Positions 1 through 49,747 of a DNA stretch of 49,747 nucleotides are shown here, piece by piece. How positions within the stretch are numbered: position 1 is the first letter of the stretch; the number at the start of each line of letters is the position of its first letter. This stretch comes from Desulfosarcinaceae bacterium (lineage in GTDB: Bacteria > Desulfobacterota > Desulfobacteria > Desulfobacterales > Desulfosarcinaceae). The notes beneath the pieces were generated by a model. It made no database searches. It was not told the DNA's origin and saw only the letters and a list, made by a program, of their open reading frames with translations. Both the position numbers and the translations under genes were made by a program. Location: positions 1 through 49,747 of the forward strand of contig JASJCL010000024.1 in NCBI GenBank assembly GCA_030066015.1, written 5' to 3'.

Positions 1-473
1 CCCTTCTCCTCGGCCGCCAGCGCTTCAGCCTCCCACTCCTCGGAGAGCTTGGCCAGAAAGTCATCCCCCCGCGGACTGGTCTCGGTCAGGACGGATTCCC
101 CGCAGCTGCCGTAGAATCCCACCGCCGAGGCGGACAGCAGGAGCGCCTCCGCTGCGTCCGGCAGGGCGGCCACCAGATGGCGGGTGGTGCGGACTCGGCT
201 GGTGCGCAACTTGGTTTTGTAGTTCTCGGTCCAGGGGTGGAAGATGGTCCGGCCGGCAAGGTTGAGGATCAGGTCGGCTTTGGGCACATCTTCCTGCCAT
301 GGTCCCGGTTCCGTCGTATCGGCCGATAGGTAGGTAAAGCGTTCATCGGTCAGGTTAGGATGCCGTCTGCGGCCGCCGGTAGCGGTGATCTGCACCGAAT
401 CGTCGGCCTCAAGAAAGTGTTTCGCCAGGTAGGTCCCGATAAATCCGGAACCGCCGGTGATGAATATGTGCAT
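1..473 (-). CDS. NAD-dependent epimerase/dehydratase-like protein (TIGR01777 type), 3' part outside window
   Basis: The N-terminal 157 residues are visible; the rest lies before base 1. The protein starts MHIFITGGSGFIGTYLAKHF, a Rossmann-fold GGxGFIG nucleotide-binding loop. It continues with LILNLAGRTIFHPW and LLSASAVGFYGSCGE, which are landmarks of the SulA/YfcH (TIGR01777) branch of extended short-chain dehydrogenases. Substrates in this branch are mostly unknown. The ATG at 471-473 (complement) is the natural start because the fold begins at residue 2. It lies 114 bases downstream of the enoyl-CoA hydratase-like gene on the same strand and could be cotranscribed with it. The family assignment is good; the specific reaction is not known. 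Confidence 0.85.
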   Translation of the reverse strand, partial: MHIFITGGSGFIGTYLAKHFLEADDSVQITATGGRRRHPNLTDERFTYLSADTTEPGPWQEDVPKADLILNLAGRTIFHPWTENYKTKLRTSRVRTTRHLVAALPDAAEALLLSASAVGFYGSCGESVLTETSPRGDDFLAKLSEEWEAEALAAEEK

Positions 474-586
474 GCGCTCCTCCGGAAATGGTGTGGGTCA
501 CTCCACGGTCACCGCCGCCCGAACTGGTCCGGGCCGCACCTTGGTCGGCTGGAATCGTCCTGCAAGACACGCCCCTCAACGGCTCG

Positions 587-1303
587 TCAACCAATATTGA
601 ACTGCCCGGATTCGATGTAGGCCACGTCCTCCACGTCGATGGCATGCACGATACCTTGGTTGAGGCGGGCCTTCATCTCCCTGAGGACCTCGCGCCGTTT
701 GTTTTGTCCCTTGGCGAACATCAGGGTTTGGTTCATGAGCTCGTCGATATGGCAGGCTTTGCGGATGATGTGATGGGCCTCGCACTGCTCCGCCGTCAGG
801 CGAACGCCGGTCAACTCCATCTCTTCAACCATATAGTAGGGCATGGCCTTTTTCAACAGAGCGTTCATGCCGGGCAGAAATGGGATGCCCAGGTCCACCT
901 CCGGGAAGCAGAAGTAACCGCGGTCGGAGCGCATGAAGCGAAAATCGAAAGCGCAGGCGAGAATGGCACCACCGGCGAAGGCGTGGCCGTTGATGGCGGC
1001 AATGGTGGTCAGGGGGTAGGTCACCACGCGGCGGAAGAGCTGGTTGAGCTGGTAGAAAAACTGCTTGGCCGTCACCCCGTCCTCCGCCTGGATCACCGGT
1101 ACGAGCCACTCCAAGTCGATACCGTTGGAGAAGATTTTCTCGTGCGCGGCGGTCACCACCAGGGTGGTTGCCGCCGTATCGGTCTCGACCGTGTCAAGGG
1201 CTGCCAGAAAGGCATCCAGGAATTGGGGGTTGTAGCGGTTCTCACCGCAGTTGAGGGTCAGGATGGCGACATGCTCCTCCTGGGTGATATCGATGACGGC
1301 CAT
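587..1303 (-). CDS. Enoyl-CoA hydratase/isomerase family protein
   Basis: A 238-residue crotonase-fold protein. The oxyanion-hole region reads AAHEKIFSNGIDLEWL (residues about 52-67), and the second signature is NGHAFAGGAILACAFDFRFM (about 104-123). The following FPEVDLGIPFLPG segment also fits the family. This version resembles the short, isomerase-like crotonases (delta3-delta2-enoyl-CoA isomerase type) more than classic FadB hydratase domains, so isomerisation of unsaturated acyl-CoA is a reasonable but unproven role. A strong GGAGGAG ribosome binding site sits 7 bases before the ATG at 1303. No other beta-oxidation gene is adjacent. A long plus-strand reading frame over the same DNA is a codon-bias shadow. 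Confidence 0.88.
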   Translation of the reverse strand: MAVIDITQEEHVAILTLNCGENRYNPQFLDAFLAALDTVETDTAATTLVVTAAHEKIFSNGIDLEWLVPVIQAEDGVTAKQFFYQLNQLFRRVVTYPLTTIAAINGHAFAGGAILACAFDFRFMRSDRGYFCFPEVDLGIPFLPGMNALLKKAMPYYMVEEMELTGVRLTAEQCEAHHIIRKACHIDELMNQTLMFAKGQNKRREVLREMKARLNQGIVHAIDVEDVAYIESGQFNIG

Positions 1304-1415
1304 GGCGGTGTCTCCTCCATTGGGGTAGATGTTAGCGGAAGAAACATTAGCCCAAAGGCCAGCCCGATGACAAGGAGAAAAGGGGCCGGCTGCGGACCGC
1401 GGGTGCGATCCACCA

Positions 1416-1459
1416 AATGAGAAAGCCCCGGTTTCGCATGAAACCGGGGCTTTCTCATT
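1416..1459 (-). terminator. Terminator hairpin behind the selenoprotein gene
   Basis: Two perfectly complementary 20-base arms (1416-1435 and 1440-1459) enclose a 4-base loop, with a GC-rich core of CCCCGG. The hairpin begins 17 bases past the TAG stop of the HesB-like gene, which is transcribed leftward. The U tract after the stem is short, so termination efficiency is uncertain, but stem length and placement make it a convincing transcript end. Confidence 0.8.
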
Positions 1460-1475
1460 CAGGAAGCGTTATCCG

Positions 1476-1790
1476 CTAGGAGCAGCAGGTGTTTTGCGTG
1501 CCGCAGCTCGTGCAGCCGGGGCCGAAATCGATGTTGCAGTCGAGTTTGAAACCGTACATATGGAAATCTACCTTGATCGGTTGTGCCTTCTCCATAAACT
1601 CTTTGTTTACGATGTACTTGAATCCGTCAACATCGAAGGTATCGTCGTTGTCGTTAGGCTCATCCAGAGCCATGGCCAAACCGGGGCCGCCTCACCCGCC
1701 CTCGTTCAAAAAGATGCGGATCGGCTGCACCTCCTTGCCTTTGAAATACTCGGCAATTTGCTGAGTGGCCGCTTCAGTTACTTCCAGCAT
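1476..1790 (-). CDS. HesB/IscA-like selenoprotein, UGA at codon 33 read as selenocysteine
   Basis: A 104-residue HesB-like protein results if the in-frame TGA at 1694-1692 is read through. The first 32 residues (MLEVTEAATQQIAEYFKGKE... to LNEGG) and the 71 after the TGA (GGPGLAMALDEPNDNDD... to the C-terminal SCGTQNTCCS) form one continuous IscA-type fold. The TGA takes the place of the conserved HesB-domain cysteine in the xGG-x-GGPG loop. A family of HesB-like (seleno)proteins with exactly this substitution is known (TIGR01911). A candidate bacterial SECIS hairpin lies just after the TGA. HesB/IscA proteins act in Fe-S cluster assembly; the role of the selenium form is not established. The real stop is TAG. 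A conventional gene caller would report only the fragment starting at 1679. Confidence 0.85.
1657..1671 (-). promoter_or_regulatory. Candidate bacterial SECIS element
   Basis: In the mRNA sense, a five-base-pair stem GGCUC/GAGCC closes a five-base UGGAU loop. The loop starts 25 bases after the UGA of the HesB-like gene. Published bacterial SECIS rules ask for an apical loop with a G in its first two bases at about 16-37 bases from the UGA; both hold here. A weaker lower helix (GUU/AAC) may extend the stem. It lies within the coding region, as is normal for bacteria, where SelB binds it. Confidence 0.7.
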
Positions 1791-1859
1791 GATGTTGTAC
1801 CTCCCTTGTGGTGAGATTGGGCTCGTGTGGCGGTGAGCCAGGCCGCTAAACCGAGCAAG

Positions 1860-1888
1860 AACTTAACCATGGGCCGACCCATTGTCAA
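1860..1888 (-). promoter_or_regulatory. Candidate promoter with dyad for the selenoprotein gene
   Basis: Reading leftward, a perfect TTGACA -35 box (1888-1883) is followed at 17 bases by TAAGTT (1865-1860), a weak -10. The spacer begins with the near-palindrome ATGGGTCGGCCCAT (1882-1869), directly against the -35 box, where a regulator could bind. The predicted transcript has a leader of about 60-70 bases before the ATG at 1790. This is pattern evidence only. Confidence 0.4.
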
Positions 1889-2055
1889 TTCAGATTTGAT
1901 ATCCTCTTCCGCTGACCTGGCGAGCCACCTGCCATCGGCATCTGCGGCCGCACCTCGTCCGCCGGTGTCCCGTTCAGCGGCAGGGCCAGCGGCATGATGC
2001 GGGATTTTGTCCACGCCGTAAAGAATGCCGTGGAATAACCGATACTCATGACATC

Positions 2056-3924
2056 ATGGGAACGAACACACTTGATCAGGCGTTGGCCCTATTCGATCGA
2101 CGCTTCGGCCTTGTCGCCGTCCACAAGGGGTTGGTGCCCCGGCAGACCCTCAAGCGCGTCCTGCGCGAATATACCGCCCGCTGCAATGCCGGCGATCCGG
2201 TATCGGTGTGGGACCTCATGCGCGAAGAGGGCTTCGTGAGCAAATCGGAAATGGACCATGTGCTGCCCGCTGTGGTTGGCCGGAGCGTCCCGTCGGGCAC
2301 TGCCGAGGTCGAACAGGAGCGCTCCGACAGCGCCGCCGCCGCTGCCGTAAAGGCGCCCAAAGCGATGGAGACCGGGGTGGCCCTCACGGTGAGTGAAGAC
2401 AAACTGACAGCCCACATCCGGGTGAAGGCCGGCGGCGTCGGCGGTCTGAACCTCCTCAAACTGAAGGCGCACCTGACGGATCGTGATGTTGCCCACGGCC
2501 TCGTTGGCGATGCAGAGATGATCGCATTTCTGGAAGCGGACGTACCCAACGCTGAGTTGCTGGTGGCCCAAGGCTCCCCGCCCATAGAGGGACAGCCGGA
2601 CGAACTGCAGTGCCACTTCGATACCAATCCGCATCGCATCGGTACCCTACTCGAAGACGGCAGCATGGACTGGAAGGATCGCGGGGAGATCCCCCAAGCG
2701 GCCGAAGGCGATCTGCTGGCGGAGATCAAGCCCGGTACGCCAGGGAGCCCCGGAGTAGATGTTTACGGTCACGTCGTGGCCCCCGATGCGGGCAAGCGGA
2801 TGCGCGTGCGGGCCGGCAAAGGGGCACGGCTGGATGAGGAGGGCATTCGGATCTATGCCGCCCGCGACGGGCAGCCCAGCCTCAACCTCAACAACAAGAT
2901 CATGGTCCTCCCGGTACTCAAGATACGGGGTGACGTGGGCATCGAAACCGGGCATGTGGAGTTCGATGGCCACGTGGAGATACCCGGTGGGGTGCAAGCC
3001 GGCTACCGTGTGCGCGCCGAGAGCCTCGCGGCAGGTGAAATCCACAGCGATGATGTGATTGTCAAAGGGGACGTGATTGTTCGCGGCGGCATATACGGCG
3101 CCCGCATCAAGGCCAGTGGCAATCTCAAAGCCCACCATGTCAACCGTTCCCACCTACTGGTTCAGGGGGACATCGTTATCAAGAAGGAGTTGGTGGATTC
3201 CCATGCCCAGGCCGGTGGTCGCTGTCTGTTGGATGGCGGCGTGATTCTCGCTTCGGAGGTCTCTGCCGCCAAGGGCATCGCCAGCGGTGATGTGGGCGCT
3301 GAGAGCGCCAATGACAGCTTCCTCCAGGTGGGTAAAGATCCGTGGCTCAAGGAGGCCATCGCCGAAAAGCGTGCCCAGCTGAAGGAGAACGACCTACGCG
3401 CAGAAGATCTGACGAAGCGGGTTGCCGCCCTCAAGCATCAGGGGGACTCGGTGAGCACCGAACTGGGCGAGGTGGCGCAGGTTCAGGACAAGCAGATGGT
3501 GGCCCGGCGGGAAATGCAGGAGCAGATCAAGCGGGAGAAGCGCAAGCCCACGGCCAAGGAGCAGATCCTCATTAAGACCCTCGGTCGTGAGATGGAGAAG
3601 ATCGATGAAAAGGTGGCCTGCCTCATGGATGAGGAGGAGTGCATCGACAGTGATCTGGTCACCCTAGAGGCGGAGCGCGCCGCCTGCGCCGAGACCGCCG
3701 AGCGGCTTCAGGTGGAGATCGACACCCTCACCCGGGCTGCCAAGGCCAATCCCAGCCACACCCAGATCAAGATTAGCGGCAGAATCTACGAACACACCGG
3801 CATCCGGGGTTTTCATGCCCGGCTCACCATGAAGGAAACCCTCTCCCGGTGCGTCATCAGCGAAAAGCTGGATAGCGATCCAGCCTCCTCCCGAAAGTGG
3901 TATATGGCCATCAAGCCCCTTTGA
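2056..3924 (+). CDS. FapA/DUF342 family protein
   Basis: A 622-residue protein with three parts. Residues about 1-75 form a helical region (MGTNTLDQALALFDRR...). Residues about 105-420 match the DUF342/FapA domain, with repeated short beta-strand units such as GHVEFDGHVEIPGGVQAGY and GDVIVRGGIYGARIKASG that look like a right-handed solenoid. Residues about 430-565 are a long, highly charged coiled coil, and a short C-terminal strand region follows. DUF342 proteins include the flagellar assembly protein FapA and relatives of polymer-forming bactofilin type; they are cytoplasmic or membrane-associated and their role is poorly defined. No flagellar gene is nearby. The start codon is not supported by a strong ribosome binding site; an ATG at 2048 is out of frame. 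Confidence 0.85.
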   Translation: MGTNTLDQALALFDRRFGLVAVHKGLVPRQTLKRVLREYTARCNAGDPVSVWDLMREEGFVSKSEMDHVLPAVVGRSVPSGTAEVEQERSDSAAAAAVKAPKAMETGVALTVSEDKLTAHIRVKAGGVGGLNLLKLKAHLTDRDVAHGLVGDAEMIAFLEADVPNAELLVAQGSPPIEGQPDELQCHFDTNPHRIGTLLEDGSMDWKDRGEIPQAAEGDLLAEIKPGTPGSPGVDVYGHVVAPDAGKRMRVRAGKGARLDEEGIRIYAARDGQPSLNLNNKIMVLPVLKIRGDVGIETGHVEFDGHVEIPGGVQAGYRVRAESLAAGEIHSDDVIVKGDVIVRGGIYGARIKASGNLKAHHVNRSHLLVQGDIVIKKELVDSHAQAGGRCLLDGGVILASEVSAAKGIASGDVGAESANDSFLQVGKDPWLKEAIAEKRAQLKENDLRAEDLTKRVAALKHQGDSVSTELGEVAQVQDKQMVARREMQEQIKREKRKPTAKEQILIKTLGREMEKIDEKVACLMDEEECIDSDLVTLEAERAACAETAERLQVEIDTLTRAAKANPSHTQIKISGRIYEHTGIRGFHARLTMKETLSRCVISEKLDSDPASSRKWYMAIKPL

Positions 3925-4088
3925 GCCATCCGCATCCCCCGCACAACCCAACGAAACCGCGGTCGCGTTGACCACGACTCCGCCGCCGCAAGCTGGGCGC
4001 GTTGACGGCTGCGAGCGGAATACGATTTCGGGTTGCCAATGGCGGATGCGTGCTGCGGGATCAGCCCCTTGACCGCTTGGCCGCCGTT

Positions 4089-5465
4089 TCAGCCTGCAGC
4101 GGGTTCCTCCGAGGGGAGGGCGACAAAGATGCGCCCGGCGATCTTGCCGTGCTGGTGGATTTTCTGGAGGGAATCGATCAGCTTGCCATTGAGGCGCAGT
4201 CCTTTGGACATGAGCGGTTGCCCATTTTCCAGATAGATCGCCTTGCGCAGGGTCATGCCCGCCTGCAGCTCCTCCACGCCGACCCATTTCTCACGCGCAT
4301 CCGCAGCAGCTTCCCCAGTGAGGGCTCGCTCCACCATTTCGACCACTTGGGTATCGTAGCGCGTACCGGCGCCCTCGGCCAGGAATTGCTCCGCCACCGC
4401 TTTGCGCAAGGCGTCGCCATCGGCGCCGGGCAGGCCCGCCACCGTATCGGCGGAGAGCCATTTTGCCGCCAGGGTCTGGATCTCCCCCGCGTCGTCGGGC
4501 CACAGGTCGACGATGCGGCAGTAGTCCGAAACGGCGCACAGGATACGCGCGCCCAGGGGAATCTCGTCGCCCCGGCGCTGGTTGGGATAGCCGCTGCCGT
4601 CCATGTATTCATGGTGATTGAGGATGATCTCGCTCACCGCCGCGTAGGTGGCCACCGATTCGAAGCAGACGGCGGCGATGACCGGATGGTGGGAATAGAC
4701 GCTGAAGGCATGGGCTTCCATGTCGCTGAGTCGGTCTTGGAGCATCTCATCGGGCATGCCGATGAGGCCCACGTCGTGAAAGAGGCCGGCAATTTCGATA
4801 TGATCGCACGCTTGATTGGAGAGGGACATCTGCTGGGCGACCCGCCGTGAGAGACGGCCCACGTGGATCAGGTAGTCTCCCAGCGGCGGCGACAGCATTT
4901 CGACCAGTGCGGATAGGAGGCGGAATGCCTCCATGAAGCTGTCATCGAACTCCTCCTTCTGTCTGATCAACTGATGGGAGCGCTCCAATACCTTGTGCTC
5001 CAGGTTCTTGTTGAGCTTCTGGAGCTCCTCGTTCTGCTGCTGAATGACCAGCGCCATCTCGCGGTTTTCCCGCTGGAGCCGCATCTGCTCGATGGTCTGG
5101 CGGATGTGGAGCAGGAGTTCTTCATCGTTCCACGGTTTTTCCAGGTAACGGTGGATCTCGCCCTTGTTGATGGCGTCCACCAGGGCTGCATAGTCGGAGT
5201 AACCGGTGAGGAGAAAGCGCCCTGCGTCGGGCAGCACCGCTTTTGCTTTCTCCAGGAACTGGGCCCCGTTCATCTCGGCCATGCGCTGGTCGGAGATGAT
5301 CAGATCAATGGGCGCATCGGCCGCATCGAGGGCGGCCAATCCGGCTTGTCCGCTCTCGGCCACCTCGACGGTGTAGCCCGCCCGCCGCAGAAGGCGCTCC
5401 AGTGCTTTGCGGATCGAGGCCTCGTCGTCGACAACCAGGATGCGGTGGGCCGGTTTTTCGCTCAT
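4089..5465 (-). CDS. Response regulator with HD-GYP output domain
   Basis: A 458-residue two-domain signalling protein. The receiver domain (about 8-122) has the acidic pair D13-D14, phospho-acceptor D59 (IISDQRM) and the switch lysine in LEKPWND. A coiled linker (about 125-180) leads to an HD-GYP domain with LFHDVGLIGMPDEM and HHEYMDGSGYP. Such domains usually hydrolyse cyclic di-GMP. The normal HDxGK motif here reads HDVGL, so the lysine is missing, while the metal-binding HD pair and the GYP motif are kept. It is the third gene of a leftward unit with the macro-domain and FmdB-type genes (gaps of 38 and 30 bases). A GGAG precedes the ATG by 8 bases. The partner kinase is not in the window. 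Confidence 0.9.
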   Translation of the reverse strand: MSEKPAHRILVVDDEASIRKALERLLRRAGYTVEVAESGQAGLAALDAADAPIDLIISDQRMAEMNGAQFLEKAKAVLPDAGRFLLTGYSDYAALVDAINKGEIHRYLEKPWNDEELLLHIRQTIEQMRLQRENREMALVIQQQNEELQKLNKNLEHKVLERSHQLIRQKEEFDDSFMEAFRLLSALVEMLSPPLGDYLIHVGRLSRRVAQQMSLSNQACDHIEIAGLFHDVGLIGMPDEMLQDRLSDMEAHAFSVYSHHPVIAAVCFESVATYAAVSEIILNHHEYMDGSGYPNQRRGDEIPLGARILCAVSDYCRIVDLWPDDAGEIQTLAAKWLSADTVAGLPGADGDALRKAVAEQFLAEGAGTRYDTQVVEMVERALTGEAAADAREKWVGVEELQAGMTLRKAIYLENGQPLMSKGLRLNGKLIDSLQKIHQHGKIAGRIFVALPSEEPAAG

Positions 5466-5503
5466 GATGGTGCTCCAATGCTAGAGATTACCGCATTCGT
5501 CTC

Positions 5504-6037
5504 TCAAACCCGTAAACCGCGCTGCCGCAGATAGGCGGCGTAGGCCTCTCTGTCCTGCTCGGAAAAAAGAACGAAGAACAGGGTTGCGGGAAAGGGGTGC
5601 TCGGCGAGAAATGCGCAACAGGTGTCCACGGCCACCCGACATGCTTTTTCGATGGGATATCCGTAAACGCCGCAGCTGATGGCGGGGAAAGCGATGCTGG
5701 CGAGTTCTCTGTCGGCGGCGAGACCCAGGCTGCTCCGGTAACAGCCGGCCAGCAGGTCGCGGTCCTGCCGCCGGCCGCTGTACACCGGGCCCACGGTATG
5801 AATCACATGGCGGGCCGGCAGATTGTAACCCGCGGTGATGCGCGCCTCTCCCGTGGGGCAGCCACCCAGGCTGCGGCATTCCGCCAGCAGTCGCGGACCG
5901 GCGGCCCGATGGATGGCGCCATCGACGCCGCCGCCGCCGAGCAGACGGGTGTTGGCCGCATTGACAATGGCATCCACCGTCATCCGGGTGATATCGCCCT
6001 GTTTCAGAAAGATGCGGTCGCCCAACGCATCAACCAT
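5504..6037 (-). CDS. Macro-domain protein, YmdB-like O-acetyl-ADP-ribose deacetylase
   Basis: A 177-residue stand-alone macro domain. GDITRMTVDAIVNAAN near the start, the glycine-rich GGGGVDGAIHRAAG loop, and the C-terminal AISCGVYGYPIEKA motif are the hallmarks of the MacroD/YmdB class, which binds ADP-ribose and hydrolyses O-acetyl-ADP-ribose or removes mono-ADP-ribose. The AAN and GGGGVDGAI catalytic loops look intact. A GGAAGG ribosome binding site precedes the ATG. It lies between the FmdB-type gene and the HD-GYP regulator in one leftward transcription unit; the functional link among the three is unknown. Confidence 0.93.
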   Translation of the reverse strand: MVDALGDRIFLKQGDITRMTVDAIVNAANTRLLGGGGVDGAIHRAAGPRLLAECRSLGGCPTGEARITAGYNLPARHVIHTVGPVYSGRRQDRDLLAGCYRSSLGLAADRELASIAFPAISCGVYGYPIEKACRVAVDTCCAFLAEHPFPATLFFVLFSEQDREAYAAYLRQRGLRV

Positions 6038-6067
6038 CGCTGCCTTCCCAACGCGTCATGCATACCT

Positions 6068-6562
6068 CTACAGGTCGTAAAGGGTTTCGTCCCGTCCAGG
6101 GGCGGTGCGCCGCAGTCCTTTGGCGCCCTTCTTGCCGCCGGGCAGCATGAAGGGGTCTTCACTCTCCAGCAGATCGCCCATCTCGGCCTCGATCTGGTCC
6201 GGGTCTTCGCCGGCCTCCATGCGCCGCAACGCCTCCTGCATACCGGGTCCCAGCTCCATGCCCGTCATGTCGGTCAGCTTGCGCATGAGATCGGCCGCCT
6301 GGCGGGGATCGTCCTCATCGATCTTGTCGGCTTGACCGGCCAACATCTGCATGGCCTGCTCCATTTTACCCTCGTCAAAGGGCAGGTCGTCCAGATCGTC
6401 ATCCTCCTTGGCGCGGCCACCGATGGCGAAGGGTGAGAGCTGACGAGAGAGGGGGCCGTTGCTGCACTTGGGGCAATCGGGGCGCTTGTCGGTATTGATA
6501 CTGCTCGAGAAGAAATTGAAGATCATGTGGCAATCTTGGCAGTAGAATTCATATATCGGCAT
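6068..6562 (-). CDS. FmdB-type zinc-ribbon protein
   Basis: A 164-residue protein. The first about 45 residues are a classic FmdB/CxxC_CxxC_SSSS zinc ribbon: MPIYEFYCQDC with C8/C11 and a second CPKC knuckle (C30/C33). The rest is an acidic region rich in Asp, Glu and Met with no recognised fold. Related proteins are common in deltaproteobacteria and are often called regulatory protein FmdB, but their role is not established. The start at 6562 is chosen because the ribbon begins at residue 1 and an AGGA lies upstream; a 54-residue in-frame extension to 6724 is not family-like. It is the first gene of the leftward unit with the macro-domain and HD-GYP genes. Confidence 0.85.
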   Translation of the reverse strand: MPIYEFYCQDCHMIFNFFSSSINTDKRPDCPKCSNGPLSRQLSPFAIGGRAKEDDDLDDLPFDEGKMEQAMQMLAGQADKIDEDDPRQAADLMRKLTDMTGMELGPGMQEALRRMEAGEDPDQIEAEMGDLLESEDPFMLPGGKKGAKGLRRTAPGRDETLYDL

Positions 6563-6870
6563 ACGGTGTTCCTCGACGTTCGGCCGGCAGGTCGCCGCTG
6601 ACTGGGGTGATGGTCGCGCTGTCCGCTGCTCTGAAGGCCCGCCAACGGTCGCGGTGCGCCACGAAGCGGTGCCCCTCCCGCAGGAAGCTGTGCAAAAATA
6701 CTGAACTCGGGAGGTATTTGTCAAGCTTTCAAGCCCTTAACGAATGTGCTGGTGTGATTGACTTGCCGTGGACCTTCTGGTAGGAAGCGGCGCAAGCGAT
6801 TATGCCCGCCGCCGGACCACGGCGACGATACATCCATGCAGCGACAAATGGGGAAAGGATAGCAGCGCAT
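6563..6870. other. Divergent intergenic region between FmdB-type gene and ndk
   Basis: About 308 bases with no recognisable gene. It must hold the promoters of both flanking units. On the plus strand a TTGACT (6758-6763) is followed after 17 bases by TAGGAA (6781-6786), a weak candidate promoter for ndk. An AT-richer patch around 6690-6750 is the other likely promoter zone. Neither is convincing alone. Confidence 0.4.
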
Positions 6871-7290
6871 ATGGAAACCACATTGGCCATCGTAAAACCC
6901 GACGGCGTCTCCCGCGGACTGGTGGGCGAGGTGCTCAAGCGCATCGAGAACGCCGGCTTGAAGATCGCCGCCCTGAAGATGATCCAGATGACCACTGCTC
7001 AGGCACAGGGCTTCTATGCCGTGCACAGGGAGCGTCCCTTCTTTGAGAGCCTCACCCAATTCATGACCAGCGGTCCGGTGGTGGTGATGATGCTCAAGGG
7101 TGACGGGGCGATCGCCCAATGGCGCGACATGATGGGCGCCACCAACTACAAGGAGGCCGCCGAGGGTACCATCCGCAGAGAGTATGCCACCGACATCGAG
7201 AAGAACGTGGTCCACGGTTCGGATGCCCCCGAAACCGCCGCCTTCGAGTTGGGCTATTTCTTCAACGCCTTCGAGATCATGGCGGAATGA
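6871..7290 (+). CDS. ndk: Nucleoside diphosphate kinase
   Basis: A 139-residue protein that transfers the gamma-phosphate of NTPs to NDPs through a phospho-histidine. METTLAIVKPDGVSRGLVGE at the N-terminus and the active-site segment NVVHGSDAPETAAFELGYFF, with catalytic H115, are diagnostic, and the length is normal. An AAAGGA lies about 11 bases before the ATG at 6871. The TGA stop overlaps the start of trmJ (ATGA), so the two are cotranscribed and probably translationally coupled. Longer in-frame starts upstream are not family-like. Confidence 0.97.
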   Translation: METTLAIVKPDGVSRGLVGEVLKRIENAGLKIAALKMIQMTTAQAQGFYAVHRERPFFESLTQFMTSGPVVVMMLKGDGAIAQWRDMMGATNYKEAAEGTIRREYATDIEKNVVHGSDAPETAAFELGYFFNAFEIMAE

Positions 7291-8060
7291 CGCTCGGCGT
7301 TTGCCTCGACCACATCGCCATTGTCCTGCAGCGGCCCCGGTATCCCGAAAATATCGGGTCCGCCGCCAGGGCCATGCGCAACATGGGGATGCGGCGGCTG
7401 GTGGTGGTCGCCCCCGAGGACGATGATCTCCAGCGGATCTACCGCCTGGCAACCCACGCCGCGCGGGACGTGGTGGACGCGATGGTCCGCTGCGACAACC
7501 TGAAGGCCGCCTTGGGCGACTTCCAATATGTGGTGGGTACCACCGCCCGCCTGGGGGGCGAACGCAAGCGCATTGCCACGCCCGGCAGTATGGCCGCCGA
7601 GGTGGCCGACCTCAGTCAATCGAATCAGGTGGCGCTCCTCTTCGGCCCTGAAGATCGGGGCCTCAGCAACGAGGATCTGCGCCTCTGTCACAGTCTGGTG
7701 AATATCCCCACCGCCGACTTCGCCTCCCTCAATCTGGCCCAGGCCGTCATGGTGCTCTGCTACGAACTCTTCCAGACCCGCCTGCCCGCGCCCAAACCGG
7801 GCACCCCCCGCCTTGCCACCCGCCGCGAGCTGGACGGCATGTACGACCAGGTCAAGGAGATGCTGGTGCGCATCAACTACATCCAGCCCGAGAATCCCGA
7901 CTATTGGATGAACAAACTGCGCCACTGGTTCTCCCGCATGCACCTGCGGGGGGGCGAGGTGAGCATCATTCGCGGCATCTGCCGCCAGATGGACTGGTAC
8001 GCCGAAAAGCGCTATCGGGACGGTTTGGCTGCCGGGCAGGATAACGGCAAAAGCGAATAG
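7287..8060 (+). CDS. trmJ: tRNA (cytidine/uridine-2'-O-)-methyltransferase TrmJ-like
   Basis: A 257-residue SPOUT-class RNA 2'-O-methyltransferase. It carries QRPRYPENIGSAARAMRNMG (motif 1), LLFGPEDRGLSNEDLRLC (motif 2) and IPTADFASLNLAQAVMVLCY (motif 3), which form the trefoil-knot S-adenosylmethionine site. The C-terminal helical extension (about 165-250) fits TrmJ, which methylates position 32 of tRNAs. The chosen ATG overlaps the ndk stop by four bases. An in-frame extension upstream would lie entirely within ndk and is rejected. The exact target nucleotide cannot be read from sequence. Confidence 0.92.
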   Translation: MTLGVCLDHIAIVLQRPRYPENIGSAARAMRNMGMRRLVVVAPEDDDLQRIYRLATHAARDVVDAMVRCDNLKAALGDFQYVVGTTARLGGERKRIATPGSMAAEVADLSQSNQVALLFGPEDRGLSNEDLRLCHSLVNIPTADFASLNLAQAVMVLCYELFQTRLPAPKPGTPRLATRRELDGMYDQVKEMLVRINYIQPENPDYWMNKLRHWFSRMHLRGGEVSIIRGICRQMDWYAEKRYRDGLAAGQDNGKSE

Positions 8061-8202
8061 TCGCGCGCCTTACCTTATCCGTTGGCTTTGCGCATCGTGG
8101 GGACACGCCTGCCCCTGAATCGGTCCTAGCGACCCATCGCCAATTCGGGTCGATCACACATATTGACGGCCCACCGTCGGTAACTTGGGTGCGGATGTGC
8201 AC

Positions 8203-9812
8203 CTACAACCGATGCGTCCGGATCTCCGCGATCCGCCCGGAGGCCAGCCGCAGGGTGTGGGTGATGCAGGCAGGGCGCTCGTCCTGATGATGGGTGACGT
8301 AGAGCAGCTGGCTGGTGCCCCTCGCGGCGATCGCGTCGAGCTGGGCGAGGAGAGCCTGGCGATGCCGGCGATCCAGCCCGGCGCATGGCTCGTCCAGCAC
8401 CAGCAAGGTGGGGCGCTTTACCAGGGCGCGTGCAATGAGGACCAACCGTTGCTGCCCGTGGGAGAGGTGTTCGAAGGCCTTGTCGGCCAGCGGTTCGATC
8501 TCCATCTGCTGCATCTGGCGAAAGGCGCTGCGCCGCTGCGCCTGGGAGCAGTGCCGATAAAGGCCCACCGTGTCGAACCAGCCGGAACAGACCACCTCAA
8601 AGGCGGTGAGCTTCTTTTGGTACCCCGCGTGGAAATGGGGCGTGACCAGGCCGATCTGCCGCTTGATCTCCCAGATGCTCTCTCCGCTGCCCCGACGGCG
8701 TCCGAAAAGATGGATCTCGTTGCTGTAGGCCTGGAGATGGTCGCCGCTGATCAGCGCCAGGAGGGTGGTCTTGCCCGCGCCATTGGGCCCGGCGATCGCC
8801 CAGTGCTGGTCGGGGTACATCTGCCAGGTGATATCATCGAGAACCCGTTTCGCTCCGTAGGCGACCGAGACGGAGCGCATCGCGATGAGGGGCGTAGCTG
8901 ACGTTTCGGTCGGGGTGCGCGGGGTGGGAAGTGTCACCGGACGGGGGGCGGGTCGCCGTCCAGGCCTTTGCGAATGCCAGAGCGGTGCGATGTCGTCGCG
9001 ACGCCCCTGTGCTGTGATGCGACCGTCGTCGAGCAAGGCCAGGTGGGAGATGGCGGGCAGCAACTCGACCGGGCGGTGGGTGATGAAGACCACCTTGAGA
9101 CCCGCCGCTACACGGTCGCTGATCAGGCGTTCAAGGTCGCAACGGGCCGCTGCGTCCAGTCCGTTATACGGCTCGTCGAGAATGAGGAGATGGGGCCGCT
9201 GGCTGAGGGCACGGGCGACGAGCACCCGGGCGATCTCCCCGCTGGAGAGGGCGCCTACCGGTGTCTCCAATAGGTGGCCGATGCCGGTTTGGGTCGCCAG
9301 TTCCTCAAGCCACAGCGGCCGCGCCGCGGACGACGCGCCGGTGCCCGTCGAGATGGCGGCCGTCAACAACAGGTCCCTCACCCGATACTCGCGGCACGTT
9401 CCGCGGCCACTGCCGGCGCTGAACTCAATCAGACGCTCCTGCCAGCGTGCCTGGGCCACCAGCTGGCGAGTCTGCTCGGGGGCCACGTAGGCCATGGGAA
9501 CCCGTTCGGCGTGGGTCGGCCGCCCCGCCGCGTAGTGGCGGATCACCCGGCCGGCCACGACGGGCACCTGCCCCAGGAGGGTGCGGGCGAGGGTGGTCTT
9601 GCCGCTGCCGTTGGGTCCGACGATGGCCCATCGTTCATCGTCGCGTATCTGCCAATTGGTGTGCTTCAGATACCAGCGATCGCGCAGGCGTACGGTAACG
9701 TTTGCCAGGGTGAGCCAGGGGCGTCCCGCCGGAGATCTGCTGGCGCGACCGCTGCGGTCGATCTCGTTTGGCCGCGGTTCGACGCTCATGGGACCGACTG
9801 CGTCGGCCCCCA

Positions 9813-9813
<1 letters not shown>
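8203..9813 (-). CDS. Tandem ABC ATPase, ModF/PhrA-like
   Basis: A 536-residue soluble protein with two complete ABC ATPase domains and no membrane segment. The first has Walker A GPNGSGKTT, a signature LSSGE and Walker B LLILDEP; the second has GPNGAGKTT, LSHGQ and LLVLDEPCAG. This layout matches ModF (PhrA), linked in E. coli to the molybdate locus but without a proven transport role. No molybdate transporter genes are adjacent. The ATG at 9813 overlaps the leuB stop (TGATG), suggesting coupling; an alternative ATG at 9789 would remove 8 residues. It is the last gene of the operon that starts with the ferritin-like protein. Confidence 0.88.
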
Positions 9814-11396
<1,583 letters not shown>

Positions 11397-11422
<26 letters not shown>

Positions 11423-11900
11423 CCCAGATCTTCCCCTTGACCTCGGCGTCGATGTCGGCCAGGAAGGCCAGGTGTTCCCGCTCCCAGTCGGCCAGCCAGG
11501 TGTAGAGGGCCTTCTCCTGCGCGTCGCCGGTGGCCGCGGCCCGTTCGCTGTAGAGGGCGATGGCGCGCTCCTCCATCAGCATGGCCGCGGAGATGGCGGC
11601 CGCCTCATAGCCCGCCCCGGAGATCTTGGATTTGACATCCTCACCGAGGACCTTGTTGGCCACGGCCTGGTGATTTTCGCTGAGGTAGCTACCGGCCACA
11701 AATGCACTGTTGGCTTTGTAGGCCTTGTATTGTTCCGCCAGCATTTGAATGTGTTGGCGCTCCTCATCGGCCATGATCTGGAAGAAGGACTTCACCGATT
11801 CATGGGCAGCGGAATCGGCCGCGTTCTGGTAGAAGGCCTTGCCGCGCGTCTCCAGCAAAATGGCACTTTTCAGAATCTCCAAGGGGGCTGCTTCGGCCAT
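11397..11900 (-). CDS. Ferritin-like/rubrerythrin-type diiron protein
   Basis: A 167-residue four-helix-bundle protein. LLETRGKAFYQNAAD (helix 1, with E17), MADEERQHIQML (helix 2, E-x-x-H), LMEERAIALYSERA (helix 3) and DWEREHLAFL (helix 4, E-x-x-H) supply the ligands of a carboxylate-bridged diiron centre. No rubredoxin CxxC domain is present, so it is erythrin-like rather than full rubrerythrin. Such proteins in anaerobes deal with peroxide or store iron. An AGGAGG lies just upstream of the ATG at 11900; a 22-residue in-frame extension is rejected on that basis. First gene of the Nudix-leuB-ABC operon. Confidence 0.88.
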
Positions 11901-12059
11901 GGGAACCTCCTGGTTTGTCGGTTGCGGGTGTGGGGCGGCGCACACTATACGGGAATTTGGGGCCAATCACAACCGCTCGTAGATCTGGGGCAGGCGTGGG
12001 GGGACCCGCCTTGAGGACAATTGGCGGGTCGGGTGGTTGGCTGGGGTGTCGCCTGCGTT

Positions 12060-12359
12060 TTAGTGCACCGCGGCGAGATCTTCGGCGTAGAGGTCATGCA
12101 GACGCTGCTTGAGCTCCTTGATGCGGCGGCTCTGCGCCTTGGTCGTACAGCGGGGTTCGCTGATCATAAAGAGGGCGTTGCCGATTTCGTCCAAGACGTG
12201 ACGATTGGCGCTGCACCATTCGCCTTTACAAAACCCCTGCATCCGGGCGGACTCCCGCAGGTCTTCTTCCAGATCTCTGACAGAGCGATCCAGGGCGTTG
12301 AGTTGGGTACCCCAGTCTAAACTATCTCTCTGTTCCCGCTCATCGAAGTGATACAACAT
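12060..12359 (-). CDS. Small unrecognised protein with clustered Cys and His
   Basis: A 99-residue, charged, predicted helical protein with no family I recognise. The middle holds FCKGEWCSANRHV, a C-x4-C followed by a histidine, and another cysteine lies in EPRCTTKAQ, so metal binding is possible. The C-terminal half (SRRIKELKQRLHDLYAED) looks like an amphipathic helix. A very strong AAGGAGGT ribosome binding site is correctly spaced before the ATG at 12359, which is the main reason to accept the gene over plus-strand shadows. It stands alone between the ferritin-like operon and the second Nudix gene. Confidence 0.7.
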   Translation of the reverse strand: MLYHFDEREQRDSLDWGTQLNALDRSVRDLEEDLRESARMQGFCKGEWCSANRHVLDEIGNALFMISEPRCTTKAQSRRIKELKQRLHDLYAEDLAAVH

Positions 12360-12470
12360 GATGGACCTCCTTGAAATTGCCGCTGTCAGCAGCGGTTGGC
12401 GACGTAATTGGGCAGCACCTATGGTAAGGCACCATATTTGGGATGCAAGCGTCCCCGTCGGCCAGGAGCT

Positions 12471-13028
12471 TCAGCGCTTAGGTGGCCCGGGGTGCGAAGG
12501 CGATTGTGCGCGTGGGTCCGCTTCCCGTCCGAAGCGTTTCAAATAGGCCTCGGCCTGGACCGTGAGGGGATAGGCCGACAACTGCGCTGGCGCGACGAAC
12601 CTTGCAGCGACCACCTCACGGCCATCGATGCGGATCCGGGGAGGGGTGCGGAGCCGTACTTCATAGTAAGCGCAGTGGTCCCGCACATAGTCCAAATGGC
12701 TCACCAGCGTGCCGCAATAGTGCAGTTGGTTGGGGAAGAGACGGATGCCAACCTCCTCTGCAACCTCGCGCACCGCTGCCCTGCGCGCCGGTTCGCCGGC
12801 GCGACGATTGCCGCCCGGCAGGGAATAAGCACGCCGGTAGCCGTTTTTCACCAGCAACAGGCGGTTCTCCCACCAGATGGCCACCAGGGTGCCGCTGCCC
12901 TTGGGACGGAAGAGAAACCAGAAGCAGCGGATGCCCAGATAGGCAAGCCGGTAGAGTTGTTGCCAGAGAAGTTTACGGAGACGGTCCGCACCGGCGGCCG
13001 CTCTCACCGTCGGGGTGGATCGGTACAT
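12471..13028 (-). CDS. Nudix hydrolase (second of two) with N-terminal hydrophobic segment
   Basis: A 185-residue protein with a full Nudix box from G72 to I95 (GGNRRAGEPARRAAVREVAEEVGI read in two parts). It is preceded by an unusual basic and aromatic N-terminus: LLWQQLYRLAYLGIRCFWFLF at about 20-40 is hydrophobic enough to associate with the membrane. It is only distantly like the Nudix protein of the leuB operon, so this is not a recent duplication. The reaction is probably hydrolysis of a nucleotide-linked substrate; specificity is unknown. The start codon is uncertain. Confidence 0.85.
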   Translation of the reverse strand: MYRSTPTVRAAAGADRLRKLLWQQLYRLAYLGIRCFWFLFRPKGSGTLVAIWWENRLLLVKNGYRRAYSLPGGNRRAGEPARRAAVREVAEEVGIRLFPNQLHYCGTLVSHLDYVRDHCAYYEVRLRTPPRIRIDGREVVAARFVAPAQLSAYPLTVQAEAYLKRFGREADPRAQSPSHPGPPKR

Positions 13029-13437
13029 GCCGTCCTCATCGGCAGGCCAGGGGGGCTGGATGGTCGTCCCAAAAGCCAGGTTGGAATCTGAATTGACCGC
13101 AAGCCGGACGATATGGCCGTTGGCGTTATTTGAACCTGATTACAATCGCTTATACATCAATTTGGTCAGTATTGGGAAATCTATGTTGCCATTTGAGGCC
13201 GGCCGCTTGCCGCCACCGCCGCCGCTGGGTTCAGCGGCGGATCTCGCCGCCACCGACTTCCGTCCCCGTCTGCGCCGACCGCGCCGGCTGTCGGAACCGG
13301 AGGACCGCCGCCGGGATAGGGCTTGCGGAAAGCGGCAATCTAATTGCATTATAAGCTAGTCCCCAACCCAATGGCACCCTGGTCCTCTTGTGCGCCCATC
13401 ATTCACACCCGGGTTCCTTCTGAAGAAAGGAGATCTT
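13029..13437. other. Divergent intergenic region upstream of ald
   Basis: About 410 bases without a recognisable gene between the leftward Nudix gene and the rightward ald. It contains an AT-rich patch at about 13130-13190 and a GC-rich hairpin at 13219-13240 (9-base arms CCGCCGCTG/CAGCGGCGG, 4-base loop). A poor promoter-like pair (TTGCGG, then CATTAT after 18 bases) lies around 13322-13351. Small reading frames here show no family features. I find no sigma-54 -24/-12 element, although a sigma-54 activator is encoded next to ald. Confidence 0.4.
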
Positions 13438-14550
13438 ATGCGAGTCGGTATCCTCAAGGAGATCAAGGAAAAGGAGAATCGCGTATCAATGACCCCCGCC
13501 GGCGTTGAGATAATGAAGCACAACGGCCATGAACTGCTGGTGGAGACCACTGCTGGGGTCGCCAGTGGCTTTGACGACGACGCCTACAAGGAGGCCGGTG
13601 CCGAGATCGCCCCGACACCCCAGGCGATCTTTGAGAGCTGCGATATGGTCATGCATGTCAAGGAGCCCCTGCCGCCCGAATACGGTTTGATCCGCAAAGA
13701 CCAGATCGTTTTCACCTATCTTCACTTGGCCGCCGCTGAAGCACTGACCAAAGCCCTCGTCAAGAGCGGATCCATCAATATCGCCTACGAAACCATCCAG
13801 AAGCCCGACGGCAGTCTGCCCCTGTTGACGCCCATGAGCGAAGTCGCCGGTCGCATGGCGATTCAAGAGGGGGCCAAGTATCTGGAGATGGTCCATGGTG
13901 GCGCCGGCATCCTGCTGGGCGGCGTACCCGGTGTGGATCCCGGTGTGGTGGTGGTGATCGGCGGCGGAGTGGTGGGGATCAACGCTGCAAAGATGGCCTG
14001 CGGACTGGGTGCGCGGGTCTACATCCTCGACATGAGCCTGGACCGCCTGCGCTATCTCAGCGACGTCATGCCGGCCAATTGCACCCCGCTCATGTCCAGT
14101 CCGGCCACCGTCCGCAAGCTCATCAAGGAGGCCGATGTGGTGGTGGGCGCAGTCCTGATTCCCGGTGCCAAAGCGCCCAAGCTCATCACCCGCGACATGC
14201 TCTCCTCCATGAAACGTGGCGCCGTGCTGGTGGACGTGGCCATCGACCAAGGGGGCTGCTTCGAGACCTCCAAAGCCACCACCCACACCGACCCCACCTA
14301 CGTGGTGGACGGCGTGATCCACTACTGCGTCGCCAACATGCCCGGCGCCGTGGCCAAGACATCCACCATGGCCCTCACCAACGCCACGCTGCCCTACGCG
14401 GTGGAGATCGCCAACAAGGGCTGGCGGCAGGCCATGCTAGAGAGCGAAGAGATACGCTTGGGGGCCAACGTGATACAGGGCAAGGTCACCTACCAGGGCG
14501 TCGCCGAGGCCTTCGGCATGAAGTACGTCCCGGTGGATACGCTGCTCTGA
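13438..14550 (+). CDS. ald: Alanine dehydrogenase
   Basis: A 370-residue NAD-dependent enzyme interconverting L-alanine and pyruvate plus ammonia. MRVGILKEIKEKENRVSMTP at the N-terminus, the conserved MSEVAGRMAIQEGAKYLE segment, the GGVPGVDPG loop, the VIGGGVVG dinucleotide-binding motif and the C-terminal HYCVANMPGAVAKTSTMALT are all typical of Ald. A strong AAAGGAGA lies before the ATG at 13438; an in-frame extension to 13390 is not family-like. It converges with an ACT-PAS-sigma54 activator, a plausible amino-acid-sensing regulator, but no regulatory site links the two. Confidence 0.97.
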   Translation: MRVGILKEIKEKENRVSMTPAGVEIMKHNGHELLVETTAGVASGFDDDAYKEAGAEIAPTPQAIFESCDMVMHVKEPLPPEYGLIRKDQIVFTYLHLAAAEALTKALVKSGSINIAYETIQKPDGSLPLLTPMSEVAGRMAIQEGAKYLEMVHGGAGILLGGVPGVDPGVVVVIGGGVVGINAAKMACGLGARVYILDMSLDRLRYLSDVMPANCTPLMSSPATVRKLIKEADVVVGAVLIPGAKAPKLITRDMLSSMKRGAVLVDVAIDQGGCFETSKATTHTDPTYVVDGVIHYCVANMPGAVAKTSTMALTNATLPYAVEIANKGWRQAMLESEEIRLGANVIQGKVTYQGVAEAFGMKYVPVDTLL

Positions 14551-14589
14551 CCGCTCCGCGTTACGCCCGCCGCCGCCGTTGTTCACCAA

Positions 14590-14619
14590 GATCCGGCCGG
14601 GTCCACGCCCGACCGGATC
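14590..14619. terminator. Hairpin between convergent ald and regulator
   Basis: Twelve-base arms (14590-14601 and 14608-14619) with one mismatch and a 6-base loop (TCCACG) lie in the short space between the two convergent stops. No T run follows in either direction, so it may be a weak or Rho-assisted terminator or an mRNA 3'-end stabiliser. Confidence 0.4.
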
Positions 14620-14657
14620 CAGACGCCCAAGCGAGTTGTCTTCCCGACTGCCCCCCA

Positions 14658-16241
14658 TCAGTCGCCGCGCAGCTTGTACCTATGCACCTTCTTGATCAGC
14701 GCCGTGTGGGAGAGGCCCAGTGTGCGTGCGGTCTGGCGGATACTGCTGTGGCGCTGGAGGGCGGCCTTGATGAGCTGTTTTTCATAATCGGCCACCAGGG
14801 CTTTCAGGGGCGCGGAGCGATCCACCGGACCGCCGCCGATACTTCGGGCCGGCATCTCGTGGCTGAAGAGAATGTTCTCCACGCCGATCAATTCTCCATC
14901 CGAGAGAATTGCCGCCCGCTCCACCACATTTTTGAGCTCGCGCACGTTGCCCGGCCAATCGTGTCCCATCAACTTCTGCAGGGCCGCCGCGGTGAGGGCG
15001 TGCACCGGCTGGTCCAGGTGCGACGCCATTCGGAAGAGAAAGTGGGCCACGAGCAGTTCGATGTCGTCCCTGCGGGCAGCCAGGGGCGGGATGTGGATGG
15101 GTAGAACGTTGATGCGGTAGTAAAGATCCTGACGGAATTTTCCGCCGGCCACCCGAGATTCCAGGTTGCGATTGGTGGCGGTGATGATGCGGGCGTTGAT
15201 GGGGATCTCCTTCGAGCCGCCGATTCGGCGCACCGACTTCTCCTGGATCAGCCGCAGTATCTTGGCCTGGGCGCTCAGGGGCATCTCGGCGATCTCGTCC
15301 AGAAAGACGCTGCCGCCTTTGGCATGCTCGAAAAGGCCGGCCTTGCCCTCGCGTTTGCTGCCCGTGAAAGCGCCGCCCACATAGCCGAACAATTCACTCT
15401 CGAGAAGATGTTCGGGTAGGGCGGCACAATTAATGGCAATGAAAGGGCCGCGGCGTCCACTGGCCGTATGGATGGCCCGGGCGAAGAGTTCCTTGCCGGT
15501 ACCGCTGTCTCCCCGCAGGGAGACGATGGAGGCCGTCGGTGCAATGCGCTCGGCAAAGGTGATGGCGTGACGAATGGCTTCGTTCTGACCAATGATGTCG
15601 CTGAAGCTGATCTGGTCGGGTTCGGCCAGCGAGCGCGCCAACAGGCGCACCTCCTTGACGTCCTTTGCGATTTGTACCGCCCCGATGACCTGGCCCGATC
15701 CATCGACGATGGGGTTGAAGGTGGCCACATATTGGAAGCGGCCATTGTCGGTCACCAGGTCTTGGCGGGCATGCTGAATCGACTTGCCCGCCAGACAGGC
15801 GCGCAGGCTGTCATCGGGCAGGTTGAGGCTCTCCACCGATCGGCCGATCACCTCCCGATCACCCACGCCCAGGGCCTTGCGTGCCACCGCGTTGATGGTG
15901 GTGATGCGGCCACCGGTGTCGATGGAGATCACCCCATCGCTGATGTTGTCCAATACCACCCGAAAACGGTTCTCGCGCTCTTCCTGGGGCAGGGTGGGAA
16001 TGAAGCGGATCTCCAGCAGCCCGGCCGCGTCGCCCAGAATGGTGAAGAGGTCCTCCAGGGAGGCGATGGCCAGTTCGCCCTCCGCCTCGAAGTAGAGGTG
16101 GGCCCGCTCCGCCTGTCGCACCACCTCCATACTGACGATGTTGAGTCCATGGCGGGCGAAGCTGACCGACACATCCGCGACGATTCCCACCCGGTCGGTG
16201 AAGACCAATTCGATCTTGTAGCTATGGGGATAGGCGCTCAC
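14658..16241 (-). CDS. Sigma-54-dependent activator with ACT and PAS domains (TyrR-like)
   Basis: A 527-residue regulator. Residues about 8-75 form an ACT-like domain ([20 protein letters not shown]), which usually binds amino acids. Residues about 90-195 form a PAS domain ([20 protein letters not shown]). The AAA+ domain (about 215-440) has Walker [13 protein letters not shown] and the sigma-54 contact loop GAFTGS. A Fis-type helix-turn-helix ends the protein ([23 protein letters not shown]). The order matches TyrR/PhhR, regulators of aromatic amino acid metabolism. The GTG at 16241 is preferred because GAGGAG lies 7 bases upstream; an ATG at 16271 adds ten residues. It converges on ald, a possible target. 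Confidence 0.92.
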
Positions 16242-16386
16242 AGGCACTCCTCGATTAGGGGGGTGCCCCACCCTATAACAACTCCCTAAAACGATTGCAA
16301 TTCGAGCCGGTATTGGCCAAAATGGGGCACCTTGCTTCAGCGATGGACCGCATCGCCCGCTGGGCGAGCCGGGAGAAAGGATAGCG

Positions 16387-17229
16387 ATGACAGCATCAAT
16401 TGAACGTGTGTCGATTCACGGCGGCCATAGCGGCGAGTTCTGCAATCACGCCGAAGACAGCCTCGCGGCAGTGGTCGCCGCCTACATCGCCAGAGGCTAT
16501 GCCTGGGTGGGGCTTACTGAGCATATGCCGCCGGTGAACGACACTTTTTGCTACCCGGAGGAGCGCGAGGCCGGACTCGACGCGGCACAGATGCGGGTAC
16601 GCTTCGCGCGGTACGTGCGCACTGCCCGCCGGCTGCAGCGGATCCATGCCGCCGAGCTAACGCTTTTTGTCGGGATGGAGGTCGAGACCTACCCCGGCAG
16701 CATCGCTCTGGCGCGAGAGCTTGCGGTGGAATATGAACTGGATTACTTGCTCGGCTCGATCCATCACGTGGACGCCATCCCCATCGACTACAATCAGGCC
16801 GAATACGCCCGCGCCGCCGCCGTCGCCGGGGGGCTGACCGCCCTCTATTGTCGCTATTTCGACCAGCAGTACGAGATGCTGGTTGAGCTCGCCCCGGCCG
16901 CCGTGGGCCATTTTGACCTGATCCGCATATTCGACCCGGATTATACCGAGCGACTCCGCAATCCCGAGGTCTGGCAGCGGGTGGTGCGCAACCTCACCCA
17001 TATGCGTGACAACGGCCTGATCCTCGACGTCAACCTGCGGGCCCTCTTAAAGGGCGCCCCCGATCCCTATCCCTGTCCCTCCATCCTGCACCAGGCCGCC
17101 GAATTGGGCCTGCATGTCGCCCCCGGCGACGACTCCCACGGGGTTGACAGCGTGGGCGCCTGCTGGGCGGAGGGGATGGCCGCCCTCCAGGCCGCTGGCG
17201 TGCCGCTCATTTGGAAACGTCCGGCCTGA
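16387..17229 (+). CDS. PHP-family phosphoesterase, histidinol-phosphatase-like
   Basis: A 280-residue PHP-domain protein. The metal-binding segments visible are [15 protein letters not shown] near the N-terminus, [10 protein letters not shown], the [12 protein letters not shown] strand, [18 protein letters not shown] and the C-terminal [10 protein letters not shown]. Together they indicate a trinuclear metal site of the HisJ/HisK type, so hydrolysis of histidinol phosphate or a similar phosphomonoester is likely. The first motif reads HGGHS instead of the usual HxHS. A GGAGAAAGGA precedes the ATG at 16387. No other his gene is near. It opens the run of plus-strand accessory genes. Confidence 0.88.
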
Positions 17230-17344
17230 AGAGCGGTGCCATGGTGCGCCCAAGGGATTCAATTTCGGTTTCCTCCGCTGCCAGTGGCCCCTGCTGAACG
17301 GCGGCCGCGGGGGCGGATTCACCTCCAGCACAGGCGCTGAATCG

Positions 17345-18358
17345 ATGCCCGATACCCTGCGACAAAACGCACATGCGGTCATTTTGCCGGCGATCAGTTC
17401 ACTCCATTTAAGTGATGCGGTCAAACGGCTCCTCTCCGGCGGTGGTTGTTCACTGCTGCTCGGAGAGACGCGCGAAGAGTATTTGGCCAGAGAGATGGCC
17501 CGCGCCCGAAAAGTCGCGGAGACCCCGGACCGGTTCACCGCATTCACCCAACAAGCGACGTCTTTGACGGATCACCTGCTCATCGCGGTGGACCAAGAGA
17601 TCGCCGGGATTTGCCGCCTCCACGACTTGGTGCCGCCTTTCCCCTCGGTGGATGCACTACAGCGCATGCCGGCCGACGAATTTCAACGGCGATCCTCCCA
17701 AATTGCGACCGCCGCCAGAGCGCTTGGCATTAACTGCTTCCTCGGCCCCATCCTGGATATCGTCGGCGAACCCAATCCCTGGCTGGCTGGCAGAACCTGG
17801 TCAACCGATCCCCACCGAATCGCCACTCTTTCGGCTGCCTATATCCGTGGTGTGCAACGCTGCGGGATTGCCGCAGCGGCGAAGCACTTCCCCGGGTATG
17901 CCGCCATCGGACGGGATCCGGCCACCGATCCGAACGCCGCCATGACGGGTTCTATGGCGGCGATTGAGACCGGATTCATTCCCTTCAAGGCGGCCATCGA
18001 GAACGCGGTGGAGATCATCATGACGGGTCCGGCCATTGTGGAGGGGCTCGATCCCAGGACACCCGCGTCCCTGTCCGCACCCATCATCCAAATCCTGAAG
18101 CGGCGCCTGCATTTCCGTGGGGTGGTGCTGTCGGACGATTTGGATTCCCAGGCAACACTCAGGGGTCGGTCGGTTGCGCAGGTGGCCATCGATGCCTTGG
18201 CGGCGGGATCCGATCTGCTCCTGATGGCGGATCTCGATCATCAGCTTGACATCGTGGTGAACGCTATTCAGAATGCCGTCAACGCTGGTCATCTCTCCCG
18301 CGAGCGACTTGATGCCGCCGCAGACACGGTTCGTCGTGTCGCCAGGAGATATGCATGA
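17345..18358 (+). CDS. Glycoside hydrolase family 3-like protein with a degenerate acid/base loop
   Basis: A 337-residue GH3 (NagZ-like) TIM-barrel protein. Family landmarks are AVDQEIAGICRL, GINCFLGPILDIVGEPNPW, AAAKHFPGYA and FRGVVLSDDLDSQA, the last holding the catalytic aspartate nucleophile. NagZ enzymes release N-acetylglucosamine from peptidoglycan fragments, using a D-x-H dyad in the loop after KHFPG. Here that loop continues GYAAIGRDPATDPNAAM and has no clear DSH, so activity may be altered or lost. The ATG at 17345 begins the fold; an in-frame extension overlaps the PHP gene. The stop overlaps the next small gene (ATGA). Confidence 0.82.
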   Translation: MPDTLRQNAHAVILPAISSLHLSDAVKRLLSGGGCSLLLGETREEYLAREMARARKVAETPDRFTAFTQQATSLTDHLLIAVDQEIAGICRLHDLVPPFPSVDALQRMPADEFQRRSSQIATAARALGINCFLGPILDIVGEPNPWLAGRTWSTDPHRIATLSAAYIRGVQRCGIAAAAKHFPGYAAIGRDPATDPNAAMTGSMAAIETGFIPFKAAIENAVEIIMTGPAIVEGLDPRTPASLSAPIIQILKRRLHFRGVVLSDDLDSQATLRGRSVAQVAIDALAAGSDLLLMADLDHQLDIVVNAIQNAVNAGHLSRERLDAAADTVRRVARRYA

Positions 18359-18615
18359 TCCAGCGGATCGGTCATTTTGACGGAATAGAGGTGCCGCCGT
18401 TTTTCCGGAGGGTCGAAGCTGACGGTGCGCATGTTCTACCGATCACCCATCGGGACTGCCTGGCGGTGACCCAAACCGTCGCCGGTGAGCACCCGGAGAA
18501 GGTCAACTACTCCCCGGAAGAGGATGACGTCTTGCTGGCGCAGGCCGCGGCAACCGCACTCGGCGGCGTCTTCTGCGATCGCCGCGAGACCGGATGCAGC
18601 GCCATCGGCCGATGA
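18355..18615 (+). CDS. Small unrecognised protein coupled to the GH3-like gene
   Basis: An 86-residue protein I do not recognise. It starts at an ATGA overlap with the GH3-like gene and has AGGAGA seven bases upstream, so it is probably translated together with it. The N-terminal half (MIQRIGHFDGIEVPPFFRRV) looks like part of an alpha/beta fold; a central acidic NYSPEEDDVL and two late cysteines are visible. No signal peptide or membrane segment. Codon use matches its neighbours. It could be a truncated remnant of a larger enzyme. Confidence 0.55.
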   Translation: MIQRIGHFDGIEVPPFFRRVEADGAHVLPITHRDCLAVTQTVAGEHPEKVNYSPEEDDVLLAQAAATALGGVFCDRRETGCSAIGR

Positions 18616-18650
18616 CGCGGGTGATCTTTTAGCCCAGAAAGGTGATTTCG

Positions 18651-19565
18651 ATGCAGAGACGGGGACGACGATGGGGAGCGGTTCTGCTGACCACCCTCCT
18701 TCTACTGGTGATGCCGGCGCTTCTGAAAGAGAAGGGCCCACCGCCGCTTCACGGGCCGGAATTGACAAGCCTCCGCTACACGGAGGTGTTCTTCGAGAAT
18801 GGGCATGCGGGTATCCGGCTGGCCGGCATGCTCTTTTTGCCCGACGGCGGAGGACCGTTCCCCACGGCCGTCATCATTCATGGCTCAGGGACGAGTCGAC
18901 GGAACAGCGTCTGGTATCTGTCCCTCGCGCAATTCTTGCAGAACCATGGGGTAGCGGTATTGCTTCCCGACAAGCGGGGCAGTGAAAAATCGGAAGGGCA
19001 ATGGCTGGGTGCGAATTTTGAGGACCTGGCCACCGACACCATCAGCGCCGTCGCCTATGTGAAACACCAAGATCGGTTTGCGCCTGCCGCCATCGGACTG
19101 ATTGGGATGAGCCAGGGGGGTTGGATTGCGCCCATCGCCGCTTCGCAGTCCAGCGATATCGCCTTCGTTGTCAGCATGTCCGGCGCGGCTGTCACGACAA
19201 CGGCCCAACTTCTCCATGAAGAGGTGCACAATATTGCGCCGTATACCTACCACTTCATCGCGAAATTGATCGCCCCCCTGACGGCCCGCAACCTCATGAA
19301 AAAGCCGTTCTTCACCCCCGTTGCCGGTTTCGACCCCATCCCCTATTGGAAGAAAATCAATCTCCCGGTATTTTTCGCCTTCGGTGAAAACGATCCGAAT
19401 GTGCCGGTCGATGACTCGCTCGCACGCTTACAGACGCACCAGCTGCATCACTTTGTGACAAAAACCTATCCAAATGGCGGCCATGCCATACGGGATCGGC
19501 AGACCAACGCCCTCAGCGAAGCATTTTTAATGGACCTGGTTCGATTCATCGGGCAGGTTCGCTGA
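18651..19565 (+). CDS. Alpha/beta hydrolase with signal anchor (dienelactone-hydrolase/peptidase-like)
   Basis: A 304-residue serine hydrolase. The first about 27 residues (MQRRGRRWGAVLLTTLLLLV...) form a signal peptide or anchor, so it acts in the periplasm or on the membrane. The fold shows VIIHGSGTSRR (oxyanion strand), LLPDKRGSEKS, the nucleophile elbow GMSQGGW, the acid region FGENDPNVPVD and a late GGHAIRD histidine, giving an intact catalytic triad. The substrate is unknown. The ATG at 18651 has AAAGGTG upstream; a GTG at 18642 in frame is less likely because the ribosome binding site would overlap it. Confidence 0.85.
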   Translation: MQRRGRRWGAVLLTTLLLLVMPALLKEKGPPPLHGPELTSLRYTEVFFENGHAGIRLAGMLFLPDGGGPFPTAVIIHGSGTSRRNSVWYLSLAQFLQNHGVAVLLPDKRGSEKSEGQWLGANFEDLATDTISAVAYVKHQDRFAPAAIGLIGMSQGGWIAPIAASQSSDIAFVVSMSGAAVTTTAQLLHEEVHNIAPYTYHFIAKLIAPLTARNLMKKPFFTPVAGFDPIPYWKKINLPVFFAFGENDPNVPVDDSLARLQTHQLHHFVTKTYPNGGHAIRDRQTNALSEAFLMDLVRFIGQVR

Positions 19566-19665
19566 ACAAAACGCTCACTGGTGGCGGTCCACAAGGGGGC
19601 AGCGGCCGCCGATCGGCCACCACCGACTGGCGTCAGTGGCCGACGGGGGAAGAAGAGGTTTCAAC

Positions 19666-20328
19666 ATGACCAGATACCCCGAGGAGCTGAGGCGCCGAAA
19701 GCCGATCCGGCAGGTGATTGCCCAACTCCTGGAACCGGGAGAGTCCGTCCTCTGGCAAGGCCGGCCGCTCCCCAATTACCTCTTCTGGAGCGGGTTTCCG
19801 GGTCACAATCGGCCCCTGCGGGCCCTGATCGGTTTGCTGCTGCTGGCGGTGATCCTGCCGTTCAGTCTCGGCGGCGTCTACATCGCCTGGAAGAGCACCT
19901 ATGCCCTGTTGGCCCTTGAGAGCGGATTCAGCGCTATGGGTGGGGCTGCCATGTTCGCCATCGGGTCTGGCATCGCGCTGGGACCATGGTACCTGGCATT
20001 GGCACCGCGGATACGCAGCTACGCCACTGCCAAAAAGATTACCTACGTGCTCACCAATCGCAACGCCCTCATACTTTACATTCAGGATGGCCGGCTCCAT
20101 GATTACCATAAGAAGGGATTGCGGGCCATTGACCGTCCCCGCCTGCGAATATGGCACGGCAGCGGCGTCGGCAAAGTGGTGTTCGCTACGGGTGGCAGTT
20201 ACGATCCAACCGGTGAACGCCCCACCTCGCATCACGAGATTGGATTTGAGGCTATCGCAGATGCACCGGAGGTAACCGCCATGCTGGAGAAAGCATTGAA
20301 AATGGCAGCATCCCGAAAACGACCCTAA
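19666..20328 (+). CDS. Membrane protein with bacterial PH-like domain
   Basis: A 220-residue protein. Residues about 24-32 read EPGESVLWQGRP, a typical lead-in for membrane-anchored PH-like proteins. Two hydrophobic stretches follow: LRALIGLLLLAVILPFSLGG and a second around GAAMFAIGSGIALGPWYLAL. After these comes KKITYVLTNRNALILY, the strand pattern of the bacterial PH fold, which lies on the cytoplasmic side. Function unknown for the family. AGAGG precedes the ATG at 19666; an in-frame start at 19636 is less supported. Confidence 0.65.
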   Translation: MTRYPEELRRRKPIRQVIAQLLEPGESVLWQGRPLPNYLFWSGFPGHNRPLRALIGLLLLAVILPFSLGGVYIAWKSTYALLALESGFSAMGGAAMFAIGSGIALGPWYLALAPRIRSYATAKKITYVLTNRNALILYIQDGRLHDYHKKGLRAIDRPRLRIWHGSGVGKVVFATGGSYDPTGERPTSHHEIGFEAIADAPEVTAMLEKALKMAASRKRP

Positions 20329-20457
20329 GCGATTGCCGTATTCAACCTCCGCGACGCACCCGCCATGACCGCCGGGGTGGGCCCGCAGCCATCACTCTGG
20401 CCAGCGGGATTTAAAAGCGGCTACATCTCCCGCAACCTTACCCACAGGAGGTGTCCC

Positions 20458-21330
20458 ATGAAGGTTCATTCGACAATAAACGCGGTCGATCTCGGCTCTC
20501 CGGAGCCATTCAAGCAGATTGCGGATGCACTGGCACAGGGCCGGCAAGTGACGATACCGTTCAGCCGGACCTATCTACCCTCCATGCAAGACCTCATACA
20601 GCAGCACCCTTCGGAAGTCCAAAAGGTGGAAACCGAGCCGGAATTTCAGATCGATCTGAAAAGCATCACCGTTAAGGAGGAAGTACGCAAGGAGCTCGGC
20701 ATCGCCCAGGGGGGCGAACGGATAGAGGGCGCGGCGATCGGCGGCGGCGTCGCCGGCCTCACCCTCTCCTCCATGATGCTGGCCGGCAGAAGTCTTAATA
20801 TCACGCCGGCCCTCGCCCTCACCAGCACGGTGTCTGCGATGGTACTGGGGGCGGCTATTTGGCCCAAACTCAAGGAGTATTTGTCGGGGGCCGAGATCGA
20901 GGTTGGCAAAGATGCGTTTACGATCAAAACCGGGTCACTCCACGGCCAAAAAGAGACCACCGTTGTGGCGGAGAAACGAACACCGAGCCCCGCGACCGCC
21001 TCGCTCGCCCAGCACTCCATGGGGCTCATGGGCGTCGGCACCTCACCGGGGGTTACGCTGACGGACATCATCGGTGCGCCACCGTCCGCCGCCCGTCCGG
21101 CCCAGGCCACGCCAACCGATGCGGCGCCGCGACCAGTGGGCCAGTCGGCGTTCTCCTCCTCGCCATACCAGTCCACCACCTTGGCGGGACTCAGCCTGCC
21201 ATTGGCCAGCACGCTGAGCCACCAATTGGAGGCGCGCGAGCGCGAATTGGCGCACGTCAAGGCGGAGCGCGATCGCCTCAAGAAAGAGCTGACCGAATTA
21301 AAGGCGCAGCTGTCCAAACTGCTGCGCTAG
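20458..21330 (+). CDS. Unrecognised protein with Gly-rich membrane hairpin and C-terminal coiled coil
   Basis: A 290-residue protein I cannot place. The N-terminal region (1-95) is soluble and charged. Residues about 96-145 hold two hydrophobic stretches rich in small residues (GAAIGGGVAGLTLSSMMLA and ALALTSTVSAMVLGAAIW), which resemble a glycine-zipper membrane hairpin. A low-complexity Pro/Ala/Ser linker (about 175-245) leads to a terminal coiled coil (LEARERELAHVKAERDRLKK). A textbook AGGAGG ribosome binding site precedes the ATG at 20458. The design suggests a scaffold or pore-forming role, but that is only a guess. The neighbours give no clue. Confidence 0.65.
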   Translation: MKVHSTINAVDLGSPEPFKQIADALAQGRQVTIPFSRTYLPSMQDLIQQHPSEVQKVETEPEFQIDLKSITVKEEVRKELGIAQGGERIEGAAIGGGVAGLTLSSMMLAGRSLNITPALALTSTVSAMVLGAAIWPKLKEYLSGAEIEVGKDAFTIKTGSLHGQKETTVVAEKRTPSPATASLAQHSMGLMGVGTSPGVTLTDIIGAPPSAARPAQATPTDAAPRPVGQSAFSSSPYQSTTLAGLSLPLASTLSHQLEARERELAHVKAERDRLKKELTELKAQLSKLLR

Positions 21331-21379
21331 ACCGCCTGCCGATGCCAGGGTCACAAGGATCGGCGAGAGGGAGAAAACC

Positions 21380-21859
21380 ATGCAGCCCAAACTTGTTTCG
21401 AAAGCCGCCTTCACCATCATCGGTATCGCGTTGGAGACGACCACCGAGGGGGGCAAGAACTACGTGGAGATTCCCCAGTTTTGGCAGACCGTCATGGCCG
21501 AGGGGGGCATCGATCGGATACCGGATCGGGTGCACCCGGACACGGTCCTGGGGGTCTGCACCGATTTTCAAACCGATGGCCGCTTCTCCTACATCATCGG
21601 TGCGGAGGTTGCCCGCACGGAGAAGGTGCCGCCCGATATGGTCCACCGGACCATCCCTGCCGGCGAGTACGCCGTGTTCACCGCCCGTGGCCGGATGCCG
21701 GCTGCCATTCAGGACGCCTTCCGGTATATCTACCGCGAGTGGCTGCCCAATTCGTCCTACCAGCGGGCGGCCTCGGCGGATTTCGAATGGTATGACGGCC
21801 GTTGCCTCGATCCGGAGAATCCAGAGGTGGATCTCTACATCCCCATTGCGGCTGGTTGA
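21380..21859 (+). CDS. GyrI-like small-molecule-binding domain protein
   Basis: A 159-residue stand-alone GyrI-like (AraC effector-binding) domain. Visible landmarks are the N-terminal strand KAAFTIIGIALETT, the YVEIPQFWQTVM helix, YIIGAEVARTEKVPPDMVHRTIPAGEYAVFTARG, and the C-terminal acidic FEWYDGRCLDPENPEVDLYIPI. The domain binds hydrophobic or cationic ligands in multidrug regulators, and single-domain members occur as sequestering or hydrolytic proteins. No DNA-binding domain is present. A GGGAGA lies just upstream of the ATG. The ligand is unknown. Confidence 0.85.
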   Translation: MQPKLVSKAAFTIIGIALETTTEGGKNYVEIPQFWQTVMAEGGIDRIPDRVHPDTVLGVCTDFQTDGRFSYIIGAEVARTEKVPPDMVHRTIPAGEYAVFTARGRMPAAIQDAFRYIYREWLPNSSYQRAASADFEWYDGRCLDPENPEVDLYIPIAAG

Positions 21860-21933
21860 CGCCACCGCTGTGCTCAACCGCGGCGCGAGGTTGCGCCGCC
21901 TGGGACGCCGATCACTCGGTCCGGGGGGAGCGA

Positions 21934-22356
21934 ATGAAGATACGCGTAGAACATGATTGCGCCGGAGTGGACTGGAAGCGCGTGGCCGAAATATTGGCAT
22001 CGGTCGGTATGGCCCACTACGATCCCGAAACCCACCGCACCGCCTTCGAAGCCAGTCATACAACTGTCTTTCTCTACCATGGCGACCGACTGATCGGCTT
22101 CGGGCGCGCCATCTCCGATGGGGCCTATCAGGCGGCCGTATATGATTGCGCCGTTCTGGATGCCTTCCAGGGCAGGGGCCTTGGTCGTACCATCATGGCC
22201 CATATGGTGTCCGCGCTTGCCCATTGCAACATCATCCTGTACGCTTCGCCCGGCAAAGAGGGCTTTTACCAGAAGCAGGGATTCCGGAAGCTGAAGACCG
22301 GCATGGCCCGCTTTGTCAGCGACAGCGCCATGCGGGCGCGGGGATTCACCGAATAG
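21934..22356 (+). CDS. GNAT N-acetyltransferase (first of two)
   Basis: A 140-residue GNAT-fold protein. The acetyl-CoA-binding segment AVLDAFQGRGLGRTIMAHMV carries the Q-x-x-G-x-G/A pyrophosphate loop, and LYASPGKEGFYQKQGFRKL is the typical C-terminal strand-helix. Acetyl donor binding looks intact; the acceptor is unknown. GGGGGAG lies just before the ATG at 21934. An in-frame extension overlapping the GyrI-like gene is rejected. The neighbouring GNAT at 22453 is a different subfamily. Confidence 0.88.
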   Translation: MKIRVEHDCAGVDWKRVAEILASVGMAHYDPETHRTAFEASHTTVFLYHGDRLIGFGRAISDGAYQAAVYDCAVLDAFQGRGLGRTIMAHMVSALAHCNIILYASPGKEGFYQKQGFRKLKTGMARFVSDSAMRARGFTE

Positions 22357-22452
22357 AGATATCCGGAGCGCCACACTTACAGACCTTCGCCCCTGCGCGG
22401 GCACCGAAAATGCCCGCCGGCGTCGGCGGCAGGCAGATAGGCGGCAGCGCCA

Positions 22453-22971
22453 TTGACCACACGGATCAGGGAAATCAGGGCCAGTGATCGGAACGCCTAC
22501 CGAACCCTGCGGTCCCGCCTGGACACCGAATCGGAGATGTGGGGTGCCCAGCCCGGTGAAAGAGAACGGCTGGGCGACGTTGCTGGCGCACAATTCGATC
22601 GAATCCTGGGCGACCGTCGATCGGCGATTTTCGTCGCGGAACGCTTGGGCGAGCTCGTGGGATTCCTCTCCCTGGAAACCGCTCCATGGCAGAGTCTCAA
22701 CCGCACCGCAGCGCTGATGATCGGGGTGCGCGACAGCCAACAGGGCGAGGGTATCGCCACCCGCCTGTTCACGACGGCCGAGGCGTGGGCCGCCGGGGCC
22801 GGCCTGCACCGCATCGAGCTCCTGGTGATGCGCCACAACACTGTCGCCATCGGGCTGTATGCGAAGATGGGCTATCGGGAGGAAGGCATCCGCCGAGAAT
22901 CCAGCTACCTGGCAGGCGAATACATCAACGAGGTATACATGGCAAAACTGGTCGGCGAAGCAGGGCCGTGA
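22453..22971 (+). CDS. GNAT N-acetyltransferase (second of two)
   Basis: A 172-residue GNAT-fold protein of the RimJ/PhnO-like type. The conserved acetyl-CoA loop is MIGVRDSQQGEGIATRLFTTAEAWA and the C-terminal segment AIGLYAKMGYREEGIRRES is typical. The start is a TTG (ACC ACA follows) chosen because the fold begins there; it has only a weak ribosome binding site, so the exact start is uncertain. 96 bases separate it from the first GNAT gene. The acceptor is unknown. Two consecutive unrelated GNATs fit the mixed content of this accessory block. Confidence 0.85.
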   Translation: MTTRIREIRASDRNAYRTLRSRLDTESEMWGAQPGERERLGDVAGAQFDRILGDRRSAIFVAERLGELVGFLSLETAPWQSLNRTAALMIGVRDSQQGEGIATRLFTTAEAWAAGAGLHRIELLVMRHNTVAIGLYAKMGYREEGIRRESSYLAGEYINEVYMAKLVGEAGP

Positions 22972-23095
22972 TCCACCGTTTTAGGGGGGCGCGGCGCATC
23001 GCCGGCGATCGCACCTTGAAGGCTACCGGTGCAGTCACCCAATATGGCGTTATTGCGGTGGGCCGGGGCCCGTGTGCATGCGATGAGGAGGCGCA

Positions 23096-23983
23096 GTGAC
23101 GATGGAATCATGGAACCTGCCCGCCACCACCGATGTCGCTGGCCGCCGCGTTCGATACGGTGTGATGGGTGCTGGCCCGTCCCTTGTCGTCGTCCACGGC
23201 ACGCCCTGGTCCTCGTTCAACATGCGCCATCTCATCCAGGCCTTTTCCGAAACGCATACGGTCTACTACTACGACCTCATCGGGTATGGGCAGTCGGACA
23301 AATCCCCTGGCGACGTGTCTCTGGGGATTCAGAACCAGGTGCTGGCGCGATTGCTGGATCACTGGGAACTGACCTGCCCCGCCATACTGGGCCATGACTT
23401 CGGTGGCACGACGGTGCTGCGCACCCATCTGATCAATGGGCGCGACTTCAGCAAGATCGTTTTGATCGATCCCGTGGCCATCTCCCCATGGGGGTCGCCC
23501 TTTTTTCGCCACGTCCGTGCCCACGAGGCCGCCTTTGCCGGCGTACCGGATTATATTCACGACGCCATCGTCAAGGCCTATGTGGCGACGGCGGCCTACA
23601 CGCCCTTGGATGAGGCCATCCTGGCGATGACGCTGCGACCCTGGTCGGGCGCCGATGGCAAAGCGGCTTTCTATCGCCAGATCGCCCAGGCGGACCCTGC
23701 TTACACAGACGCGGTGCAGCCCCTCTACGGCCAGATTGTCCGACCGGTGCTGATCCTTTGGGGGCGCGAGGACGCGTGGATACCGCTGGAGCGCGGTGAG
23801 ATGCTGCACCGTATGATTCCGGGCGCCCGTCTCGAGGTCATCCCGGATGCTGGGCATCTGGTAATTGAAGAACAGCCCCGTCGGCTGATCGAACAGATTC
23901 GTCCCTTTATCAGCCCAGCGGCAACCGACGGACCCGACGGGGCGTCAGACGGCCGTCAGGGACCCTCAATTGAGACAAGGTGA
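23096..23983 (+). CDS. Alpha/beta hydrolase with Asp nucleophile (epoxide hydrolase/dehalogenase-like)
   Basis: A 295-residue alpha/beta hydrolase. VVVHGTPWSSF is the oxyanion loop, LGHDFGGTT the nucleophile elbow, GREDAWIPLE the acid and DAGHLVIEEQP the catalytic histidine. The nucleophile is an aspartate, not serine, which is the mark of haloalkane and haloacetate dehalogenases and epoxide hydrolases. The substrate is not known. AGGAGG precedes both a GTG at 23096 and an ATG at 23102 in the same frame; either could be the start. It is followed after only four bases by the csaA-like gene. Confidence 0.87.
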   Translation: MTMESWNLPATTDVAGRRVRYGVMGAGPSLVVVHGTPWSSFNMRHLIQAFSETHTVYYYDLIGYGQSDKSPGDVSLGIQNQVLARLLDHWELTCPAILGHDFGGTTVLRTHLINGRDFSKIVLIDPVAISPWGSPFFRHVRAHEAAFAGVPDYIHDAIVKAYVATAAYTPLDEAILAMTLRPWSGADGKAAFYRQIAQADPAYTDAVQPLYGQIVRPVLILWGREDAWIPLERGEMLHRMIPGARLEVIPDAGHLVIEEQPRRLIEQIRPFISPAATDGPDGASDGRQGPSIETR

Positions 23984-23987
23984 TTGC

Positions 23988-24341
23988 ATGCAACCTGCCC
24001 CGGTAAAGGCAACGATCGCCTTCGCGGATTTCGAGAAGCTCGATATCCGCGTCGGCACCATCGAGAAGGTCACGGCGGTCGCGGGGTCCCGCAAGCTGGT
24101 CAAGCTGGCGGTGAACTTCGGCGACCATCGTCGGTCGATTCTCGCGGGCATCCAGCAGGAGCGCGCCGATCCTCGGGAGATCGAAGGACGGCAGGCGCTC
24201 TTCGTCGTGAATCTGCCGGAAAGGCGCATGGCGGGGGAGATCTCCCAGGGAATGCTCTTCGACATTGGGTACGCCGATGGGATCACGCCCTGCCTCGCCG
24301 TTCCTGAAATGCCCGTGCCCAACGGAGTCCGGGCCGGCTGA
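23988..24341 (+). CDS. csaA: CsaA-like tRNA-binding OB-fold protein
   Basis: A 117-residue stand-alone tRNA-binding domain. FADFEKLDIRVGTIEKVTAV, LVKLAVNFGDHRRSILAGI, LFVVNLPERRMAGEISQGML and the late CLAVPEMPVPNG are the CsaA/Trbp signature, also found as the C-terminal domain of MetRS and in PheRS beta. CsaA is a secretion-linked chaperone that can bind tRNA. AAGGTGA lies before the ATG at 23988, four bases after the stop of the hydrolase, so the two are likely one transcript. Confidence 0.93.
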   Translation: MQPAPVKATIAFADFEKLDIRVGTIEKVTAVAGSRKLVKLAVNFGDHRRSILAGIQQERADPREIEGRQALFVVNLPERRMAGEISQGMLFDIGYADGITPCLAVPEMPVPNGVRAG

Positions 24342-24424
24342 GCGGCGCTATCCCGCTGGACCCCGACGACCACACGGCCCTTTGCGTCGCCGGGGTAACC
24401 TTCGTCAACTCGGGAGGTCGACAA

Positions 24425-24865
24425 GTGAAGTGCACGCTGGACCACATTGTCTTCAATGTGGTGAATGAAGCCCAGATGATCGTTTTCTACACGGAGATAT
24501 TGCAGCTCGCGGGGGAGCGTCTGGAAGAATACCGGGCCGAAGCGGTCCCCTTTCCATCGGTGCGGTTGAACGCGGATACCATCATCGATCTCTTTCCTCC
24601 AAAGATGTGGCGGCCTTCAGCGACGGAGACCGCGGGCCGCAGCAACCTCAACCATCTCTGCCTCACCCTGGAGAAGGGGGAATGGACAGCGCTGATGGCG
24701 CGCCTCGCCGCTGCTGGGGTGGCCATCGAAGAGGGTCCCGTTCCCCGCTGGGGGGCGCACGGCACAGGCACCTCGATCTATTTCCGGGATCCGGACGGCA
24801 ACCGTGTCGAGGCGCGCCATTACGCGGACGCGGCGGCCTCGGAGACATCTCCGCTGGGCTCCTAA
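24425..24865 (+). CDS. VOC-family (glyoxalase/bleomycin-resistance-like) protein
   Basis: A 146-residue vicinal-oxygen-chelate protein. The pattern LDHIVFNVVNEAQMIVFYTEIL, then LNHLCLTLEKGEW, and the closing SIYFRDPDGNRVEARHY shows two beta-alpha-beta-beta-beta units with histidine and glutamate metal ligands in place. These proteins isomerise, lyse or simply bind small molecules; the substrate is unknown. The GTG start at 24425 is supported by GGGAGG 7-8 bases upstream. It lies 27 bases before the iron-sulfur protein. Confidence 0.88.
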   Translation: MKCTLDHIVFNVVNEAQMIVFYTEILQLAGERLEEYRAEAVPFPSVRLNADTIIDLFPPKMWRPSATETAGRSNLNHLCLTLEKGEWTALMARLAAAGVAIEEGPVPRWGAHGTGTSIYFRDPDGNRVEARHYADAAASETSPLGS

Positions 24866-24892
24866 ACGATACCAGCGAGTGGAGAAGATTGC

Positions 24893-26152
24893 ATGGGCAA
24901 CATCGAAAACGATTTGAAAGCCGTCGCCCTTGGCGTCGGCGCGGATTTGGTCGGTATCACAACCCGGCGGCGGCTTGCCGACGGTCCCCCCTCAGCCGAG
25001 CCCGCCTACTTGTTGCCCGGCGCCAGGGCGGTGATTGCCTTCGCCGTTGCACTGGATGGGGATCGTCTCCAGGATTTCATCGCCAAGCAGCGCTGGCGTC
25101 CCCACTGCGAGGACCGCAAATCTGTTGCCCAGACCCTCTACACGATCGGGGACGCCCTCGTCGATCACCTGCGCGCCAGGGGGCACGCGGCGCTCAATGT
25201 GGACCTCAACAACAACTACCGGCCGGAGGCGGGTGCCGCCGACGTGACCGAGATGACGGCGTTTCACCCGGAGTTCGCCCACCGCTACGCGGCGCTTGCT
25301 GCCGGGGTAGGGCGCCTGGGCTGGAGCGGCAATCTGCTCACCCGGGACTTCGGCGCCCGGGTCGAGCTGGGGAGCGTTCTGACCACCGCCGATCTGATCG
25401 CCGACGATCCCATTGCCGATGCAGATCACCCCTGCGACCGCTGCCGGATGTGCACCCGGGTCTGCCCGGTGGAGATGATCGACCCCCGCGCGGAGAGGAC
25501 CGTCACCATCGCCGGTGTCACGGAGACCATCGCGCGCAAACGGGCCAACACCTGCTGCTGGATCGGCTGTACCGGGTACGAAGGCTTGTCCACCGCCGGC
25601 ACCTGGTCCAATTGGAGCCCATATCGTCTCGGCCACCCCTTGCCGGAAGAAAAAGCAGCGCTCGATAATCTGTGCATTCGCTTGCAAAAGGCGGATCCCC
25701 AAATGCAGGCGGAGCGCAATAGCTTCAATGACTATCGTCAGGCCGTATTCGATCCCAACTACTTCTACTATACGGTATGCGGCTATTGCCGCGCGGTTTG
25801 CGCGCCCCGCCGGAAGGAGCGCATTGCCAACCGCAGGCGCATCATTGAATCGGGTTGCGCCGCACTGACCCTGGACGGCGCCCATCGCGTGGCCGATGAG
25901 ACTGCTGTCGCAATTCGGACCCCCTTCGGCCTTCAGGTCGTCGTGCCGCGGGAAGCATTGGCGACGGCCGGCGCCAGCGGGACGCAGCTCCCGGGCCAGT
26001 TTCCGCTGGATCGAGCGGTGATCCAGTACATTCGACGGCAATATGGTTCGGACGACGGCGGCATGGCCGCCGAAGCGGGCGGCGTCGGTACGTCCCGCTT
26101 GGAGGATGCCCGTCCCTCGTCAGATTCCAAAGACGATGGGCACCGGCCCTGA
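24893..26152 (+). CDS. QueG-like iron-sulfur oxidoreductase
   Basis: A 419-residue protein related to epoxyqueuosine reductase and reductive-dehalogenase-type iron-sulfur proteins. The N-terminal part (about 1-175) carries GVGADLVGITT and AAGVGRLGWSGNLLTRDFGARVELGSVLT, the QueG-like corrinoid-binding region. A ferredoxin motif CDRCRMCTRVCPVEMI (about 182-197) and a second cysteine cluster CGYCRAVCAP (about 298-307) would bind 4Fe-4S clusters; TCCWIGC lies between them. Unlike QueG there is no HEAT-repeat C-terminus, and the last about 40 residues are disordered. Stand-alone members are common in anaerobes and their substrate is unknown. GGAGA precedes the ATG at 24893. Confidence 0.82.
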   Translation: MGNIENDLKAVALGVGADLVGITTRRRLADGPPSAEPAYLLPGARAVIAFAVALDGDRLQDFIAKQRWRPHCEDRKSVAQTLYTIGDALVDHLRARGHAALNVDLNNNYRPEAGAADVTEMTAFHPEFAHRYAALAAGVGRLGWSGNLLTRDFGARVELGSVLTTADLIADDPIADADHPCDRCRMCTRVCPVEMIDPRAERTVTIAGVTETIARKRANTCCWIGCTGYEGLSTAGTWSNWSPYRLGHPLPEEKAALDNLCIRLQKADPQMQAERNSFNDYRQAVFDPNYFYYTVCGYCRAVCAPRRKERIANRRRIIESGCAALTLDGAHRVADETAVAIRTPFGLQVVVPREALATAGASGTQLPGQFPLDRAVIQYIRRQYGSDDGGMAAEAGGVGTSRLEDARPSSDSKDDGHRP

Positions 26153-26552
26153 CGCCGCCGCCGCACAGAACAGCGCCCCAATGGCAGTTGGCCGTCATCC
26201 CCTCTCCACCCGAGCGGACCCTGCCCAGCGACATGCCGGGGACAGTGGGCGCTACCCGTATCCCCCGGGTGCGCCCTTTTCGACCGCAGACCCATTGACG
26301 TGGCGCCCCATCCTTTGGAAAGATGATGATGGGGCGAAGGTGCCCCGCTCTCTTCAGAAAAAGCCGTTGGCATCGTGGACACTCGCCGTGGAAACGCGCC
26401 CTCCCGGTGCCGCTTGTCGTGTTCTGGCCGACGCGCAAGCGGCCCGGTTGCGGCTCCCATGAGCGGCACTGCCGCTCGTCACAGATAGCGTGGTTGCTGC
26501 TTGGCGCCCTCTTCAGATGGCACGGCAGCATACCGCTGCCAGGTGAATCGAA
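26153..26552. other. Intergenic region between two iron-sulfur genes
   Basis: About 400 bases with no recognisable gene; short reading frames on both strands show no family features and lack good ribosome binding sites. Two hairpins are present: 26461-26477 (8-base arms GAGCGGCA/TGCCGCTC, single-base centre) and 26524-26540 (6-base arms GGCAGC/GCTGCC), the latter directly upstream of the ribosome binding site of the next gene. It may hold a degraded gene or a regulatory leader. Confidence 0.4.
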
Positions 26553-27842
26553 TTGGCCCATCACACCCTTAGGTCCGGTTACCGCCAACTGACCGAACGG
26601 CTGAATCGCTTCCCACAGGGGGCGCCGCCCTCCGAACTGCTGTTCAAGATCCTGAAGATCCTCTTCAGCGAACGGGAGGCGGCCCTGGTGGCCCGCCTGC
26701 CCATCAAGCCGTTTACGGCCCAGAAGGCCGCCCGCATTTGGAAGATGAGTTTGAGCGAGGCGCACCGTGTACTCGACACCCTGGCCGGTCGCGCCATCCT
26801 CATCGACATACCCGAGAATGGGAAGACCCGCTACGTGCTGCCGCCGCCCATGGCCGGTTTTTTCGAATTCTCACTGATGCGGGTGCGGGGAGACATCGAC
26901 CAGAGAGCTCTCGGCGAACTCTTCTACCAGTACCTCAACCTGGAAGAGGACTTCATCCGCGCGCTCTTCGCCCGGGGCGAGACCCAACTTGGGCGCACTT
27001 TCGTCCAGGAGCCAGCGCTGTCGGAGGCGAACGCGCTCCATGTGCTCGACTACGAGCGGGCTAGCGAGGTGATCCGCACCGCCAGCCACCGGGCCATCGG
27101 GATCTGCTACTGTCGCCACAAGATGGACCATGTGAACCGCGGCTGTGATGCACCTCGTGAGATCTGCATGACCTTCAATACGACAGCCGGCTCCCTGATA
27201 CGCCACGGTCACGCCCGCGCCGTGGATAGGGCCGAATGTCTGGACCTACTGGCCGTGGCCTACGCGGACAATCTGGTACAGTTTGGGGAGAATGTGCGCG
27301 AGCGGGTTAACTTCATCTGCAACTGCTGCGGGTGCTGCTGCGAAGCGATGATCGCCGCCCGGCGCTTTGCCATCTTCCGCCCCGTGCATACCAGCCCCTT
27401 CTTGCCGGTGTTCGACACCAGCGCCTGCAAGGGCTGCGGCCGCTGTGTCGATCGCTGCCCGGTGGCCGCCTTGAGCCTGGTGTCGGCCAACCAGCCCCAG
27501 CGGCCCAAGCTCAAAACGACGCAAATTGACACCGATCGCTGCATCGGCTGTGGTGTTTGCGTTCGGGACTGCCGTGAAGGTGCGATCCGACTTCAATCAC
27601 GGCCCGTGCGGGTAATCCCCCCCATGAACGGCGTCCACCGCACAGTCGTGATGGCCATTGAGCGGGGCAACCTGCAGGACCTACTCTTCGACAACCGGGT
27701 CCTCTGGCACCATCGGGCCCTGGCGGCCGTGCTGGGCGTTCTGGTCAAGCTGCCGCCCCTCAAGCAGGCCCTGGCCTGCAAACAGGTCCAGTCACGGGCC
27801 CTTGAAAATCTGATCCGGCGCTACAACTACCAGGCGCCCTGA
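26553..27842 (+). CDS. Cysteine-rich 4Fe-4S protein with winged-helix-like N-terminus
   Basis: A 429-residue protein of a family often seen in sulfate reducers and other anaerobes. Residues about 25-105 look like a winged helix (AQKAARIWKMSLSEAHRVLDTLA). Unusual cysteine clusters follow: ICYCRHKMDHVNRGCDAP and ICNCCGCCCEAM. Two ferredoxin-type motifs come next, CKGCGRCVDRCPVAAL and CIGCGVCVRDCREGAI, the second with Arg in place of the usual Pro. A hydrophobic C-terminal helix (ALAAVLGVLVKLPPL) could lie on the membrane. Electron transfer or redox sensing is likely; the partner is unknown. The start is a TTG at 26553 with AGGTGA six bases upstream. Confidence 0.8.
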   Translation: MAHHTLRSGYRQLTERLNRFPQGAPPSELLFKILKILFSEREAALVARLPIKPFTAQKAARIWKMSLSEAHRVLDTLAGRAILIDIPENGKTRYVLPPPMAGFFEFSLMRVRGDIDQRALGELFYQYLNLEEDFIRALFARGETQLGRTFVQEPALSEANALHVLDYERASEVIRTASHRAIGICYCRHKMDHVNRGCDAPREICMTFNTTAGSLIRHGHARAVDRAECLDLLAVAYADNLVQFGENVRERVNFICNCCGCCCEAMIAARRFAIFRPVHTSPFLPVFDTSACKGCGRCVDRCPVAALSLVSANQPQRPKLKTTQIDTDRCIGCGVCVRDCREGAIRLQSRPVRVIPPMNGVHRTVVMAIERGNLQDLLFDNRVLWHHRALAAVLGVLVKLPPLKQALACKQVQSRALENLIRRYNYQAP

Positions 27843-28156
27843 ACGAGCTGTCTCCCGCGCACCAAGGCCAGATCCACTTTTTTTTAATCTCTCCGCCCAA
27901 GCTGCCGATATCATTTAAACAATACAGTTCCACCCGACAGGCTGGCAACGCCCCACTTCCCCGCCACTGCCGGCCGTCTGATCCTGAAGCAAAGCAATTT
28001 AGGCCTGCCCGAGAAGATCGGGCTGGGCCCCTCGCCCGACGCCGAATGGTTCGATACCTTCCAATCATGGGCGGGCGGTGCAAACCAGCAGGTCCCTCTT
28101 ACGGCCCGACGGTGCGTTGCCAGCGGACCTGCACTCACCGAAAAAGGAGCTGTGGG
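27843..28156. other. Intergenic region with AT-rich patch
   Basis: About 314 bases. A run of eight T (27879-27886) with no hairpin before it, an AT-rich stretch around 27880-27930, and a small hairpin at 28007-28023 (arms GCCCGA/TCGGGC) are the only structure seen. The AT-rich patch could be the promoter for the gene at 28157. No gene is recognisable. Confidence 0.35.
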
Positions 28157-28588
28157 ATGGCCACTTTCATTCAGGCGGCGAAGTCGTTTAAATATGCCGA
28201 CGGCAGCGATGTATACGTCGGCCCCGTGATCGTTTCGGAAGATTGCATCTACCTCACCTGCAAAAAGGTTATTGGCGTCGGTAATACCCTCCAACGCAAT
28301 TTGGGTGCTGCCGGCGCCGTCCTGTCAACGCTGGTCAAAAAGGAGGCCGACCCCTTGGCGTACGCGGTGCCCATACCGGAGTCGGTCTGCAAAGATCCTC
28401 ACTGGCCGGCACCGCCCGAATTGCCGTCGGCCATCATCATCCGCAAAGCGGATGCCGAGAAGATCGCCTATCCCTTCTGGGGTTCCCTTCGCGTGACGGT
28501 GAACGGCGTCGAATTCACTATTATGGCCGACTTCTTCAGCCGGAATAAAATCTTGCGACTATTCGCAGAGAACCACTGGCCCATGTGA
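28157..28588 (+). CDS. Unrecognised 143-residue protein
   Basis: I do not recognise this protein. It appears soluble, with alternating strand-like segments (DVYVGPVIVSEDCIYLTCKK and LRVTVNGVEFTIMADFF) and an invariant-looking aromatic C-terminus (ENHWPM). The pattern is compatible with a PH-like or other all-beta binding domain, but that is inference. AAAAAGGAG lies about 8 bases before the ATG at 28157; an in-frame upstream extension lacks such a site. It stands alone between two intergenic gaps. Confidence 0.6.
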   Translation: MATFIQAAKSFKYADGSDVYVGPVIVSEDCIYLTCKKVIGVGNTLQRNLGAAGAVLSTLVKKEADPLAYAVPIPESVCKDPHWPAPPELPSAIIIRKADAEKIAYPFWGSLRVTVNGVEFTIMADFFSRNKILRLFAENHWPM

Positions 28589-28852
28589 AGTGCCGCCATG
28601 CGCCGACACTGGTGACGGGACCGTGCCGGTAATCTTCGGTGGCGCTGAGACTTTCAGACCCCTGGCGTTCAGCAGCACCTGTGCATCGTCACAGGGGGCG
28701 AGGGGACCATGGCACGGGGCACGATCGTCACGGCGGCGGTGCGCCGGTTTCAGACATCGGGCAGGGACGCCTGACGGAATCCCAAACCGTCCAGAACAAT
28801 CCATGAACGTGCCGCTCGTGAAGTGGCACCAACTCCACAAGTGAGGTGATCT
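28589..28852. other. Intergenic region, no gene seen
   Basis: About 264 bases between two unrecognised genes. No convincing reading frame, hairpin or promoter pair is seen; a short plus-strand frame over this stretch lacks a ribosome binding site and family features. Confidence 0.3.
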
Positions 28853-29440
28853 ATGGGCGTTGCATGCAGTACCTATTGCCTGGATTGCAATATCGCGGCA
28901 CCGGAGATCGGGGATCAGGGCATGATGGGGCAGCCCAATCTGACGGATGAGAAGTTCGCCAACGAGGATTGGGGCATCACGACTTACAACTTCGGCTGGT
29001 TCCACGCAGGCCTCAAGGCCATATCGCTGAGGCCCTATACGGTGGAAGCCTACTGCGCTTTTCTGGAGGCGCATCAGGGCCACCGTGTGGAGCTGAGCAC
29101 CGATCATGACGACGAAAGCCCCCATCTCGACTGGGACCAACTGGAACGCTACCCTTTTGATGGCGACGGTTTTGTGCGGGCCTACTACGAGTTGACGTGT
29201 CCGCAGACTGGAGAGACGGTCACCACCTCCTACAAGGAGAATTTCAAAATCTTCGAAGCGCGGACCTTGACCTCGGCGGAGATCGCGCTCGCGCTCTCCA
29301 AGCTCATCGACAGCCCGGATTGTGCCGACGCCTTCCACAACCCGCCCGCCTGCGTGGATCCCTACGATGACCTGGGCCGCATCGGTGCTTTTCTGAAGGC
29401 TCACCAGGATCAGCCAATCGTGGCACGGCTGGTCACCTGA
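28853..29440 (+). CDS. Unrecognised acidic 195-residue protein
   Basis: A soluble, acidic protein with no family I recognise. Its N-terminus has three cysteines (ACSTYCLDC), an arrangement that could bind metal, although the rest looks like an all-alpha or mixed fold with aromatic-rich segments (TYNFGWFHAGLKAISLRPY; YELTCPQTGETVTTSYKENF). The C-terminus is LKAHQDQPIVARLVT. GAGGTGA precedes the ATG at 28853. A tiny ORF with its own ribosome binding site follows after 23 bases. Confidence 0.6.
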   Translation: MGVACSTYCLDCNIAAPEIGDQGMMGQPNLTDEKFANEDWGITTYNFGWFHAGLKAISLRPYTVEAYCAFLEAHQGHRVELSTDHDDESPHLDWDQLERYPFDGDGFVRAYYELTCPQTGETVTTSYKENFKIFEARTLTSAEIALALSKLIDSPDCADAFHNPPACVDPYDDLGRIGAFLKAHQDQPIVARLVT

Positions 29441-29463
29441 GCCCACCCCACAAGGAGAATCGA

Positions 29464-29538
29464 ATGACCGACACCGGCATGAAAGCGGACAGGCTGGAAT
29501 CCGGCGAAGCGGTCCAGCGAGCGCCCAAGCAGCCCTAA
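29464..29538 (+). CDS. Possible 24-residue leader or gene remnant
   Basis: ATG at 29464 is preceded by AAGGAGA at correct spacing and opens a 24-codon frame (MTDTGMKADRLESGEAVQRA...) ending in TAA. A strong ribosome binding site with such a short product suggests a leader peptide, a toxin-antitoxin-like small protein, or the start of a deleted gene. Two hairpins lie just downstream. No family match can be judged at this length. Confidence 0.35.
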   Translation: MTDTGMKADRLESGEAVQRAPKQP

Positions 29539-29573
29539 TGTCGCCCGCCGCTCTGTCCGCTTGCTGTAAATTC

Positions 29574-29600
29574 CTTCAGACGTGCTTAAATTTTCTGAAG
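29574..29600. promoter_or_regulatory. Inverted repeat, possible operator
   Basis: Perfect 7-base arms CTTCAGA and TCTGAAG are separated by 13 AT-rich bases. The whole unit is AT-rich compared with its surroundings and lies upstream of the DinB-like gene, where a repressor could bind. It could equally form a weak hairpin in the transcript. Confidence 0.35.
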
Positions 29601-29607
29601 TGAGGGC

Positions 29608-29638
29608 ACCGCCAGCGCCACGTTGCGGCGCTGGCGGT
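29608..29638. terminator. Strong GC-rich hairpin upstream of DinB-like gene
   Basis: Perfect 12-base arms ACCGCCAGCGCC/GGCGCTGGCGGT around a 7-base loop. No T run follows on either side, so it is not a textbook intrinsic terminator. It ends 36 bases before the DinB-like start and could end the upstream transcript or protect or control the downstream mRNA. Confidence 0.45.
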
Positions 29639-29673
29639 AACCGCTTAGCAATGCTAACCAGGAGGAGGGGACC

Positions 29674-30150
29674 ATGGGCGACAGACGCGAAGAGCTGGCG
29701 GCACGGATCGAGGCATTCGCCGGAGACGTAATCGATTATACGGCGGCGTTGACGGCCGAAGAGTGGCGTAAAACCTGCGAATGGGAAGAGTGGTCGGCGG
29801 GCGTCACTGCCCGCCATATCGGCAACCATCTGGGCATTTTCGAGCTTGCCGCCATGATCGTTCGGGGGGAGCCTTTGCCCCAGTGGACCATGGACGATAT
29901 CAACGCCATGTCCAATCAGGACAGCCAAGCGCATGCCGACTGTACCCAAGCGGAGGCCCTCGAATTGCTGCAGCGCAACCGGGACGGCATGACGCGCTTC
30001 CTCCGCGGGCTGGAAGATACCGATCTGGACCGCAAGGGCAGCATGCCGGCCTTCGGCGGGGAGGTGACCGTGGCGCAGTTGATCGACTTCGTCGTCTTCC
30101 AGAGCGCTGCCCAGCACCTCGAGAGTATCAAAGCGGCGGTCGCCGGATAA
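29674..30150 (+). CDS. DinB-like / mycothiol-dependent maleylpyruvate isomerase-fold protein
   Basis: A 158-residue four-helix-bundle protein of the DinB/MDMPI superfamily. EWSAGVTARHIGNHLGIFEL contains the first metal-ligand histidine, and VFQSAAQHLESIKAAV the last. These proteins often use three histidines to bind a metal and perform thiol-dependent transfers; the reaction here is unknown. AGGAGGAGGGG lies before the ATG at 29674. The last 23 bases overlap the convergent metallo-hydrolase gene. Confidence 0.8.
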   Translation: MGDRREELAARIEAFAGDVIDYTAALTAEEWRKTCEWEEWSAGVTARHIGNHLGIFELAAMIVRGEPLPQWTMDDINAMSNQDSQAHADCTQAEALELLQRNRDGMTRFLRGLEDTDLDRKGSMPAFGGEVTVAQLIDFVVFQSAAQHLESIKAAVAG

Positions 30151-30886
30151 CATCGCCATCGGCGGGGATCATCAGCCGAGTGGCGTCGATGCCGGCATCC
30201 GCCGCCCTGCGTCGCAGGTCTGCGCGCGTCACCGGGCAGTGGTCCAGGGATTCGAGATGGATGGCCACTACCACGGCCTGGGGTGCGGCGCGAACCACGG
30301 CCAGGGTCTCCTCGGCATCCATGATGATGGGATCGAACCCGGGCAGGGTGGCCCCGCCGCTGTGGGTGACGATCACCTCAGGCGCATGCGCCGCGATGGC
30401 CGTTTGCACCGCCCCACACCAGACGCTGTCTCCCACCCAATAAAGGGTCGGCTCTTGTGCCGCCTGAAGAATGAAACCGGATACGGGCCCCATTCGATCA
30501 CCGATCTGGCCGCGGCCATGGGCTCCCACGATACGCGTGAAGGTGATCGGCCCCCATGTCAGCCGGTCCTCGATGGCCGTAACCGTTTTGAAACCGTGGC
30601 GTCGCAACGTGTCCGCATCACCGGGCTGACAGAAAATGGGCAGCACTTTGGGAATCAGCTCCAGGGCCGCCGGGTCGATGTGATCGGGGTGATCGTGACT
30701 GATCAGCACCGCCGCTAGGTCGGCAAGGACCTCCGCCACAGGCAGGGGCAGCGGCGCCGTCGGATTGCGGGCGATGCCGGCAAAACCGTCGTAGGCGCCC
30801 ACGGATGCGAGCATGGGGTCGGTGAGCAGGGTGCACCCCGCGAATTGGAGCTTCATGGTGGCGTTGCGAATCAATTGGAGTTGCAT
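30128..30886 (-). CDS. Metallo-beta-lactamase-fold hydrolase, UlaG/YcjY-like
   Basis: A 252-residue MBL-fold protein. RNATMKLQFAGCTLLTDPML at the start, the metal motif ISHDHPDHID, then GAHGRGQIG, LYWVGDSVWCG and a late AIHLESLDHC supply the usual two-metal site. The short form with no oxidoreductase partner resembles UlaG-like lactonases and related hydrolases. TTAAGGAG precedes the ATG at 30886; a 39-residue in-frame extension is rejected. It is leftward in an otherwise rightward block and its 3' end overlaps the DinB-like gene. Confidence 0.9.
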   Translation of the reverse strand: MQLQLIRNATMKLQFAGCTLLTDPMLASVGAYDGFAGIARNPTAPLPLPVAEVLADLAAVLISHDHPDHIDPAALELIPKVLPIFCQPGDADTLRRHGFKTVTAIEDRLTWGPITFTRIVGAHGRGQIGDRMGPVSGFILQAAQEPTLYWVGDSVWCGAVQTAIAAHAPEVIVTHSGGATLPGFDPIIMDAEETLAVVRAAPQAVVVAIHLESLDHCPVTRADLRRRAADAGIDATRLMIPADGDVIRRPPL

Positions 30887-30989
30887 GCGGTTCTCCTTAA
30901 TGTAGGCACCATGTCCGATCGTGACGCCACCTTGCCGGGAACCATTATGGTGTCGCCACTTCGAATCCGCCGTCGGCCCAATTTGGGAT

Positions 30990-31019
30990 TGGACACATCT
31001 CAATCAAGGCGGGTATAAT
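30990..31019 (+). promoter_or_regulatory. Sigma-70-type promoter for the PAS protein
   Basis: TGGACA (30990-30995) and a perfect TATAAT (31014-31019) are 18 bases apart. It lies upstream of the PAS-protein gene, in the space divergent from the metallo-hydrolase. The predicted leader is about 100 bases. A start codon overlapping the -10 box (ATG 31018) is therefore unlikely. Confidence 0.6.
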
Positions 31020-31134
31020 GGGTCCGTTTGCAGATCTTCCCCATCGCAGTGATGCCCGGCCCGGACGATCGCCGCTACAGCGATACCACCCCTGTTGGAC
31101 AGCAGTTGCGAGGCCCTCGAAACGGATGGTTCCC

Positions 31135-31854
31135 ATGTTCAAATGGCGCCTGGTACATACGGACAAGTTGGCCGAGATGGCGGCGCGCATCGCCACGCTG
31201 GAGCAGGAGGTGCATACCGCCCGTCAGCACAAGAGCGCGCTGAGACAGAATATGCGGCTCCTGGACGTCCTGCTCAACACCATTCCCGATCCGGTCTTTT
31301 TTCAGGATGTGGATGGGGTCCTGCAGGGCTGCAATCTATCTTTCGCCGACAATGTCGTCGGTCATCCCCGCGGCAAGATCCTCGGTAAGCCCCTCAGCGA
31401 ACTGCAAACCCGCTCCCGTCGGCGGTTGCCCGGGGATCTTTTCAAGCCGCTCAATACGACTTCCGCCAGCGCCGAGGTCGTGCAGACCGAGGTGGCACTG
31501 AAATGCGCCGACGACCGTGAACACGCCTTCATCGTCAGCAAAGCCGCCATCACGGCATCGGATGGCGAAGTGTCCGGCGCCGTTGGCCTTATGCTGGACA
31601 TCACCGACCGCAAGCGTTCCGAAGCGGAGAAGGAGGGCCTGATCAAGGAGTTGAAAGCGGCGCTTGCCACCGTCAAGACGCTGCGGGGATTGTTGCCGGT
31701 ATGCTCCTTTTGCAAGAAGATTCGCAACGATCAGGGCTATTGGCAACAATTGGAGGCCTATATTCAGGAGCACAGCGAAGCGGTTTTCAGCCACAGTATC
31801 TGCCGGGAATGCGCCAAAATTCACTATCCCGAATTAAACTTTGGCGGCGGCTGA
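31135..31854 (+). CDS. PAS protein with C-terminal CxxC-CxxC domain
   Basis: A 239-residue cytoplasmic sensor-like protein. A short coiled coil (about 10-40) precedes a PAS domain (about 45-165; LLDVLLNTIPDPVFFQDVDG...VGLMLDITDRKRSEAE). After a helix comes LRGLLPVCSFCKKIRNDQGYW... and HSICRECAKIHYPEL, a four-cysteine module that terminates many deltaproteobacterial response regulators and PAS proteins; it may bind zinc. No kinase or output domain is present. The start is uncertain among ATGs at 31126 and 31135; the in-frame ATG at 31018 overlaps a -10 box. Confidence 0.78.
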   Translation: MFKWRLVHTDKLAEMAARIATLEQEVHTARQHKSALRQNMRLLDVLLNTIPDPVFFQDVDGVLQGCNLSFADNVVGHPRGKILGKPLSELQTRSRRRLPGDLFKPLNTTSASAEVVQTEVALKCADDREHAFIVSKAAITASDGEVSGAVGLMLDITDRKRSEAEKEGLIKELKAALATVKTLRGLLPVCSFCKKIRNDQGYWQQLEAYIQEHSEAVFSHSICRECAKIHYPELNFGGG

Positions 31855-31954
31855 TCGTCTGTACACCGCTCTCTCGAAGTTCTCGCAATCCCCCAACCTG
31901 CCGTCTCGACCCAGGCAGCATCCTTTCGAGGCAGGCGACTCGATTCGAGGCAGG

Positions 31955-32329
31955 TTACTCGGTCAGTTTGGCAATGAGGATTTTCAGTCTTCTCTTCTGG
32001 TCTCGCGTCAGTTTGCCGAAGCGGACACTCTGTCGTTTGACGGTTTTGCGCTTCGTCAGGATCTCGCCAGACGCTTGATCGGATACGGCCTTAAACGGCA
32101 CATTGCGCAGACAGAGTTTGTTGCGGTTGAATATGGAGAGATTGTAGGATCCTCTTTCGATCTGCATGCCCCTGTCGACATAGTAGAAGGACAGGCCTCC
32201 CATGCTGAGGGTATCGATCTGATTCATGCTCATGGAGCGGTCATACACCACGCAGAGCCCCTCCTTGGCCTTGTAGCGCTTGTTTCGGCGCAGCTGTAAC
32301 ATAAGCAATCGTTTCAGCGCTGCCAGCAT
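31955..32329 (-). CDS. PilZ-like domain protein
   Basis: A 124-residue basic protein that resembles a small PilZ domain: RRNKRYKAKEGLCVVY near the start carries the RxxxR type segment, and DTLSMGGLSFYYVD corresponds to the D/NxSxxG motif. PilZ domains bind cyclic di-GMP. The C-terminus is very basic (KRKTVKRQSVRFGKLTRDQKRR). The ATG at 32329 has GGAGG 6 bases upstream; a GTG two codons earlier is in frame. It converges with the PAS protein. Together with the HD-GYP regulator it hints at cyclic di-GMP signalling in this organism. Confidence 0.68.
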   Translation of the reverse strand: MLAALKRLLMLQLRRNKRYKAKEGLCVVYDRSMSMNQIDTLSMGGLSFYYVDRGMQIERGSYNLSIFNRNKLCLRNVPFKAVSDQASGEILTKRKTVKRQSVRFGKLTRDQKRRLKILIAKLTE

Positions 32330-32390
32330 CCTCACCCTCCACCGGTCTGCTTACTATGGTAGGGATCGCTCGAATCCAGCAGGAATTATA

Positions 32391-32696
32391 TCATCCGACC
32401 AGCAGATCGATCAATTCACCCACGGTGTGTTTCTCCTCCAGCGGGTGGCGCAGGTGCTGCTGGGGGTGGAGCTCGTAGCGGTTGCGCCGCCCCTCCCGGA
32501 TGCGGGTGAGGATACCGCCGCGCTCCAGCTCTGCCACGATGCGCTGAGCGGCCCGCTCGGTGATACCCACCCGTTCGGCGATATCCCTTAGCCGGGCGGT
32601 TGAATCCAATGCCAAACAGAAGAGCACATGGCCGTAGTTGCTGAAAAACGTCCAGTCGCCGCCTGTGCCTTTCTTACGGGGGTGTTGTTTCGCCAT
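32391..32696 (-). CDS. Small winged-helix regulator
   Basis: A 101-residue DNA-binding protein. DWTFFSNYGHVLFCLALDSTARLRDIAERVGITERAAQRIVAELERGG read in two stretches is a MarR/GntR-like winged helix, and GRRNRYELHP is the wing. The rest (EEKHTVGELIDLLVG) may dimerise. An AAGGAGGT is ideally placed before the ATG at 32696. It is divergent from the DUF2333 gene over an AT-rich region with repeated ACGAA/TTCGT elements, a likely autoregulated control point for that run. Confidence 0.85.
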   Translation of the reverse strand: MAKQHPRKKGTGGDWTFFSNYGHVLFCLALDSTARLRDIAERVGITERAAQRIVAELERGGILTRIREGRRNRYELHPQQHLRHPLEEKHTVGELIDLLVG

Positions 32697-32875
32697 GTCG
32701 ACCTCCTTGACACCGATCAAAGACAACTTACATTTGGCTTGGATTGAATAACGAAATTAAATTCGTGTTTTTTAATTCGTCAAATACATTTCAACAATAA
32801 GGTCGTTTTCCGACGAATTCAAGTCGCAAATTTTTATCATCGTATTCTGGCTGGCCTCGCATCAAGGAGGTGGAT
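32697..32875. promoter_or_regulatory. AT-rich divergent control region with ACGAA/TTCGT half-sites
   Basis: Unlike its GC-rich surroundings this 180-base region is AT-rich. It has a near-perfect 16-base palindrome ACGAAATTAAATTCGT (32751-32766), a second TTCGT (32776-32780), and a further ACGAA (32813-32817), so four half-sites within 67 bases. A TATCAT (32835-32840) could be the -10 of the DUF2333 gene. The encoded winged-helix protein is the obvious candidate binder. Confidence 0.5.
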
Positions 32876-33952
32876 ATGACCGCATACACGACAGAGCGTA
32901 ACGACACGCCGTTGCCCGAAACGCCTCTTAAAGAGGAGGAGCACCTCATCCTGGACAACGTGGAGCGTCTGTGGACTTTCCGCAAGATTATCCTTGGGTT
33001 GGTGGCTGCCACCGTCATTCTCTGCGCACTGGTCATGTTCGCCTGGAGTCGTCAGCCCAGAGTCTTTGACGTCATGGAGATGGTGGCCGAGCGAACCGGA
33101 CTGGCGCCCGAGGAGACCGGCGCCGGCGTGGCCACCACCGTCGCCGTCATCGGTACCGCCGAAGTGTTGCTCAAAAAGCAGGGGGGCTACCTGCGCAATG
33201 ACCGCTTCCCGCCCGGATGGTTTCTGGACAACATTCCCAGCTGGGAGTTCGGCGTCGTGACGGAACTGCGCGACGCCGTTCGCACCATGCGCAACGACTT
33301 CGGGCGGGCCCAGTCCCAATCGGTGGAGGACCCGGATTTGATGCTGGCCGAGGCGCAGTTCTTCTTCGATGACAACAGCTGGATCCTGCCCGCCACAGAG
33401 GGTGAATACCGCAAGGGCATCGTCGCCATGGAGCGCTACCTCCAGCGGTTGACGGACGATGTGCCCAGTGACGGCCTTTTTTTCGCGCGTTCCGACAACC
33501 TGCAGATCTATCTCGCCGTGGTGGAGAAACGGCTGGGCAATTTTGCCCAGCGGCTGAGCAGCAGTGTTCGGGGACTGCGGTTTCAGGACGACCCCACCAA
33601 CATCGCCCGCATTCGAGACTCACTGCTGCGGTCGGGTGAACTGCAACAACGGACTCCCTGGTTGGAAGTGGACAACGTCTTCTTCGAGGCGCGCGGTTAC
33701 GTGTGGGCCCTTTTCCATACCCTGCAGGGCATCGAGAAGGATTTTCACGACATCCTCGTCTCGCGCAGCGCACTGGGTCAGCTGCACCGCATCCTGCACA
33801 AATTGGAACTGGCCCTCACGCCGGTCTTCAGCCCCGTCATTCTGAACCGCAGCGGCTTCGGCATCTTCACCAACCATTCGCTGGTGCTGGCCTCCTATGT
33901 TTCACGGGCCAATTCGGCCATCATCGATCTGCGCCTGCTGCTGTCCGAGTAG
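32876..33952 (+). CDS. DUF2333 family protein
   Basis: A 358-residue protein matching DUF2333. One membrane anchor (ILGLVAATVILCALVMFAW, about 40-58) follows a short cytoplasmic tail, and the rest faces the periplasm. The characteristic GGYLRNDRFPPGWFLDNIPSWEFG and the C-terminal NRSGFGIFTNHSLVLASYVSRANSAIIDL are visible. The family function is unknown. The ATG at 32876 has AAGGAGG six bases upstream; a GTG two codons earlier is in frame. It leads the run DUF2333, PsiE-like, DUF2062, USP and mrp. Confidence 0.85.
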   Translation: MTAYTTERNDTPLPETPLKEEEHLILDNVERLWTFRKIILGLVAATVILCALVMFAWSRQPRVFDVMEMVAERTGLAPEETGAGVATTVAVIGTAEVLLKKQGGYLRNDRFPPGWFLDNIPSWEFGVVTELRDAVRTMRNDFGRAQSQSVEDPDLMLAEAQFFFDDNSWILPATEGEYRKGIVAMERYLQRLTDDVPSDGLFFARSDNLQIYLAVVEKRLGNFAQRLSSSVRGLRFQDDPTNIARIRDSLLRSGELQQRTPWLEVDNVFFEARGYVWALFHTLQGIEKDFHDILVSRSALGQLHRILHKLELALTPVFSPVILNRSGFGIFTNHSLVLASYVSRANSAIIDLRLLLSE

Positions 33953-33989
33953 GGCGACAGGGAATCTCCCCGAACCAAAGGAAGAATCT

Positions 33990-34466
33990 ATGCGAACGGA
34001 AACGGATCCGCTCAATACCTGTGATTACTGCCATGAAGAGTTGCCGGTGCTGCATGAAGACTCCCTGTTGCGATGGCTGCACAGCATCATTCGCTTCGCG
34101 GTGCGTATCCTGGCCGTCCTCATGGTGCTGGTCATCATCTGGGGGATCGGCGACGTCATCTACGTGCTGTACAAGCGACTGGCCCAGCCGCCCGTCCTCC
34201 TGCTCAACATCAGCGATATTCTCGCCACTTTCGGGGCCTTTCTGGCGGTTCTGATCGCCATCGAGATTTTCATCAACATCCGCCTCTATCTGGGCACCGG
34301 CGTCATTCCGGTGAAACTGGTGGTGGCCACCGCCCTGATGGCCATCGCCCGCAAGGTGATCGTCCTGGATCTGGACCACATCACCCCGGATTACGTCATG
34401 GCCATCGCCGCCGTGGTGCTCTCCCTCGGGGTGAGCTATTGGCTGGTGTCGCATCGAACCCAATGA
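33990..34466 (+). CDS. PsiE-like membrane protein
   Basis: A 158-residue protein of the phosphate-starvation-inducible PsiE family (COG3431 type). It has about four membrane segments, including AVRILAVLMVLVIIWGIGDV, ILATFGAFLAVLIAIEIFI and a late AIAAVVLSLGVSYWLV, with the conserved IEIFINIRLYLG and ARKVIVLD. The cytoplasmic N-terminus has a CDYC pair. The family function is unknown. AAAGGAAG lies before the ATG at 33990. 37 bases separate it from DUF2333 and 36 from DUF2062, so one operon is likely. Confidence 0.82.
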   Translation: MRTETDPLNTCDYCHEELPVLHEDSLLRWLHSIIRFAVRILAVLMVLVIIWGIGDVIYVLYKRLAQPPVLLLNISDILATFGAFLAVLIAIEIFINIRLYLGTGVIPVKLVVATALMAIARKVIVLDLDHITPDYVMAIAAVVLSLGVSYWLVSHRTQ

Positions 34467-34502
34467 CCGGCCCCTTTAGCGGGACCGCCGAGAGGAGACC
34501 AA

Positions 34503-35240
34503 ATGGCGACCTCCATCAAGGAACGGCTCAAGCACAGCATGGGCATTCTCTATCGTCGGTTCTTAAAACTGCGCGGAGACCCCCATGCCATCGCCATGGG
34601 GCTGGCATTTGGTGTCTTCGTCGGCCTGACGCCTTTGATGGGCCTCCACTCGGTGATCGCCGTGGCGGGGGCCGCCCTGCTCAAGTGGAGCAAGATCGCT
34701 GCCCTCATCGGCGTCTTCGTGACCAATCCGGTGACGGCGCCCCTCATCTATCCGCTGACCTATACGCTGGGTGCGACCATCTTGGGCAATCCCGTGACGA
34801 TCGCAAGCTCCGGCGGCTTGGACCTGGGCGATCTCGTGCACAGCTCGCCACAGGTGCTGTCCAATCTCTTCGTGGGAGGCGCCATCGTCGGCCTGGCCGG
34901 CGGCGCCGTCAGCTACGTCATCGCCCTGCGGACCATCCGGCGCTATCGCCACCGACGTCGGCGCCGGGCGGAAGGTGATGCACCCTTCGCGGCGGTGCGC
35001 AAACGCCTGCGGCGGGTGGCCCGTCGGCAGCGGCGCAGGGCGCAGCGGCGAGAGAAGCACAAGCAGGCCCGATCTAATCCGCTCCGCCACGGCCGGCGAT
35101 CCCGGCGCCATCGCCGGACGACCATGCGGCTGCGGCTGCCCGAGAATCGTCGCCACCGCCAGCGCCAGCCCGCTGCAATTGCCATCCGCCCCCGGGCCAT
35201 ACCGGTGGCGACGACAACACACGTATGGAGGTTGCCATGA
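34503..35240 (+). CDS. DUF2062 membrane protein with a long Arg-rich tail
   Basis: A 245-residue protein. Residues about 1-155 match DUF2062 (RRFLKLRGDPHAIAMGLAFGVFVGLTPLMG...FVTNPVTAPLIYPLTY) with three to four membrane segments. From about residue 156 the protein ends in some 85 residues dominated by Arg, with Lys, His and Pro (RRVARRQRRRAQRREKHKQ..., then RRHRQRQP). Normal family members stop soon after the last helix. The tail keeps frame to a stop overlapping the next gene (ATGA at 35237). It could be a nucleic-acid- or anion-binding tail, or former noncoding DNA read through. GAGGAGA precedes the ATG. Confidence 0.82.
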   Translation: MATSIKERLKHSMGILYRRFLKLRGDPHAIAMGLAFGVFVGLTPLMGLHSVIAVAGAALLKWSKIAALIGVFVTNPVTAPLIYPLTYTLGATILGNPVTIASSGGLDLGDLVHSSPQVLSNLFVGGAIVGLAGGAVSYVIALRTIRRYRHRRRRRAEGDAPFAAVRKRLRRVARRQRRRAQRREKHKQARSNPLRHGRRSRRHRRTTMRLRLPENRRHRQRQPAAIAIRPRAIPVATTTHVWRLP

Positions 35241-36067
35241 TACGCACCATCCTGATAGGTCTGGGAGGTACACCCTTCACCAACGTGGCCATCGAACGAG
35301 CGGTGGAACTGGCCCGGATCCACCAGGCCATCATTACCGGTGTGACGGTGTTCAATCCCGAAGCAATTCAGCGCGTCGGACCGGTTCCCGTCGGTGGCGG
35401 GGCCTACGCCCAGCGGATGCGGGATCGTCGGCGCAAGGTGACCGAAGAAACGGTGGCGGAAGCGATAGAGCGATTCCATTCCCGCTGTCGGACAGGCGGC
35501 ATTCCGGCGCGTGTCGAGCAGGAGAAGGGCGATCCGTTCACCCTCATGGCGAAGCGGGCACGCTTTAGCGACGTGACCATATTTGGCCTGCGCAGCCTCT
35601 TCGACTACGGCATCACCTCCGAACCCAAGGCGGCCCTGATCAACCTGGTGGCCCAGGGGGTGCGGCCCATCATCGCCGTATCGGAACGCTTCCGGCCGAT
35701 CCGCAAAGCGCTGATCGCCTTCAACGGCACCATGTCCGCGGCCAAGGCCCTGCGGCGCTTCGTCCAGCTGAATCCCTGGCCGGGCACGGCGGTGGAGATC
35801 GTCCATTTCACACCGTCCCCCACCGAAGAGGACCGCCGCGATTTGGTGGAGGCCTCCGAATACTGCCAGGCCCATGGTTTCACCGTCGACACGGTCGTGC
35901 GCAGCGAAGATCCTCGGGACGGCCTGCTGGCCTACGCCCAGGAGACCAAAGCGGATCTCATCGTCATGGGCAATGGTATGCGTCGCCTGATGGTCCGCAA
36001 GGTTCTTGGGGATACGGTTCTGGACACGATCCAAAAGGCGGACCGGCCGCTGTTTCTGACCCAATAG
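35237..36067 (+). CDS. Tandem universal stress protein (upstream of mrp)
   Basis: A 276-residue protein with two UspA-like halves. The first begins MIRTILIGLGGTPFTNVAIERAVELARI and the second RPIRKALIAFNGTMSAAKALRRF; the second ends with LIVMGNGMRRLMVRKVLGDTV, a G-x2-G-x9-G-type ATP-binding motif, while the first half has a less clear version. USPs respond to energy and osmotic stress. The start overlaps the DUF2062 stop by four bases, with GAGG 5 bases before the ATG. 49 bases before mrpA, so it belongs with the antiporter operon. Confidence 0.88.
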   Translation: MIRTILIGLGGTPFTNVAIERAVELARIHQAIITGVTVFNPEAIQRVGPVPVGGGAYAQRMRDRRRKVTEETVAEAIERFHSRCRTGGIPARVEQEKGDPFTLMAKRARFSDVTIFGLRSLFDYGITSEPKAALINLVAQGVRPIIAVSERFRPIRKALIAFNGTMSAAKALRRFVQLNPWPGTAVEIVHFTPSPTEEDRRDLVEASEYCQAHGFTVDTVVRSEDPRDGLLAYAQETKADLIVMGNGMRRLMVRKVLGDTVLDTIQKADRPLFLTQ

Positions 36068-36116
36068 ATTTGCCGCACACGCGTCTGAGACCTACCCCAG
36101 TGACAGGAGACCCTCG

Positions 36117-38378
36117 ATGACGAGCGCTCAGTCCTCCACGGTCGGCGGCCCATTGCGCTACCTGCATCTGCTGCCATCCCTGCTGATCTTCACTCTCCTG
36201 GCCGCTCTGGTGCCCCACAGCGTGCGCGGAACTGTCTTCGGCGGTGAATGGATATGGTCGCACGGCCTCGGTGTGCACCTGGCCTGGCGCCTGGACGGAC
36301 TCAGCATGCTGTTCGGCCTGATTATCAGCGGTGCCGGTGTGCTGGTGACGCTATACTCGCTGAGTTACCTGGCCGGCCATCCCCACGAGAACCGCTATTT
36401 TCTGCTCCTGCACAGTTTTCTCCTGGCGATGCTGGGCATCGTGCTGGCCGACCACCTCCTGCTCCTCTTCATCTTCTGGGAGCTGACCACCGTTCTCTCC
36501 TTTCTGCTGATCGGATTCTACCATGAGGAGGACAGCGCCCGGGAGAACGCGCGCCAGGCCCTTTTCGTCACCGGCGGTGGCGGGCTGGCCCTGCTGCTGG
36601 GCTTGCTGCTGTTGGAGAGCGCCGGTGTAACGCCCTATCTGCACGCCTGGCTGGACGCACCCCGGGGGTTTCACGAGCACCGCCTCTACCCCCTGATCCT
36701 GGGCTGCATGTTCGTGGCCGTGTTCACCAAATCGGCCCAATTCCCCTTCCATTTTTGGCTGCCCAACGCCATGAGCGCCCCCACGCCCATCAGCGCCTTT
36801 CTGCACAGTGCTACCATGGTCAAGGCCGGCATCTATCTGCTTATGCGACTTCATCCTCTCCTGGGCGGCACCTATCTCTGGATGGGGCCACTGGTGGTGA
36901 TCGGCGGTGTGACCGCCTTGTGGGGGGCGTGGTGCGCCATGGGACCATCGGACCTCAAACGGGTCCTCGCCCACACCACGCTCATGGGACTTGGCCTGCT
37001 GACCCTGTTTTTGGGCGGCCGCAGCCTGCCGGCTCTGCTGGCTGCCACCACCTTTCTGCTAGTGCACGCGCTCTACAAGGCGGCCCTTTTCTTGGCGGCC
37101 GGCATCATCGACCACCAAACCGGCACCCGCCGCTTGGATGAATTGGGCGGCCTGGGGCGCCACCTGCCTTGGACGGCCGCTGCCACCGCACTGGCGTCGC
37201 TCTCCATGGCGGGCTTCCCCCTCTTCTTCGGCTTCATCGGCAAGGAGATTCTCTACAAGGGCGTGCTGACCGAGGAGCTTTTTCCCCATTTTGCCACCGT
37301 GGCGGCCCTGGTGGCCAATGCCTTCATGACGGCGGTGTCCGGCTACTTGATCTGGCGCCCCTTCTTCGGTCATCGGCCGGAAGCGCTCGATGACACGTCG
37401 GAGGCGCCCTGGCAGATGCTGGCGGGACCGCTGCTGCTGGGCGGGCTGTGTGTCCTCTTTGGTCTCATTCCCGGCTGGGTGGTCGCCACCTTGATCGAAC
37501 CCGCCGTGATGAGCTTTCATCTCACCGACGACAATATCGAGCTGGCGCTCTTCCATGGCATCAACGCCCCCCTCCTGCTGAGCATCGCCACCCTGATCCT
37601 CGGGGGGCTCTTCCTCTGGCAGCGCGAGCGCTTGCGCCGTCTGCTGACCGCCATCCATCGCCTGCTGCCAATCTCGGGCGAGGGCGCCTACGCCATTATT
37701 CTCGCCGCCGTCCAGCGCTCGGCCGCCGGAGCGGCCCTGCCCTTCGATCGGGGCCGTCCCCAAACCCACGCGGCGGTTGTCCTGTTCACCGGGTGGCTGG
37801 CCGTGGCGGCGGTCTGGCTGTTTAGCGGCGGTCGCCTGCCACCGCTGCCCGCCACAAATCCGCCCCTGCTGGAGTCCGGGATCGTGGCGGTGGTGGTGGT
37901 GGCCACCGGCTTGGTGCTCTTTACCCGCAGATCGATTCTGGCCATCGCCGCTCTGGGGGTGGTGGGCGCCGGGGCCGCTCTGATCTACCTTCTTATGGGG
38001 GCGCCGGACCTGGCCCTGACCCAACTCCTGGTGGAGACCCTCACCCTGGTCATCATCACCCTGGTCCTGATACGACTGCGCAAATCTAAGCTCACCGCCA
38101 CCCCCCGCTCCAGCGGCCGCTACTTCAAGGCCGGGCTGGCCCTGCTGCTGGGCGCGACCCTCACGCTGCTGATGCTACTGGTGACGGGCAGCGAACTGGA
38201 CAGAGACGTGACCCATTTCTTCGAAACATACAGCTATGTGGCCGCCCACGGCCGCAATATCGTGAACGTGATCCTGGTGGATTTCCGCAGTTTCGACACC
38301 CTGGGGGAGATCGTCGTGGTGGTGCTGGCGGCCCTGGGAGCCGTCGCACTGTTGCGGCGGATGAAGGAGCAAGGATGA
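36117..38378 (+). CDS. mrpA: Multisubunit Na+/H+ antiporter subunit A
   Basis: A 753-residue polytopic membrane protein. The first about 480 residues are NuoL-like, with WELTTVLSFLLIGFYHEED (conserved glutamate) and KSAQFPFHFWLPNAMSAPTP then SAFLHSATMVKAGIYLL (conserved lysine and histidine), residues that carry protons in this superfamily. The C-terminal part (about 560-745) includes GAALIYLLMGAPDLALTQLLVETL, the MbhE/DUF4040-like region found in MrpA. GGAGA precedes the ATG. It is the first of seven mrp genes in the standard order A-G; the transported ion may be Na+ or K+. The stop overlaps mrpB (ATGA). Confidence 0.96.
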   Translation: MTSAQSSTVGGPLRYLHLLPSLLIFTLLAALVPHSVRGTVFGGEWIWSHGLGVHLAWRLDGLSMLFGLIISGAGVLVTLYSLSYLAGHPHENRYFLLLHSFLLAMLGIVLADHLLLLFIFWELTTVLSFLLIGFYHEEDSARENARQALFVTGGGGLALLLGLLLLESAGVTPYLHAWLDAPRGFHEHRLYPLILGCMFVAVFTKSAQFPFHFWLPNAMSAPTPISAFLHSATMVKAGIYLLMRLHPLLGGTYLWMGPLVVIGGVTALWGAWCAMGPSDLKRVLAHTTLMGLGLLTLFLGGRSLPALLAATTFLLVHALYKAALFLAAGIIDHQTGTRRLDELGGLGRHLPWTAAATALASLSMAGFPLFFGFIGKEILYKGVLTEELFPHFATVAALVANAFMTAVSGYLIWRPFFGHRPEALDDTSEAPWQMLAGPLLLGGLCVLFGLIPGWVVATLIEPAVMSFHLTDDNIELALFHGINAPLLLSIATLILGGLFLWQRERLRRLLTAIHRLLPISGEGAYAIILAAVQRSAAGAALPFDRGRPQTHAAVVLFTGWLAVAAVWLFSGGRLPPLPATNPPLLESGIVAVVVVATGLVLFTRRSILAIAALGVVGAGAALIYLLMGAPDLALTQLLVETLTLVIITLVLIRLRKSKLTATPRSSGRYFKAGLALLLGATLTLLMLLVTGSELDRDVTHFFETYSYVAAHGRNIVNVILVDFRSFDTLGEIVVVVLAALGAVALLRRMKEQG

Positions 38379-38788
38379 ATACGCTGATTCTCAAGGTGGC
38401 CAGCCGGCTGATGGTGGGTCTGATTCTGATTTTCGCCATCTACCTGCTGCTGCGCGGGCACCACTCACCCGGCGGCGGTTTTGCGGCGGCCCTGGTGGCG
38501 GGTACCGGCTTTGTTCTTTACTTCATCGCAGAGGGCACCGCACCGGTGCGGCGCACCCTGCGGGTGCACCCGGCCTCCGTGGCCGGCCTGGGCCTTTTGA
38601 CGGCCCTGACTGCCGGCCTGCTGGGGCCGCTCAGCGGGCGGCCCTTCTTGACCGGTTTGTGGCTGTCCGCCGGAAACACCGCCCTGGGGGCCATCGAGTT
38701 GGGCACACCGCTCTTATTCGACGTGGGGGTCTTTCTGGCCGTGCTGGGTGCCATTTTGACCGTCCTGTTAGCGCTGGAGGAGTTCTGA
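38375..38788 (+). CDS. mrpB: Na+/H+ antiporter subunit B
   Basis: A 137-residue MnhB-domain protein with four predicted membrane helices. LILIFAIYLLLRGHHSPGGGFAAALVAGTGFVLYFIA carries the family's GHxxPGGGFxGG loop, read here as GHHSPGGGFAAAL. The C-terminal LFDVGVFLAVLGAILTVLLAL is also typical. The ATG overlaps the mrpA stop by four bases; mrpC starts one base past the stop, so translation is tightly coupled. Confidence 0.95.
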   Translation: MNTLILKVASRLMVGLILIFAIYLLLRGHHSPGGGFAAALVAGTGFVLYFIAEGTAPVRRTLRVHPASVAGLGLLTALTAGLLGPLSGRPFLTGLWLSAGNTALGAIELGTPLLFDVGVFLAVLGAILTVLLALEEF

Positions 38789-38789
38789 T

Positions 38790-39125
38790 ATGTCGACCCT
38801 GCTTGCCCTTCTCACCGGTCTGATCTTCGCCGCCGGCATCTACCTGATTCTCTGTGGCAATTTTCTGCGCCTGATTTTCGGGCTGGGACTGGCCAGCAAC
38901 GCCGTCAATCTGGTGATCTTCACCGCCGGCGGATTGAGCGCCCGGCGGCCGCCCCTCATCGCCGCCGGCCAGACCGTCCCTACGGAACCGGTGGCCAACG
39001 CCCTGCCACAGGCCATGATCCTCACCGCCATCGTGATCGGCTTCGCCATCATCACCTTCGTCTTGGCACTCTTTTACCGCCACCAGCGGACCGAAGCGGC
39101 GGCAGCGGAGGAGGGGCGCCGATGA
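38790..39125 (+). CDS. mrpC: Na+/H+ antiporter subunit C
   Basis: A 111-residue NuoK-like subunit with three membrane helices. LLTGLIFAAGIYLILCGNFLRLIFGLGLASNAVNLVIF and the later LPQAMILTAIVIGFAIITFVLAL are diagnostic, including the proline-rich VPTEPVANALPQAMILT segment where a glutamate/histidine pattern of NuoK is replaced as usual in MrpC. It starts right after mrpB and its stop overlaps mrpD (ATGA). Confidence 0.95.
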   Translation: MSTLLALLTGLIFAAGIYLILCGNFLRLIFGLGLASNAVNLVIFTAGGLSARRPPLIAAGQTVPTEPVANALPQAMILTAIVIGFAIITFVLALFYRHQRTEAAAAEEGRR

Positions 39126-40600
39126 TTCTGCTTTACCTGCCCATTTTGCTTCCCCTGGCCACCGCCAGTCTGATGGTGATGCCGGCGCTGCCCCACCGCC
39201 TCCGGTATCCAACGGCGCTTACCGGCAGCCTGGCGCAGCTGGCCGTGACACTGCTGCTGCTGCAGGGGGTATTGGATGCGGGCATTCTCAGCGCCCAGAC
39301 GGGCAACTGGCCGGCCCCCTTCGGCATCACGCTGGTCGCCGACCTGCTGAGCGCCGCCATGGTGGTGATCACCGCCCTGATGGGGCTGGCCGTTATCCTC
39401 TATGCCCAACCGGCCGTTGCCAGAGCGGGCGGCGGCCCGCTGGCCTTCGCCCACGTATTGCTGGCGGCCATCTGCGGGGCCTTTCTCACCGGCGATCTCT
39501 TCAATCTCTACGTCTGGTTCGAGGTGATGCTGATGGCCTCTTTCGCCCTCATGACGGGCGGGCGGGGCTGGCGGGCGGTGAAAGGATTGACGGCCTACGT
39601 GGTGCTCAACCTGCTGGCCACCTTGTGCTTCCTTATGGCCATCGGACTGCTCTACGGCCTCACCGGCACCCTCAACCTGGCCCACCTGCATCTTCAGCTG
39701 GCCCTTGTCGACGGAGACGCAACGGTGACCGCTGTGGCGATGCTGCTGATTTTCGCCTTCGGCATCAAGGCGGCGCTGTTTCCGCTGTATCATTGGCTGC
39801 CGGCGGCCTACCCCCAGCTGCCCATCTACACCGCCGCCCTCTTCGCCGGCCTACTCACCAAAGTGGGCGTTTACAGCCTCCTGCGGGTCACCACACTGCT
39901 CTTTGCCGCCCATCAGGCCGCGATCCTGCCCCTGCTGCTGGTGTCGGCCGCGCTCTCCATGCTTCTGGGGGTCCTCGGTGCGGCGGCGCAGGGCGACGTC
40001 CGCCGGATCCTCAGCTACCATATCATCAGCCAGGTAGGGTACATGGCCCTGGGTATCGCCCTCTTCACCCCCCTGGCACTGGCGGCCACCATCGTCTACC
40101 TGCTGCACCACATCGTAGTGAAAACCAATCTGTTTCTCATCGCCGGTCTGATGCGGCACCTGGGGGGGGCCTACCAGCTGGAGCGGCTGGGCGGTCTGTA
40201 CGCCAAGAGCGGGCTTCTGGCGACCGGCTTCCTGGTGGCGGCCCTGTCCCTGGCGGGGATTCCGCCCCTGTCGGGATTCTGGGCCAAGCTGCTGGTGATC
40301 CGCTCCACGCTGGATGCCGGCCACCTGTCGCTGGCGCTACTGGCCCTGGCCGTGGGGCTGTTGACCCTCTACTCCATGACCAAGATCTGGCAGGCGGCGT
40401 TCTGGCATCCGGCGGCATCGCCGCCGGCCGGCACCGCCCCGGGGGCGGCAACGCTCTGGATGGGGGCACCGGTGGCCTTGCTGGCCCTCATCACCATTTT
40501 CTTCGGCTTGGGAATCGAACCCATCTTTCAGTTCGCCACCCACGCGGCGGAGCAGCTGGTCCATCCACAGATCTATGTGAAAACGGTTTTGGGAGGTTAG
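39122..40600 (+). CDS. mrpD: Na+/H+ antiporter subunit D
   Basis: A 492-residue NuoN/NuoM-like polytopic subunit. LYVWFEVMLMASFALMTGG holds the conserved glutamate, FGIKAALFPLYHWLPAAYPQ the conserved lysine, and ILSYHIISQVGYMALGIAL together with LHHIVVKTNLFLIAGLM the remaining family motifs. With MrpA it forms the proton-translocating half of the complex. The ATG overlaps the mrpC stop. GC content is among the highest in the window, and long frames on the other strand are shadows. Confidence 0.96.
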   Translation: MILLYLPILLPLATASLMVMPALPHRLRYPTALTGSLAQLAVTLLLLQGVLDAGILSAQTGNWPAPFGITLVADLLSAAMVVITALMGLAVILYAQPAVARAGGGPLAFAHVLLAAICGAFLTGDLFNLYVWFEVMLMASFALMTGGRGWRAVKGLTAYVVLNLLATLCFLMAIGLLYGLTGTLNLAHLHLQLALVDGDATVTAVAMLLIFAFGIKAALFPLYHWLPAAYPQLPIYTAALFAGLLTKVGVYSLLRVTTLLFAAHQAAILPLLLVSAALSMLLGVLGAAAQGDVRRILSYHIISQVGYMALGIALFTPLALAATIVYLLHHIVVKTNLFLIAGLMRHLGGAYQLERLGGLYAKSGLLATGFLVAALSLAGIPPLSGFWAKLLVIRSTLDAGHLSLALLALAVGLLTLYSMTKIWQAAFWHPAASPPAGTAPGAATLWMGAPVALLALITIFFGLGIEPIFQFATHAAEQLVHPQIYVKTVLGG

Positions 40601-40602
40601 GC

Positions 40603-41076
40603 ATGCACGTCTTCGCCCTCAATCTGGTCTTCGCCCTGCTGTTCGCCCTCTTCAGCGGGGGCCCGGTGGGCAGCGGGCTGCTGGCCGGCTTCGCCCTGGG
40701 CTACCTGGCCCTCTGGCTGACCCGGCCGCTATACGGGCCGAGCAAGTATTTTCAGCGCCTTCCGCGTATTTTCGGCCTTCTGGTCTACTTCACGAAAGAG
40801 CTGGTGCGCTCCAATCTAATGGTGCTCTGGGATGTCCTCACCCCCACCCATATCAGCCAGCCCGGCATCGTGGCCCTGCCCCTCACCGCCAAGAGCGATC
40901 TGGAGATCTTTTTAGTGGCCAACCTGATCTCCCTGACGCCCGGAACCCTGAGCCTCGATGTCTCGGCAGATCGTCGGTATCTGTACGTGCACGTGATGTT
41001 TCTGGACGATGTTACGGCCACGTGCACCCACATCAAAGAGGGCATCGAGAGACGGATACTGGAGGTGCTGCGATGA
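40603..41076 (+). CDS. mrpE: Na+/H+ antiporter subunit E
   Basis: A 157-residue MnhE-domain protein. Two membrane segments at the N-terminus (LNLVFALLFALFSGGPVGSGLLAGFALGYLAL) are followed by the cytoplasmic domain with NLISLTPGTLSLDVSADRRYLYVHVMF, the family signature. GGGAGG precedes the ATG at 40603, two bases after the mrpD stop. Its stop overlaps mrpF (ATGA). Subunit E is needed for assembly of the complex. Confidence 0.95.
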   Translation: MHVFALNLVFALLFALFSGGPVGSGLLAGFALGYLALWLTRPLYGPSKYFQRLPRIFGLLVYFTKELVRSNLMVLWDVLTPTHISQPGIVALPLTAKSDLEIFLVANLISLTPGTLSLDVSADRRYLYVHVMFLDDVTATCTHIKEGIERRILEVLR

Positions 41077-41423
41077 CGGCGAGCTTTGCCAACCTGCAGA
41101 CCCTGGCCTGCGGAATCTCCCTGACCATGCTCCTGGTAAGCGTGCTGCTGGTGCTGATCCGGCTCTGGCGGGGCCCCAGCACGGCGGACCGCGTAGTGGC
41201 GCTGGACCTCTTCAGTGTGCTGGTGGTGGCCATCCTGGTGGTGGTGGCCATATTACGCGAGGAGAGCGCCGACCTGGATGTGGCCATTGCCTACTCCCTG
41301 GTGGCCTATCTGGGGACCGTCGCCCTGGCACGCTACATCCATTGGCGCGCCGGTGTTCCCCACCATTCCGCTGGTCGGCGTGCCCCCCAACCCCACTCGG
41401 ATGAGGAGACCGCACATGACTGA
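41073..41423 (+). CDS. mrpF: Na+/H+ antiporter subunit F
   Basis: A 116-residue MnhF-type subunit with three membrane helices. LLVLIRLWRGPSTADRVVALDLFSVLVVAILVV is the family core (RGPsxxDRVxALD), followed by a third helix SLVAYLGTVALARYI. The C-terminal tail is hydrophilic and overlaps the start of mrpG by eight bases. The ATG at 41073 overlaps the mrpE stop; the longer in-frame upstream start would lie in mrpE. Confidence 0.94.
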   Translation: MTASFANLQTLACGISLTMLLVSVLLVLIRLWRGPSTADRVVALDLFSVLVVAILVVVAILREESADLDVAIAYSLVAYLGTVALARYIHWRAGVPHHSAGRRAPQPHSDEETAHD

Positions 41424-41796
41424 TTTACTGCTCTCGGTACTACTGCTGCTGGGCGGATTTTTCTGCCTGGTGGCCGCCCTGGGGATGCTGCGGCTGCCCG
41501 ATCTGCTGACCCGCATGCATGCCGCCACCAAGGCCGGCACCCTCGGCGTCGGTCTGCTGGTGTTGGCGGCGGCCCTCTATTTTGCCGAGATCGGCATGAC
41601 CCTGCGGGCCCTGACGGTGGCCCTCTTCATCTTCTTGACGGCGCCCGTGGCGGCGCATCTCATCGGCCGGGCGGCCTATCACGCCGGTGTACCGTTGTCC
41701 CCGAAAACCAAGATCGATCAACTGCGGACGGCCCAGCAGGGGCCTACGCAGGCGGAGGTGAACCATGCAAAAGAAAATACTGATCGCGCTGGATGA
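41416..41796 (+). CDS. mrpG: Na+/H+ antiporter subunit G
   Basis: A 126-residue MnhG/PhaG-type subunit. LGMLRLPDLLTRMHAATKAGTLG is the invariant family motif, flanked by three membrane helices (LLSVLLLLGGFFCLVAAL, LGVGLLVLAAALYFA and ALTVALFIFLTAPVAAHLI). The C-terminal about 35 residues are hydrophilic and overlap the next USP gene by 32 bases. GAGGAGA precedes the ATG at 41416. This completes an uninterrupted mrpABCDEFG set. Confidence 0.95.
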   Translation: MTDLLLSVLLLLGGFFCLVAALGMLRLPDLLTRMHAATKAGTLGVGLLVLAAALYFAEIGMTLRALTVALFIFLTAPVAAHLIGRAAYHAGVPLSPKTKIDQLRTAQQGPTQAEVNHAKENTDRAG

Positions 41797-42697
41797 TTCC
41801 ACCCATTCGCGTTACGCCCTCAAGTACGGCCTGGCAGCGGCCAAGGTGGTCGATGATCTCCACTTTGTCCTGGTCTGGGCCCATCCGGAGATCTCCCCCA
41901 TCATGATGGAGGAGGCCAGGACCGATGTCAAAGTTCGTCGAGAGGTGGAACGCTTGTCGCGCAAACAGCAGGATGCCGCCAAGGCCCTTCTGCAGGAGGG
42001 ACAGGACACCCTGATGCGCGGCGGTGTTGCCGAAGCAAATATCCAGACAACCGCATTGGCCTACGGTCGCGGAATCGCCCAGGATCTCATCGGTTATGCG
42101 GAGAGGCAACGCCTGGACGCCATTGTCGCCGGTCGACGGGGCATCTCCGGTCTGCAGGCCTTCTTCATGGGCAGTGTGAGCAACAACCTCGTTCAGCAGA
42201 GTATGGAGATCCCCGTTTGGGTGGTGGGCGGCAAGGTCACTCCGGCCAACCTGCTGGTCGCCGTGGATGGCCGCGAAAATGCGCTGCGCGCCCTCGACCA
42301 TGTGGCCTTCATGCTGGGCCCGCCCAAGGATATCCGCCTCACCCTCGTGCACATGCGGCCGCGGCTGCGCGATTATTGTGAGATCGACTATGAGGCCGCC
42401 TCCCAGGAGGCTGAAGCCAAAATCGTGGAGACAGATCCCCTGGGCTGCGTGGACGCCTTCTTCCCAAAAGTGCAGGAGAAGCTGCGAGAGTTCGGCTTCG
42501 ATCCGGATCGGGCGACCTTCAAGCCCCTGGATACCTTGACCACCGTGGCCGGCGGCATCGTCAAAGAAGCCCAGTCCGGCGACTATGATACGGTGATCTT
42601 GGGCCGCCGCGGCGCCGACAGCCAGGGCTTCACCGGCCGGGTCAGCCACCATGTGCTGAACGCCTTGGCGGAGAAGGCCGTCTGGATCGTTCCCTGA
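41765..42697 (+). CDS. Tandem universal stress protein (downstream of mrp)
   Basis: A 310-residue protein with two UspA-like halves. The first begins MQKKILIALDDSTHSRYALKYG and ends with IVAGRRGISGLQAFFMGSVSNNLV, an intact nucleotide-binding loop; the second begins ANLLVAVDGRENALRALDHVA and ends VILGRRGADSQGFTGRVSHHVL, also intact. So both halves can bind ATP, unlike the first half of the USP upstream of mrpA. The start lies inside the end of mrpG (32-base overlap), which couples it to the antiporter operon. Likely a stress-linked regulator of the transporter; this is inference from position. Confidence 0.9.
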   Translation: MQKKILIALDDSTHSRYALKYGLAAAKVVDDLHFVLVWAHPEISPIMMEEARTDVKVRREVERLSRKQQDAAKALLQEGQDTLMRGGVAEANIQTTALAYGRGIAQDLIGYAERQRLDAIVAGRRGISGLQAFFMGSVSNNLVQQSMEIPVWVVGGKVTPANLLVAVDGRENALRALDHVAFMLGPPKDIRLTLVHMRPRLRDYCEIDYEAASQEAEAKIVETDPLGCVDAFFPKVQEKLREFGFDPDRATFKPLDTLTTVAGGIVKEAQSGDYDTVILGRRGADSQGFTGRVSHHVLNALAEKAVWIVP

Positions 42698-42718
42698 TCT
42701 CTCCTGGACCACTTTTTG

Positions 42719-42758
42719 GCCGCCAGTGCCGATGAGGTCGACCGACGGCACTGGCGGC
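42719..42758. terminator. Long hairpin closing the mrp-USP operon
   Basis: Perfect 13-base arms (42719-42731 and 42746-42758, GCCGCCAGTGCCG and its complement) with a 14-base loop that itself contains the palindrome GGTCGACC. It starts 22 bases after the USP stop. There is no T run after the stem on the plus strand, so termination may need Rho or the hairpin may only protect the 3' end. Confidence 0.5.
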
Positions 42759-42915
42759 TGTCACTCCTAAAGTTCGCCCCCACCCGCCCGATACCATTTC
42801 AAAGGCAGACTGGCGGTCACCACCCACCTCCTGCGGTGGCTGCGTCAGAATTCGGCCGCACCCCACAGTTGCACCCCTGACCATCGATCAACTGGTTGAA
42901 GACCGGGAGAGGTAA

Positions 42916-44634
42916 ATGGCGCTTAAACGACTTAGTATCAAGTGGAAGATCTTCTTCATCGTCGGCATCGGTCCCCTGCTGGTGGCCATCTTCCTGGGCG
43001 TCCAGCGCGTCCATGATATCCGCGCCGGCGCGGAAGCGGCCATTGTCCAAAAAAGCCGCGCCGTCATTCTCATGGCCGAGGCGGCCCGCGACGAGATGGC
43101 CAAGAAGCTTCGCATGGGCCTCATGCGACCCCTGGAGGAGATCCCGGCCGACAAGGTCCTCGAAGCGGTCCCCGTTATCACGGCCATCAACACGGCTCAG
43201 GTGAATGCCCGCAAGGCCGGATATGAACTGACGGTGCCCAAGATCGATCCGCGCAATCCCAACAACCGGCCCTCCCCCCTGCAGGCCGAGGTCCTCAAGG
43301 AGATGAAGGCGCGGAACCTCGAAGAGAAAGTGGTCATCGGCGACACCCATGTTTATTACTACAAGGCGATTCGACTGACGGCCGATTGCCTGTATTGTCA
43401 TGGAGAACCGCGCGGGGCCAAAGATCCCACCGGCGGTATCAAGGAGGGCTGGAAGACGGGCGAGATTCACGGCGCCTTTGAAGTCGCCTATTCGCTCAGG
43501 GAAGCCAACGCCATGGTTGCCAAGGCCAAGCTGGGCGTCCTGGGATGGACGGGCGCCATCCTAAGCGTGATCTTCACGGTGGCCTGGTGCCTGGTCCGCT
43601 ACAATGTCCTGCGTCCCCTGAACCGCACGCGCGATTTTGTGGGGCGGGTGGCCGAAGGAGATCTGACCCACACCATCGACCTGGATCAGGCGGATGAATT
43701 CGGTGAGATGGTCGTCCGTATGAACGGCATGGCCCAGAAGCTGCGGGCGATGGTCGACGAGATCACGCGAACGAGTGGTGACCTGTTGGCGTCCTCGACT
43801 GGGGTCAACACGGTGGCGGAATCGATCGCCACCGGTGCGGAGACCACCACCGGCAAATCCAACACCGTGGCCGTGGCGGCGGAGGAGATGAGTGCCAACA
43901 TGAATTCCGTGGCCGCCGCCATGGAGGAGGCCGCCACCAACGTCACCATCGTGGCGACCGCCACAGAAGAGATGACGGGAACCATCGACACCATCTCCCG
44001 CAATACCGAAACCGCCAAGCAGATCACCGAAGAGGCGGTTGCCCAGTCCAAATCGGCCTCGGATCGGGTCGATGAGTTGGGCAAAGCGGCCCAGGCCATC
44101 GGCAAGGTCACCGAGACCATCACCAACATCTCCGAGCAGACCAACTTGCTGGCCCTCAACGCCACCATCGAGGCCGCCCGGGCCGGCGAAGCGGGCAAGG
44201 GCTTCGCCGTGGTGGCCAACGAGATCAAGGAACTGGCCAAGCAGACGGCGACGGCCACCCAGGAGATCAATCAAATGATCGCCGGTATTCAGTCCTCCAC
44301 CGCCGAAACCGTCTCCGAGATCGAGCATGTGGCCAAAGTGATCCACACGGTCAACGACACCGTTCTGCAAATCTCCACTGCCATGGATGAGCAGCTCCAG
44401 ACCACCAAAGAGATCGCCACCAATGTGGGCCAGGCCTCTCAGGGGATTCAGGAGGTCAACGAAAACGTGGCCCAAAGCTCCACGGTGTCCCAGGAGATTG
44501 CCCGGGATATTGGCGACGTCAACACATCGGCCAACGAGATGTCGGGCAATAGTGCCACCCTGAACGACAGCGCCCAGGGCCTCCTGGGAATGGCGCAGCA
44601 GTTGAAACAGACCATCGGTCGCTTCCGAATCTAG
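42916..44634 (+). CDS. Methyl-accepting chemotaxis protein with periplasmic c-heme motif
   Basis: A 572-residue chemoreceptor. Membrane segment 1 at about 12-28 and segment 2 at about 207-227 enclose a periplasmic sensor resembling the DUF3365/Tll0287 fold. It holds a CxxCH covalent heme site, C158-L-Y-C161-H162. A HAMP domain (about 228-285) and a full MCP signalling domain follow, with the tip ISEQTNLLALNATIEAARAG and glutamate/glutamine-rich methylation helices. Heme-c MCPs are known from Geobacter and sense redox or gas ligands. GGGAGAGG precedes the ATG. It is followed by a good terminator, so it is monocistronic. Confidence 0.92.
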   Translation: MALKRLSIKWKIFFIVGIGPLLVAIFLGVQRVHDIRAGAEAAIVQKSRAVILMAEAARDEMAKKLRMGLMRPLEEIPADKVLEAVPVITAINTAQVNARKAGYELTVPKIDPRNPNNRPSPLQAEVLKEMKARNLEEKVVIGDTHVYYYKAIRLTADCLYCHGEPRGAKDPTGGIKEGWKTGEIHGAFEVAYSLREANAMVAKAKLGVLGWTGAILSVIFTVAWCLVRYNVLRPLNRTRDFVGRVAEGDLTHTIDLDQADEFGEMVVRMNGMAQKLRAMVDEITRTSGDLLASSTGVNTVAESIATGAETTTGKSNTVAVAAEEMSANMNSVAAAMEEAATNVTIVATATEEMTGTIDTISRNTETAKQITEEAVAQSKSASDRVDELGKAAQAIGKVTETITNISEQTNLLALNATIEAARAGEAGKGFAVVANEIKELAKQTATATQEINQMIAGIQSSTAETVSEIEHVAKVIHTVNDTVLQISTAMDEQLQTTKEIATNVGQASQGIQEVNENVAQSSTVSQEIARDIGDVNTSANEMSGNSATLNDSAQGLLGMAQQLKQTIGRFRI

Positions 44635-44677
44635 GTCAACCCGCAGGTTGGGCCGTGGCCTGGACAGGATGAGACGA

Positions 44678-44717
44678 GGGGCGCGCTGCGATCATCGATC
44701 GCGGCCGCCCCTTTTTT
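44678..44717 (+). terminator. Intrinsic terminator behind the chemoreceptor gene
   Basis: GGGGCG (44678-44683) pairs with CGCCCC (44706-44711), and an inner GCGATC/GATCGC helix sits above internal loops. A T6 run (44712-44717) follows directly. This is a standard rightward intrinsic terminator; it also sits at the convergent end of the PCP_red/sulfite reductase-like gene. Confidence 0.82.
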
Positions 44718-45537
44718 ACGGGTCGGAAGGGTTGGCCGTGTGCGGCACTAGTTGCCGCTGAAGGCTGAGGAGAAAGTCGCTGTCCACCAGCTCGGCGAAG
44801 CGTTTGCCCCGCTTGCTGTGGCGCTTGTAGTGGTCGAGACAGATATCGACGATGGCGACCACCTGCGCTTCAGTGAAGATGCCGGGGAGCTCGCTGCCCA
44901 GGCGGGGGTGGCGGCCGAGCTTGCCGCCCAGCTGTACGCGGTAGCCGGTGTCGCCTTCCACCAGGGCGCCCGTGGGGCAGTGCCGCGGGCATTGACCGCA
45001 GGCCATGCAGCGGTCAGCGTCGATGATGGGCCGGGGCGTCTCATCGAGGGTGATGGCCGCGTCCGGGCAGGCCTCCACACACGCCCCGCAGCCGTCGCAG
45101 GCCGCCGCGTGAACCCTGGGTGTTGCGGCGCCCAGTATGCCGATATCCTTGATTTGGGGCTGGCTGCAGGCGTTGGGGCACTCGGCCAGGCTGATGCGGA
45201 ACTCATGGTGGAATTTGAGATCGTTGCCCACCTCCCGCTTGAGGAAGTCAAGCAGGTTGGCTGCCGCCAATCGGGCCTCGATACGCTTCATTAGGCTGTC
45301 AACGGGAACGGCCCGTCGGGGGCAACCCGAGGGACCGAAGCAGGCGTCCAGTTGGTAGCCCTTGATCTCGGCGGTCTGGTTCTTGAGGTACCGCTTCTGG
45401 GTGGCCTTCACATCGGCCAGGCTCACCCGGTCGTGGCCGGCCGCCGCGGCCTCCGTCTCCACCCGCTGGCGAACCTCTTTGCGCACGAAGAAGGGGACCT
45501 TCTTGATGGCCGTTTCCGCTTCCGCTGTCCACTCCAT
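44716..45537 (-). CDS. PCP_red-sulfite reductase-like-ferredoxin fusion
   Basis: A 273-residue protein in three parts. Residues about 2-45 match the PCP_red domain (WTAEAETAIKKVPFFVRKEV). The middle carries the siroheme/4Fe-4S ligand pattern of sulfite and nitrite reductases: C-x5-C in ACFGPSGCPRR and C-x3-C in ECPNACSQPQIKDIGILG. Then two ferredoxin motifs follow, CDGCGACVEACPDAAI and CMACGQCPRHCPTGAL, and a late VQLGGKLGRHPRLG half-domain. Small relatives of dissimilatory or AsrC-type sulfite reductases look like this. The electron acceptor is not known. ATG at 45537; the ribosome binding site is GAGGAG at somewhat long spacing. Confidence 0.83.
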   Translation of the reverse strand: MEWTAEAETAIKKVPFFVRKEVRQRVETEAAAAGHDRVSLADVKATQKRYLKNQTAEIKGYQLDACFGPSGCPRRAVPVDSLMKRIEARLAAANLLDFLKREVGNDLKFHHEFRISLAECPNACSQPQIKDIGILGAATPRVHAAACDGCGACVEACPDAAITLDETPRPIIDADRCMACGQCPRHCPTGALVEGDTGYRVQLGGKLGRHPRLGSELPGIFTEAQVVAIVDICLDHYKRHSKRGKRFAELVDSDFLLSLQRQLVPHTANPSDP

Positions 45538-46062
45538 GCTAATGCCCGTCTCCTCGCAGGTATCGGTTGGTTGCACCCCACTGAGGATAAGCATCAATGG
45601 GAGACGCGCAATCGATGCGGGTGCGGTAGCGGCCAGGCCGTGCCATCCATGGAAGTGGTTCCCTAGAGGTGGTGATGCCGCCGATCTCTTCTACTGTCAT
45701 TGTCGATTGCCATGGGGCTCGACCAGGTGAAAAATGACCGGGACCATCAGTAGATGGTCGCCAGGCCAAATCAGGCCATCTTGACGTGGACCTTCGAAGA
45801 GGGGTGTTGATGCGGGCGATGAGATGCTCGCTTTCCAAAGCGTCGGTGGTACGAATGTCGTGTGAATACACTCCACCGATGGCATATTATGATGGTTTCA
45901 ACGACGCGCTTCCCCTCCGCCATACCGTCAATTTTATTGAATTTCTAGGTGTGGTTTGTTAACAAGTACTAAAGCCACCCATCTCCACACCACTCAATTT
46001 TCCTGACTACCTTTGGTCTGATTGCATCGGTTGGATAAACCCGCTGCCAGGGACAGAAGCCT
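45538..46062. other. AT-rich intergenic region upstream of the TIR-STAND pair
   Basis: About 525 bases with no recognisable gene; short leftward frames between 45539 and 45885 have no family features. From about 45880 the DNA becomes AT-rich. It includes a perfect 10-base palindrome TTGTTAACAA (45956-45965) and a weak promoter-like pair TTGAAT, 17 bases, TAACAA around 45938-45966. This is the likely promoter zone of the TIR-STAND unit. The composition differs from the neighbouring GC-rich genes, which fits an island boundary but does not prove one. Confidence 0.4.
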
Positions 46063-47586
46063 ATGGCCCACGCCGCCGGTTACGACCACGATATCTTCAT
46101 CAGTTACGCCCACGATGACAACCACGCCCCGGCCGATGCGCCCGGCTGGGTGGATCAGTTTAAGGCCTGGCTGGAAAGCCTGCTCATTAAGCGCCGGGGA
46201 AAGAGATCACTGTCCATCTGGCGCGATACCGGTCGAATGAGGGGCAACACCCTCTTCGACGATGCCATCCGAGAGGCGCTGGAGGGCTCCGCCCTCTTTT
46301 TCGCTCTCGTGTCCCGCAACTATCTCAACTCTTCCTACTGCCGCGAGGAACTCACTTTTTTCCACCACTACAACAGCGCCACACCCGGCGGTCTGCGCGT
46401 GGGCAATCAGTCCCGCCTCTTCACATTACTGCTCAACAATATCCCCTACGGTCACTGCCAGCAATGGTCCCCGGCCCTCGAAGGCACCGCGGGATTCGCC
46501 TTTCACGATGCCGCCGACGAAACCGAGGTGGGCGATTTCACGGCCATCAACGATCTCCGCTTTCAGAAGCAGATGCGCCCCCTGGTGGATGCGGTGGAGC
46601 TCATCCTGGAGACAATGGAGGCGAAAACGCCTGCTGCAGTTGCCACCGGTGGGAGTGGCGCACCCCCGGCCAACACCTTTTACATGGCCGCCGTGGCCGA
46701 ACCCCTGCAAGATTTCAGAGAGCGCCTCATCGACGAGATTCAGGCCCGCCAGGGCACCGTTTTGAGCGAGATCCCCCCACCCTGGGAGTTCGACGGCCAT
46801 GGCGAGCGCGTGCGGCGGCTGCTGCAAACGGCCCGGTTTTCGATCCACCTCTTCGACCAGTGGCAGGGCGGCACCATCATCGATCGGCCGGCGGCCCACT
46901 ATCCCCAGGAACAATTCACCCTCGCCAGGGAGAGCCCGGCCCTGCCCCTGGTCTGGGTGCCGCCGGCGCTCGAGCTCGAGACCATCGAAAATCCGGTCCA
47001 GCGGCAATTTCTGTTGGACTGCGCCAACGGCGAGCGGGAGGCCGGCCAGTTCGAGTTCGTGCGCGCACCCCGGAGCGCCTTCATCGACCTGGTGCTTGAA
47101 AAACTGGCCCAGCCCCTGCCGGCCCCAGTGTCCGGCCAGGCGGGGCAAACCTACCTGGTGGACACTCACCAGAATGACAATGAATACGCCTTCGATCTGG
47201 CCCGTTACCTGGCCAAGCTGGGGGTGGACGTGGATTTCAATCAGGAGTCCCGCGACCCCCTGGTGAGCCTGGAGAGGTTCGAGCGCGCCATCCGCCAGGT
47301 CAAGCACCTGATCATTTTGTTCGGCCGGGTGGCCCCCGGCTGGCTGCAGGCGCGCATCAAGCTGGCCCTCAAGGCCATCTGCGATCAGTTTCAGGGGGAC
47401 CAGGAATGCTGTTTGGAAAAGATTTGGGTCTACAAGGTCCCGGCCAGCCGGGGTGAGATCGCCCTGCCGCGCCTGCCCCCCATCATCAAGATCCAGGTTC
47501 TCGACAACAGCCATGCCGACGCCATCGACCCGGCCGTGGCCGACCAGTTGCTGGGGGCAGCCGTCGGCCCGGGAGGTGGCCAGTGA
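46063..47586 (+). CDS. TIR-domain protein with two further TIR-like modules
   Basis: A 507-residue protein with three modules. Module 1 (about 8-165) is a true TIR domain: YDHDIFISYAHDD, WLESLL, a Ser/Ile-rich strand LSIWRDTGRM and SSYCREELTFF, where E96 is in the place of the catalytic glutamate of NAD-cleaving TIRs. Module 2 (about 205-345; FYMAAVAEPLQDFRERL) and module 3 (about 365-485; TYLVDTHQNDNEYAFDLARYLAKLG ... LIILFGRVAPGWLQARI) look like degenerate Rossmann-like TIR folds lacking that glutamate. The stop overlaps the STAND NTPase start (GTGA). AGGGACAG precedes the ATG. Bacterial TIR proteins often deplete NAD or make signals in anti-phage defence; this role is inferred. Confidence 0.85.
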   Translation: MAHAAGYDHDIFISYAHDDNHAPADAPGWVDQFKAWLESLLIKRRGKRSLSIWRDTGRMRGNTLFDDAIREALEGSALFFALVSRNYLNSSYCREELTFFHHYNSATPGGLRVGNQSRLFTLLLNNIPYGHCQQWSPALEGTAGFAFHDAADETEVGDFTAINDLRFQKQMRPLVDAVELILETMEAKTPAAVATGGSGAPPANTFYMAAVAEPLQDFRERLIDEIQARQGTVLSEIPPPWEFDGHGERVRRLLQTARFSIHLFDQWQGGTIIDRPAAHYPQEQFTLARESPALPLVWVPPALELETIENPVQRQFLLDCANGEREAGQFEFVRAPRSAFIDLVLEKLAQPLPAPVSGQAGQTYLVDTHQNDNEYAFDLARYLAKLGVDVDFNQESRDPLVSLERFERAIRQVKHLIILFGRVAPGWLQARIKLALKAICDQFQGDQECCLEKIWVYKVPASRGEIALPRLPPIIKIQVLDNSHADAIDPAVADQLLGAAVGPGGGQ

Positions 47587-49747
47587 CACCGACCCAGATG
47601 CCGCCCAATCCCTATGTGGGCCTGCGTCCCTTCGAGAGCCGGGACAGCGTCTACTACTTCGGCCGGGCCGAGCAGACCAAGGCCCTCCTGCGGCAGCTCC
47701 ACCGCCACCGCTTTGTGGCTGTGGTGGGCAGCTCGGGCACCGGCAAGTCCTCCCTGGTGCGCGCCGGCCTGATCCCCAACCTGGAGGCCGGCTTCCTGGT
47801 CCAGGACCGCGACCTGTGGCACATCGCCGTGATGAAGCCGGGGGTCTCGCCCCGGCGAAACCTGGCCGCGGCGTTGGCCGAAGCCGTGGGCACGGACGGC
47901 CCAACCTCCGGTGCAGGAACCCTGCTGAATGCCATTCGCGCCAGGGGTGCCCTGGGAATCCTCGACACCCTCGGGCCGGCCCTGACCGGTGCGGAGGCCA
48001 ATCTGCTCCTGGTGGTGGACCAGTTCGAGGAGCTCTTCCGGGAGGGGCGTATGGAGACCGGTGAGGCCCTGGAGGCCGCCGCCGATTTCGTGGGTATCTT
48101 GCTGCACCTGGCCCGGCAGACGAAGATGCCGGTGCACGTCTGTCTCACCATGCGGTCCGATTTCCTGGGGGAGTGCGACCGCTTCAGCGGCCTGCCAGAA
48201 GCCATGAACCAGAGCCAGTATTTGGTGCCGCGCCTGACCCGCGACCAGCGCCGCCAGGCCATCGAAGGCCCGGCCCGCCTCGGCGGCGCCACTGTCGCGC
48301 CCCGCCTGCTGGACCGCCTGCTCAACGAGGACATAGGTACCCGCGACGACTTGCCCATTCTCCAGCACGCCCTCATGCGCACCTGGGAAATGTGGTCTCA
48401 AAACGGTTCCGGCCCTATTGACTCTCGCCACTACGAGGCCGTGGGCACCGTCCGTGAGGCCCTGAGCCGGCACGCCGACGAGGCCCTGGAAGAACTTGGC
48501 GAAGCCGACCGGGAGCTGACCCGGCGGTTTTTCCAGGCCATCACCACCACCGACGCCGCCAACCGTCAGGTACGGCGTCAGGCCCGTTTGAACGAGGTGG
48601 CCGCGATCTGCGGCTGCGACGACGCGCCGGAGCGTATCATGGCCGTGATCGACCGATTCCGCCAGGGGGGGCGCAATTTCATCGTCTTGTCGTCGAAAAA
48701 CATCGCAGACGATCCCCTCATCGACATCTCCCACGAGAGCCTGATTCGCCAGTGGCCCACCCTGAGAAATTGGGCGAAGGATGAAGCCGAGGCTGCGGGC
48801 ATTTACCGGCGGTTGGCAGACGCCGCCCGACGGCACTCTGAAGAGAAAGCCAGCCTTTACCGGGACGCTGACCTGGAGGTCGCCCTACAATGGGAGGCAG
48901 AATCCCGGCCCACGTCCCAATGGGCCGAACGCTATGCCCCGGGCTATGATGTCGCCATCAGTTTTCTGGTGGAGAGCCGCCGTGAGCGGGAAGAAAAGGA
49001 ACATCGGCGAAAAAGAGCCCTTCGAAATGCCACGCTTGTTTCCCTGGTGATGATTGTCACCGCCATAACAGCATGCTGGTTGGGCTGGCAGGCCTTCAAA
49101 CAGCAGAAAAGGGCCGAAGCCAAACGCCTTGAGGCCAATTACAATCTGGCCAAGGTGTTCGAGGAAAAGGCCCTGGACGCTTTGGCCAAGGCCCTATCAA
49201 CGAATGACACAGGCCAGTACCAGCGGGCCTTCCTCTACGCCACGGAGGCATTGGCACAGGAGATTCCATCAGATCAGGATGCACTCAAACCGGCATCCAT
49301 CGGGTTGTTAATGGATCCGTTGAACATCAAGAAGGCACTGCCCTGCCGTTGGTTTTCCCCTTCTTCCGATCACCGCGTGGGTGCCGTTAGGGCCGTGAGT
49401 TTCAGCCCTGACGGGCGAACACTTGTCAGCGGCTCTGAGGATAATACCGTTCGCTTGTGGGATGCGGCCACGGGCGAAGCGCTGCAGGAGCTCAAGGGCC
49501 ATACTGGTTATGTCTGGAGCGTGAGTTTCAGCCCAGACGGCCAGATCATTGCCAGCGGCTCAGCTGATAAGACCATGCGGATTTGGGATGCGGCCACGGG
49601 CGAAGCGGTGCTAGAAATCAAAGGACATACTGGTTCTGTCAGGAGTGTAAGTTTCAGCCCTGACGGGCAAACACTTGTCAGCGGCTCTGAGGATAATACC
49701 GTTCGCTTGTGGGATGCGGCCACGGGCGAAGCGCTGCAGGAGCTCAA
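47583..49747 (+). CDS. STAND NTPase with membrane segment and WD40 repeats, 3' end outside window
   Basis: 721 residues are visible. NPYVGLRPFESRDSVYYFGR opens an nSTAND1-type NTPase with Walker A GSSGTGKSS (from G49) and Walker B LLLVVDQFEEL (near 141-151). A winged-helix and helical region follows. A single membrane helix lies at about 483-503 (TLVSLVMIVTAITACWLGW). From about residue 600 WD40 repeats begin and run off the edge. In such proteins the repeats sense a ligand and the NTPase oligomerises. The GTG start at 47583 overlaps the TIR gene stop, with GGGAGG upstream. The reading frame stays open through base 49747. Confidence 0.9.
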   Translation, partial: MTPTQMPPNPYVGLRPFESRDSVYYFGRAEQTKALLRQLHRHRFVAVVGSSGTGKSSLVRAGLIPNLEAGFLVQDRDLWHIAVMKPGVSPRRNLAAALAEAVGTDGPTSGAGTLLNAIRARGALGILDTLGPALTGAEANLLLVVDQFEELFREGRMETGEALEAAADFVGILLHLARQTKMPVHVCLTMRSDFLGECDRFSGLPEAMNQSQYLVPRLTRDQRRQAIEGPARLGGATVAPRLLDRLLNEDIGTRDDLPILQHALMRTWEMWSQNGSGPIDSRHYEAVGTVREALSRHADEALEELGEADRELTRRFFQAITTTDAANRQVRRQARLNEVAAICGCDDAPERIMAVIDRFRQGGRNFIVLSSKNIADDPLIDISHESLIRQWPTLRNWAKDEAEAAGIYRRLADAARRHSEEKASLYRDADLEVALQWEAESRPTSQWAERYAPGYDVAISFLVESRREREEKEHRRKRALRNATLVSLVMIVTAITACWLGWQAFKQQKRAEAKRLEANYNLAKVFEEKALDALAKALSTNDTGQYQRAFLYATEALAQEIPSDQDALKPASIGLLMDPLNIKKALPCRWFSPSSDHRVGAVRAVSFSPDGRTLVSGSEDNTVRLWDAATGEALQELKGHTGYVWSVSFSPDGQIIASGSADKTMRIWDAATGEAVLEIKGHTGSVRSVSFSPDGQTLVSGSEDNTVRLWDAATGEALQEL
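49384..49747 (+). repeat. Tandem WD40-coding repeats of 126 bases
   Basis: Three 42-codon units are visible, each with a VSFSPDG...SGS..T.R.WDAATGEA pattern. Unit 1 (core 49395-49495) and unit 3 (49647-49747) differ by only 2 of 101 bases, although unit 2 between them is clearly diverged. The array continues beyond the window. The mixed identity suggests recent exchange or duplication within the array. Confidence 0.85.

What the first reader, a model, noticed from the sequence alone, without database searches (positions are those of the whole stretch)
46063..49747. Two-gene unit: triple TIR-like protein coupled to a membrane-anchored WD40 STAND NTPase
The first gene joins a TIR domain with an intact catalytic-type glutamate (E96) to two degenerate TIR-like modules; the second, overlapping by four bases, is an nSTAND1 NTPase with a transmembrane helix and WD40 sensor repeats. 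TIR and STAND modules are both known from bacterial conflict systems, but I do not know this separate three-module TIR plus anchored STAND arrangement. A plausible model: the STAND protein senses a trigger at the membrane and activates the TIR protein for NAD cleavage or signalling, with the two degenerate modules serving as adaptors.
Basis: partly seen in the sequence, partly recalled or inferred. Interest (0 to 1): 0.75.

Follow-up and report, generated by a model that had tools for sequence, protein, structure and literature searches.

The report
Split bacterial immune receptor: TIR plus STAND
Two joined bacterial genes look like an immune receptor split in two, a membrane-anchored sensor-switch and a separate NAD-cutting effector linked to it by two dead enzyme-like modules, and related gene pairs in other bacteria swap both the sensor and the effector.

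Summary
Window 46063-47586 encodes a 507-aa protein of three alpha/beta modules; 47583-49745 (cut by the contig end) encodes an nSTAND1 NTPase, a transmembrane helix and WD40 blades. The frames overlap by GTGA.

Module 1 is a TIR domain; E96 aligns with the catalytic Glu of plant TIRs and is Glu in 43 of 46 family members. Module 2 resembles DUF4062/nucleoside-deoxyribosyltransferase folds; at the DUF4062 catalytic position 0 of 46 members have Glu and 41 have Gln, while 4 of 4 stand-alone DUF4062-like proteins have Glu. Module 3 is a TIR-/flavodoxin-like fold.

Relatives occur patchily in about seven phyla. nSTAND1 lies directly downstream in 46 of 46 regular members with enough sequence, against 0 of 29 other loci; a few irregular hits lack it. 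Sensors vary (WD40, pentapeptide, TPR, RHS). In two loci of one genome a CHAT protease replaces the TIR before modules 2-3. One relative fuses TIR, modules 2-3 and nSTAND1. So modules 2-3 look like a dead-enzyme adaptor plugging effectors into a membrane-anchored STAND switch.

Defence, NAD cleavage and topology are inferred. Related TIR/STAND operons are already in print. Verdict: new variant of a known kind.

The parts
46063..47586 (+). gene 1: effector-adaptor protein, 507 aa (TIR - DUF4062-like - TIR-like)
46078..46614 (+). module 1, TIR domain (aa 6-184)
   Evidence: Pfam TIR_2 8.4e-12; VIA Z 14.8 to SPARTA TIR and 14.7 to RUN1 TIR bound to NAD
46348..46350 (+). codon of E96, at the catalytic TIR position
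   Evidence: codon read; aligned with the Glu of WCLDEL/WCLMEL of plant TIRs; Glu in 43 of 46 family members, window included
46669..47109 (+). module 2, DUF4062/NDT-like domain (aa 203-349), predicted dead
   Evidence: VIA Z 12.6 to DNPH1; best PDB profile hit KpSwz DUF4062, E 0.014; Pfam DUF4062 over cut-off in relatives L012, L013, not in the window protein
46912..46914 (+). codon of Q284, at the position of the catalytic Glu of DUF4062 NADases
   Evidence: equation with KpSwz E97 is an inference
47140..47556 (+). module 3, TIR-/flavodoxin-like domain (aa 360-498); R431 four after the conserved Trp, where a TIR would have Glu
   Evidence: separate model pLDDT 87, VIA Z 12.1 to RRS1 TIR, tied with B12-binding and receiver folds; the equation of this position with the TIR Glu is mine, by the spacing from the Trp
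47583..47586 (+). GTGA overlap of stop and start
47583..49745 (+). gene 2: nSTAND1 NTPase - TM - WD40, 721 aa, open at the contig end
47610..48848 (+). nSTAND1 domain
   Evidence: Pfam PF20703
47727..47750 (+). Walker A (GSSGTGKS)
48003..48032 (+). Walker B (LLLVVDQFEE)
49029..49085 (+). predicted transmembrane helix (aa 483-501); K+R 9 on the STAND side, 5 on the sensor side
49362..49745 (+). WD40 blades (three seen, 126-bp repeat, 80% matches), cut by the contig end

Best explanation
A split, NLR-type conflict receptor. Gene 2 is the sensor-switch: a variable repeat sensor joined through a membrane helix to an nSTAND1 NTPase. Gene 1 is the effector: an NAD-cleaving TIR carried on a two-module adaptor that docks on the STAND protein. 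When the sensor meets its trigger, ATP-driven STAND assembly gathers the docked TIR domains, which then cleave NAD+ to deplete it or make an ADP-ribose signal. Shown by sequence or structure prediction: the parts, the near-constant pairing, fusion in some genomes, an intact Glu in module 1 only, variety of sensors, and replacement of TIR by CHAT in two loci of one genome. Inferred: physical docking through modules 2-3, oligomerisation, NADase activity, defence as the purpose, and the orientation (STAND inside, sensor outside).
For: nSTAND1 lies directly downstream on the same strand in 46 of 46 regular family members with at least 300 bp in hand (44 TIR, 2 CHAT), against 0 of 29 other loci (26 with a TIR match, 2 DUF4062-like, 1 with neither). 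One natural fusion TIR-m2-m3-nSTAND1 (L011) and one TIR-m3-nSTAND1 (L092). E96 is Glu in 43 of 46. Module 2: Glu in 0 of 46, Gln in 41; Glu in 4 of 4 stand-alone DUF4062-like proteins that align there. CHAT protease with HFMGHG and LNACKT motifs fused to modules 2-3 and followed by nSTAND1. Sensors: WD40, pentapeptide, TPR, RHS, others unnamed, at least 10 changes of sensor label ('none' and RDD counted as labels) on a quick 28-row tree with 27 rows scored. A TM segment follows nSTAND1 in 26 of 29 partners, with more K+R on the STAND side in 26 of 26. In G693 the locus has lost nSTAND1 and its TIR gene carries an in-frame stop, as if both decayed together. Some relatives sit beside caspase, RyR or TPR-S genes.
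Against: No experiment. PADLOC on 124 of 128 listed neighbouring ORFs gave scattered hits, mostly single and generic, no defence-island signal. The window's own neighbours look ordinary by eye (universal stress protein, chemotaxis receptor, ferredoxin-type); they were not scanned. L102, L103 and L104 pair with nSTAND1 but lack E96, so TIR catalysis is not universal. Irregular hits without nSTAND1: L117, a TIR with part of module 2 and nothing STAND-like in the 13 kb held, L111 (the decayed G693 locus) and L097, a TIR alone. hhalign finds no significant sequence link between module 1 and modules 2 or 3, and for module 2 to 3 only E 0.035 at 1.5% probability. The window's module 2 itself has no DUF4062 hit even at E 1. 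The pentapeptide class has four hydrophobic segments, which would put its sensor back in the cytoplasm. Module 3's fold match is not specific to TIR.
Confidence: 0.62

Rival explanations
1. Signalling receptor rather than killing system: the TIR makes a cyclic ADP-ribose-type signal that acts on other proteins (RyR, SLATT-like or caspase neighbours), and gene 2 is an envelope-state or developmental sensor, not an anti-phage sensor.
For: No defence-island signal. Some relatives neighbour RyR, TPR-S, caspase and (below cut-off) SLATT genes; phage RyR-domain proteins cleave cADPR signals (PMC13232231, abstract). Possibly outward-facing sensor.
Against: Patchy distribution and sensor turnover fit conflict better than a fixed physiological signal. 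The neighbours were picked by eye from 25 loci, with no baseline. The window itself shows none by eye.
Confidence: 0.2
2. Modules 2-3 are not mainly adaptors but a ligand sensor: the Gln-bearing DUF4062-like pocket binds NAD+ or an ADPR product and gates the effector.
For: The Gln is near-invariant (41 of 46), which is more than loss of catalysis needs; the fold is that of nucleotide-binding DNPH1/NDT.
Against: Pocket residues other than this position were not tested; replacement of TIR by CHAT while modules 2-3 and nSTAND1 stay is explained as simply by docking.
Confidence: 0.1
3. Module 1 is a scaffold TIR without NADase activity, as in animal adaptor TIRs; killing is done elsewhere.
For: Three family members (L102, L103, L104) have lost E96 and D55 yet keep the pair.
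Against: E96 in 43 of 46 and D55 in 43 of 46; closest folds include NAD-bound TIRs.
Confidence: 0.06

Closest known systems
TIR-STAND plus STAND-WD40 (WRAP) operon of cyanobacteria (Dunin-Horkawicz et al. 2014, as summarised in PMC9218822; passages read)
   Same: Coupled genes with TIR, STAND NTPase and highly repetitive WD40 propeller; proposed prokaryotic innate immunity
   Different: There the TIR sits on a second STAND protein; here the TIR protein has no STAND but a DUF4062-like plus TIR-like adaptor, and CHAT can replace TIR. The 2014 paper itself was not read
nSTAND1 conflict systems and effector-associated domains (PMC8195603, passages; PMC10907252, passages; PMC7159879, passages)
   Same: nSTAND1 named there (PMC8195603); interchangeable effectors (TIR, peptidases); PMC8195603 describes a conserved pair of bDLD3 proteins, one with STAND NTPase and FGS domains, the other with TIR, so TIR and STAND on separate neighbouring genes is known
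   Different: Coupling there is by a shared small domain on both proteins; here modules 2-3 are on the effector gene only, apart from fusions, and are alpha/beta TIR/NDT-like
Swarozyc / DUF4062 TIR-like NADases and TEP1 (PMC13174449; abstract, section 8 and passages)
   Same: Module 2's best solved match by profile is KpSwz (E 0.014); DUF4062 stands next to NACHT in TEP1, NWD1, NWD2 and NPHP3, several with WD40
   Different: Module 2 has Gln in place of the catalytic Glu and is a middle module, not the executioner
Plant TIR-NLRs (RPP1, RUN1, L6)
   Same: TIR effector with aligned catalytic Glu, STAND-type switch, repeat sensor
   Different: One polypeptide, LRR sensor, no adaptor modules, no transmembrane helix (plant NLR features recalled)

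Membership tests
TIR domain (module 1) | TIR profile and fold | tested here: met
   TIR_2 8.4e-12; 14 of 14 A2 members match TIR_2; VIA Z 14.8, rmsd 2.2, 132 aligned
TIR domain (module 1) | catalytic Glu in WCxxEL helix | tested here: met
   E96 aligned, 43 of 46
TIR domain (module 1) | NAD hydrolysis or cyclisation | not testable with these tools
   needs an assay
DUF4062 TIR-like NADase (module 2) | profile similarity | tested here: inconclusive
   no DUF4062 hit in the window protein at E 1, but over cut-off in relatives L012, L013 and L107, L109, L110; KpSwz best PDB profile hit, E 0.014
DUF4062 TIR-like NADase (module 2) | catalytic Glu | tested here: not met
   Glu in 0 of 46, Gln in 41; 4 of 4 aligned stand-alone DUF4062-like proteins have Glu
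TIR domain (module 3) | TIR profile | tested here: not met
   no Pfam TIR match there, hhalign with module 1 E 0.31
TIR domain (module 3) | TIR-type fold | tested here: inconclusive
   RRS1 TIR Z 12.1 tied with other flavodoxin-like folds
nSTAND1 STAND NTPase | profile with Walker A and B | tested here: met
   1.1e-96, GSSGTGKS, LLLVVDQFEE
Bacterial anti-phage defence system | protection against phage | not testable with these tools
   needs plating
Bacterial anti-phage defence system | location in defence islands or on mobile elements | tested here: inconclusive
   scattered PADLOC hits in 124 neighbours without a baseline; no hit in plasmids; viral-contig scan with one pattern found none; caspase/RyR/TPR-S neighbours in some loci
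Thoeris (ThsA/ThsB) | ThsB TIR with a ThsA effector gene | tested here: not met
   ThsB model only E 5.3e-4 over residues 11-94; partner is nSTAND1, not a ThsA protein (ThsA make-up recalled)

The most novel reading that the evidence does not exclude
This is a family of transmembrane split NLRs with Toll-like-receptor topology: a variable sensor outside the cytoplasm, an nSTAND1 switch inside, and interchangeable effectors (TIR NADase, CHAT protease) plugged in through a dedicated dead-NADase adaptor whose conserved Gln pocket reads NAD+ or its products.
Probability: 0.25. Interest if true: 0.85.

Novelty: new variant of a known kind. Interest (0 to 1): 0.63.

Why it matters
It shows a way to build an immune receptor in which sensor and effector are both exchangeable because a dedicated, catalytically dead NADase-like module does the coupling. 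It suggests a concrete role for a DUF4062-type pseudo-enzyme, links DUF4062, TIR and CHAT effectors in one frame, and, if the sensor faces outside, would join the topology of Toll-like receptors to the switch of NLRs in bacteria. All of this is testable with two genes.

Tried and rejected
Housekeeping locus: rejected, because matches are patchy: 4 of 97 relatives, the window's own genome included; 36 of 395 genomes of its phylum sample match, but of the rows listed only the window's own covers the whole profile; 2 whole-length of 291 in the phylum of L013, its centre included. Thoeris: rejected (and partner gene). Phage- or plasmid-borne: no plasmid match at tblastn 1e-5 and no viral-contig relative (one pattern only, so weak). 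Homology of the three modules to each other by sequence: not significant. Known RNA elements or tRNAs in the window: none. Solved structure for the nSTAND1 part: none at 0.01 by sequence. Literature: (open-access library only; one search was too loose to use) listed no paper that I recognised as describing this TIR/DUF4062-like/nSTAND1 pair; most listed papers were not opened, and subscription journals are not covered. Cys content as a topology clue: sensors 0.68% against STAND 0.89%, not decisive.

Rows left out of counts: the 48 'regular' members were chosen by me after the nSTAND1 results were on screen; 13 partners supplied the nSTAND1 profile. One search had no module 2 match for L015 and L020, and no module 3 match for L093, L107, L108, L114, L115, L116, L160, L090. 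One search left out L014 and L144 for under 300 bp downstream (L144 shows the start of nSTAND1). Irregular hits L092, L096, L097, L111, L112, L117, L125 were not in the 48: L092 (fused), L096, L112 and L125 have nSTAND1; L097, L111, L117 have none. In one search L051 and L150 did not align at the Glu position (L051 reads FTEKEYDYA by eye). L020, cut at its contig end, is but not. Four long ORFs of 128 were left out to meet the size cap. The ten neighbours were picked by eye. One search missed its own centre genome (L016), whose module 2 is divergent, so its 2 of 299 is a low count. In the tree six rows have very long branches, L011 was not scored and L007 was labelled pentapeptide by kinship.
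Full report
WHAT IS THERE. Two overlapping frames on the + strand end the contig: 46063-47586 (507 aa) and 47583-49745 (721 aa, open). The overlap is GTGA. Pfam finds TIR_2 at residues 11-102 of the first (8.4e-12) and nSTAND1 at residues 10-422 of the second (1.1e-96), followed by WD40. The second has Walker A, Walker B, one hydrophobic helix at aa 483-501 and three WD40 blades, whose DNA is a 126-bp tandem repeat with 80% matches. The contig ends inside this array; I infer an assembly break at the repeat. The genome has one nSTAND1 match over the whole profile (nine at E 0.001, the others partial) and three TIR_2 matches. The closest relatives with titles are Desulfobacterales, so I infer that group for the window.

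THE THREE MODULES. An AlphaFold2 model of gene 1 (pLDDT 80.3, pTM 0.41, so the relative placing of modules is unsure) shows three alpha/beta units. VIA places residues 6-184 on TIR domains (SPARTA TIR Z 14.8, rmsd 2.2, 132 aligned; RUN1 TIR with NAD Z 14.7, rmsd 2.6, 149 aligned) and residues 203-349 on DNPH1/NDT enzymes (Z 12.6, rmsd 2.6, 122 aligned). Module 3 folded alone (pLDDT 87.1) matches RRS1 TIR (Z 12.1, rmsd 2.9, 132 aligned), tied with B12-binding and receiver domains, so it is TIR-like or only flavodoxin-like. E96 falls on the Glu of WCLDEL in RPP1 and WCLMEL in L6/L7; that this Glu is catalytic in plant TIRs is established knowledge (the RUN1 E100A mutant with NAD is in the list).

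MODULE 2 IS A DEAD DUF4062 RELATIVE. The module 2 profile's best PDB hit is KpSwz DUF4062 (E 0.014, weak). Relatives L012 and L013 pass the DUF4062 cut-off, as do L107, L109, L110; the window protein does not. KpSwz needs E97 for defence and its cryo-EM structure is of the E97A form (PMC13174449). In the PDB chain an Ala stands where the module 2 family has its conserved Gln, in FTEKAFDYA, where the DUF4062-like L051 reads FTEKEYDYA; that this Ala is E97A is my inference. Over 46 family members that align there the position is Gln 41, Ala 3, His 1, Thr 1, Glu 0. In stand-alone DUF4062-like proteins picked up by the profiles it is Glu in 4 of 4 that align (L050, L149, L151, L159; two more did not align). 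In module 3 the position four after the conserved Trp is Arg 11, Lys 11, Gln 8 and others, Glu 0 of 40. E96 in module 1 is Glu in 43 of 46, the exceptions being L102, L103 and L104.

THE PAIR IS A CONSERVED UNIT. Relatives came from a genome-contig scan (17 loci) and whole-genome searches. Of 48 regular members, 46 had at least 300 bp downstream, and all 46 have an nSTAND1 domain there on the same strand, starting 0-549 bp after the end of the TIR gene (L011 in the same frame; in L090 a separate module 3 frame lies between). Of 29 other loci (26 TIR, 2 DUF4062-like, 1 neither), none has nSTAND1 in the flanks held, at most 1.5 kb a side. Seven irregular hits were left out: four have nSTAND1 and three do not. 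Of these three, L111 is telling: in G693 the neighbours are by eye those of the L165 locus, but nSTAND1 is gone and the TIR gene is split by a stop, as if both decayed together. L117 is a TIR with part of module 2 and no STAND gene in the 13 kb held. Titles cover Desulfobacterota, SAR324, Acidobacteriota, Bacteroidota, Cyanobacteria, Pseudomonadota and Eremiobacterota (phylum of each title by general knowledge). Matches are few: 14 of 345, 3 of 291, 10 of 247, centres included, and 2 of 299 with modules 2-3 (which missed its own centre).

SWAPPED ENDS. Sensors after nSTAND1: WD40 in the window, G019, L008, L013, L015, L160, L166, L170; pentapeptide repeats in G083 and L006; TPR in L009, L157, L168; RHS in G002; RDD in the two CHAT loci; no named repeat in several. 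On a quick tree of 28 gene-1 rows the sensor label changes at least 10 times (27 rows scored). Effectors: in L130/L155 and L135/L156, two loci of one genome from the Acidobacteriota search, the N-terminal part is a CHAT domain (4.3e-30 and 4.7e-30) with HFMGHG and LNACKT motifs (their catalytic meaning is recalled), then modules 2-3, then nSTAND1. The tree puts these adaptors, on a long branch, inside a starred ten-row clade that also holds the window. One protein (L011) is TIR-m2-m3-nSTAND1 in one frame; another (L092) is TIR-m3-nSTAND1. Fusion order and effector exchange together make modules 2-3 the natural coupling piece, with module 3 next to the STAND.

MEMBRANE. 26 of 29 nSTAND1 partners have a hydrophobic segment after the STAND domain (none in L013, L015, L020), and in all 26 the STAND side of the first one has more Lys+Arg than the far side. 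By the positive-inside rule this puts STAND and TIR in the cytoplasm and single-pass sensors outside. Against it: the linker is rich in charge anyway, the rows are related, the pentapeptide class has four segments and would return inside, and Cys content does not decide.

CONTEXT. PADLOC on 124 neighbouring ORFs of 25 loci gave 21 families, 18 of them with one member (mad3 4, caspase 2, AriA 2): no island signal, but no baseline either. Among ten neighbours that I picked by eye, Pfam found over cut-off caspase (L010, L156), RyR (L009, L015) and TPR-S (L009, L010, L163), and below cut-off SLATT (L015, L164) and DUF4231 (L015, L165). RyR-domain phage proteins cleave cADPR signals (PMC13232231, abstract), so an ADPR signal is a fair guess, not a result.

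MECHANISM AND NOVELTY. The best reading is a split NLR: sensor and STAND on one protein, TIR on a docked partner, gathered on activation to cleave NAD+. A cyanobacterial operon with TIR, STAND and repetitive WD40 is in print (PMC9218822, passages). PMC8195603 (passages) names nSTAND1 and describes a neighbouring gene pair, STAND-FGS and TIR, linked by a shared bDLD3 domain. TIR or peptidase effectors on nSTAND1/NACHT proteins are discussed in PMC10907252 (passages). My ten literature searches listed no paper that I recognised as describing this adaptor pair (calls under Tried and rejected). I therefore call it a new variant of a known kind.

Noticed in passing
L102, L103, L104 (genomes G638, G541, G678): Family members whose TIR has lost D55 and E96 (Lys, and Leu or Asn) but keep nSTAND1 downstream; the same three genomes carry a second copy (L116, L115, L114) with the Glu intact.
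   Followed up: partly
L171 3067-4404 (G693): By eye the same neighbourhood as L165, but nSTAND1 is missing and the TIR gene is split by a stop: a natural case of joint decay.
   Followed up: yes
L169 9766-17857; L174 2408-10519; L161 3382-7384: Two nSTAND1 genes in tandem behind one TIR gene; in L161 the first is short and by eye lacks a Walker A motif at the usual place.
   Followed up: no
L009 2836-5172, L015 19535-19828: RyR-domain genes next to the pair in two unrelated genomes, suggesting control of an ADP-ribose signal.
   Followed up: partly
L164 10114-11796, L165 11184-12284, L015 17640-19535, L171 1054-2826: Neighbour proteins with an N-terminal IGVTGHR motif; three of them (L171 was not scanned) have SLATT/DUF4231-like matches below cut-off.
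   Followed up: no
L006 5186-6136, L028 485-1444, L007 2-679: By eye the same divergent upstream gene (secreted-looking) in the three loci of the pentapeptide class; not seen upstream of the window pair.
   Followed up: no
G483 (SAR324) and G486 (Cytophagales): Several copies of the gene-1 family in one genome (9 and 7 matches at 1e-8, some partial).
   Followed up: partly
G000:C73:7438-7797 and G000:C12:20915-21217: Two further TIR proteins in the window's own genome (frames of 1531 and 545 aa), not matched over their length by the gene-1 searches.
   Followed up: no
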